Shown here in pieces: positions 1 through 37,305 of a DNA stretch of 37,305 nucleotides. The stretch's first letter is position 1; each line of letters starts with the position of its first letter. Source of the stretch: Acidimicrobiaceae bacterium (GTDB taxonomy: Bacteria; Actinomycetota; Acidimicrobiia; Acidimicrobiales; RAAP-2); the NCBI GenBank assembly GCA_003169675.1, contig PNAT01000185.1, positions 1 to 37,305 of the forward strand, written 5' to 3'. The translations under genes were made by a program, and so were the position numbers. The notes below the pieces were generated by a model. That model saw only the letters and a program-made list of their open reading frames with translations. It had not been told where the DNA came from and did not search any database.

Positions 1-507
1 GAGGGCGTGCGCTACCAGGTGTACGAGGCGGCCGACCACTCCCACGTGCTCTTCATGGCCTCAGAGCAGGCCTTCTGGCGGAACTTCTGTGAGGGGGTCG
101 GCCGGATGGACCTCTTCGAACGTTGGCCCGGATCCAAATACGCCGACCACGCCCGGGGTAATCGCGAGCTCCAGGGTGAGCTGCGGAGCATCTTCGCCAC
201 CAAGACGGCGCTGGCATGGCTGGAGTTCGGTGGTCGGGTCAACACACCGATCGCCCCGGTCAACACGCCTCGCACCCTCTTGAGCGACCCGCAGTTCATG
301 GATCGTTTTCCCCTTCTCCCCGCGCAGGATATGGGCGCCGATCAGCTCTTCACCCCTTTGCACTTCATCGGCGAAGAGCTGCCGGCTCCGGCCAAGGCTC
401 CCACCGTCGGGCAGCACACCGACGACGTGCTCCGCTCGGTTCTGGGCTATGACAGCGATCGGATCGCCGCGGCCAGGAAGGACGGCGCCTTCGGCGCTGA
501 GGCATAG
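1..507 (+). CDS. CoA-transferase family III (CaiB/BaiF), 3' part only
   Basis: The frame is open from the first base of the window, so the 5' part of the gene lies outside; the GTG at 7 is not a credible start. The visible 168 or so residues resemble the C-terminal part of class III CoA-transferases (CaiB/BaiF type), with the VYEAADHSHVLF-like strand and the VNTPIAPVNTPRTLLSDPQF block that in this family precedes the closing domain. These enzymes move CoA between carboxylic acids in acid catabolism. The catalytic Asp lies in the missing N-terminal half, so activity cannot be judged. A dehydrogenase gene follows 47 nt downstream on the same strand and may share its transcript. Confidence 0.8.
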   Translation, partial: EGVRYQVYEAADHSHVLFMASEQAFWRNFCEGVGRMDLFERWPGSKYADHARGNRELQGELRSIFATKTALAWLEFGGRVNTPIAPVNTPRTLLSDPQFMDRFPLLPAQDMGADQLFTPLHFIGEELPAPAKAPTVGQHTDDVLRSVLGYDSDRIAAARKDGAFGAEA

Positions 508-554
508 TGGCGGCCAGGGCGACTGGAGCTGCCGAACAAGACAAGGAGGGGTCC

Positions 555-1658
555 GTGGATAAGGTTAGGTTGGGCGTGCTGGGGGCCGGGAACATCGCGG
601 CCATGAACGTGAAGGGCTACCTGCTCGACCCCCGCTGCGAGGTGGCCGCGGTGTGTGACTCCGACGAGGCCATCGGCCAAGAGGCGGCCAAGGAGTGGGG
701 CGGGGCGTCCTTCTATTCCGACCTGGATGAGATGCTGAAGGACGAGTCGCTGGACGCCGTTGAGGTGCTCACGCCCACCCATCTGCACCATGACCATGTC
801 ATCGCCGCCCTGGAAGCCGGGAAGCACGTGTCCGTCCAGAAGCCCATGGCCAACACGGTGGAGGACGCCCGGGCCATGGGGGTGGCAGCCGAACGCGCCG
901 GCCGGATGCTTCGCATCAGCGAGTGCTTCGTCCACTACCCGCCGCTCGAACTGGCCAAGAAGCTGGTGGCGGACGGGGCCATCGGCAAGCCGACCTCCCT
1001 GCGCATCCGCACGCTGGTGGGGCAGACGGACTCGCCCTTCCAGGCCGCCTTGCGACCAGAGGGCTACGGGTGGCGGCTCGACACGCGCAGCCCGGGCGGT
1101 CACCTCTTCGACGACATGGTGCACAAGTACGCCATGGCCCTGTGGCTGCTGGACATGGACATCACGTCGGTGCAGGCCGTGGTGCGCCGACGTGATCTCT
1201 TCTTCGAGCCCTGCGCGGTGATCTTCGAATACGAGGACCCCGAGGTCCTCGGGATGATGGAGGTCCAGTACGCGCCCAAGCTGTACATGCGCTCGAGCTA
1301 CTACGGTGCTGACGAATTCTTCGAGATCACGGGCGACGAGGGCCAGATATGGGTGACCCGGGCCACCGGCGAGATGCTGGACCTGCCTCCCGTGATGCTC
1401 TTCACCGGCACCGAGAAGGAGCGCAAGACCACCGAGTTCTCCGACATCGACAGCGACTGGGGATCAGGTTTCGTCCGGTCGTCCCAGCACTTCGTCGACG
1501 CCATCATCGGCGGCACGGCGGCCGACATGTCCCCGGAGTCGGCCATCAAGGTGCTCCAACTGTGCTTCGCCGTCTACCAGGCGTCCGAGATCGGAGCGTC
1601 GGTCGATCCCCGTACCATGACGGGATCGGTGACGCCGACGGGCTGGGCCGACTGGTGA
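555..1658 (+). CDS. Gfo/Idh/MocA family NAD(P)-dependent oxidoreductase
   Basis: 367 residues, normal for the family, which oxidises or reduces sugar, inositol or related hydroxyl groups. The N-terminal Rossmann fold shows the GVLGAGNI nucleotide loop at residues 7-14, and the family's E/QKP motif appears as QKPMAN around 95-100. The C-terminal alpha/beta domain is complete. I chose GTG at 555 because AAGGAGG lies at 543-549, 5 nt upstream; the frame stays open further upstream to a GTG at 507, but that stretch has no ribosome site and is not family-like. It sits between a CoA-transferase and a Rieske ferredoxin on the same strand. The substrate cannot be read from sequence. Confidence 0.9.
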   Translation: MDKVRLGVLGAGNIAAMNVKGYLLDPRCEVAAVCDSDEAIGQEAAKEWGGASFYSDLDEMLKDESLDAVEVLTPTHLHHDHVIAALEAGKHVSVQKPMANTVEDARAMGVAAERAGRMLRISECFVHYPPLELAKKLVADGAIGKPTSLRIRTLVGQTDSPFQAALRPEGYGWRLDTRSPGGHLFDDMVHKYAMALWLLDMDITSVQAVVRRRDLFFEPCAVIFEYEDPEVLGMMEVQYAPKLYMRSSYYGADEFFEITGDEGQIWVTRATGEMLDLPPVMLFTGTEKERKTTEFSDIDSDWGSGFVRSSQHFVDAIIGGTAADMSPESAIKVLQLCFAVYQASEIGASVDPRTMTGSVTPTGWADW

Positions 1659-1680
1659 CACCGAGAGTAAGGAGGCGACC

Positions 1681-2031
1681 ATGAGCGAAGAAATCGAAGT
1701 AGGTCCCAGAGCTGAGCTGGGGGCCGGAGTAGTACGCGGGGCGGGCAGGTACGCGGTCGGCAATGCCGACGGGGAACTTTTCGTCGTGACCCGCCGGTGC
1801 CGGCACCTGCGCGCCGACCTGGCCAACGGATCGATCGACGACGAGGGCTGCCTGGTGTGCCCGTGGCACGGCGCCACCTATGACGTCGCCACGGGCCGGA
1901 TGAGGAGAGGCCCCCAGGGAGTTTTCGCCAAGGTCCCGGGCCTCGACGCCGGCTACCGCCTCTTGACCCGGGTCGTGCCGCTCGGTCGGGGAACGGTCAA
2001 CGAGCGGGAGGGCAACGTCGTCGTTCGTTAA
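1681..2031 (+). CDS. Rieske [2Fe-2S] ferredoxin
   Basis: A 116-residue single-domain Rieske protein that carries electrons to an oxygenase or reductase partner in the cytoplasm. Both cluster-binding boxes are present: C40-R-H42 and C60-P-W-H63, with an additional Cys57. A strong AAGGAGG site precedes the ATG. No oxygenase large subunit lies next to it, so its partner is probably elsewhere; the upstream Gfo/Idh dehydrogenase, 22 nt away, is likely co-transcribed. It could equally be a stand-alone ferredoxin of the NirD/BphA3 type. The stop overlaps the stop region of the convergent acetyltransferase gene by 4 nt. Confidence 0.9.
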   Translation: MSEEIEVGPRAELGAGVVRGAGRYAVGNADGELFVVTRRCRHLRADLANGSIDDEGCLVCPWHGATYDVATGRMRRGPQGVFAKVPGLDAGYRLLTRVVPLGRGTVNEREGNVVVR

Positions 2032-2528
2032 GGCGCGCCCGGTGGTCCCTCCGCGGTCCACATCCGCTCTGCAAACCCGTTCTTGGTGAAGAAGACCTCG
2101 GCGGTCCGATGCCAACCGAGCCTCTCGGCCAGCTGCCCACCTGCGCTCGCCTCCGGGATGTGGCACACCAGGTCGGTCGCCCCCGCGGCACGGGCCCAGC
2201 TCTCCTGGGCGTCGACGAGCGCCGAGCCGATGCCCTGGCGGCGCGTGGCGGCGTCCACGTACATCATGCCCAGGCGAGCCACGGTGCCCTCCAGATGGAC
2301 GTGGCCCATCCCGGCGCCGTGGTCATTGACGTGAGCGACAAAGAGGGCCTGGTGCGTATCGAGCGCGCGCATCTGGACGAATTCCTTCCAGTACACGTCG
2401 GGCGTGGCCAGGACCTCGTTGAGCTCCACATCCACCACCACGGGGAAGGTCAGGGCCAGCCTGATGTGCAGGCGGCGTACCGCGCTCCAGTCATTTGGCT
2501 CACAGCGCCGGATCAACGCGGCGGGCAC
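2028..2528 (-). CDS. GNAT family N-acetyltransferase
   Basis: 166 residues with a GNAT fold: the acetyl-CoA pyrophosphate loop is the RRQGIGSAL segment around residues 95-103, preceded by the strand LGMMYVDAATR. It transfers an acetyl group to an amine, but the substrate is unknown. The GTG start at 2528 is supported by AAGGAG about 8 nt upstream. It is the last gene of a minus-strand trio: PLP enzyme, alpha/beta hydrolase (ends 26 nt upstream), then this gene. It meets the Rieske gene tail to tail with a 4-nt overlap, leaving no room for a separate terminator. Confidence 0.85.
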   Translation of the reverse strand: MPAALIRRCEPNDWSAVRRLHIRLALTFPVVVDVELNEVLATPDVYWKEFVQMRALDTHQALFVAHVNDHGAGMGHVHLEGTVARLGMMYVDAATRRQGIGSALVDAQESWARAAGATDLVCHIPEASAGGQLAERLGWHRTAEVFFTKNGFAERMWTAEGPPGAP

Positions 2529-2554
2529 TGTGCGGTCTCCTTCTCTCTCCGAGC

Positions 2555-3373
2555 TCAGTGCCGATGGAAGAAGTCGATCAGGTGCGCGGCCACCTCGTCG
2601 GTGTGGGTCACGATGCCGATGTGTCCCGATCCGGCGATCTCGCGGTACTCACAGGAGGGTATGGCCTCGGCCGCCTGGCGGGCGTACCGGGGTGGTGAGT
2701 CGACGTCGTGCTCGAAGGCCAGCACCAGGCAGGGGACGGATACTTCGGGCCAGCGGATGGTCCGAACGGGGTCGGTCGACCAGGCCGCGCAGGCTTCGTA
2801 TTGCCCGAGGCGGCCCGGATTGGGCCACACCGGGAGATCGCCCATCAGCGACAGCCAGGTGTCGATCAACTCCGTGTCCTGCATGTCGGCGGTCGGGAGG
2901 TAGCGCAAAGTCTGGGTGGCATAGAACAGCGGTGGGAGGTCGTAGTCGAGGCGGGCCAGATCACGCTCGACGGTGGTGATGGCGATCTCCCAGGACGTGG
3001 GCTGATTGGCGCTGCCCATGAGCGCCGCCGATCGGATCCGTTCGGGGTGGTCGAGGACCAGGGTCTCGGTGATCCAGCCCCCGAGCGAATGCCCGGCGAC
3101 ATGGACGGGGTCGTCCCAGCCCAGGTGGTCGAGCAGCGACACGGCGTCTGCCGTCATGCCGGCCACGCTGTAGGGCGCCGGCGGTGACGATGACGGGGCC
3201 ACTCCCCTGTTGTCGTAGGTGGCGATGCGGAAGCCTGCGGCCACGAGGGCGGGCACCAGGCTCAGATGCCACGCCAGGGCGGGCTGCCCGCACCCGGCGA
3301 TGAGGAGGAGCGGCTCGCCGTCGCCCGTCACTTCGTAGGCCAGCGTCACGTCGCCCGTCGTCAACTCAGGCAT
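2555..3373 (-). CDS. alpha/beta hydrolase
   Basis: 272 residues, a full-length alpha/beta hydrolase fold. The nucleophile elbow is G-H-S96-L-G-G. A probable catalytic Asp lies in the EHDVDSP segment, and the His is in GSGHIG near the C-terminus. A TYDNRG oxyanion-side motif follows strand 4, as in many esterase and lactonase-like members. The substrate is unknown. The ATG overlaps the end of the upstream PLP-enzyme gene by 8 nt (3366-3373), so the two are translationally linked, which suggests it acts on a related small carboxylic or amide compound. Confidence 0.9.
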   Translation of the reverse strand: MPELTTGDVTLAYEVTGDGEPLLLIAGCGQPALAWHLSLVPALVAAGFRIATYDNRGVAPSSSPPAPYSVAGMTADAVSLLDHLGWDDPVHVAGHSLGGWITETLVLDHPERIRSAALMGSANQPTSWEIAITTVERDLARLDYDLPPLFYATQTLRYLPTADMQDTELIDTWLSLMGDLPVWPNPGRLGQYEACAAWSTDPVRTIRWPEVSVPCLVLAFEHDVDSPPRYARQAAEAIPSCEYREIAGSGHIGIVTHTDEVAAHLIDFFHRH

Positions 3374-4325
3374 GCAGCACCTCCTTCAGCAGCGCGGGGG
3401 CCACGTTGCGCCCGGTGAGAATGACCACCGTTTCCTTGCCTTCGGTGCCAGAGTGGACCAGGCCGGCCCGTAGCGCCGCGATGCCGACCGCCCCGGCTCC
3501 CTCGAGCACCAGCCCCAGCTTGTGGGCCGAGAACGCCATGGCCGAGCGGATGTCGGCCTCACTCACGGTCAGGATCTCCACCTGGTGCTCCAGGGCGATG
3601 TCGACGGTCACCGACCCGAGCTCGAGGTTCCCCGCCAGCCCGTCGGCCAGCGTCGGTTCCACCGTGATCGGCACGATGCCACCGGAGGCCACGGCGGCGC
3701 TCATGGACGGTGAGGCTTCCGATTCCACACCGATGACGCGGACCCCCGTCCCGGCCAGGCCCAGGCTGATCCCGGCCAAAAGTCCCCCGCCCCCGCAGGG
3801 CACCACCACCGTGCCGATGTGAGAGACCTGCTCCAGCATCTCCCGGGCCATGGTCGCTTGCCCCGCGATGACATCGGGGTCGTTGTAGGGCGACACATAG
3901 CGGCCGCCGCCCTGGGTCACCAGGTCCAGCGCGTGCGCCTCGGCCTCGCTGTAGCCCTCCCCGTGCAGCACCAGGCGCACATCGAATTGCTGGAGGGCCG
4001 ACACCTTGGCCGCCGAGGCCAGGCGGGGCACGATCACCGTCACCTGGGCCTTCAACTGGGCGGCGGCATAGGCCAGCCCGAGCCCATGGTTGCCCGCCGA
4101 CGATGCCACCACGGCCCGGCCCGGGTCCGCCGCCAGCGTCGCCGCCACGGCGGCCAGGCCGCCGCGTACCTTGAACGACCCCGTCGGTTGCACCGTCTCC
4201 ACCTTGAGGGTCACCCCGGGTCCCAATTGGGGCGCGCCCACCATGGGGGTCACCGGGAGGAAGCGGCGCACGACCTCCCAAGCCGCCTCGAACTGGGCCT
4301 TCTCGGGTCGGGCCACGGCACGCAT
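3366..4325 (-). CDS. PLP-dependent threonine/serine dehydratase-like enzyme (fold type II)
   Basis: 319 residues, close to serine racemase or catabolic threonine dehydratase length, without a C-terminal ACT domain. The PLP lysine is in PTGSFK52VRGG and the cofactor phosphate loop is the CGGGGLLAG segment. Expected role: elimination of ammonia from threonine or serine to give a 2-oxoacid, or racemisation. The frame is open far upstream to 4673, but that part is antisense to the nagB pseudogene and not family-like. I take ATG at 4325, preceded by GGAGG though with very short spacing. A GTG three codons later has better spacing and is the alternative. Confidence 0.88.
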   Translation of the reverse strand: MRAVARPEKAQFEAAWEVVRRFLPVTPMVGAPQLGPGVTLKVETVQPTGSFKVRGGLAAVAATLAADPGRAVVASSAGNHGLGLAYAAAQLKAQVTVIVPRLASAAKVSALQQFDVRLVLHGEGYSEAEAHALDLVTQGGGRYVSPYNDPDVIAGQATMAREMLEQVSHIGTVVVPCGGGGLLAGISLGLAGTGVRVIGVESEASPSMSAAVASGGIVPITVEPTLADGLAGNLELGSVTVDIALEHQVEILTVSEADIRSAMAFSAHKLGLVLEGAGAVGIAALRAGLVHSGTEGKETVVILTGRNVAPALLKEVLHA

Positions 4326-4366
4326 GGCCTCCAGTCTGGCCGCACGCCAGCTGGCATGCTGGGCCG

Positions 4367-4843
4367 CATGCCCGGATCGACCGTCCGACAGGTCGATGGC
4401 GCCAGTGTCTCCATCCACCCCGACGCGGATGGAGACACTGGCGCTGGCGGCGGCCACGCAGGCGTCGTCCATCATGCGGGCCGCCGTGGAGGCCCGCGGC
4501 GTCTGCCACGCCATGTTCGCCACCGGGATCTCACAACGCTCCTTCATTGACTTGCTGGTCTCCGCTCCCGCCGGTGTACCGCGGGCCGACACGGTGGTCT
4601 TCCACATGGACGAATACATCGGGGTGGGGCCCGACCACCCGGCCGGGTTCGGGCGCTGGGTCCGGGAACGCATTGCCGAGCGCGCCCTGCCGCGGGTGGC
4701 GCACTACCTCGATGGGCTGGGCGATCCCGGCGCGTGCCGCCCTGACCGGACCGATTTCGACCCGCTGCCCGGCGTCGGCCCTGCGCACGACCTCGCACGT
4801 CACCATTCACCTGGACCCGGAGTCGGCCCGGCTGCTGCCCTAG
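4367..4843 (+). pseudogene. degenerate glucosamine-6-phosphate deaminase/isomerase (NagB family)
   Basis: Three pieces of one NagB-like protein lie in different frames. A likely N-terminus (VSIHPDA) starts at ATG 4367. After a shift near 4428 the next frame reads the FATGISQRSFIDLL segment and then FHMDEYIGVGPDHPAGFG, the family's L/MDEY-GL-DHP signature. After about 4745 a third frame gives CPASALRTTSHVTIHLDPESA, the conserved C-terminal end, then TAG at 4841. The central part of the family (about 100 residues including the ENGHIAFN-type active-site region) is missing. So there is an internal deletion plus frameshifts; it cannot make an active enzyme. NagB isomerises and deaminates glucosamine-6-phosphate to fructose-6-phosphate. 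Confidence 0.75.
4399..4444. repeat. 18-bp perfect inverted repeat, 10-nt loop
   Basis: Left arm 4399-4416 (GCGCCAGTGTCTCCATCC), loop 4417-4426, right arm 4427-4444, an exact reverse complement. It lies inside the 5' end of the nagB-like pseudogene, exactly where its first frame change occurs, and 74 nt upstream of the divergent PLP-enzyme start. There is no T-tract after either arm, so it is not a standard intrinsic terminator. It could be a protein-binding palindrome, a transcript hairpin, or a scar of a templated (hairpin-copied) mutation. Confidence 0.85.
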
Positions 4844-4939
4844 GAAGAGTCGTGCGAGTGGAGCCACTCGAGCATGTCCGAGGTTGCGGCGGGTGAGGCA
4901 ACCGGATCGAACCCGGCGAGCAACAGAAAGGCAATGCCG

Positions 4940-4952
4940 AAACCTTAGGTTT
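4940..4952. promoter_or_regulatory. small palindrome upstream of the LCP-like gene
   Basis: AAACC-TTA-GGTTT is a 5-bp perfect inverted repeat in the 176-nt gap before the LCP-like gene, which otherwise holds no gene. A second small stem (CGAGTGG/CCACTCG, about 4856-4871) follows the pseudogene. The first may be an operator and the second a weak terminator; both are short enough to occur by chance. Confidence 0.25.
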
Positions 4953-5019
4953 GGAAGGGTTCGGGGGTCACAGATTGGGCGACACGGCTCAGGCTCCGCG
5001 CCGCTCAATTCGGAGGGAA

Positions 5020-5736
5020 ATGACGATCGGGATCACTATCGGGTTGCCCGGTCGACCATCTGCCGGCCCGGTCCGCAAGCGCCGTTCTCTCCTCAAGCGG
5101 GGGTTGGTCGGCCTGGGCTGCGGCATCCTGGCGCTGGTCGCCGCAGTCGGGATCTTCGTCGGCGTGAGCATCTACAAGATCGACCACGCGGTGCACCACG
5201 TGAACGTGCCGGCCTCCCTCCTGGCCCAGGGGAAGGACGATCTGCTGGCGGTGGTCAGGGGCCCAATGCACTCCGAGGAGATCTACCTGTTCCACACCAC
5301 CGCAGGGCACACCCACGTGCTCCTGGTCCCCAGCAAGCTCGGGGTCACCGAACGGGGTGGCCAGGTCGTGCCGATCAGCAACCTCAACATTCACCGACCC
5401 GAGGCGATCATCGCCGGCTTGAGGCGACTCGGTATCCCGGTGAGCCGCTACGTCGGCGTTGACCTGCACATGGTCATTCCCACCTCCAACCTGGGCCTGT
5501 TGGCCACCGGGAAGCTCTCGGTGACGTCCCTGTTATCGGACCCGACCGGCACCACCTCGTTGCTCGAAGCAGTGGCGTCCCACGTGTATCTCGGCCCCCA
5601 CACCCCGACATCGGCGCTCCTCGCCCTCATGGACGTCCCCACATCCAACCCGATCGCGATCCCGACGGAAACGGACGCCAACGGGAATGTCGTCCTGGCC
5701 GCCGCCTTCGTAGCCGTGCTCCGGAATTTCCTGTGA
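5020..5736 (+). CDS. short LytR-CpsA-Psr (LCP)-like membrane-anchored protein
   Basis: 238 residues. A basic N-terminus is followed by one membrane segment at about 29-51, then an external domain with LCP-like features: the DDLLAVVRG strand (about 73-81), LLVPSKLGV, and the AIIAGLRRLGIPVSRYVGVDLHMV stretch that resembles the family's 'vg-lGGv-hYv-id' core. LCP enzymes attach wall polymers to peptidoglycan. This one is shorter than usual (about 300), and the usual catalytic Arg-rich R-DS/D pattern is not evident, so it may be an inactive relative. The ATG at 5020 follows GGAGGG at 5012-5017; an earlier in-frame ATG at 4951 lacks a site. Confidence 0.65.
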   Translation: MTIGITIGLPGRPSAGPVRKRRSLLKRGLVGLGCGILALVAAVGIFVGVSIYKIDHAVHHVNVPASLLAQGKDDLLAVVRGPMHSEEIYLFHTTAGHTHVLLVPSKLGVTERGGQVVPISNLNIHRPEAIIAGLRRLGIPVSRYVGVDLHMVIPTSNLGLLATGKLSVTSLLSDPTGTTSLLEAVASHVYLGPHTPTSALLALMDVPTSNPIAIPTETDANGNVVLAAAFVAVLRNFL

Positions 5737-5744
5737 TGCCCGAG

Positions 5745-6140
5745 TCAGGGTCGGAAGCCACTGCGCAATGGTGGAACACCCCGGTCAGCACCCTGTGGCG
5801 ACGGCGAACCCACCGTCGCGGGTCGATGAAGGGACACCCGAGTGCCCACGTGACGGAGGTGGCGGATGAGTGCCACCACCAGGGGAACACCTCGCTCGAT
5901 CAACTCCTCCTCCACGCCGCCAACCAACGATCCCCCGTGGGGTCGTCCGAAGGCCTGTAACGCCCGGTGCCCTCCGGGCACCGACGCATCGTCGGGTATC
6001 TTCGCCCACAGGCGCTCGAGATCGGTGGTCGTCGTGCGGAACTTCCACGACGACCAAAGGAATTCACCTCGCTCGTCGGCCAGGCTGGCCCGGTGGTCGG
6101 CCCGACAGGCGACGTCGATGCCCAATCTCACTTCACTCAT
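5745..6140 (-). pseudogene. IS110-family transposase, N-terminal remnant
   Basis: The first 50 or so residues match the RuvC-like (DEDD) N-terminus of IS110-family transposases: G-I-D9-V-A-C-R-A-D-H-R-A-S-L, then the GEFLWSSWKFRTT segment and DLERLW. After that the sequence (GGHRALQ onward) is no longer recognisable, and the transposase's Tnp_IS116 C-terminal domain with its catalytic Ser is absent, so the element is dead. The ATG is preceded by AAAGGA. The open frame continues for 131 residues, but the part after about 55 probably is not original transposase sequence. It marks a past insertion between the LCP-like gene and the TauD gene. Confidence 0.6.
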
Positions 6141-6539
6141 GGCGTGGTCCTTTCTCTGGGTAACTGATCAGTCGGCTCCTCGTTGTCGACCACTGCACGT
6201 TCCGCAGGGCTGCGACCATCCAGACATTCGAGAAGCAGAGGTCCAACTCGATCATCGGCCACCGAGTTCCAGAACAGGGATGCACGTGCGTCGGGAGGCT
6301 CGTCTGGTCGACGATCACCGTTTTGGAGTCGAGCTTTCACTCGCTCTGACCCCCAATAAGTCAAGCCAGAAGAACCGACCCAACGCACCCTACGAAGGGC
6401 ATCTGCCTAATAGGTGGATGCCCAGAACCAACGCTAAATGCCCCCTTTCCTGGTGCATGGCCTGCCGTTGCAGGTCAATGTAGGGCCAACGGCACAGGCC
6501 CGGATTGAGGGGGTCCCCGCGGTCGGGCAGAATTCGCCC
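6141..6539. other. 399-nt gene-free stretch between IS110 remnant and TauD gene
   Basis: No convincing reading frame on either strand. It is the 5' non-coding side of the IS110-family remnant, the position where intact IS110-group elements encode their bridge RNA (known for the family), so a decayed bridge-RNA sequence could lie here. I could not identify a clear hairpin set or element end. The right part must also hold the TauD-gene promoter. Confidence 0.3.
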
Positions 6540-7400
6540 GTGACCGACGCGCAACACCTCAGCGTGCATCTCCTCTCGCCGGTCATCGGAGCGGAGATCT
6601 TCGGCCTCGACCTGTCGGTCCCACTGGAACCCGGCGTGGTCGCTGCAGTGCGCCACGCCCTCAACACCCACCATGTGATCTTCTTCCGCGACCAGTCCGT
6701 CGGTGCCGACCAGCAGGCCGCCTTCGCCCGCCAATTCGGGGAGGTGACCGAGGCGCATCCCGTTCTCCCCTCCATTGAGGAGAACCGGGAGGTCCTGGCT
6801 ATCGACGGTAAGGCGGGCCGGGCCAACTGGTGGCATACCGATGTCACCTTTCTGGACACGCCGGCCATGGGCTCCATCCTCTTCATGCTCGAGGCGCCCG
6901 AGGTGGGCGGCGACACCATGTGGGCCAGCCTGCAGGACGCCTACGAGGGGCTGGCACCAGCGGTGCGCACAATGTGCGACGGTCTGATCGGCATACACCA
7001 CGACCCCTGGTTCGCCGCCGACGTTGGCGCCCGCGGTGGCTCCGAGTGGAACGGGACGTGGCACGACAAGATGGTCCCGGCCCTGGATCCGGTGGTGCGC
7101 ACCCACCCCGAGACCGGTCGCAACGGTCTCTTCGTCAACGGCCAGTTCACCCAGGCACTGCTGGGCCTGTCCAAGAACGAGAGCAACTCCATCCTCGACA
7201 TGCTCTACAGACACTGCGTCCAGTCCGAGTTCACGTGCCGCTTCCGCGGGAGGGCGGGATCCGTTGCCTTTTGGGACAACCGGGCCACGTTGCACTACGC
7301 ACTGGAGGATTACGGGGACGCGCCCCGCTTTGCCCATCGCGTCACACTGCGCGGGGACCGACCCTTCGGCCCGGCCGTCCCGGCCCGCACCGAAGGCTGA
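6540..7400 (+). CDS. TauD/TfdA-family Fe(II)/2-oxoglutarate dioxygenase
   Basis: 286 residues, the usual length. The iron facial triad is visible: H99-T-D101 in the WWHTD motif and the distal His266 in RFAHRVTLRG, followed by the Arg that binds 2-oxoglutarate. FWDNRATLHYA just before the distal His is also family-typical. These enzymes hydroxylate substrates such as taurine, alkyl sulfates or aryloxyacetates, releasing sulfite or an aldehyde. I start at GTG 6540, where similarity begins; the frame is open to an ATG at 6438 but the extra 34 residues look non-coding. A CadD-like transporter starts 9 nt after the stop. Confidence 0.9.
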   Translation: MTDAQHLSVHLLSPVIGAEIFGLDLSVPLEPGVVAAVRHALNTHHVIFFRDQSVGADQQAAFARQFGEVTEAHPVLPSIEENREVLAIDGKAGRANWWHTDVTFLDTPAMGSILFMLEAPEVGGDTMWASLQDAYEGLAPAVRTMCDGLIGIHHDPWFAADVGARGGSEWNGTWHDKMVPALDPVVRTHPETGRNGLFVNGQFTQALLGLSKNESNSILDMLYRHCVQSEFTCRFRGRAGSVAFWDNRATLHYALEDYGDAPRFAHRVTLRGDRPFGPAVPARTEG

Positions 7401-7409
7401 CGGTCTCCC

Positions 7410-8012
7410 GTGGCGGCCGGTCTGGCGGCCGATATCGGGGTCGCCGCTGCGGCGTTCATCGGCACCAACATCGACAACGGTTTGGTGGCCATGGCCATGG
7501 TGGCTGGCGCACCTGCGGAGCGGGCCCGGCGCATCGCGCTGGGCCAGGTGGTCGGATTCGTGGTCCTGGTGGGTGTGGCCGCGGCCGCCTCCGCCGTCCT
7601 CTTCGAATTCTCGGCGCGCACCGTCGGCCTGCTCGGGCTGGTCCCCCTGGTCCTCGGTATTCGAGGGCTGGTGCTGCTGCGCCACGCCGAAGGCCGGGCC
7701 GGTGCCGCCGCCCGACGAGCGGTGGGGAGCGGGTTCGTGGCGGCCAGCCTGGTCACCATTGCGGCCGGAGGTGACAATCTGGCCGTCTACATTCCCCTGT
7801 TCCGAGTCGGTGGAGTCACCAACATCGGTGCCACCGCGATCGCCTTCTCCGCCGGGGAACTGCTGCTCACGATCTTCATTCTCCAGGTTGGTCGCCAGCC
7901 ACACCTGCGCCAAGTGACGGCGCGACTGGGCGCCATCGCGGTGCCCATCCTCATGTGCGCCGTCGGCATGCTGGTGCTGATCCAGGCCGGGACCTTCTCG
8001 ATCGTCTACTAA
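7410..8012 (+). CDS. CadD-family cadmium/cation transporter
   Basis: 200 residues, five to six membrane segments. The family marks are TNIDNGLVAM near residue 19 and GGDNLAVYIPLF near 120, equivalent to the paired acidic 'NIDD' and 'GDNI-VYIPLF' motifs of CadD proteins, which export cadmium or other cations. The start GTG is 9 nt after the dioxygenase stop, so the two are probably co-transcribed and perhaps coupled. No ArsR/CadC-type metal sensor lies nearby, which leaves the metal role unproven; export of a product of the dioxygenase is an alternative. Confidence 0.8.
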   Translation: MAAGLAADIGVAAAAFIGTNIDNGLVAMAMVAGAPAERARRIALGQVVGFVVLVGVAAAASAVLFEFSARTVGLLGLVPLVLGIRGLVLLRHAEGRAGAAARRAVGSGFVAASLVTIAAGGDNLAVYIPLFRVGGVTNIGATAIAFSAGELLLTIFILQVGRQPHLRQVTARLGAIAVPILMCAVGMLVLIQAGTFSIVY

Positions 8013-8094
8013 ATGGGGAATGGCAGAGTTCAAGAGGGCGCAGCGGTGCGAACTTGCCAAGGCAGTTGCTGGCCTCTTGCCGTTTTCGGCGGGT

Positions 8095-8865
8095 CTAGGC
8101 CCACGAGCGTTTCGTGTCGGAAAACCGAAGCCTCCACAAGGCGATCAGGGTGAATCCTGCTGCGAAGGCCGTGAGCACTCCGGCCGGAAGTAGGGCGGCC
8201 CTCAACCGGTCACCGTCGAGAATCAGAGAGTTGAAGCCCCGCATCGCCCAGTACTGGGGCGTTGCCGGAGCAATACGGTGCACCCAGCCCGGAAGCACCG
8301 CCAACGGCATCAGCGCCCCGCCGAGGCCGGCCAAGGCGACAGATCCAACGTTCCCAAAAGCGTTGACCTGACCCATGGTCTTGAAGACGGCGATGGTTGC
8401 CAAGCCAAGCGTGCCCACGCACAGCACAAGGGAGGCTGCCACCAGAGCCACACCGACCGTGGATCCTCGGACGTGAAGACCGAGCCCCACACCGACCAGA
8501 AAGACGACCCCAAGCTGAATTACCCCGAGTATGCACATGGGGAGCACTTTGCCGATCAAGATCTCGGAGGAGGTAGCCGAGCTGGCCCGGAGTCGGTCCC
8601 ATGTGGCCCAACCATGTTCGCGGAAGAACGAAAATCCGATGAACGCCGGGATGAAGAAAATGAAGGTCACGGCCTCAGCTGGCACGGCGAAGTCAGCACC
8701 CGACACACCGTGGTAGCCCTGAACCTGAAGGATGGCCCCGATCCCGTCACGCAAGATGTACGTGACGAGAATGGGTACAGCCAGGACGAAAATCAGCGGT
8801 GAAGGATCCCGGCGGAGCACCCGCACCTCATTTCGGGTGATGGCAACGCTACGACGGACCGACAC
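8095..8865 (-). CDS. ABC-2 type transporter permease
   Basis: 256 residues with six predicted membrane segments and the ABC-2 layout: a cytoplasmic N-terminus (RNEVRVLRRDP), a first segment LIFVLAVPILVTYIL, and a large hydrophobic C-terminal half ending PLAVLPGWVHRIAPATPQYWAMRG, the typical closing loop. I chose GTG at 8865: GAGGAGG lies 6 nt upstream within the end of the ATPase gene, giving a 17-nt overlap. Upstream ATG at 8889 has no site. With the ATPase it forms an exporter for an unknown hydrophobic compound, controlled by the TetR gene at the head of the operon. Confidence 0.88.
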   Translation of the reverse strand: MSVRRSVAITRNEVRVLRRDPSPLIFVLAVPILVTYILRDGIGAILQVQGYHGVSGADFAVPAEAVTFIFFIPAFIGFSFFREHGWATWDRLRASSATSSEILIGKVLPMCILGVIQLGVVFLVGVGLGLHVRGSTVGVALVAASLVLCVGTLGLATIAVFKTMGQVNAFGNVGSVALAGLGGALMPLAVLPGWVHRIAPATPQYWAMRGFNSLILDGDRLRAALLPAGVLTAFAAGFTLIALWRLRFSDTKRSWA

Positions 8866-9823
8866 GCTGATCCTCCTCGTCTGGGTCATACCGGCGCCCG
8901 GTGAGGGCCAGAAACACGCTTTCGAGGCTGGGGTGGATGACGTCCAGGCTGCGAAGTCGTTGCGCGTCTCCACCAAGCACCTCGAAAACCCGGGCGGCCG
9001 CCAGTGCCAGGTCCGGGGTGACGATGCGGATCAACTCACCCTGGCGCGTGATGGACAATCCTTCGAGCGACAGGTCAGGGACCGGCCCGTCGAATCGGAG
9101 CTCGAGCGCGGCCAGGCCATGGCGGGCCACCAGCTCTTGAACTGGACCCTGGGCGATGACATTCCCGTGGTCGAGAAGGACCACAAAGGCATTCAGGGAT
9201 TCGATCTCCGGCAGGTAGTGCGTGGAGTACACCACCGCGGTTCCCTCTCCCGCGAGCTGTGTGACCACTTCGAGGAGCGCAGTACGGGTGAGGATGTCAG
9301 CGCCCACCGTGGGCTCGTCCAGCAGGAGGAGTCGTGGCCGCCCCATGAGGGCGACGGCCATGTGGACCCGACGCTTCTCGCCTCCAGAGAGTTGTTGGCA
9401 GGGTCGGGAACTCAGATCTTCCAGCAGCAGGGATGCCGACACATCGTCGATTCGCTGACGGAGCGTGGCCCCACGAATCCCGGCCAACTCGCCAAAGAAG
9501 GTCAAGTTCTCCCGTACCGTCAGGACCTCGTAGACGCCCGTCGTCTGGGGCGCCAATCCGATGAGTGGCCGTACGCTGTGGGGGTGCCGCAGGGCGTCGA
9601 CGCCGCCCACCAGCACCGTTCCCGCATCGGGCTTCACGAGGCCCGCCACGATGGAGGCGAACGTCGTCTTGCCCGCGCCATTGGGGCCGAGCAGAGCCAC
9701 CACTTGTCCCGGTCGTGCCTCCACGTCGATGCCGTTCAAGGCGATCTTGTCGCCATAGGACTTCTCGAGACCGGAGACGGCCAGGATCGGCTCGCCGGCC
9801 TGGCCAACGTGGTCGAACGACAT
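8849..9823 (-). CDS. ABC transporter ATP-binding protein
   Basis: 324 residues. Walker A is GPNGAGKTT at 46-54, signature LSGGEKRR at 145-152, Walker B RLLLLDEPT at 164-172, and the switch His is in STHYLPE. The extra C-terminal domain of about 100 residues is typical of DrrA/CcmA-type drug and lipid exporter ATPases. It powers the permease encoded by the overlapping downstream gene. The tetR gene ends 14 nt upstream, so all three belong to one transcript starting near 10700. Confidence 0.93.
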   Translation of the reverse strand: MSFDHVGQAGEPILAVSGLEKSYGDKIALNGIDVEARPGQVVALLGPNGAGKTTFASIVAGLVKPDAGTVLVGGVDALRHPHSVRPLIGLAPQTTGVYEVLTVRENLTFFGELAGIRGATLRQRIDDVSASLLLEDLSSRPCQQLSGGEKRRVHMAVALMGRPRLLLLDEPTVGADILTRTALLEVVTQLAGEGTAVVYSTHYLPEIESLNAFVVLLDHGNVIAQGPVQELVARHGLAALELRFDGPVPDLSLEGLSITRQGELIRIVTPDLALAAARVFEVLGGDAQRLRSLDVIHPSLESVFLALTGRRYDPDEEDQRVGPS

Positions 9824-9837
9824 GGCGTCGGTCCCGA

Positions 9838-10524
9838 TCAGCCCGGCGGTGGCGAGGTCGTCTGTGACGGCGCAGGCGTTGCCGCGTCTTGCGCTATCGC
9901 CACCAGACCTCTCACAAAGATCGTCAACATCTTCACGTAGAGGTCTTCAGAGGAGACGTCCGGATCGTAAATCTGCTGGAGCGCAACTCCGTCTGACATG
10001 GCGAAGAACGCCGTCACCATCTCCCCTACCGGGAGCGCCGACTCGAGGTCCCAGTCCAGCCCGGGACTCATGCGCACCATGGTCTCGGCGACCGCCGCCT
10101 TGAGTTTGCGGTGCCCGGCGCGCATGGGCTCGTTCCCCGTCGGGAATCTGGTCGCATGCAGCGTGTACTCCAGCATCAGTAGGAACAGGTCGGGGTCACT
10201 CAACGCCATGAACCGCTGGCCGGCCCATGTCGCCTGTTCGGATGCTTCGGCCGACCAGTCGACCCGGTCGAGGATCTCCAGCAACTGCCGGTCGTGGTAC
10301 CGATCTATCACCGCGGCGAAGAGCGCGTCCTTGGAGTCGAAGTTCGAGTACACGGCGCCCTTGGTCAGCCCCGCCTCCCACGCCACATCGTCGACGCTCG
10401 CCGCCACGTACCCCTGGCGGGCGAAGACCTTGGTGGCCGCCTCCAGGAGTGCCTCGCGTGTCGCCGCCTTCTTCTCCTCCCGGCGGGGCTTCGGCGGAGG
10501 TCCGGCCTTGGCCGGGGGCGTCAT
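9838..10524 (-). CDS. TetR/AcrR-family transcriptional regulator
   Basis: 228 residues. An N-terminal Lys/Arg-rich tail is followed by the TetR helix-turn-helix at about 42-66 (SVDDVAWEAGLTKGAVYSNFDSKDALF region). The C-terminal ligand domain is divergent, as usual. It very probably represses its own operon, small frame-tetR-ATPase-permease, by binding the three ATAC-N6-GTAT operators just upstream, with the exported compound as inducer. Its ATG overlaps the stop of a 58-codon upstream frame in an ATGA junction (10521-10524), so it may be translated by coupling; no strong ribosome site of its own is visible. Confidence 0.92.
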   Translation of the reverse strand: MTPPAKAGPPPKPRREEKKAATREALLEAATKVFARQGYVAASVDDVAWEAGLTKGAVYSNFDSKDALFAAVIDRYHDRQLLEILDRVDWSAEASEQATWAGQRFMALSDPDLFLLMLEYTLHATRFPTGNEPMRAGHRKLKAAVAETMVRMSPGLDWDLESALPVGEMVTAFFAMSDGVALQQIYDPDVSSEDLYVKMLTIFVRGLVAIAQDAATPAPSQTTSPPPG

Positions 10525-10697
10525 GCGGCGGAAGCGGAATCCGCCTCCGGAGTCCCGGAGGACGGGACCGTCGCCACCGACGCGGCGTGCAACTCCCTGA
10601 CGAGGCTCTCAAAGGCCAACTCCCGGGCGATCCATTCCTTGGGGTCGTCGGTTGGCTCTTCGACTGGCACAGTGAATAATACTTGTCGGTATCCCAT
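10521..10697 (-). CDS. 58-codon frame overlapping the tetR start (ATGA)
   Basis: An ATG at 10697 opens a 58-residue frame beginning MGYRQVLFTVPVEEPTDDPK, followed by EWIARELAFESLVRELHAA, a plausible amphipathic helix, and a loose Ser/Ala-rich end. It stops exactly in the ATGA that starts tetR. I recognise no family. It may be a small protein, or a leader peptide that feeds ribosomes to tetR. The ATG sits inside the operator array with no good ribosome site. A -10-like TATTAT (about 10676-10681 on this strand) suggests that transcription may begin so close that the GTG at codon 10 is used as a near-leaderless start, giving 49 residues. Confidence 0.5.
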   Translation of the reverse strand: MGYRQVLFTVPVEEPTDDPKEWIARELAFESLVRELHAASVATVPSSGTPEADSASAA

Positions 10698-10726
10698 ACC
10701 TCAGAGTATCACATACTGACTGGTAT
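10679..10726. promoter_or_regulatory. three tandem TetR-type operators, 17-bp period
   Basis: Three 14-bp sites of form ATAC-N6-GTAT: 10679-10692 (ATACTTGTCGGTAT), 10696-10709 (ATACCTCAGAGTAT) and 10713-10726 (ATACTGACTGGTAT). Each starts exactly 17 bp after the last, with 3-bp spacers, so the spacers also make GTAT-N3-ATAC palindromes. The array lies just upstream of, and overlaps, the start of the small frame-tetR-ABC operon, as expected of an autoregulatory TetR operator, and it is AT-richer than its surroundings. Confidence 0.8.
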
Positions 10727-10737
10727 CTGTCAAGCCT

Positions 10738-11143
10738 TTACGGTGTTGATGTCCGTTCGATGGCGGGCCATTCGAGATGGCCGGGGGAGCCCACGGTAGA
10801 GACCGGAACAGCAAGCGGGGCGAAACCCGAGGAGCGCAGCAGGCTGATCAGTGGCGGCGGTTTGCCCTCCCCGGTCCCGAGGTGATCGCCATGTCGGCGA
10901 TCACCTCGGGATCACGCGACTGAGCCACCGCCGCTCGCAAGAGATCGTCCGGAACGGCAAAGTCGAACATCGGCTCAGCGGTCACGGGGGGGCCCCTCAC
11001 CTTGTTATTGGCGTCTTCGTAAGGCGGGCCGGGAGATCGATCGGGAGGATCACCTCGGCGCTGTCAGGTACCTCGACGGACTGTCCCGTGGTCCCGGAGG
11101 CCAGCCCGACCCCCACGGTGGGCTCAGTGACCGGGACCACGAT
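10738..11143 (-). pseudogene. unrecognised, probably degenerate coding remnant downstream of the kinase
   Basis: Between the kinase stop (11124) and the tetR promoter the minus strand reads like protein in pieces. One frame from about 11143 gives VEVPDSAEVILPIDLPARL and stops at 10997. A GTG at 10985, preceded by GGTGAGGGG, opens MTAEPMFDFAVPDDLLRAA... and EVIADMAITSG. Adding one G to the GGGG run near 10872 would continue it in frame as PGEGKPPPLISLLRSSGF to a TAA at 10738. That would give a small protein of about 82 residues. I do not recognise the family. It may be a broken last gene of the sugar operon, or an intact small gene with a sequencing error. Confidence 0.35.
10875..10911. terminator. 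16-bp perfect hairpin, 5-nt loop
   Basis: TCCCGAGGTGATCGCC (10875-10890), loop ATGTC, exact complement 10896-10911. It lies downstream of the minus-strand sugar operon and upstream of the tetR operon, so a transcription terminator of the U-tract-less kind common in actinobacteria is plausible. It also overlaps the possible small frame described at 10738-11143, where it would encode PEVIADMAITSG, and could instead be an operator. Confidence 0.5.
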
Positions 11144-12605
11144 CGGCCGAAGGAAGCGATTCCGTGGCGGCCAGCATCTCCACGGCAACGTGCTCGACCT
11201 GGGGCCGCAGCCGTCGGTAGATGTCGACGATCTCAGGGTCGGGCGTGATCACCGCCTCGACGGGATCGAGCTGGGCCAGCGTCAAACCCATGCCCAGGGC
11301 CCGACCAGCCAGCAGCGCGGCACCGGCCGATGCCGCCTCACCGGAACGGTGGCGGGTGGCCGGCACGCCTAGGATGGCGGTGAGCACTTCAACCCAGAGG
11401 GGCAGCCCCGTTCCGGCGCCGCCAAGTGTGACCCCCTCGGCCGTGCTGCCACCCAGACGGCCGACCGTCACCACCTCCATGCAACGCAGCACATCCCAGG
11501 CCACTGCCTCAATGACGGCACGGGACATGTCGCCGCTGTTGTGGGCGGCACCGATCCCCACGAAACCGGCCCGGGCATCGTCGCGCCACCAAGGGGCCCG
11601 GGCGCCGTCGAGCCATGGCACGGCGATGACGCCGCGAGCGCCCGGCGGGCTGTCCGCCGCGCTAGCCGCCAGTTCGCTGACCGGTCGGTCGAGCAGGCGG
11701 CCCAACCAGGCCAGAAACGAGCCGGCCGCCGAGAGGCCACCTTCGAGCAGCCACCCGACATCGGCCGCCCGGGTCACCACGGCGCCGGCCGGGGAGGGCA
11801 CCGGACGTTCGTGCACCGGCACCGAGACATTGGCTGTTGTGCCCCAGCTCACCATGGGGCAGTCCTCGGACGCGCCGGAGCCCAGTACCTCACACTGCCG
11901 GTCACCGGCACCGATGACCACCGGGATTCCGGGACGCAAACCGAGCTCGGCCCCGGGCACTGCCTTGAGTTGACCCACCACCGTGTCGGAGGGAACCACG
12001 CTGGGGAGCTTGCCCAGAGCGGGCCCGGCCAACTCGCGCACGGCGTTCCCATCAAAGTCGTACAGACCGCTGCGGGAGGCGAACGAGACGTCAGTCACCA
12101 CTTGATCGGTCATGCGCATCACCACCAGGTCACGGGGGGAAAGGATGATGTCGCACGCCGCGAGGCGTTCCGGCTCGTGCGTGGACAGCCACGCCAGCTT
12201 GGCGGCCATGGCGCCGGCATCGAGCGGGATCCCGGTACGGGCGCGGTTGATGTCCTCGCCCCCGAGGATGCCGGCCAGTGAGATCGCCTCCGCCGCGGCG
12301 CGCCGGTCGGACCACAAGATGCCCTTTCCGATGGGATCGCCGGCGGAGGTCACGGGCACGAAACTCTGGCGGGCCCCCGAGCACGCCACGACGTCAACCT
12401 GGCCAAAGGCCAGCGGGGCCTGGGCCCGCGCCTCGGCGCAAGCGATGACCACCGAGGTCCACCAGCGCAGCGGATCCTGCTCTGACCACCCCACCTGTGT
12501 GTGCGTGGTAGCCAACTCCGATCGGGTCAGCGCCACCATGCCGTCTTCACCCCACAGGCCGACCTTGGTCACCGTGGTCCCGAATTCGATGGTGAGGATC
12601 ATCAT
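11124..12605 (-). CDS. FGGY-family carbohydrate kinase
   Basis: 493 residues, full length for the FGGY family (xylulokinase, gluconokinase, glycerol kinase relatives). It shows the N-terminal phosphate loop IEFGTT (6-11), the W-S-D-R-R motif at 98-102, and the catalytic base region GAGD235RQCEVLGSG. VSWGTTANVSVP, near 252-263, is the adenosine-side loop. It phosphorylates a sugar or polyol in the cytoplasm; the substrate is not evident. Its ATG overlaps the aldolase stop in ATGA (12602-12605), so kinase and aldolase are made together, presumably for successive steps. Confidence 0.93.
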   Translation of the reverse strand: MMILTIEFGTTVTKVGLWGEDGMVALTRSELATTHTQVGWSEQDPLRWWTSVVIACAEARAQAPLAFGQVDVVACSGARQSFVPVTSAGDPIGKGILWSDRRAAAEAISLAGILGGEDINRARTGIPLDAGAMAAKLAWLSTHEPERLAACDIILSPRDLVVMRMTDQVVTDVSFASRSGLYDFDGNAVRELAGPALGKLPSVVPSDTVVGQLKAVPGAELGLRPGIPVVIGAGDRQCEVLGSGASEDCPMVSWGTTANVSVPVHERPVPSPAGAVVTRAADVGWLLEGGLSAAGSFLAWLGRLLDRPVSELAASAADSPPGARGVIAVPWLDGARAPWWRDDARAGFVGIGAAHNSGDMSRAVIEAVAWDVLRCMEVVTVGRLGGSTAEGVTLGGAGTGLPLWVEVLTAILGVPATRHRSGEAASAGAALLAGRALGMGLTLAQLDPVEAVITPDPEIVDIYRRLRPQVEHVAVEMLAATESLPSADRGPGH

Positions 12606-13366
12606 TGGTGCACCAATGCTGCGACCAGACCGGCCACTTCGGCCGGGTCGGGATCCTGATACAGGGTGCGCCCCATCGCCATCCCGCTCCCACCACCCTC
12701 CATGACGTCTCGCACCTCGTCCAGAACGGGTGCACGACCAGCATGGCCCAGTGGACCCCCGAGGAAGAGGACCGGAACGCCCACGCTGGCCACCACCCGG
12801 GTGACGGCGCGCTGGCGCTCCTTGCCCGGGGTGACCGAGGGAACAGGAACCTTGATCACGGGTGCCCCCAGGTCATGCGCTATCACGGCTGCCAGGACGA
12901 CAGCGTCGGTGTCTCGGACAGCCCTGCCGTCGCGCCACACCAAGGTCTCAATCAGTGCGTCGAGGCCGGCGTCCCGGGCCTGTTCGAGCACCTGGCCCAA
13001 AAGCTCGAGGGCGGATGAGGTCACCGCATCTGTCATGTCGATGCGCGTCATGTGCTTGATGCCGGTCCAGCCGTCGGCTGCCGCCCGGGACACGCTGGCC
13101 ACCAGCCGGTCGTCGAGCTCGAAGACCGACCCGGCCAGTCCGGTCCGGTTCATGGAGAGATACGTCCGGTGCCTGTCCTTGACGTGCCCGCCGGCGAACA
13201 GGCCATGCAATGGTTGCGCGCTGGCCAAGATCCCGTCGCAGTACGGCAGCGCCAGCGTCAGCGCTTGGAAGTAGTCGGCGTAGTTCTCCGTGGTGACCAC
13301 ACCGCGCGCCCGGTGGTCGGCCGCCAGGATCAATGTCGGCGTGGGCAGCGGGCCCAGAGGGATCAT
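12602..13366 (-). CDS. class I aldolase, Cgl0159/LacD-DeoC-like (beta/alpha)8 protein
   Basis: 254 residues with a TIM-barrel pattern: strand 1 LILAADHRARG, a likely Schiff-base Lys172 in APVIKVPVPS, and a C-terminal phosphate-binding segment GGGSGMAMGRTLYQ (224-237). It resembles Cgl0159-type proteins of actinobacterial sugar/inositol clusters and, more distantly, LacD and YihT aldolases. Expected reaction: retro-aldol cleavage of a sugar phosphate made by the next gene's kinase. The ATG overlaps the reductase stop in ATGA (13363-13366); the long open frame further upstream is antisense noise. Confidence 0.85.
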   Translation of the reverse strand: MIPLGPLPTPTLILAADHRARGVVTTENYADYFQALTLALPYCDGILASAQPLHGLFAGGHVKDRHRTYLSMNRTGLAGSVFELDDRLVASVSRAAADGWTGIKHMTRIDMTDAVTSSALELLGQVLEQARDAGLDALIETLVWRDGRAVRDTDAVVLAAVIAHDLGAPVIKVPVPSVTPGKERQRAVTRVVASVGVPVLFLGGPLGHAGRAPVLDEVRDVMEGGGSGMAMGRTLYQDPDPAEVAGLVAALVHQ

Positions 13367-14250
13367 TTCGCTCCGGCCAGCGCCAGGACAACCTTGGCCA
13401 CGGCCGAGAAGTCCTCCTGCCCGTAGCCAGCGGAGCTGGTCGCTGCCAGCATCTGGCGCGCCGTGGTTGTTGTCTCCATCGGGACCCCCACTCTCGACGC
13501 GTAGGACAACGCCAGGTCCAGGTCCTTGACCATGAGGTCGGTCATGAAGCCCGGTTGCCATCCGTTCGATGCCGGGCTGCCGGGTACGACCCCGGCCACG
13601 GGCAGGCGCGTCCGCACCGCCGCGCAATCCCCGGTGGAGTGGGTGAGCACCTCGAGCAACTTGTGCATGTCCACCCCGGATCTGACGGCGATGGCGGTGG
13701 CCTCGGCCGTCGCCGTCATCTGCGCCGCATAGATCAGGTTGTTGCACAACTTGACGACCTGCCCCATACCCGGGCCGCCCACGTGGACGATGAGCCCGGC
13801 GAAGGGGTCAAGCGCCGGACGCGTGTTGCTCAGCGTCTCGGCCTCTCCCCCGACCATCAAGGTGAGAGTCCCTTTGTGGGCGCCGGCGGTGCCACCCGAG
13901 AGCGGAGCCTCCAGGTACCGTGCACCGGTCGCGCCGACCCGCATGTGCTGAGCCCGTTCAACGTCGGGATCGATAGTGGAGCAATCGACCACTGTCTTGC
14001 TCTCGCCCAGCGCTCCCATCATGGCGTCCACGACCTCAACCACTTGGGGTGAATTGGGGACGCAGAGGAGGACGACGTCGGAATGTTCCGCCACACCCAG
14101 GGGCGACAGCCCATCCTTGGCTCCGAGCGCCACTGCGGCCTCAATGGGCCCCCGGCTGCGCGAGGCCACCGTGACGTCGTGCCCGGCGGCAACGAGGTGC
14201 CCAGTCATGGGCAGTCCCATGGCGCCCAGCCCGATGAATCCGATGCGCAT
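13363..14250 (-). CDS. 3-hydroxyisobutyrate dehydrogenase-family reductase (GarR/YihU-like)
   Basis: 295 residues, normal for beta-hydroxyacid dehydrogenases. The NAD(P) loop GLGAMG is at 7-12, the substrate loop at 118-130 (LSGGTAGAHKGTL), and the catalytic Lys167 in GQVVKLCNN. Members reduce tartronate or sulfolactaldehyde semialdehydes, or oxidise 3-hydroxyacids. A GGGAGGA site precedes the ATG. It follows the GH4 gene by 30 nt and overlaps the aldolase gene by 4 nt, so it probably handles the aldehyde released by the aldolase. Confidence 0.92.
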   Translation of the reverse strand: MRIGFIGLGAMGLPMTGHLVAAGHDVTVASRSRGPIEAAVALGAKDGLSPLGVAEHSDVVLLCVPNSPQVVEVVDAMMGALGESKTVVDCSTIDPDVERAQHMRVGATGARYLEAPLSGGTAGAHKGTLTLMVGGEAETLSNTRPALDPFAGLIVHVGGPGMGQVVKLCNNLIYAAQMTATAEATAIAVRSGVDMHKLLEVLTHSTGDCAAVRTRLPVAGVVPGSPASNGWQPGFMTDLMVKDLDLALSYASRVGVPMETTTTARQMLAATSSAGYGQEDFSAVAKVVLALAGAK

Positions 14251-14280
14251 TATGTGTCCTCCCGATGGTGATGGTCGACG

Positions 14281-15631
14281 CTACGCGAACTGAGGCAGCC
14301 ACTCCGCCGTCCCGGCGAGCAGCTCGTCGACCATGGCCTCTGTCTCGCCCAGATCTCCTCGACCGGCCAGGGGGTCGAGGGCGAACGCCTGCGCCGCCAG
14401 GGCCCGATCACCCAGAGGCGCAGCCTCCACCCTCAACTCCTGAGTCGCCGTATGCCGATGCACGATCTCGGCATAGGGAGCCGGCAGACGTGATCGATCA
14501 CGACCCCGGATGCCCGCGCCGTCGATCACGCGGATCGACTCGACCACGACGTCGGCCGGCAGGTCGGGCGTCTGTCCGGCGTTGGGTGTGTTGACCGGTG
14601 CCTCGAAAGGGAAGCCGGTGAGCATGGCCTCAATCATGGGCGACGGCAGCTCACCTGACTGCCAGGTCTGGAGCACCTTGGTCCCGGCCAGCCACGCGTC
14701 CACATCGGCCACATACTCGGCCTGATGTTGCTGGCGACGTGAGATCGGGCTGAGCTCAATGTTGTACGCCGCGCCCCAGCCGGACTCTGGCGTGAGGGCA
14801 AACGTGGGGAACTCGGCGATGTGGCGGTCGCCGGCCGCCGGGAAAGTGCCCCGCGGTCGAGCAGGATGAGCTTGAGGAGATGGCGCTGGGCAAAATCGCG
14901 TTTGGAGAACTTCTCGGCCTCGGGCCGTCCGGCGTGGGGCGCCAGGGCAGCAAGCCCGGCCACCTCTTCGACCATGTCCCTGATGATGTCGAAGCCGTTG
15001 GCGCCGTCGACCTCGAGCGAGGTCAAGACCGGGAAGTGGTTGACGCCCGTCATCGACGGCGAGACGGCTTCCAATGGGCGACCCAACGCGATGGCCAGGT
15101 CCATGCAGAAGTTGCCCACCTCATGGCAGAGACCCACCGTCCGGATGCTGGTCACCCGGGAGACGGACCTGATCAAGGTGGTCATCGGGTTGGTGATGTT
15201 GAAGAGCCAGGCCTCGGGGCAGTGCTCCTCCATGGCTTTGCCGATGCCGACCAGCACGGGATATTGCGCAGGGCGCGATTGATACCGCCCGGCCCGACAG
15301 AGTCGCCGACCGTCTGGGTGATGCCGTGGGCAGCCGGCACGTCCAGGTCCACGGCCATGGAGCGGAACCCGTCGGTGGAGATGCAGACGATGACGAAGTT
15401 CGCCCCGTCGAGCGCCCGGCCCAGGTCGGTGGTGATGGCCACGGTGGTATGGGCCTCGAGCGCCCCGTTGACCTTGTGCGCCAGTACCTCCATCTTCGGG
15501 AGCGGGTTGGGGTCGATGTCATAGAGCACCAGGCGCATGCCGGCCAGTGACGGTGTGCCAATGAGATCCGCTATCAATTCAGGGGCCCACTGGTAGCTCC
15601 CTCCGCCGACAATTGTCACTTGCGTGGTCAC
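14281..15631 (-). pseudogene. GH4 glycosidase (alpha-glucosidase/galactosidase type) with two frameshifts
   Basis: Joined across two shifts this is a complete protein of about 450 residues. It has the NAD loop GGGSYQWAPELI, then NITNPM, GLCHEVGN (the metal-binding Cys-His), TGVNHFPVL, and in the last frame AAYNIELSPIS and a long C-terminus to TAG at 14281. GH4 enzymes cleave glycosides by an NAD- and Mn-dependent redox mechanism. One base is missing near 15257 (a CCC run where CCCC would restore IPVLVGIG) and one near 14852 (GGGG where GGGGG would restore frame). The GTG start has GGGGGAG upstream. Everything else looks under selection, so recent decay or sequencing error are both possible. 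Confidence 0.85.
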
Positions 15632-15664
15632 CGTGGCTCCCCCAAACGCGACATCAGGCCCATT

Positions 15665-15949
15665 CTATGGAGCTTCGATGCCGGCCTCCCGAGGTGAAGT
15701 TCGCCCACCGTACGCCTTTACCGCTGCCACCATGAGGACGAGCAATCCCGTCACACCGTTGCACAGGGTGATGGGATGGTCGTGGCGCAAGATCCCTTAG
15801 GTCGCCCAGCCCGATATGCCGACCAGGAGCATGACGAGGTAGGTCCTGGAGAAATCTTGCGCCTCCCGTTGTCGCACTGTCTTGATGACTTGGGGCAGCC
15901 AGCACACAGTGGTCAGCACTGCGGCCAGCGATCCGATGAGTGTGACCAC
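15665..15949 (-). pseudogene. SemiSWEET sugar transporter with an in-frame stop
   Basis: Too broken to show as one frame. From GTG 15949 (AGGAGA upstream) it reads VTLIGSLAAVLTTVCWLPQV, KTVRQREAQDFS, and YLVMLLVGISGWAT, then TAA at 15797-15799. Past the stop in the same frame come GILRHDHP and LCNGVTGLLVLMVAAVKAYG, ending at TAG 15665. That is a complete 94-codon, three-helix SemiSWEET; the stop replaces the Tyr normally found before G-I (TAC/TAT to TAA, one base). SemiSWEETs dimerise and let sugars diffuse across the membrane. GH4 begins 33 nt downstream, so it heads the sugar operon. Confidence 0.8.
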
Positions 15950-15987
15950 GGCTTCTCCTGGGACCTCTTCACAGTACAGTCCGCACC

Positions 15988-16368
15988 ATGAGTCGCATAC
16001 GCCGCCGGGCCCCCGACGTCCTCGCTGCCATGTTCACCATCAGCGGCATCATCCACCTGATGCGACCCCAAGTCTTCGCCCCGATCATGCCCCGCGTCGT
16101 TCCCGCCAAGCACCACAGGGCGCTGATCCATGTCAGCGGCCTGGCCGAACTGGCCTGTGCCGGCGGGCTCGTCCGGCGCACCCGCTGGGCGCCCACAGCC
16201 AGTGTGGCCCTTCTAGCTGCCGTGTTCCCGGCCAACGTGCAGATGGCTCTCGACGCCGGGTCCGGGCGAAATCCGGGCCCCTCGGACAACCCAGCAGTGG
16301 CGTGGGGCCGCCTTCCACTCCAGCTCCCCATGTTCTGGGCGGCCCTCCAAGCCCGACCTGACCACTAA
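15988..16368 (+). CDS. DoxX-like small membrane protein
   Basis: 126 residues with about four hydrophobic segments. The FTISGIIHLMRPQVF start and the LAELACAGGLV segment fit the DoxX/DoxD-like superfamily of small integral membrane proteins. Its function is unknown; some members work with redox systems. It starts 39 nt from the divergent SemiSWEET remnant, so a shared promoter region is likely. Its TAA overlaps a possible ATG of the next gene (TAATG). Confidence 0.7.
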   Translation: MSRIRRRAPDVLAAMFTISGIIHLMRPQVFAPIMPRVVPAKHHRALIHVSGLAELACAGGLVRRTRWAPTASVALLAAVFPANVQMALDAGSGRNPGPSDNPAVAWGRLPLQLPMFWAALQARPDH

Positions 16369-16385
16369 TGGTCGAGGGCGGTTCC

Positions 16386-16799
16386 ATGGAGATCAGGATC
16401 CTCGGACCAGGTGACGAAGGCGACGTCGTGGCGGCGTCACACCTCTTCGACGGTCCCGCCCGGATGAATGCGACCACACACTTCCTCGGGACAGCCGGGC
16501 ACCACCTTCTCGTCGCCTACGAGGACGGCGGCCCAGTCGGCTTTGTCAGCGGAGTAGAGATGACGCATCCCGACAAGGGCACCGAGATGTTCCTCTACGA
16601 GCTCGGCGTCGACGACTCATTCCGCCGGCGAGGGATCGGCCGCGCCTTGGTCGAGCAGCTCAAGTCTGTGGCCCAGGGCTCCGGCTGCTACGGCATGTGG
16701 GTGGTCACGGACAACGAAAACGTGGGTGCCCGGTCCACCTATGAGGGATCAGGCGGTGTGCCCGAACCCAACCAGGTCGTCGAGGTCTGGACGTTCTAA
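16386..16799 (+). CDS. GNAT N-acetyltransferase, aminoglycoside AAC(3)-I-like
   Basis: 137 residues. The acetyl-CoA motif RRRGIGRALVEQLK and the preceding FLYELGVDDSF strand are close to the AAC(3)-I and related single-domain GNATs. The usual C-terminal Tyr region reads STYEGSGG. A resistance role is only a guess; the real substrate may be another amine. I prefer ATG 16386 with GAGGGCGG upstream; an ATG at 16368 overlapping the DoxX stop adds six residues. It meets the next GNAT tail to tail with 4 nt overlap. Confidence 0.75.
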   Translation: MEIRILGPGDEGDVVAASHLFDGPARMNATTHFLGTAGHHLLVAYEDGGPVGFVSGVEMTHPDKGTEMFLYELGVDDSFRRRGIGRALVEQLKSVAQGSGCYGMWVVTDNENVGARSTYEGSGGVPEPNQVVEVWTF

Positions 16800-17281
16800 C
16801 GGTCAGTGGGGTTCGAGGGCATCAACTGTTTCTCGGCCCAGTAACAGGCGAACGGATTGTCGTTGTAAGGCTCTATCTCCTGGAACCCTGACGCCCGGTA
16901 GAGACGAAGGGCGTGCACCTGCTTTGGTCCGGTGTCGAGGCGGACGGACCTGTACCCGAGCGCGCGGGCAGCGCCTTCGAGTGCCTTCAGGAGCTCAGCC
17001 GCCACCCCGCGCGAGCGAGCCGCCGGCCGCACGAACATCCGCTTGATCTCCCCCACCTCGTCGCTGAGCCGCCGCACTCCACCGCCGGCGACCACTTCGT
17101 CACCGTGGCGGCCCACCAGATACGCTCCCCCGGGCCCTCGCAGCTCGGCCGGCGACAGCGCGGGGTTGTCCAGCCGGTTGAAATCGCCGTAGGCCTCAAC
17201 CAGTTCCGCTGACATCTCGGCCAGCAGCGCCGGCGCCGGGGGAAGTTCGGGATCGCACAGCTCGAAGCGGATGCCGCTCAC
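16796..17281 (-). CDS. GNAT family N-acetyltransferase
   Basis: 161 residues. The CoA-binding loop is ARSRGVAAELLKALE after EIKRMFVRPA, and the C-terminus LRLYRASGFQEIEPY with NDNPFACYWAEK is typical of the small YdfB/MarR-adjacent type acetyltransferases. The substrate is unknown. The GTG start overlaps the epimerase stop in GTGA (17278-17281), so the two are translationally coupled; the pair may modify a sugar or amine sequentially, though this is inference. Confidence 0.88.
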   Translation of the reverse strand: MSGIRFELCDPELPPAPALLAEMSAELVEAYGDFNRLDNPALSPAELRGPGGAYLVGRHGDEVVAGGGVRRLSDEVGEIKRMFVRPAARSRGVAAELLKALEGAARALGYRSVRLDTGPKQVHALRLYRASGFQEIEPYNDNPFACYWAEKQLMPSNPTDR

Positions 17282-18198
17282 TTCACTTTGTCAGGATGCA
17301 ATGCCTTGGCCATCCGCTTCATGCCCTCACGCCAGGGCACGGTGGTCTCCCCAACGAGCTCGTGCATGCGGGTGGTGTCGATCTGCACGCTGTCGATCGT
17401 GTGGGACGTGGGCTCGAACGTGGCCTCGATACCGGTGAGCTCGGCCAGGTAGGTGCACCACTCCTCAATGCTTACCGCTTCGCTCCCACCCCAATTGACG
17501 GTGGTGGCCGGCACGGAGGCCACATTGAGCAGGCGCGGCACCATGGCCAGGATGTCGTCGGCGTGCAGCGGGTGGTACACGCTGGGTGCGTCGACATGCA
17601 CGGGGATGGCATTGCCGGACAGCATCATGTGCAGATGGATGGCGGGCCATCCACCACCGTCACCGTAGGGAACGGACAGGCGGGCGATGGTGGTGGGGAG
17701 AGCGAAGCGTTGCGCTGCCCATCGGGCCGTGCCCTCGGCTGCAATTTTGCAGATGCTGTAGGTACGCAGGAAGGGCCACACCCCATGGTTGTCTCCCAAA
17801 GGGCCGTCCTCTGCGAACACGTGGTGCCCGGCCGGTTTGTACACCGCGGTGCTCGAGCAGTGCAGGAACGCCTGGGCATGCCGGTGGTGCTCCATCAGGT
17901 AGGCCACGCCACCGCTGTTGGCCGCCAGGTCGGCCTCCCAGTCGTTGGACTTGGCCACCGCGAAGTTCAGGACATAATCGGCGTCGGCCGGCAGGTCGGC
18001 GACCTCACCGGCAGCCAGGTCGATGGCGACGCAGTGCACGCCTGATGCCTCCAAGGCCGCGCGCGCGGTCTGATCGGTGAAACGGGCCGCCCCGAAGACC
18101 TCATTGTCCCGGGCCAGGGCCACGGCCAGCGGCCGTGCCACCTGGCCGGTGACTCCAGTGATCACGATCTTCTTCCCGGCCAGCGCCCCACTGTTCAT
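17278..18198 (-). CDS. NAD-dependent epimerase/dehydratase (extended SDR)
   Basis: 306 residues. The Rossmann loop is TGVTGQV (14-20), the catalytic pair Y147-S-I-C-K151, and the Ser/Thr before it is in LHCSSTAVY. PYGDGGG and the HADDI segment are also typical of extended SDRs acting on nucleotide sugars or other carbonyls. Its substrate is unknown. The coupled GNAT follows. A DUF1543 gene starts divergently 31 nt away. Confidence 0.88.
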   Translation of the reverse strand: MNSGALAGKKIVITGVTGQVARPLAVALARDNEVFGAARFTDQTARAALEASGVHCVAIDLAAGEVADLPADADYVLNFAVAKSNDWEADLAANSGGVAYLMEHHRHAQAFLHCSSTAVYKPAGHHVFAEDGPLGDNHGVWPFLRTYSICKIAAEGTARWAAQRFALPTTIARLSVPYGDGGGWPAIHLHMMLSGNAIPVHVDAPSVYHPLHADDILAMVPRLLNVASVPATTVNWGGSEAVSIEEWCTYLAELTGIEATFEPTSHTIDSVQIDTTRMHELVGETTVPWREGMKRMAKALHPDKVK

Positions 18199-18222
18199 AT
18201 GCCCATTCGTACTCGCTACGCT
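18194..18222 (+). promoter_or_regulatory. promoter of a leaderless mRNA for the DUF1543 gene
   Basis: TTCATA (18194-18199), a 17-bp spacer and TACGCT (18217-18222) resemble -35 and -10 boxes; the GTG start follows the -10 by only 7 nt and has no ribosome site, the pattern of a leaderless transcript. Confidence 0.45.
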
Positions 18223-18229
18223 CCCCCTC

Positions 18230-18475
18230 GTGCATCTCTACGCCGCGTATCTCGGAGGCGAGCTCACCGTCGGCCGCATGGGTGAGGATCACGAGGTGGT
18301 CTTCGTGGTGGCCGAGGACATGGAGCAGGCCCGCCGGGCGGCCAAGGAGAAGTGGGGTGGCGGGGGTCGGTCCCACGTTGACGCCCTCACCCGACTGGAC
18401 ATGATCGACGGATACTCCGTCGCCCTCCGTCAGAGCGGCACTGGCGACGCCACTGAGACCGAGGGGTACAACTGA
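18230..18475 (+). CDS. DUF1543-like small protein
   Basis: 81 residues from GTG 18230: VHLYAAYLGGEL, then EDHEVVFVVAEDMEQA, AKEKWGGGGRSHVDALTRLD and DGYSV. This matches the DUF1543 pattern (YLGG, HDVVFVV, W near the middle, H-D, DGY). Function is unknown. The frame is open upstream to 18077, but that is antisense to the epimerase. It probably has a leaderless transcript. The C-terminus converges on the SDR gene, 4 nt away. Confidence 0.75.
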   Translation: MHLYAAYLGGELTVGRMGEDHEVVFVVAEDMEQARRAAKEKWGGGGRSHVDALTRLDMIDGYSVALRQSGTGDATETEGYN

Positions 18476-18479
18476 TAGT

Positions 18480-19256
18480 TCACACGACCGGCGACAGCCC
18501 GCCGTCGAGGTTGATGGCGCTGCCGGTGAGGTAGGACGCCCGGGCGGAGAGGAGGAAGCAGGCCAGGTCGGCGAATTCCTCACTGCGACCCATCCGGCCG
18601 AGGGGGATGCCGGCTCCTGCGGACATGCGGGACTGGAATTCCCCGAGCCCGAGTCCGGCGGCAGCGGCCCCACGGACCCACTGCCCGCTCTCAATCAGCC
18701 CGATCAACACAGCGTTCACCCGGATGCCGGCGGGGGCCAATTCCTTGGAGAGCGCCTTCATGAGGGCCATGCCGGCGGCCCGGGACACCGCGCTCGGCGT
18801 GCTGGCCGGTCCGGGTGCCTTGGCCGCCATGGCCAGAGTGAACAGCGCGGCGCCCTTGCTCTCCCTCAGCTGGGGCAGGGCCATCCTGGTCAGCCGCACG
18901 GCGCCCATCAATTTCAGCTGCAGATCGCCCTCCCATGTGGCGTCGTCGGTGGACTCGAGCGGTCCCGCCGCGTGCCGCCCGGCGTTGTGCACGATGCCGT
19001 CAATGCGGCCCCAGCGCTCGACTGCGCCGTGCACGAAACGTTGGATGTCATCGGCCTGCGCCACATTGGCCCGCAGGGCCAGCACGTCACCACCGTCGGC
19101 CCCGATTGTGGCCGCGGCCGCGGCCAGCCGTTCCTCGTCGCGCCCGCAGATGGCCACAGAGGCACCCTCGTGGGTGAGCTGCCGGGCCAGGGCCAGGCCG
19201 AGCCCGTCGGTGCCCCCGGTGATGAGCACGACCTTGCCTGCCATTTCGAGATCCAT
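18480..19256 (-). CDS. SDR-family protein lacking the canonical Tyr-Lys pair
   Basis: 258 residues with a normal nucleotide site: TGGTDGLG (13-20), HNAG (90-93) and the C-terminal YLTGSAINLDGG. Where classical SDRs have Y-x-x-x-K, this has S155-A-V-S-R159 (STPSAVSRAAG), and the usual catalytic Ser strand reads LFTLAM instead of a V-S-S form. So the proton-relay residues are replaced. A subgroup of SDRs shares this S-x-x-x-R look, and its chemistry is unsettled. The protein may be a binding protein, or use another residue. The next SDR gene on the same strand (starts 20123, ends 19362) is 105 nt upstream. Confidence 0.85.
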   Translation of the reverse strand: MDLEMAGKVVLITGGTDGLGLALARQLTHEGASVAICGRDEERLAAAAATIGADGGDVLALRANVAQADDIQRFVHGAVERWGRIDGIVHNAGRHAAGPLESTDDATWEGDLQLKLMGAVRLTRMALPQLRESKGAALFTLAMAAKAPGPASTPSAVSRAAGMALMKALSKELAPAGIRVNAVLIGLIESGQWVRGAAAAGLGLGEFQSRMSAGAGIPLGRMGRSEEFADLACFLLSARASYLTGSAINLDGGLSPVV

Positions 19257-19361
19257 CAGGCCACTCCTTCTTCTAGGAATTCAAGGGGGAACCGTATGCC
19301 GGAACCGACCTGCCACCGTCGGGAGCCGGACGACGGTCAGCTCAGCCCAGCGGGATCGCCC

Positions 19362-20123
19362 TCAACGTTCCTGTTCGGTCGGCCGAATCAGAATCTCGTT
19401 GACGGACACGTGTCTCGGCTGGGTCACGGCGTAACGGATGCTGTTGGCGATGTCCTCGGCCTGCATCACCTCAATGCCGCCGAAAGTCTTCGCCATCTCC
19501 TCCAGGATCTCCGGGCGGTTCTGAAAGGCCAATTCAGTGGCCGTGGCTCCGGGCTCGATGATGGTGACCCGGACGTGGCGGGTGGTGACCTCCTGGCGCA
19601 GCGACTCGCTGAAGGCACCGACCCCGAATTTGGTGGCGTTGTACACCCCGCTGTTGAGGCGGGCATTCCGTCCGGCCGTCGAGCTGACGTTGACCACGTC
19701 GGCCACCGACCTCGGGCCCTCCTCCGCCGCCGCCAACAGGTGCGGCAGGGCGGCGTGCGTGCAATAGAGCAGTCCCAGCACGTTGAGATTGACCATGCGC
19801 TGCCACTCCTCAATGGGCGCCCCGAGGATGGGGCCGAGCAACATGACCCCGGCGTTGTTGACCAAGGTGTCGAGGCGGCCCAACTCCTGCACCGCCCTCT
19901 CCACCGCTCCCCGAGCCTGGTCGGGGTCGGTCACATCGGCCTCAATGACCAGTGCCGGTCCGCCACCCCTGATGTTCTCGGCCAGGGCCTCCAACTTGTC
20001 GAGTCGCCGGGCCACCAGCGCCACTGCCGCTCCCTCATCGGCCAGCGCCAACGCGGTGGCCGCACCGATGCCGCTGCTGGCGCCGGTCACCAGGGCGACA
20101 GTTCCGGCCAATCTTTCCGTCAT
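19362..20123 (-). CDS. SDR-family oxidoreductase (classical)
   Basis: 253 residues. It has TGASSGIG (14-21), NNAG, the catalytic Ser in NVSSTAG and the Y-N-A-T-K active site. The C-terminal half resembles YdfG/serine 3-dehydrogenase-like SDRs (IIEPGATATEL; ILIRPTEQ at the end). It likely reduces or oxidises a hydroxyl or carbonyl of a small metabolite with NADP. The 196 nt between its start and the permease stop hold only a short coding-like remnant. Confidence 0.9.
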   Translation of the reverse strand: MTERLAGTVALVTGASSGIGAATALALADEGAAVALVARRLDKLEALAENIRGGGPALVIEADVTDPDQARGAVERAVQELGRLDTLVNNAGVMLLGPILGAPIEEWQRMVNLNVLGLLYCTHAALPHLLAAAEEGPRSVADVVNVSSTAGRNARLNSGVYNATKFGVGAFSESLRQEVTTRHVRVTIIEPGATATELAFQNRPEILEEMAKTFGGIEVMQAEDIANSIRYAVTQPRHVSVNEILIRPTEQER

Positions 20124-20211
20124 GGATCCTCCACCTTCGTCTCGTTGCGCCGGGGCGCATTCACGCCACTGGTTTAGCGGAACCCGCCCCCACCCGGGGC
20201 AGCCACTGGGC

Positions 20212-20319
20212 TCAGGAGTTGGCGTCGAAGGCCCGTGCCAGCCCGCCGACTACCTCGTCGCCGACGTCATCAGGGCGGGCCAGCCCGACATTCAGTCCAG
20301 TCCCTTGGACCGGGCACGG
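20212..20319 (-). other. 36-codon coding-like tail in frame after the permease stop
   Basis: Directly after the permease TAG (20320-20322) the same frame continues open, reading LNVGLARPDDVGDEVVGGLA and ARAFDANS to a TGA at 20212. The composition is protein-like, but I recognise no family. It may be the end of a lost gene or an extended permease tail. It has no start of its own. Confidence 0.2.
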
Positions 20320-21933
20320 CTACTCCTTGTCGAACGGATCGATCCCGAAGAGGCCCACGGCGGTGCCGATGTCCTCGGGCACCCGGGTCGGCGTGTCACG
20401 GTTGAGGACCTCGCCCTTGAAGTAGGCAGGTTGGACGGCCTTGAAGACAAACATCAGGACTACGCCCAAGAACACAGCGCCAGCGTCGAGAATGAAGACG
20501 CCGCCAATCTGCCAGTGCGGTGAGAACGGCATCAGCCACGTGGTGTAGCTGTTGACGGGCATCCAGTAGTGCCAGAAGTTGTAAATCATGCAGCCAAGAA
20601 GGATGAGGCCCCCGGCCAGCGGCAGGATCCCTCGCAACCAAAGACTCCGGGCACTCTCGTTCAAGGTCTTCCGGTAGTACCAAACACAGGAGAACCCGGT
20701 GAGCCCGTAGTAGAAGGCAATCATGGTGCCCAGGGCCGAGACCGAGTCCCCGATGACCGCGCCGCCCGAAGTCAAGTAGTTCATGGCGACATAGAGGACT
20801 ATGGATACCCCACCCATGACCACGGTTGACACCGTGGGGGTGAGAAACCTCTTATGGATCCTGCCGAAGGATCCGGGGACCGCTTTGAAAACGGCCATGG
20901 ATAGCGTCGTCCGGGCCGTGGGCAGGATGGTGGTCTGGGTAGACGCGGCCGCCGAGCTCAACACCATGAGGAACAGGGCGTGCGTCAGGACGGATCCGAA
21001 GGTCGACGTCCCGAAGACGGAGCTCCCCAGGACCGAGAGCACGTCACTTCTGTTGGCCGCGTTCTCGAGTCCGGTGCCCTTGGTACCGATCCCGGCGTAG
21101 GACTGGGTGGCCAGCACGATGAGCGCATAGGTCGCCAGGAGGATCAGTGTGGAGACGACTGCGGCCCGGCCGGGTGTGGTCTGCGAATCCTTGGTTTCCT
21201 CGTTGACCGAGACGGCGGTATCCCAGCCCCAGTAGATGAACAGCATGAGGGTGAATCCGGCCATGAACCCGGTGGCGGAGAAATGGTCGAACGGGTTGAA
21301 CCACGAGAGGCTCGGCGCCAGGTGCCCGGCCGGGGCCGTCCCGTTGCCCACCTTGACCAGGGCGACGACGGAGAGCACCAGCAGCATGGTCAGCTCTATG
21401 CCGAGCAAGGCCTTCTGAAGGTTGGCCGAGATCTCTATGCCGATGTAGCAAATGGCGGTCATGACGACAATCCAGATGACACCCACCAGCAGGACCCATC
21501 CGCTGGCCGGATTGCTCCCGATTCCCTTGGCGTTGAACAGCAGGAAGACGTACTGGCCGGCGACCTGGGCCAGGCTGGCCATCACCAGCAGGTCGGCGGC
21601 GACTATGCCCCAGCCGCCCATCCATCCCGTCTTCGGCCCGAAGGCCCGCGTGGCCCAGGTGAACGTGGTGCCGCAGTCGGGGTCGGCGTAGTTCATCTCC
21701 TTGTAGGCGTAGGAGGTGAAAAGCATGGGGATGAACGCCAGCACCGTGATGATGGGCGCCTGCAAGCCGTTGATGGCGATGACGACGAACCCGAGGGTGG
21801 CGGCCAAGCTGTAGGCCGGGGCCGTCGAGGCCACCCCGACGACCACCGAGGAGATGAGCCCGAGCGCTCCACCCTTGAGACCCTTCTCGCCGACGTCCGA
21901 AGTGGAAGGGACTGGAATCGCCAGATCTGCCAT
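20320..21933 (-). CDS. APC-superfamily amino-acid/polyamine permease
   Basis: 537 residues with about 12 to 14 membrane segments. The N-terminus LKGGALGLISSVVVGVAST is the APC signature start, and DCGTTFTWATRAFGPKTGW in segments 2-3 is typical of the amino-acid transporter group. It carries an amino acid or amine across the membrane. The ATG has AAAGGA 7 nt upstream. Nothing nearby reveals the substrate. The ParA-like gene ends 190 nt upstream. Confidence 0.92.
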   Translation of the reverse strand: MADLAIPVPSTSDVGEKGLKGGALGLISSVVVGVASTAPAYSLAATLGFVVIAINGLQAPIITVLAFIPMLFTSYAYKEMNYADPDCGTTFTWATRAFGPKTGWMGGWGIVAADLLVMASLAQVAGQYVFLLFNAKGIGSNPASGWVLLVGVIWIVVMTAICYIGIEISANLQKALLGIELTMLLVLSVVALVKVGNGTAPAGHLAPSLSWFNPFDHFSATGFMAGFTLMLFIYWGWDTAVSVNEETKDSQTTPGRAAVVSTLILLATYALIVLATQSYAGIGTKGTGLENAANRSDVLSVLGSSVFGTSTFGSVLTHALFLMVLSSAAASTQTTILPTARTTLSMAVFKAVPGSFGRIHKRFLTPTVSTVVMGGVSIVLYVAMNYLTSGGAVIGDSVSALGTMIAFYYGLTGFSCVWYYRKTLNESARSLWLRGILPLAGGLILLGCMIYNFWHYWMPVNSYTTWLMPFSPHWQIGGVFILDAGAVFLGVVLMFVFKAVQPAYFKGEVLNRDTPTRVPEDIGTAVGLFGIDPFDKE

Positions 21934-22123
21934 ATGGGGTCCTTTCGGGAAGGAGATGTCCGAACCCTACCCAATAGGCGTCAGAATTGCCGTGTTTTTG
22001 CCGCTCACCCCACCGATCCTGGGCGTTGATACCGATGCAGCCAACTATTACGGCAGGAAATGAGGCTGTAAGTGCCTGAATCCGTCACCGACCGCAGTCG
22101 GACGGGCCCCGGGCAGGCGATCC

Positions 22124-22705
22124 TCAGCGGGTGCGGCTGGACACCTTCTTGAGCACCCCGCTGTAGTGCCTGATCCCCTCGGTCGACAGGCCCGCTGCTG
22201 GTCCCGTGGCGATGGAGACCCGCTCGGGGATGATCCCCCACACTGGCACCTTCAGCTCGGTCCACCAGGCCACGGTGGCCTCCAGATCGTTGGTGCCGAG
22301 ACGGGCCGAGCAGATGACCACGCCGGCCGGGATGTTCCGAGGAGTCATCTCCAGGGTGGCCACGACCCGGTTGGGCTCGACTCCACCGGCCCGGGTGGGA
22401 ATGATGACGGCATCGGCCCGGGCCAGGGCGGCGCGCACGATCGTCCCCTCCCCCGGTGGCGTGTCGACCACCACGAAGCCATCCGGCTGGTCCATGGCCT
22501 TGGTCACCGTCCGCACCGAGGGGCCCTCAATGAGTTGCACCCCTTCGAAGGGATCGGCGTCGTACCACTCCGCCGTGGCACCCTGGGGGTCGGCGTCGAC
22601 CAGCGAGACCGGGCCTCGGCCTCGGCGGGCCGCCACCGCAGCCAGGTAGACGGCGGTGGTTGTCTTGCCCACTCCGCCCTTGACGTTGCTCACCACGATG
22701 TTCAT
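22124..22705 (-). CDS. orphan ParA/MinD-like ATPase
   Basis: 193 residues, the short ParA form. The deviant Walker A KGGVGKTT is at 9-16, the A' segment LVDADPQGATAEW around 35-47, and Walker B VVVDTPPGEG near 78-87. There is no ParB gene or centromere-like repeat array beside it. Orphan ParA ATPases of this kind position protein cargo, plasmids or clusters, so partitioning is not established. The upstream exporter's second permease ends 67 nt away on the same strand, and they may be co-transcribed. Confidence 0.88.
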   Translation of the reverse strand: MNIVVSNVKGGVGKTTTAVYLAAVAARRGRGPVSLVDADPQGATAEWYDADPFEGVQLIEGPSVRTVTKAMDQPDGFVVVDTPPGEGTIVRAALARADAVIIPTRAGGVEPNRVVATLEMTPRNIPAGVVICSARLGTNDLEATVAWWTELKVPVWGIIPERVSIATGPAAGLSTEGIRHYSGVLKKVSSRTR

Positions 22706-22772
22706 TGCGTTGGGACTCCCATCCTCGGGACACTGCGCCTACGGTACTGGCCCCCGATGGGGCGGTGATCAA

Positions 22773-23609
22773 TCAAGGGAGCAGGAGCCGGCCCAATCGC
22801 CGGCGGGTGATGGCGACGCCGGCCATGGCCATGGCCAGCAGGTACGCCACATGCAACAGGAGCACCCAGTTGAAGAGGCCCAGGTCGGCCGCCCGCACCA
22901 GCACCACCCCCTGGTAGAGCGGGGTGCACCGCACCACGGCCTGGAGCCATCCTGGAAACACCGTGAGGGGATAGAAGGTGGCCGAGAACAAGAAGAGCGG
23001 GATGAAGGCCAGGGAGACGATGTCGAAGTCCTGCCAGGTTCGCATATAGGTGGTCCCGGCCATCCCCGCCGAGGCGAAGGCCAGGCTGACCAGGATGGCC
23101 GCCGGCCAGCACAGCGCGGCCCAGGGCGAGACCACGTAGCCGAGCGCCGCCATGATGCTGAGGAAGGCGCCGGAGTAGAGGCTGCCCCGGATCACGCACC
23201 AGCTCAGCTCGCCCAGGGCGACATCGCCCACGCTCAGGGGGGTGGCCAGCATGGCGTCGTAGGTCTTGGCGATCTTCAGCTTCATGAAGACCAGGAAGGT
23301 CGAGTCGATCATGGCGCCGTTCATGGCCGAGGAGGCCAGCAGCCCGGGGGCCACGAAGGCGGTGTAGGCGAACAGGCGCCCGTTGACCGGGATGGGGCCG
23401 ACGAGATGGCTCAGGCCGATGCCGATGGATAGGAGGTAGAAGAGCGGCTCGAAGAAGCCCGAGAGGATGAAGATCCACGAGCGCCGGTAGACGAGGAGAT
23501 TGCGTTCCAGCACCCGGGAGGCGTAACGGCCGCCGAGGACGGCCAGGGGCGTGATGCGCAGGGCCAGGCCGGGCGCCATCGGGTGGGGCGGGGACTCCGT
23601 GGTGGTCAT
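22773..23609 (-). CDS. ABC-2 permease (second of a pair)
   Basis: 278 residues, six membrane segments. It starts RNLLVYRRSWIFILSGFFEP, contains the ABC-2/NodJ-type 'LFSATFYPLTVFPGWLQ' motif and ends TRRRLGRLLLP. The ATG (23609) overlaps the previous permease stop in ATGA. It is clearly related to that permease (LFLFSGTFFPISQLP in the equivalent place), so the exporter probably assembles as a heterodimer of two paralogues. The frame stays open upstream to 24365, but this is antisense to real coding and not the start. Confidence 0.9.
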   Translation of the reverse strand: MTTTESPPHPMAPGLALRITPLAVLGGRYASRVLERNLLVYRRSWIFILSGFFEPLFYLLSIGIGLSHLVGPIPVNGRLFAYTAFVAPGLLASSAMNGAMIDSTFLVFMKLKIAKTYDAMLATPLSVGDVALGELSWCVIRGSLYSGAFLSIMAALGYVVSPWAALCWPAAILVSLAFASAGMAGTTYMRTWQDFDIVSLAFIPLFLFSATFYPLTVFPGWLQAVVRCTPLYQGVVLVRAADLGLFNWVLLLHVAYLLAMAMAGVAITRRRLGRLLLP

Positions 23610-24445
23610 ACCACCATCCTCTTGGCGAAGGTCAGCCTGGCGACGCCATATCCGGCCAGCACCCAGACCATCAGGTAGGCGGCATGCCCCAGGTCGACCC
23701 AGCCATGGACCTGCCCCAGGGTCAGATCGCGGCACAGGGCCACGCCGTGGAAGAGGGGCGTGGCGTAGGCCAGGTACTGCAGGAGGTGGGGCAATTGCGA
23801 GATGGGGAAGAAGGTCCCCGAGAACAGGAAGAGCGGGATGACCACGAACCGGTACAGGGTCGAGAAACCGGCGTCCTTGTCCTGAGTGGCCGCAAAGGCG
23901 GCGATCGGCGCCCCGAACGCCATCCCCGCCAGCACGCCGGCCGGCAGGGCCAGGATGGCCCAGGGTGAGTACACCGTGCCGAAGGCCGCCATGATGCCCA
24001 GGTAGATGGTGACCACGATGGCGATGCGCGCCGCCACCCAGGCCAGGTGCCCGAGCAAGACGTCGTAAATGCTGAGCGGCGCCGCCAGCATGGCCAGGTA
24101 GGTGCGCATCCATTTGATGGCCGCCATCACGGGCCACATGGTGTCGTTGGCGCCGATCTGCATGCACGTGCCGGCCAACAGCCCGGGGGCCAGGTAGGCC
24201 ACATAGGTCACCCCACCCACGCCGTGCGAGTGCCGGTCGATCAACGAGCCCAGGGCCACGCCCATGGACGTCAGGTAGAGCACCGGGATCAGGAAGCTGG
24301 TGATGACCGAGCTGCGCCAGGTCCGCTTGTACTGGTAGCCCCAGTAGGCCGCCGCCCGCAGCCACATCGGTGTGGTCAGGCGGCGCGCCGGCACCACTTC
24401 ACCGTGGCGGAAGAGCCCGTCGACCGAGTTCGTGCTGGTGGTCAT
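23606..24445 (-). CDS. ABC-2 permease (first of a pair)
   Basis: 279 residues; ABC-2 layout with a hydrophilic N-terminus, RSSVITSFLIPVLYLTSMG as first segment, and FVVIPLFLFSGTFFPISQLP as the family loop. It is preceded by the ATPase gene (20 nt gap) and overlaps the second permease. The ATPase-permease-permease order is like DrrABC and NodIJ-type exporters of antibiotics, lipids or glycolipids. The substrate is not visible. Confidence 0.9.
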   Translation of the reverse strand: MTTSTNSVDGLFRHGEVVPARRLTTPMWLRAAAYWGYQYKRTWRSSVITSFLIPVLYLTSMGVALGSLIDRHSHGVGGVTYVAYLAPGLLAGTCMQIGANDTMWPVMAAIKWMRTYLAMLAAPLSIYDVLLGHLAWVAARIAIVVTIYLGIMAAFGTVYSPWAILALPAGVLAGMAFGAPIAAFAATQDKDAGFSTLYRFVVIPLFLFSGTFFPISQLPHLLQYLAYATPLFHGVALCRDLTLGQVHGWVDLGHAAYLMVWVLAGYGVARLTFAKRMVV

Positions 24446-24465
24446 GTGACGAGGGCCGCCGCGGG

Positions 24466-25449
24466 TCAGTCGACGAGGGTGCGGCCGGTCAGCCGGAGGA
24501 AGACGTCCTCCAACGTGGAGCGGCGCACCAGTGTGTTCTGGGGGACGTGCCCCAGGCGACCCGCCTCGGCCAGGGCGGCATCGCCGTCGTCGGTATAGAG
24601 GAGGATGCGGTCGGGCAGGACCTCGACGCGCTCGGCCAGGTGGGCCAGCTCGGGCGCAATGTCCTCGTGCTGGCCCGGGCGGAAGCGCAGCTCGACCACC
24701 TCCTTGGTCGAGTGCCGGTCGATCAGCTGGCGGGGCGTGCCCTCGGCGGCGAAGCGCCCCTTGTCCATGACGACCAGGCGGTCGCACAGTTGCTCGGCCT
24801 CGTCCATGTAATGGGTGGTGATGACCAGGGTCACGCCGTCCTGCTTCAGCCGGTAGAGCCGGTCCCACAACAGGTGGCGGGCTTGGGGGTCGAGGCCGGT
24901 GGTCGGCTCGTCCAAGATGAGCAGGTCCGGATCCGAAATGAGGGCACGGGCGATGGTCAACCGCCGCTTCATGCCGCCCGAGAGCGGGTCGACCCGGTCG
25001 TTGGCCCGGTCGGTGAGCTGGGCGAAGTCGAGCAGCTGCTCGGCGCGGGCCCGGATGACCTTGCGGGGCAGGTCGAAGTAGCGCCCGTAGATCATCAGGT
25101 TGTCCAGCACGGTGAGCTCCAGGTCCAGCGAGTCCTCCTGGGGGACCAGGCCCATGCGCGAGCGGATGCGCGCCCCGTCGGTGGCCGGGTCCAGGTCCAG
25201 AACCCGCAGCGTCCCCTCGCTCAAGGGGCTGATGCACGAGATCATGCGCATGGTCGACGTCTTGCCGGCGCCGTTCGGACCGAGGAACCCGAACGACTCG
25301 CCCGCGGCGATGGTGAAGTCCACCCCGTCGACCGCCACGAAGTCGCCGAAGCGCTTCACCAGCCCGTGCGCCTCAACCATCGGGGTGCCCGTGTTGGCCC
25401 CACGGTCCGCAACCGGGGCGTCCGTCATCGGCGAGGAGTATGACGTCAT
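24466..25449 (-). CDS. ABC transporter ATP-binding protein (NodI/DrrA type)
   Basis: 327 residues from the ATG at 25449. It shows GPNGAGKTS Walker A, LSGGMKRRLTIARAL signature, LLILDEPTTGLD Walker B, the H-switch in TTHYMDEAEQL, and a C-terminal domain typical of drug- or lipid-export ATPases. Its start is not preceded by a ribosome site; a -10-like TATCGT 9 nt upstream suggests a near-leaderless mRNA. An internal ATG at 25428 is the alternative. It energises the two permeases that follow. Confidence 0.92.
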   Translation of the reverse strand: MTSYSSPMTDAPVADRGANTGTPMVEAHGLVKRFGDFVAVDGVDFTIAAGESFGFLGPNGAGKTSTMRMISCISPLSEGTLRVLDLDPATDGARIRSRMGLVPQEDSLDLELTVLDNLMIYGRYFDLPRKVIRARAEQLLDFAQLTDRANDRVDPLSGGMKRRLTIARALISDPDLLILDEPTTGLDPQARHLLWDRLYRLKQDGVTLVITTHYMDEAEQLCDRLVVMDKGRFAAEGTPRQLIDRHSTKEVVELRFRPGQHEDIAPELAHLAERVEVLPDRILLYTDDGDAALAEAGRLGHVPQNTLVRRSTLEDVFLRLTGRTLVD

Positions 25450-25467
25450 TGTCAGGTAACGATACCG
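25440..25467. promoter_or_regulatory. divergent promoter core with 10-bp palindrome
   Basis: ATGACGTCAT (25440-25449) is a perfect palindrome that holds an ATG on each strand; the minus one starts the ABC ATPase. Next to it GGTAACGATACC (25455-25466) is a GGTA-N4-TACC repeat overlapping the presumed -10 of the ATPase gene. A shared operator for the divergent exporter and beta-glucosidase genes is plausible. Confidence 0.4.
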
Positions 25468-25505
25468 TGCAGCCTGGAATCGGGTTCCAACCAGGGAGGC
25501 ACACC

Positions 25506-26699
25506 GTGGCAACGTCAGGCAAGAACCGGGCATTCCCCGCTGGCTTCACGTGGGGCACGGCGACGGCGGCCCATCAGATCGAAGGGGGCAACACCAACAA
25601 CGACTGGTGGGCCTTCGAGCACACCGAGGGGTCGGGGTGTGCCGAGTCGTCCGGCGATGCCTGCGACTCGTGGAACCGCTGGGAGGAGGACGCCGACCTG
25701 GTGGCCGGCCTGGGCCTGGACAACTACCGCTTCTCGGTGGAGTGGAGCCGGGTCGAGCCGGCGGAGGGCGAGATCTCCCGGGCCGCCCTCGAGCACTACC
25801 GCCGCCTATGCGGCGGCCTGCGCGAGCGGGGCATCGACCCCGTGGTCACCTTCCACCACTTCACCACGCCCACCTGGCTGACTGCGCAGGGCGGCTGGGA
25901 GAGCGGCGTGGCGGTGGAGCGGTTCGCCCGCTTCTGCACGGTGGTGGCCGAGGCCCTGGGCGACGTGATGTCGCGCGCCTGCACCATCAACGAGCCCAAC
26001 ATCGTGGCCACCATGGGCTGGCACGCCGGCATGTTCCCACCGGGCAAGACGGACGTGGACCTCTCGCGTACGGTGGCCGGTCACTTCATTGACGCCCACC
26101 GCCTCTCCGTCGATGCCATCCGGGGCGCCGCGCCCGGCGTGCCCGTCGGCCTGACGCTCTCCATGACCGACTACCAGCTCGCCCCGGGCGGCGAGGAGCA
26201 GCTCACGAGCATCCGCCACCACGCCGAGGACATCTTCCTGGACGCCACCGGAGGGGACGACTTCCTGGGGGTGCAGGTCTACACCCGCATGCTGATCGGG
26301 CCCGACGGGTGGGCCGGATACGAGGATGGCGTGCCCGTCCTCGATATGGGCTACGAGTTCTACCCGGCCTCCCTCGCCAACTGCCTCCGCCGCGCCTGGG
26401 CCTACACCGGTGGCGCGCTGCCGCTGCTGGTCACCGAGAACGGGATCGGCACCACCGATGATGCCCAGCGCATCGACTACGTGCGCCAGGCGCTGGAGGG
26501 CGTGCTGGACGCCATCGCCGAGGGCATAGACGTGCGCGGCTACACCTACTGGTCGTTGCTGGACAACTTCGAGTGGGCGTTCGGCTACGGGCCCCAATTC
26601 GGCATCGTCAATGTCGACCGGGACACGTTCGCCCGTTCGGCCAAGCCGAGCGCGGCCTGGCTCTCATCGGTGGCGGCGGCCAACGCCCTGCCCGCCTGA
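25506..26699 (+). CDS. GH1 beta-glucosidase
   Basis: 397 residues, a little short for GH1 (usually about 440-470) but with all core features. The start motif FPAGFTWGTATAAHQIEG is present, the acid/base Glu163 is in TINEPN, and the nucleophile Glu311 in VTENG. YWSLLDNFEWAFGY near the C-terminus is the aglycone-side signature. It hydrolyses beta-glucosides, beta-galactosides or their 6-phosphates in the cytoplasm. There is no signal peptide. GTG 25506 is supported by GGGAGG at 25494-25499. The divergent exporter gene starts 56 nt away. Confidence 0.92.
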   Translation: MATSGKNRAFPAGFTWGTATAAHQIEGGNTNNDWWAFEHTEGSGCAESSGDACDSWNRWEEDADLVAGLGLDNYRFSVEWSRVEPAEGEISRAALEHYRRLCGGLRERGIDPVVTFHHFTTPTWLTAQGGWESGVAVERFARFCTVVAEALGDVMSRACTINEPNIVATMGWHAGMFPPGKTDVDLSRTVAGHFIDAHRLSVDAIRGAAPGVPVGLTLSMTDYQLAPGGEEQLTSIRHHAEDIFLDATGGDDFLGVQVYTRMLIGPDGWAGYEDGVPVLDMGYEFYPASLANCLRRAWAYTGGALPLLVTENGIGTTDDAQRIDYVRQALEGVLDAIAEGIDVRGYTYWSLLDNFEWAFGYGPQFGIVNVDRDTFARSAKPSAAWLSSVAAANALPA

Positions 26700-26718
26700 C
26701 CCCCCGGGCGACTGACCC

Positions 26719-27588
26719 TCAGACCGCGGCCAGGGCCGTGTTGGCCACCACCGCACTGATGATCTGACCCCACAGTGCCTCGGGCAGGTCGTGTCCCATG
26801 CCGGGGATGGTGATGAAGGTGCAACCGGGCACTGCGGCCGCCGTGCCCTCACCCCCGCTGAGCGAGACCAGGGGGTCGGCCTCCCCGTGGATGACCAGGA
26901 ACGGCATGCGCAGACCGCTCAGCGCTTCGGTGCGGTCGGGCGACGCCAGGATGGCGCCCAGTTGCCGGGCCGTGCCCTCGGGGCAGTAGCAGCGGTCGTA
27001 GGCCGCGGCGGCCCTCTCCGTCAGCACGTCATCGGGGGTCGGGTACGCCGGTGAGCCGATGACCTTGCTGGCCTCGAGGCTGGCCGCGATGGCCTCCTCC
27101 CGGCTGGTGGCGATCGGGCGCAGCAGGGCCGCAATGGCCTCGCCGGAGGGCGCACCGATGGTGCGATCGCCGGTGGTCGACATGATGGAACAGGCGCTAC
27201 GGACGCGGTCGGTGTGGTTGACGGCCAGCGCCTGGGTGATCATGCCGCCCATGGAGACGCCCATGACGTGGGCCTGGGCCACACCGAGCTCGGTGAGCAG
27301 GGCCGCCGCGTCGTCGGCCATGTCCTCGACCCGGTAAGGCGCCGAGGAATGGTCGCCGCCGAAGAGCGCGGTGATCTCGGGCATGCCCTCGAACTTGGTG
27401 GACAGCCCAACGTCGCGGTTGTCGAAGCGGATGGTGAAGAAGCCCCGGTCGGTGAGCTGCGCCACGAACCCCTCGGACCAGGCGATCAGCTGGCCTCCCA
27501 GCCCCATGACCATGAGCAGGGCCGGATCGGACGGATCTCCCATGGTTTCGTACTCCAGGTCGATCCCATTGGCGTGTGCAGTGGGCAC
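26719..27588 (-). CDS. alpha/beta hydrolase (RdmC-like)
   Basis: 289 residues. The nucleophile elbow is G-V-S112-M-G-G. The catalytic Asp follows VIHGEADPLV, and the His is in PGMGHDLP. The RFDNRDVGLSTKF segment is characteristic of aclacinomycin methylesterase-like hydrolases, which cut methyl esters or other small esters. The actual substrate is unknown. It converges on the GH1 gene (19 nt gap) and begins 42 nt downstream of the membrane-protein gene stop. Confidence 0.9.
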   Translation of the reverse strand: MPTAHANGIDLEYETMGDPSDPALLMVMGLGGQLIAWSEGFVAQLTDRGFFTIRFDNRDVGLSTKFEGMPEITALFGGDHSSAPYRVEDMADDAAALLTELGVAQAHVMGVSMGGMITQALAVNHTDRVRSACSIMSTTGDRTIGAPSGEAIAALLRPIATSREEAIAASLEASKVIGSPAYPTPDDVLTERAAAAYDRCYCPEGTARQLGAILASPDRTEALSGLRMPFLVIHGEADPLVSLSGGEGTAAAVPGCTFITIPGMGHDLPEALWGQIISAVVANTALAAV

Positions 27589-27630
27589 GGTCCGCTCCCT
27601 TCAGGCTGATGGCGTTCCCGGTCCGATTTC

Positions 27631-28236
27631 CTAGCAGGCGGCGGCGCGACCGGCACGTCGGAGGCGGGGTCCCGGACGGCAGCCGACCAGGATCACCTGG
27701 GCGGTGCCGATGCACAGGATGAAGATGGGGAACGCCGCCACCTCGAAGGTCCAGTGGGTGACCGTGAGGAGGAGGACGGCCGAATTGATCACGGCCCCGA
27801 CGTACGAGGCGACGGATTCCGTCTCGGGGTTGGTCCAACTCTTGGTCATGGTGGGCAGCCCGGCCAGGAAATCGGCGCCGATGGCGGCAGAGATTGCGAC
27901 CACGCCGTTCTGGGTGAAGAGCCATGTCGCGGTGCCCACCACCGACATCGCCCCGCAGGCGTAGTCGAGACGACGGATCTTCCAGAGAGCCGCCGGATTG
28001 TGGAACGAGCCGGCGAAGACCAAGAGGGGCATGAAGCCGATCATGAAGGTGGGCAGGGCACGCAGCCCGATGCCGTCGCGGAACTCCACCGCCGAGGCGA
28101 GCAGCGGGGCGATGGCCCACAACAGCCAGGTCACCCGGTTGGGCTTGGTGGTGCCCCGGAGCGTGTCGCGCAGGTAGATGGCGGTCCCCAGGGCGCCGAT
28201 GGCGGTGCCGACATAAATGAAGTGGACGTCGATCAC
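27631..28236 (-). CDS. conserved hypothetical integral membrane protein
   Basis: 201 residues with about six or seven hydrophobic segments and motifs RVTWLLWAIAPLLA, GLRALPTFMIGFMP, KSWTNPETES and AAFPIFILCIG. I do not recognise a named family. The alternation of helices with short loops and the conserved Trp/Asn-Pro segments fits a small transporter or sensor-like membrane protein. GTG 28236 (VIDVHFIYVG) is the natural start because membrane similarity begins there; the frame stays open upstream to 28935 with no coding character. It lies divergently from the DipZ gene. Confidence 0.6.
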   Translation of the reverse strand: MIDVHFIYVGTAIGALGTAIYLRDTLRGTTKPNRVTWLLWAIAPLLASAVEFRDGIGLRALPTFMIGFMPLLVFAGSFHNPAALWKIRRLDYACGAMSVVGTATWLFTQNGVVAISAAIGADFLAGLPTMTKSWTNPETESVASYVGAVINSAVLLLTVTHWTFEVAAFPIFILCIGTAQVILVGCRPGPRLRRAGRAAAC

Positions 28237-28380
28237 CGAGCGCCATTCTGCTGTGCCGCTGGCCCGGCAGAGCACAAGGGCGACGATTCTGGCGGATGGG
28301 CGACCACTAGCTTCACCTGGTGAGGGAGCAATCCGGAGGGTCGCCCGTGCCGCACCACCGCCGACACGCCAGCATCGACC

Positions 28381-30192
28381 ATGGGTGAGCTCGTCGTCGT
28401 CGCCTTCCTGGGCGGCCTGATCACGGGGCTCTCCCCGTGCATCGTCCCAGTCCTGCCGGTGGTGGTGGCCGGAGGGTCGACCGGGTCCAGCCGGTCCCGC
28501 CCCTACCTCATCATGGCCGGCCTGGTGGTCAGTTTCAGCCTCTCCGAACTGGTGGGCAGTTCCCTGCTGAGCGCCCTGCACCTGCCCCAGGACCTCTTGT
28601 TCTGGCTGGGCATCGCCATGCTGGGGATCCTGGCGGTCGGGCTCATGATCCCGGTGGTGGGCGAATGGATTGAGCGGCCCTTCGCCCGGCTCGGCGCCTC
28701 GCGCTACGCCAACCGGGGCGGTGGATTCGTGCTCGGCCTGAGCCTCGGACTGGTCTTCGTGCCCTGCGCCGGCCCGGTCCTGACAGCCATTTCGGTGGCG
28801 GCGGCTCACCACCACGTCGGTGCCTCGTCGCTGGTGGTCACCCTCTTCTACGCCACCGGCGCCACCCTCCCGCTGCTCATTTTCGCCATCGTGGCTCAGC
28901 GGGCCACCACCGGATGGGCCACGCTGCGCACACACCTACCGACCGTGCGCCGCGGGGCCGGCGTGGTGCTGGCCCTGACCACCCTGGCCATCGCCCTCAA
29001 CCTGCTGGGTTCCCTGCAGACGGACATCCCCGGCTACACCACCGCCCTGGAGAACCACATTGAGGCCACCAGCGCGGCCTGTGCCCAACTGCGGCAATTG
29101 AGTGGCGAGCACCAGAACCAGTTCGCCGCCGCCAACGCCCGCCTTGAGGGCAAGAAGGCCACGTGCTCGGTCACGGAAAGCTCCCAGTCGTCGAGCGGGC
29201 GCCTCGCCGCGGGAACTGGTACCGCGTCCGGCTCCACGAGCACCTCGACCACCATGGCCACGGCAACCAACGTGGTCAAGCAGTCCCCGCTTCCCGACCT
29301 GGGTCAGGCGCCGGACTTCACCGGGATCGTGTCGTGGCTCAACACGCCTGGCAACAAGTCCCTGTCCCTGGCCCAGCTCCGGGGCAAGGTGGTCCTCATC
29401 GACTTCTGGACCTACTCCTGCATCAACTGCCAGCGATCGCTCCCCCACGTCGAGGGTTGGTACAACGACTACAAGGGGGACGGATTCGTAGTGGTCGGCG
29501 TCTCCACTCCCGAGTTCGCCTTCGAACACGTCGTCTCCAACGTGCAGAGCGCGGGCAACACTCTCGGTGTCGACTACCCCGTCGCCGTGGACAACAACTA
29601 CGGCACCTGGGACGCCTACAACAACAACTACTGGCCGGCCGAGTACCTGATCGACCCGAGGGGACAGGTGCGGGCCTACGACTTCGGGGAGAGTGGCTAC
29701 GCCACCATGGAGAGCAACATCAGGAGCCTGCTCACCGCCAGCGGGGTGGCCAAACTCCCGGCCCGGACCGATGTGCCCGACAAGACGCCAACCAGTATGG
29801 CCATCACACCGGAGAGCTACGTCGGCTATGCGCAACTCAACAATGAGGTCGGTACGGCGGTGGTCAACGACCAGGCCGCCAATTACCGGGCACCGTCAAC
29901 CATCCCCGCCAACAGCCTCGCCTTCAACGGGACGTGGACGGTGCGCAAGGAGGAGGCAACGTCCGGACCGGGCGCATCGCTCGACCTGCAATTCACCGCC
30001 GACAACGTGTACCTGGTCATGGCCGGGCAGGGCACCGTCGGCGTGTCCTACAACGGCCGCCATCTCACCACGGTGACCGTCGCCGGCATCCCCAAGCTCT
30101 ACACCTTGCTGTCGGGCAGCCACCTGCAGTCCGGGCTCCTCACCTTGTCCGTTTCGCCGGGCGTCGAGGCCTACGACTTCACCTTTGGTTGA
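28381..30192 (+). CDS. dipZ: DipZ: CcdA-like membrane domain fused to TlpA-like thioredoxin
   Basis: 603 residues. Residues 1-210 are a CcdA/DsbD-beta domain with the redox Cys20 in LSPC and Cys129 in VPCAGP, six membrane segments. A Ser/Thr-rich linker (about 265-300) leads to a TlpA-like thioredoxin domain with WTYSC347INC350 and a later jelly-roll-like C-terminal domain (GTWTVRKEEA... to the end), as in mycobacterial DipZ. It passes reducing power from the cytoplasm to exported proteins such as apocytochromes or TlpA substrates. It is somewhat shorter than the mycobacterial form (about 690), mainly in the linker. It has no adjacent cytochrome c genes. Confidence 0.92.
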   Translation: MGELVVVAFLGGLITGLSPCIVPVLPVVVAGGSTGSSRSRPYLIMAGLVVSFSLSELVGSSLLSALHLPQDLLFWLGIAMLGILAVGLMIPVVGEWIERPFARLGASRYANRGGGFVLGLSLGLVFVPCAGPVLTAISVAAAHHHVGASSLVVTLFYATGATLPLLIFAIVAQRATTGWATLRTHLPTVRRGAGVVLALTTLAIALNLLGSLQTDIPGYTTALENHIEATSAACAQLRQLSGEHQNQFAAANARLEGKKATCSVTESSQSSSGRLAAGTGTASGSTSTSTTMATATNVVKQSPLPDLGQAPDFTGIVSWLNTPGNKSLSLAQLRGKVVLIDFWTYSCINCQRSLPHVEGWYNDYKGDGFVVVGVSTPEFAFEHVVSNVQSAGNTLGVDYPVAVDNNYGTWDAYNNNYWPAEYLIDPRGQVRAYDFGESGYATMESNIRSLLTASGVAKLPARTDVPDKTPTSMAITPESYVGYAQLNNEVGTAVVNDQAANYRAPSTIPANSLAFNGTWTVRKEEATSGPGASLDLQFTADNVYLVMAGQGTVGVSYNGRHLTTVTVAGIPKLYTLLSGSHLQSGLLTLSVSPGVEAYDFTFG

Positions 30193-30216
30193 ACCGGGTG
30201 TCCACCAGGACCGGGC

Positions 30217-31830
30217 TCAATTGATGCGTCGGTCCCTGCCGGCCCAGTAGGGCGCCCGCAACTCGCGCTTGAGGATCTTGCCCGACGGATTGCGGGGCAG
30301 GGCGTCAATGGCATCGACCGACGTGGGGCACTTGTAGTGAGCCAGGTTCCGGCGACAGTGCTCCATGATGTCGGCGTCATTGAGGATGGCGCCATTGGCC
30401 AGCACGATGATCGCCTTTACCGTCTCGCCCCATTTTTCATCAGGCACTCCGATGACGGCTGCGTCCCCGACCGAAGGATGCGAAAGGAGGACGTTTTCCA
30501 CTTCGGCCGGGTAGATGTTCTCTCCCCCGCTGACGATCATGTCCTTCATGCGGTCGTGCAGGTACAGGTAGCCCTCGGCGTCGAAGAACCCGGCATCCCC
30601 GGTGTGCAGCCAACCCTCGGCGTTGACCGTGGCCGCCGTCTCTTCGGCCTTCCCCCAGTAGCCGGCCATGTTGTAAGGGGATCGGGTCCACACTTCTCCC
30701 ACTTCGCCCAGGTCGGCGTCCTGGCCCGAGTCGGGATCGACGACACGGATCTCCACGGACCGGTGGGGCTTGCCGGCCGAGCGCAGGAGGCCCCGCCGCG
30801 GTCCATTGGGGTCATGGTCTTCAGCCCGCAACGCGGTGATGGCTCCCGTGGTCTCGGTCATGCCATAGACCTGGCAGAACCCGCATCCGAAGGCAGCCAT
30901 GCAACGGACCAGGACGTCCTCCGAGATGGGGGAGGCGCCGTAGAAGACCAAGCGCAAACTGGAGAGGTCGGTCGACTCGAGTGACGGCATGGCCAGCAGC
31001 ACCATCAGCACGGCGGGGACGAGGAACATCTCGGTGATGCGCTCGGTCTCGATCAGCGCGAACAGGAGCACCGGGTCGACGTCGCGCAGGATCACCGAGC
31101 GCCCTCCCCGGGACATGGCGCACAGGGCCCATCCCGAACCACCGATGTGGAACAACGGCATGGCCACCAGGCTCACGGTGTCCTCGGCAATGTTGAAGGT
31201 CTCGCCAGCCTCGGAGATAGCGGTGGACAAGTTGGCATTGGTCAACATGACCCCCTTGGGGAGCCCGGTGGTTCCCGACGTGTACAGCTGCATGCTGACC
31301 TCATCGGGCCCCCCGACATGTCCCGGATCCTCCGGGTCACAGCCCTCGATCCATTCCTCGAACGGGATCGCACGCTCGTCAGAGCGCGCCGCGGCCGGGG
31401 AGTCGTCCCCGAGCACCACCATGCGCCGCACCGTGGGAAGGCCGCTCGCCATCTGGTCCAGCGCGGCCAGATAATCCTGGTGCACCACCAGAATGGTGGC
31501 GGCGGCGTCATCAATGATGGCGGCCATCTCACCGGCCGCCAGGCGCCAATTCACGGCCACGTTCACGGCCCCGAGGAGCGCACCGCCGAAAAGCAGATCA
31601 AAGTAGGCCATGCCGTTGCGATCAAGAAAGGCGAGACGGTCGCCCACTCCGACACCGTCCCTGGTGAGGGCCTGGGCCACCTGGCAGGCTCGCCGGTACT
31701 CCTCCGCCCACGTGCGGCGGGCCTCTCCCGCCACCAGCATCTCGTGGTCGGGCTGAGTCCCGGCCAGGTGCCGGATGAGGCCGGCCACCGTGAATCTGTC
31801 TTCGGGGGCCACAGGCGGGACGGGGGACAT
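30217..31830 (-). CDS. acyl-CoA synthetase (AMP-binding, class I adenylate-forming)
   Basis: 537 residues, full length. The P-loop-like LYTSGTTGLPKGVM is at 183-196, the YGMTE-like adenylate motif reads YGMTETTG, GEVWTRSPYNMAGYW follows, and the C-terminal lysine is in NPSGKILKREL. It activates a carboxylic acid (probably medium or long chain) to acyl-AMP and acyl-CoA. The ATG has AGGAGATCACCCC upstream. A small frame (31882-32076) precedes it on the same strand. Confidence 0.92.
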   Translation of the reverse strand: MSPVPPVAPEDRFTVAGLIRHLAGTQPDHEMLVAGEARRTWAEEYRRACQVAQALTRDGVGVGDRLAFLDRNGMAYFDLLFGGALLGAVNVAVNWRLAAGEMAAIIDDAAATILVVHQDYLAALDQMASGLPTVRRMVVLGDDSPAAARSDERAIPFEEWIEGCDPEDPGHVGGPDEVSMQLYTSGTTGLPKGVMLTNANLSTAISEAGETFNIAEDTVSLVAMPLFHIGGSGWALCAMSRGGRSVILRDVDPVLLFALIETERITEMFLVPAVLMVLLAMPSLESTDLSSLRLVFYGASPISEDVLVRCMAAFGCGFCQVYGMTETTGAITALRAEDHDPNGPRRGLLRSAGKPHRSVEIRVVDPDSGQDADLGEVGEVWTRSPYNMAGYWGKAEETAATVNAEGWLHTGDAGFFDAEGYLYLHDRMKDMIVSGGENIYPAEVENVLLSHPSVGDAAVIGVPDEKWGETVKAIIVLANGAILNDADIMEHCRRNLAHYKCPTSVDAIDALPRNPSGKILKRELRAPYWAGRDRRIN

Positions 31831-31881
31831 GGGGTGATCTCCTGAGGTGGTGGGCCGGGAAAACCGTTTCGGACCCGGACC

Positions 31882-32076
31882 CTACGCACCCGAACCGCGG
31901 TGGTGCAGGAACGACCACCATCGGGTGGGTACCAGCATCATGTGGGCGGGATCCTCCTCGAAATGCTTTAGGTAATTGAGCGACCATTCTTTGGCACCCA
32001 TAGAGGCAAATAGACCCGAGATACCGCCGTGCTTGTGAAATTCATCACAATCAGAGCTACTAAAGTCCCTGGTCAC
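31882..32076 (-). CDS. possible 64-residue hypothetical protein
   Basis: A GTG at 32076 opens 64 codons: MTRDFSSSDCDEFHKHGG, then LKHFEEDPAHMMLVPTRWW and HHRGSGA. Composition is balanced and its DNA is less GC-rich than its neighbours. AAGGA lies very close upstream. I recognise no family. It could be a small protein, or the remainder of a transferred gene. The end is 51 nt before the acyl-CoA synthetase start. Confidence 0.3.
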   Translation of the reverse strand: MTRDFSSSDCDEFHKHGGISGLFASMGAKEWSLNYLKHFEEDPAHMMLVPTRWWSFLHHRGSGA

Positions 32077-32450
32077 AGTCCTTTTTGTGAAAAGGCGTCA
32101 GTCTGATACACCCTTCTGCTACATTGACCCTCGTAAAGCCTGATCGGTCTTTCTGATTGATGGTGTAGCGGGAACTCCAGCTGCATTGAGAAAGTGCCCC
32201 TGGTCAGGCCCCACCAGACCTGTCGGGGTCTCCCCCACCTGCACCTCAGGACCGGGCCGAGAACGACAAAGCGAGGAAAACACCGAGGACATCCCCCGGG
32301 CCTTCACACAACCGGCCGCACACCCTGCGGCGACATGCCAGATCGGACGATGCCTTCCCGCTCTCCGATCGGGGCGCGAATGCAATGGCCGGAGCCCGCC
32401 CACACCGAGCAGAGCCTGGCGCGTCCGCGCGCTCGACGAAGGGAGGTGCC
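32077..32450. other. 374-nt gene-free leader region of the Rpf-like gene
   Basis: Rich in AT at the left and holding a small CCTTTT-TGTG-AAAAGG stem at about 32080-32095. No frame on either strand is convincing. It is long enough for a 5' leader with a riboswitch; actinobacterial rpf genes are often governed by c-di-AMP (ydaO-type) elements, but I did not find that element's conserved blocks here. Confidence 0.35.
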
Positions 32451-33056
32451 GTGCGGATCCGCATTGCACTATCGACGGCAATGGCCGTCATTTTCATACC
32501 AGTAGGACTTTTTGCAGTAGTCAGTAGTTCAACGGCCGCTTCGGCCATTTCCACGCACCCAGCGGTGCACACAGATCACGTCTCCGTACTGCCCAACACG
32601 CAGTTGGCGTTCTTTGCCGTCCCACTCAGAGTGCCCTCACTCACGGGCAACTCGCTGAAGTTGGGCGGTCCGCTGGACAATGGGATACCAATCCCGATAC
32701 CCGCACCGAAAGCGCCGCCAGTGGTGGTGCATCTGCCCGTCCACGTGGTGGCACGGGCAACCGTGCCCGTAGCAGCTCCGGCACCAGTCCCGGCGCCGGC
32801 CGCCGCTCCCCAAGCCGACAGCACCAGCGTCAACACGGCGGACTGGGGTTGCATCAGGCGCCATGAGTCAGGTGGCAACTACGCCGAACATGGCGGCGGG
32901 GCGTACCAATTCGAGGACGGCACCTGGCACTCGATCACCGGCCTCGCCGGCTCGGCCCAGGACTACCCCGCGGCGACGCAAGATGCCGCAGCCCTGAAGC
33001 TCCACGCCGAGCGCGGCTGGGAGCCATGGAGCACCCGCTACGTCTGCGGGCTGTAA
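32451..33056 (+). CDS. resuscitation-promoting factor-like secreted transglycosylase
   Basis: 201 residues. A signal peptide or membrane segment (about 4-30, ending SSSTAAS), a Pro/Ala-rich linker (about 80-122), then a C-terminal Rpf domain from about 131: W-G-C134-I-R-R-H-E139-S-G-G-N-Y, with the catalytic Glu139, GAYQFEDGTW, and the terminal W-STRYVCG with Cys199 pairing Cys134. Rpf proteins cut peptidoglycan and wake dormant cells. GTG 32451 is preceded by AAGGGAGG. There is no LysM or G5 module, so it is the short secreted form. It has a long gene-free leader. Confidence 0.88.
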   Translation: MRIRIALSTAMAVIFIPVGLFAVVSSSTAASAISTHPAVHTDHVSVLPNTQLAFFAVPLRVPSLTGNSLKLGGPLDNGIPIPIPAPKAPPVVVHLPVHVVARATVPVAAPAPVPAPAAAPQADSTSVNTADWGCIRRHESGGNYAEHGGGAYQFEDGTWHSITGLAGSAQDYPAATQDAAALKLHAERGWEPWSTRYVCGL

Positions 33057-33064
33057 AAGAGCCC

Positions 33065-33439
33065 CTACCCCGAACCGAATATGGCGGTTACCTGCGCCAT
33101 ATCGAAATAGTCCCGCCATGCGGTGATCTTCCCGTCGACGACGTGGAAGGCACCCATGACGGGCAGGGGTGACTTCTTGCCGTTGATGGTGAAGGAGTCG
33201 GTCCGCTCGGTCAACACCGTCGATCCGTCACTGGCCAAATGGTGGATCTCGAACTCCAGCGCTTCACCGATGCCCACGAACATTTTGATCACGGCCATGG
33301 TGGCGTCGATGCCCTCGGCTGGTTCCATGGGGATGTTGTGATACACGATGTCCTCGGAGAAGAAGGGGCGCATGGCCTCGGGATCTCGCGTGCTCACCAC
33401 GGCGCAAAAGTCCCGCACGACCTGTTCGGCGCTGGCCAT
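33065..33439 (-). CDS. limonene-1,2-epoxide hydrolase-like (NTF2-fold) protein
   Basis: 124 residues. The catalytic set of limonene-epoxide hydrolases is visible: R79-T-D81, W109? R-D110 in AWRDYF, and the Y33-H-N35 pair. It would add water to an epoxide, in the cytoplasm. A related NTF2-fold role (SnoaL-like) is possible. ATG 33439 is preceded by GGAGGAG. It is convergent with the Rpf-like gene (8 nt between stops), and divergent from the phosphorylase. Confidence 0.85.
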   Translation of the reverse strand: MASAEQVVRDFCAVVSTRDPEAMRPFFSEDIVYHNIPMEPAEGIDATMAVIKMFVGIGEALEFEIHHLASDGSTVLTERTDSFTINGKKSPLPVMGAFHVVDGKITAWRDYFDMAQVTAIFGSG

Positions 33440-33519
33440 AGTTCTTCTCCTCCACGGTGACCCTGCCTGGGCGCAGGCTGCGCCTGCCACGCTATCCAAG
33501 TGTCGGCCATGATGGTGGG

Positions 33520-34236
33520 GTGAGCATTACCACCAAGCGAGTGGCCGTGCTGGCCCCCATGCGCCCGGAACTCAAAGCGGTCGTGAGGGCCGGTGGCCTG
33601 AAGCGGGATGACGGCGAGGTGTTCTCGCACTCGGGGATCATGGGCCAGTGGTCGGTCGCCGCATGCGTCACCGGGATGGGGCCCACCCTGGCCCGTGCCG
33701 CAACCGAGCGAGTACTGGCCTCCGGCCCTTTCGACCACGTGATGGTGGTGGGTATTGCCGGCGGCCTCGACCCGGCCCTCCCAGTAGGGGCACTCATGGT
33801 GCCCAGCCAGGTTCGCCTCTACCCCGACGGTCCCTTGTACCAGTCCCATCCTCTCCCCACCCGGGAAGCGGCCGGCCGGCTGATGACCACCGACGGCTTG
33901 TTCTCCGACGACGACATTTGGCGACCCATCCTGGAGAGCGGTTTCGGTGCTGTCGACATGGAGGCCGCCGGCGTGGCCGAAGTCTGCGAGGCAGCGGACG
34001 TGGCCTGGTCCGTCTACCGCGGCATCAGCGATCGCCCGGATGAGCACATTGTCGATCAGGCGGTGTTCGCCCTCGGCAAGGCCGACGGTTCAGCCGACAT
34101 GGTGGCCGTGGCCAAGTACCTGGCGCGCGACCCACGGCGGGCCAAGGCACTGGCCCACCTCAACCGCTGCATGGAACTGGCGGCTCGGATGGCCGCCGAG
34201 GCCGCATTCAGCGACCTCCTTCAGTTGCCCACCTAA
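33520..34236 (+). CDS. nucleoside phosphorylase / MTA-SAH nucleosidase family
   Basis: 238 residues. It shows the PNP/UDP superfamily core: VLAPMRPELKAVV (8-22), TGMGP, GIAGGLDPALPVGALMVPSQV, the DMEAAG motif at 146-151, and the base-binding SDRPDEH (170-176). It could cleave nucleosides or 5'-methylthioadenosine/S-adenosylhomocysteine, or be one of the squalene-hopane-cluster phosphorylases (HpnG-like). I start at GTG 33520, where similarity begins. No hopanoid genes are near. Confidence 0.8.
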   Translation: MSITTKRVAVLAPMRPELKAVVRAGGLKRDDGEVFSHSGIMGQWSVAACVTGMGPTLARAATERVLASGPFDHVMVVGIAGGLDPALPVGALMVPSQVRLYPDGPLYQSHPLPTREAAGRLMTTDGLFSDDDIWRPILESGFGAVDMEAAGVAEVCEAADVAWSVYRGISDRPDEHIVDQAVFALGKADGSADMVAVAKYLARDPRRAKALAHLNRCMELAARMAAEAAFSDLLQLPT

Positions 34237-34277
34237 GGTGAGTGCGCTACCAGATACATAGGGAAAAGGGGTGGACG

Positions 34278-35072
34278 ATGGCTTTGGAACTTAAGGGGTG
34301 CCGCGCACTGGTCACGGGGGCTTCCTCGGGAATCGGGGCCGGCTTGGCCGAGGCGCTCGCGGCCCAGGGAGCCATCGTGGGCATCTGTGCCCGACGGGGT
34401 GATCGTCTGGCCGAGGTGGTCGGGCGCTGCATGGACCATTCTCCCGAGAGCCGTATGTGGGTGGTCAACCTGGCCGACATCAATGCCGTGGACCAGTTGG
34501 CCGTCGACGTGATGGACGCCTTCGGGGGCGTCGACCTCCTGGTCAACAACGCCGGCATCCCCAAGCGACGCCACACCACGGCGCTCGACATCGACACCAT
34601 CACCGCGGTGATGCACATCAATTACCTCTCGCCAATGCGCCTCACCATGGATCTGCTGCCCCAGATGCTGGCGCGGGGCTCGGGGACCATTGTGAACATC
34701 TCATCGGTCGCCGCCACCCTGAGCGCGCCGGGCGAGGCCGCCTACGACGCGTCCAAAGCTGCCCTCACCGTGTTCTCCGAAGCCATGGCGGTCGACCTGT
34801 GGGAGACGGGTGTGAAGGTCATGGTGGTCTATCCCGGGGTGATCGACACGGATCTCTTCCACCTCCCGGACAACGACGTGCCGAATCTGCCCATACCGGC
34901 CGAGCCGGTGTCGGTCGCCGTCGACGCCATCCTGGGCGGTTTGGCCTCTGATGCCGCCCAGGTCTACGTCCCCGAGTTCTTCAAAGAGTTGGCGGCGGGA
35001 AAGGCACAGGACGTAGGCGCCTTCCTGGCGGGCACCGCTGAGTATCTTCGACAGCAAAAAGAGACCGCGTGA
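34278..35072 (+). CDS. SDR-family oxidoreductase (classical)
   Basis: 264 residues. It has TGASSGIG (13-20), VNNAG, SSV in NISSVAATL, and the Y-D-A-S-K catalytic motif. The C-terminus (VYPGVIDTDLF) resembles general membrane-near SDRs. ATG 34278 has AAAAGGGG upstream; an earlier GTG in frame at 34242 is not supported. Its stop overlaps the next gene's GTG in GTGA (35069-35072), linking it to the serine hydrolase. Confidence 0.92.
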   Translation: MALELKGCRALVTGASSGIGAGLAEALAAQGAIVGICARRGDRLAEVVGRCMDHSPESRMWVVNLADINAVDQLAVDVMDAFGGVDLLVNNAGIPKRRHTTALDIDTITAVMHINYLSPMRLTMDLLPQMLARGSGTIVNISSVAATLSAPGEAAYDASKAALTVFSEAMAVDLWETGVKVMVVYPGVIDTDLFHLPDNDVPNLPIPAEPVSVAVDAILGGLASDAAQVYVPEFFKELAAGKAQDVGAFLAGTAEYLRQQKETA

Positions 35073-36286
35073 AGATTGAGCCCGACGCGGCGGGAATGAG
35101 CGAAGCTCGCCTGGAGCGCATTACCGGGCATTTCAACGACCACTTCGTCGAACCGGGAAAAATAGCCGGCTGCCAGATCACGGTGGTACGGGGTAGCCAT
35201 GTGGCCTACCACCGATCGCTCGGCCTCATGGATCGTGAGCGACAGATCCCAATGGGACCCGACACCATCTTCCGCCTTTACTCCATGACCAAGCCCATCG
35301 CGTCGGTTGCCCTCATGCATCTCTATGAGCGGGGGATGTTCCAGCTCCTCGACCCGGTGCACCGCTACATTCCTGAATGGCGGACGCTCCAGGTGGGTGA
35401 GGTCCAAGACGACGGCACGGTGCACGTGGTCAAACCACACCGCCCCATGAACGTACGTGATGTCCTCATGCACATGACCGGACTGCCCGGTGCCATCTTC
35501 CCCGGTCATCCGATCGATGCCGCCTTCGAAGAGGCCCGCGCCGCCCAGGCCAAGGGGATGACATTGGAAGGAGTCGCCGCGCTGCTGGCCCAGCACCCAC
35601 TGAAATTCCACCCGGGGACGCACTGGAACTACGGCCTTTCGACCGACATCGTCGGGCGGCTGGTCGAGATCCTCTCGGGACAGAGCTTCGACGACTACCT
35701 GCGCCAGGAGATCTTCGAGCCCTTGGGCATGGGCGACACCGGCTTCTTCGTCCCCGCCGAGTCCGTCGACCGCTTCGCCGCCTGTTACCAGTACCGCCCG
35801 GCCAACACCCCCTCCCTCATGGACAATGCGGAGACGAGCGGGTACCTGCGCCCCCGTTCATATCTCTCAGGGTCAGGTGGTCTGGTGTCGACCTCCCATG
35901 ACTATGTGGCGTTCTGCCAGATGCTGGCCAACGGCGGGCAGCTCGACGGGCGGCGCGTGCTGGGACGAAAGACGCTGGAACTGATGACGCGCAACCACCT
36001 TCCGGGTGGGAAGACGCTGACGGACCTGGCCATCGGTGGATTCGGCGAGGCGGGATTCGACGGGGTCGGCTTCGGGCTCGGCTTCGCCGTCGGGCTCGGC
36101 CCGGCCGCCACGGCGATGGCCGGTTCGCCGGGCGACTTCTACTGGGGCGGTGCCGCCAGCACCGCCTTTTGGATAGATCCGGTCGAGGATCTCTTCGCCG
36201 TCTTCATGACCCAGCTCTTCCCCTCTATTGCCTATCCTTTCCGAGCGCAGTTGCGCGCCCTGGTGTACCAGTCCATTGACGACTGA
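35069..36286 (+). CDS. beta-lactamase-fold serine hydrolase (family VIII esterase)
   Basis: 405 residues. The active-site S72-M-T-K75 and the Y188-x-x motif in NYGLSTDI correspond to class C beta-lactamase and esterase EstB catalytic residues; the third motif is around GSGGLVST. Such proteins cut esters or small amides, not usually beta-lactams. No signal peptide is visible, so it is likely cytoplasmic. Translation is coupled to the upstream SDR. The following ureohydrolase starts inside its last codons. Confidence 0.9.
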
Positions 36287-37244
36287 GGGCAGCGGGCCGG
36301 GGAATCCGGTCGGGCCGGTCGATGCCACGGTGGTGCCGCGCTTCGCCGGCTTCTCGACCTTTGCCCGCCTGCCCACCATCGACCAGGTACCGACCTGGGA
36401 CATTGCAGTGGTGGGCATCCCCTTCGACGGCGGCACCACGTACCGGCCCGGTGCCCGCTTCGGGCCCAGCGCCGTGCGCCAAGGCTCGCGCCTCTTGCGC
36501 CCGTACCATCCCGAACTGGCCACGCTCCCGTTTGAAGGGGGTCAGGTGGTCGACGCCGGGGATATCACCTGCTCACCGTTCGACATTGAGACGGCGGTGC
36601 AACAGATTGAGGACGGGGCCAACGAGTTGCTGGCCGGCGGAGGTCGCCTGGTGGCCATTGGCGGCGATCACACGGTGGCGCTGCCCCTCCTGCGGGCCAC
36701 GGCCAAGCGCCATGGCCCACTCGCCCTGGTCCATTTCGACGCCCATCTCGATACGTGGGACACCTATTTCGGGCAACGGTTCACCCACGGCACCCCGTTC
36801 CGCCGCGCCTGGGAGGAGGGCCTCCTCCTGCGCGACCACAGTGCCCACGTCGGACTCCATGGTCCTCTCTACTCTGCGCACGACCTGGTGGATGACGCTG
36901 CCATGGGCTTCCTGCAGATCAGCTCCACCGATGTCGCCTCCCACGGTGTCGAGGCGACGGTGGCCCGCCTGCTCGAGCGCGCCGGTTCGTCGCCTCTCTA
37001 CGTCTCGGTTGACATCGATGTCCTCGACCCCGCGCACGCCCCGGGGACGGGGACGCCCGAGGCGGGCGGGCTGACGAGCCGCGAACTCCTGGGCCTCGTG
37101 CGAGGCCTCGCCCCCGCCTCAATTGTCGGCGCCGACGTGGTGGAGGTTGCCCCGGCCTACGACCACGCCGAGATCACCGCCATCGCCGCCGCTCATGTGC
37201 TCTACGACCTGGTCACCCTGATGGCGAGGGATCTGGGGGGCTGA
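36276..37244 (+). CDS. agmatinase/arginase-family ureohydrolase
   Basis: 322 residues from TTG 36276, which overlaps the serine hydrolase end by 11 nt; similarity ([13 protein letters not shown]) begins just after. All manganese ligands are in place: H132 (GGDH), D155-A-H157-L-D159, and D246-I-D248. It would hydrolyse agmatine, guanidinobutyrate or a related guanidine compound to urea and an amine. TTG is the only start that gives the normal length. The next downstream bases (37245-37305) show no gene. Confidence 0.9.
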
Positions 37245-37305
37245 GCCGCAAAGTCCTCCAGATGGAGCAGCCCATCGGAGCTCCCCTGTAACAGTCCATT
37301 CACAA

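Follow-up and report, generated by a model that had tools for sequence, protein, structure and literature searches.

The TetR-family repressor DarR binds c-di-AMP or cAMP. DarR of mycobacteria and rhodococci represses its own promoter and recognises the operator ATACT-N4-AGTAT, where Lys44 and Gly45 were seen in the crystal structure to read T-x-C of each half-site; given a 20-bp DNA that contains this palindrome, it binds as an overlapping dimer-of-dimers in which the two dimers are displaced from each other by 3 bp (PMC10636190). MbdR of Azoarcus also uses ATAC and GTAT half-sites; its own promoter is predicted to hold three operators and gives several retarded bands (PMC4424350). In the operators of QacR and CprB, 22-28 bp accommodate two dimers, which occupy opposite sides of a single palindrome (PMC4150764), and EthR, as cited in PMC9210681, forms a homo-octamer on a 55-bp operator.

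The stretch of DNA analysed here (the window; 37,305 nucleotides of an Acidimicrobiaceae bacterium, contig PNAT01000185.1) carries ATAC-N6-GTAT three times, each copy exact, at a period of 17 bp and with no other copy in the window (Table 1). This array, with sites starting at 10679, 10696 and 10713, had been pointed out by a sequence-only reading, and we find it to be far above chance. Shuffled windows averaged 0.04 single sites and in no case contained three; given the base composition of the window, a run of three sites spaced at 17 bp has an expectation of approximately 5e-13. A search of the whole 3.56-Mb assembly for a two-site array with up to 2 mismatches returned the array locus only, and in the assembly scan the stricter pattern SATACYNNNNRGTATS had no matches other than two of the three sites. 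A literature search with the operator strings of the array did not find a relevant paper. The adjacent TetR-family regulator very probably has its operator here. We consider it likely, with a probability of about 0.75, that the regulator controls its own operon through the array, three of its dimers coating the promoter and silencing the small ORF, tetR and ABC exporter genes. To judge from its sequence, the array is ordinary in kind, a DarR-type palindrome through which a TetR would regulate itself, but it is present in an unusually regular, conserved three-site form within a promoter.

Table 1. Positions of the array, the predicted promoter and the operon genes in the window.
Feature	Position	Strand	Basis and remarks
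Operator 1, ATACCAGTCAGTAT (tetR sense)	10713..10726	-	within -35/-10 spacer; exact match; half-sites invariant in 6 genomes
Operator 2, ATACTCTGAGGTAT	10696..10709	-	ATACT gives most of -10 hexamer; exact match; conserved in 6 genomes
Operator 3, ATACCGACAAGTAT	10679..10692	-	3' of predicted start, inside small ORF; conserved in 6 genomes
-35 hexamer TTGACA	10728..10733	-	CTTGAC at that place invariant in 6 genomes
Extended -10 GATACT	10705..10710	-	17 bp from -35; nATACT in 6/6 genomes
Small ORF, 58 aa, first operon gene	10521..10697	-	unannotated; homologues beside TetR and operator; coding signature
TetR-family repressor, 228 aa	9838..10524	-	Pfam TetR_N 2.4e-15; predicted fold mean pLDDT 89.5
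Recognition helix region T54-K55-G56-A-V-Y59-S-N-F62	10339..10365	-	T-K-G-x-x-Y pattern as in DarR
ABC transporter ATPase, DrrA-like	8849..9823	-	ABC_tran 5.5e-31
ABC-2 type permease	8095..8976	-	ABC2_membrane 3.6e-18

All genes relevant to the array lie on the minus strand, in the order small ORF, tetR, ABC ATPase and permease. A predicted sigma-70-type promoter, TTGACA-17-GATACT, passes through the array on the same strand. TTGAC directly abuts site 1, the 17-bp spacer is exactly filled by operator 1, operator 2 provides the -10 element and extends over the predicted start, and operator 3 follows just downstream; relative to a predicted +1 at 10697, the operators occupy -29 to -16, -12 to +2 and +6 to +19, respectively. 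This overlap bears out the earlier claim that the array covers the start of the operon, of which the first gene is the 58-aa ORF and not tetR. Because this ORF intervenes, 155 bp separate the array from the tetR ATG downstream of it.

The regulator has a TetR_N helix-turn-helix, an all-helical predicted fold and fold matches in the PDB, and is thus a member of the TetR family. The window ATPase scored 223 bits against the NCBIfam drrA model, below the cut-off of 312, and does not qualify as a DrrA-type exporter component. An ABC ATPase lies 3' of tetR in just one of the five other three-site loci (G025), and any guess at the ligand is therefore weak. The ABC exporter was rejected as a constant target of the regulator, since the other loci have sulfatase, Tim44-domain or unrelated genes beside tetR.

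Conservation of the array was examined in related genomes. The best TetR homologues among 198 genomes of the order, 36-41% identical over the aligned part, were found in G078, G025, G146 and G197. Independently of this, a search of 397 genomes by pattern detected three-site arrays in G078, G146, G197, G312 and the window genome; the array of G025 has one mismatch in the middle site. In the set of six genomes so obtained, the other TetRs are approximately 36-39% identical to the window TetR. With operator 1 as the anchor of the alignment, the six genomes all agreed in 23 of 24 half-site columns but in only 1 of 24 spacer columns, namely the final T of the -10 element. The flanks of the array were at background identity, unlike the invariant CTTGAC. 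Two species of one genus differed at 0/24 half-site and 12/24 spacer positions. Both half-sites and period are therefore kept in relatives, and this agrees with the proposal that the sites are operators of the neighbouring TetR; the loss of half-sites that the sequence-only reading had named as refuting it was not seen. Since distant relatives retain the sites and their spacing, the array very likely serves the repressor gene as a densely packed switch for turning itself off.

Comparison with DarR showed agreement in operator sequence and recognition-helix motif. The operator ATACT-N4-AGTAT equals ATAC-N6-GTAT of the window, and the fifth base is a pyrimidine in 35/36 half-sites of the six arrays, C being allowed besides T. 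T43-K44-G45-x-x-Y48 of DarR has its counterpart in T54-K55-G56-x-x-Y59, including the base-reading Lys-Gly pair; T-K-G-x-x-Y, with S-K following, is common to the recognition helices (PMC10636190). DarR differs in having single palindromes in place of tandem arrays (PMC10636190), and overall closeness in sequence or fold was not found: the match of the window TetR was 8.6e-7 over residues 23-123, and DarR ranked 48 by fold with a TM of 0.45-0.51, many other TetR-family structures being closer. DarR also suggests that each site could take a pair of dimers, the second shifted by 3 bp, for up to six dimers on the array, since DarR itself loads its 20-bp site in this way (PMC10636190). However, by sequence the six arrays contain no conserved secondary TXC-N6-GXA pair, a score of 4/4 in every array is reached at offsets 1, 18 and 35 alone, and a 17-bp pitch would leave little room, which makes such paired binding improbable.

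The residue preceding the recognition-helix Gly was Lys or Arg in 33/33 array-bearing TetRs compared, and Ser or Thr in 7/9 homologues without an array; two homologues with a Lys helix (G212 and G113) are also without one, which counts against the preferred explanation. The base following ATAC was a pyrimidine with a Lys helix (59/60 half-sites) and a purine with an Arg helix (66/70), and three loci outside the covariation set agree with this rule. No more than 3 changes on the tree underlie it, and when only branches with firm support are counted, 1 independent pair is left. Together with the spacings, the Lys/Arg to pyrimidine/purine rule makes operators of uncharacterised regulators predictable.

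The 17-bp period does give rise to GTAT-N3-ATAC junctions, as had been noted, and these are palindromic in sequence, so that a repressor alternating between the ATAC-N6-GTAT and GTAT-N3-ATAC registers had been envisaged. We scanned all spacings in the upstream regions of 21 homology-found TetR genes. ATAC-to-GTAT was enriched at N6 (30 pairs in 12 loci, versus 1.0 expected), and GTAT-to-ATAC occurred at N3 in 6 loci and at N5 in 7. Since N6 is constant and neighbouring sites are set apart by N3 or N5, in rare cases by N4 or N7, N6 is the within-dimer spacing and N3 or N5 the linker between dimers, and the idea of two registers is therefore unsupported. It is also opposed by the covariation of the recognition helix with a base inside N6, and by the half-site polarity at the junctions, which is reversed relative to the DarR-DNA structure (PMC10636190). 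We regard alternating registers as very improbable and reject GTAT-N3-ATAC as a true operator. The same scan disposed of an MbdR-like ATAC-N10-GTAT arrangement (0 observed, 1.1 expected); MbdR resembles the present system in its half-sites and in the three operators predicted for its promoter, but its N10 spacing is absent here (PMC4424350).

Array scans with a free gap of 0-20 were performed across 397 genomes of the order and 396 of the phylum, with reversed-pattern controls. Arrays were found at many periods, and control matches were rare. A TetR of the window TetR's family adjoined the array in 17/17 loci of period 17, 2/3 of period 18, 5/5 of period 19 and 1/1 of period 21, as against 0/16 loci at periods 14, 15, 20 and 22-32. 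For periods 17-19 in Actinomycetota the figure was 24/25 loci, and for N3 arrays in the order scan 9/9 genomes. That the array belongs to some other regulator, with TetR a mere neighbour, is hardly credible, as all period-17 arrays of the two scans adjoin one TetR family and the helix residue covaries with the operator base. A large actinobacterial TetR family is thus tied, from sequence alone, to an operator with a defined half-site, dimer register, spacings of 17-21 bp and the Lys/Arg rule.

Outside Actinomycetota, no more than 2 matches were obtained in 239 genomes of a proteobacterial sample, where the control pattern matched once; of the two, L125 lies next to a TetR of the same family. 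A contig scan of genomes with the window TetR gave one distant Mesorhizobium locus only, and a plasmid search only weak matches. Other arrangements of these half-sites were also seen. Abutting ATAC-N6-GTAT pairs of period 14 with a GTATATAC junction occur in several genomes (L043, L044, L045 and L072, around 1501), with no TetR of the window family adjoining, and paired ATACG-N4-CGTAT-like sites at periods 22-30 (L042, L047, L048, L088 and L092) lie beside a different, distant TetR group.

The sequence-only reading had further proposed cooperative multimer binding, and to this the comparison lends indirect support: within a clade the spacer sequence drifts but the period does not. The alternative is that the same repressor uses the same sites as three independently bound dimers, extra sites merely raising occupancy, and that their spacing reflects inheritance or the geometry of the promoter. 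Some loci do carry just one or two sites, operator 1 exactly fills the promoter spacer, and a fixed spacing can also arise from common descent or, for sites 1 and 2, from that 17-bp spacer. Yet the spacing between sites 2 and 3, which is free of promoter constraint, is also 17 in 6/6 genomes. In a tree of 43 TetRs the period clustered by clade, with 17 recurring in several separate clades and others using 19, and TetR-linked arrays were confined to periods 17-21, apart from one of 34 with a degenerate middle site. Independent binding thus appears unlikely, although it retains some weight. The tight range is what edge-to-edge packing would give, and the fixed spacing favours contacting, possibly cooperative dimers, as support and not as proof. 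Cooperative packing of TetR dimers becomes testable here by moving a site by a few bases. EthR (as cited in PMC9210681) offers a likeness, in that several TetR-family dimers cooperatively fill approximately 50 bp of promoter DNA, but its operator sequence and repeat layout are unrelated to the window array. QacR and CprB likewise place more than one dimer cooperatively on one operator region, on one palindrome in place of the separate palindromes at a 17-bp pitch (PMC4150764).

For the three-dimer autoregulatory operator that we prefer, we infer the following course of binding, cooperation, repression and release. One dimer would bind each ATAC-N6-GTAT, and in each half-site T-A-C would be contacted by K55-G56 of the recognition helix, the counterpart of K44-G45 in DarR. 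Three dimers would lie edge to edge at the 17-bp pitch, each rotated by approximately 223 degrees from the previous one, and would together extend over the promoter between the -35 edge and approximately +19. RNA polymerase would be kept from the -10 element and the start site, and the small ORF, tetR and ABC exporter genes would be silenced until a ligand, probably an exporter substrate, released the dimers.

The ATG of the small ORF lies 7 nt after the -10 element, and its mRNA is therefore probably leaderless; its stop codon overlaps the tetR ATG. An ORF of this kind lies between array and tetR in 5/6 three-site loci (the window, G078, G146, G197 and G312), with its start codon inside the array in the window and G146, and homologues lie opposite tetR in several period-19 loci. 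The homologues share W-[LIV]-x5-[FW]-E-x2-L. Between G197 and G312, a same-genus pair, 13 synonymous and 8 nonsynonymous codon changes were counted, compared with 3/19 and 0/22 in the shifted frames. No credible family match was found in Pfam or NCBIfam, and a conserved microprotein missed by annotation libraries is now exposed. Profile search added members at L103 and L106, again beside ATAC-N6-GTAT and a TetR of the window family, and others with no TetR nearby. It is a rather doubtful suggestion that the product is an undescribed helical microprotein of about 50 aa acting with the window TetR family in a role such as that of anti-repressor or co-repressor, and its effect on the repressor is a guess; if true, array and peptide would form a single switch, with a leaderless mRNA whose start codon lies in the array.

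Members of this microprotein family (approximately 40-60 aa, one likely amphipathic helix; the window ORF, L102, L104, L105 and L107) include some upstream of other genes with no nearby TetR, and in G146 (L063/L100) one lies just before a cytochrome P450 gene. An intein-bearing DnaB helicase gene (L051:4402-7107, minus strand) adjoins tetR of G197. In the window, a perfect 16-bp inverted repeat with a 5-nt loop and without a clear T run (10875-10911) lies downstream of an FGGY kinase gene (11124-12605, minus strand), and is perhaps the terminator of the kinase operon.
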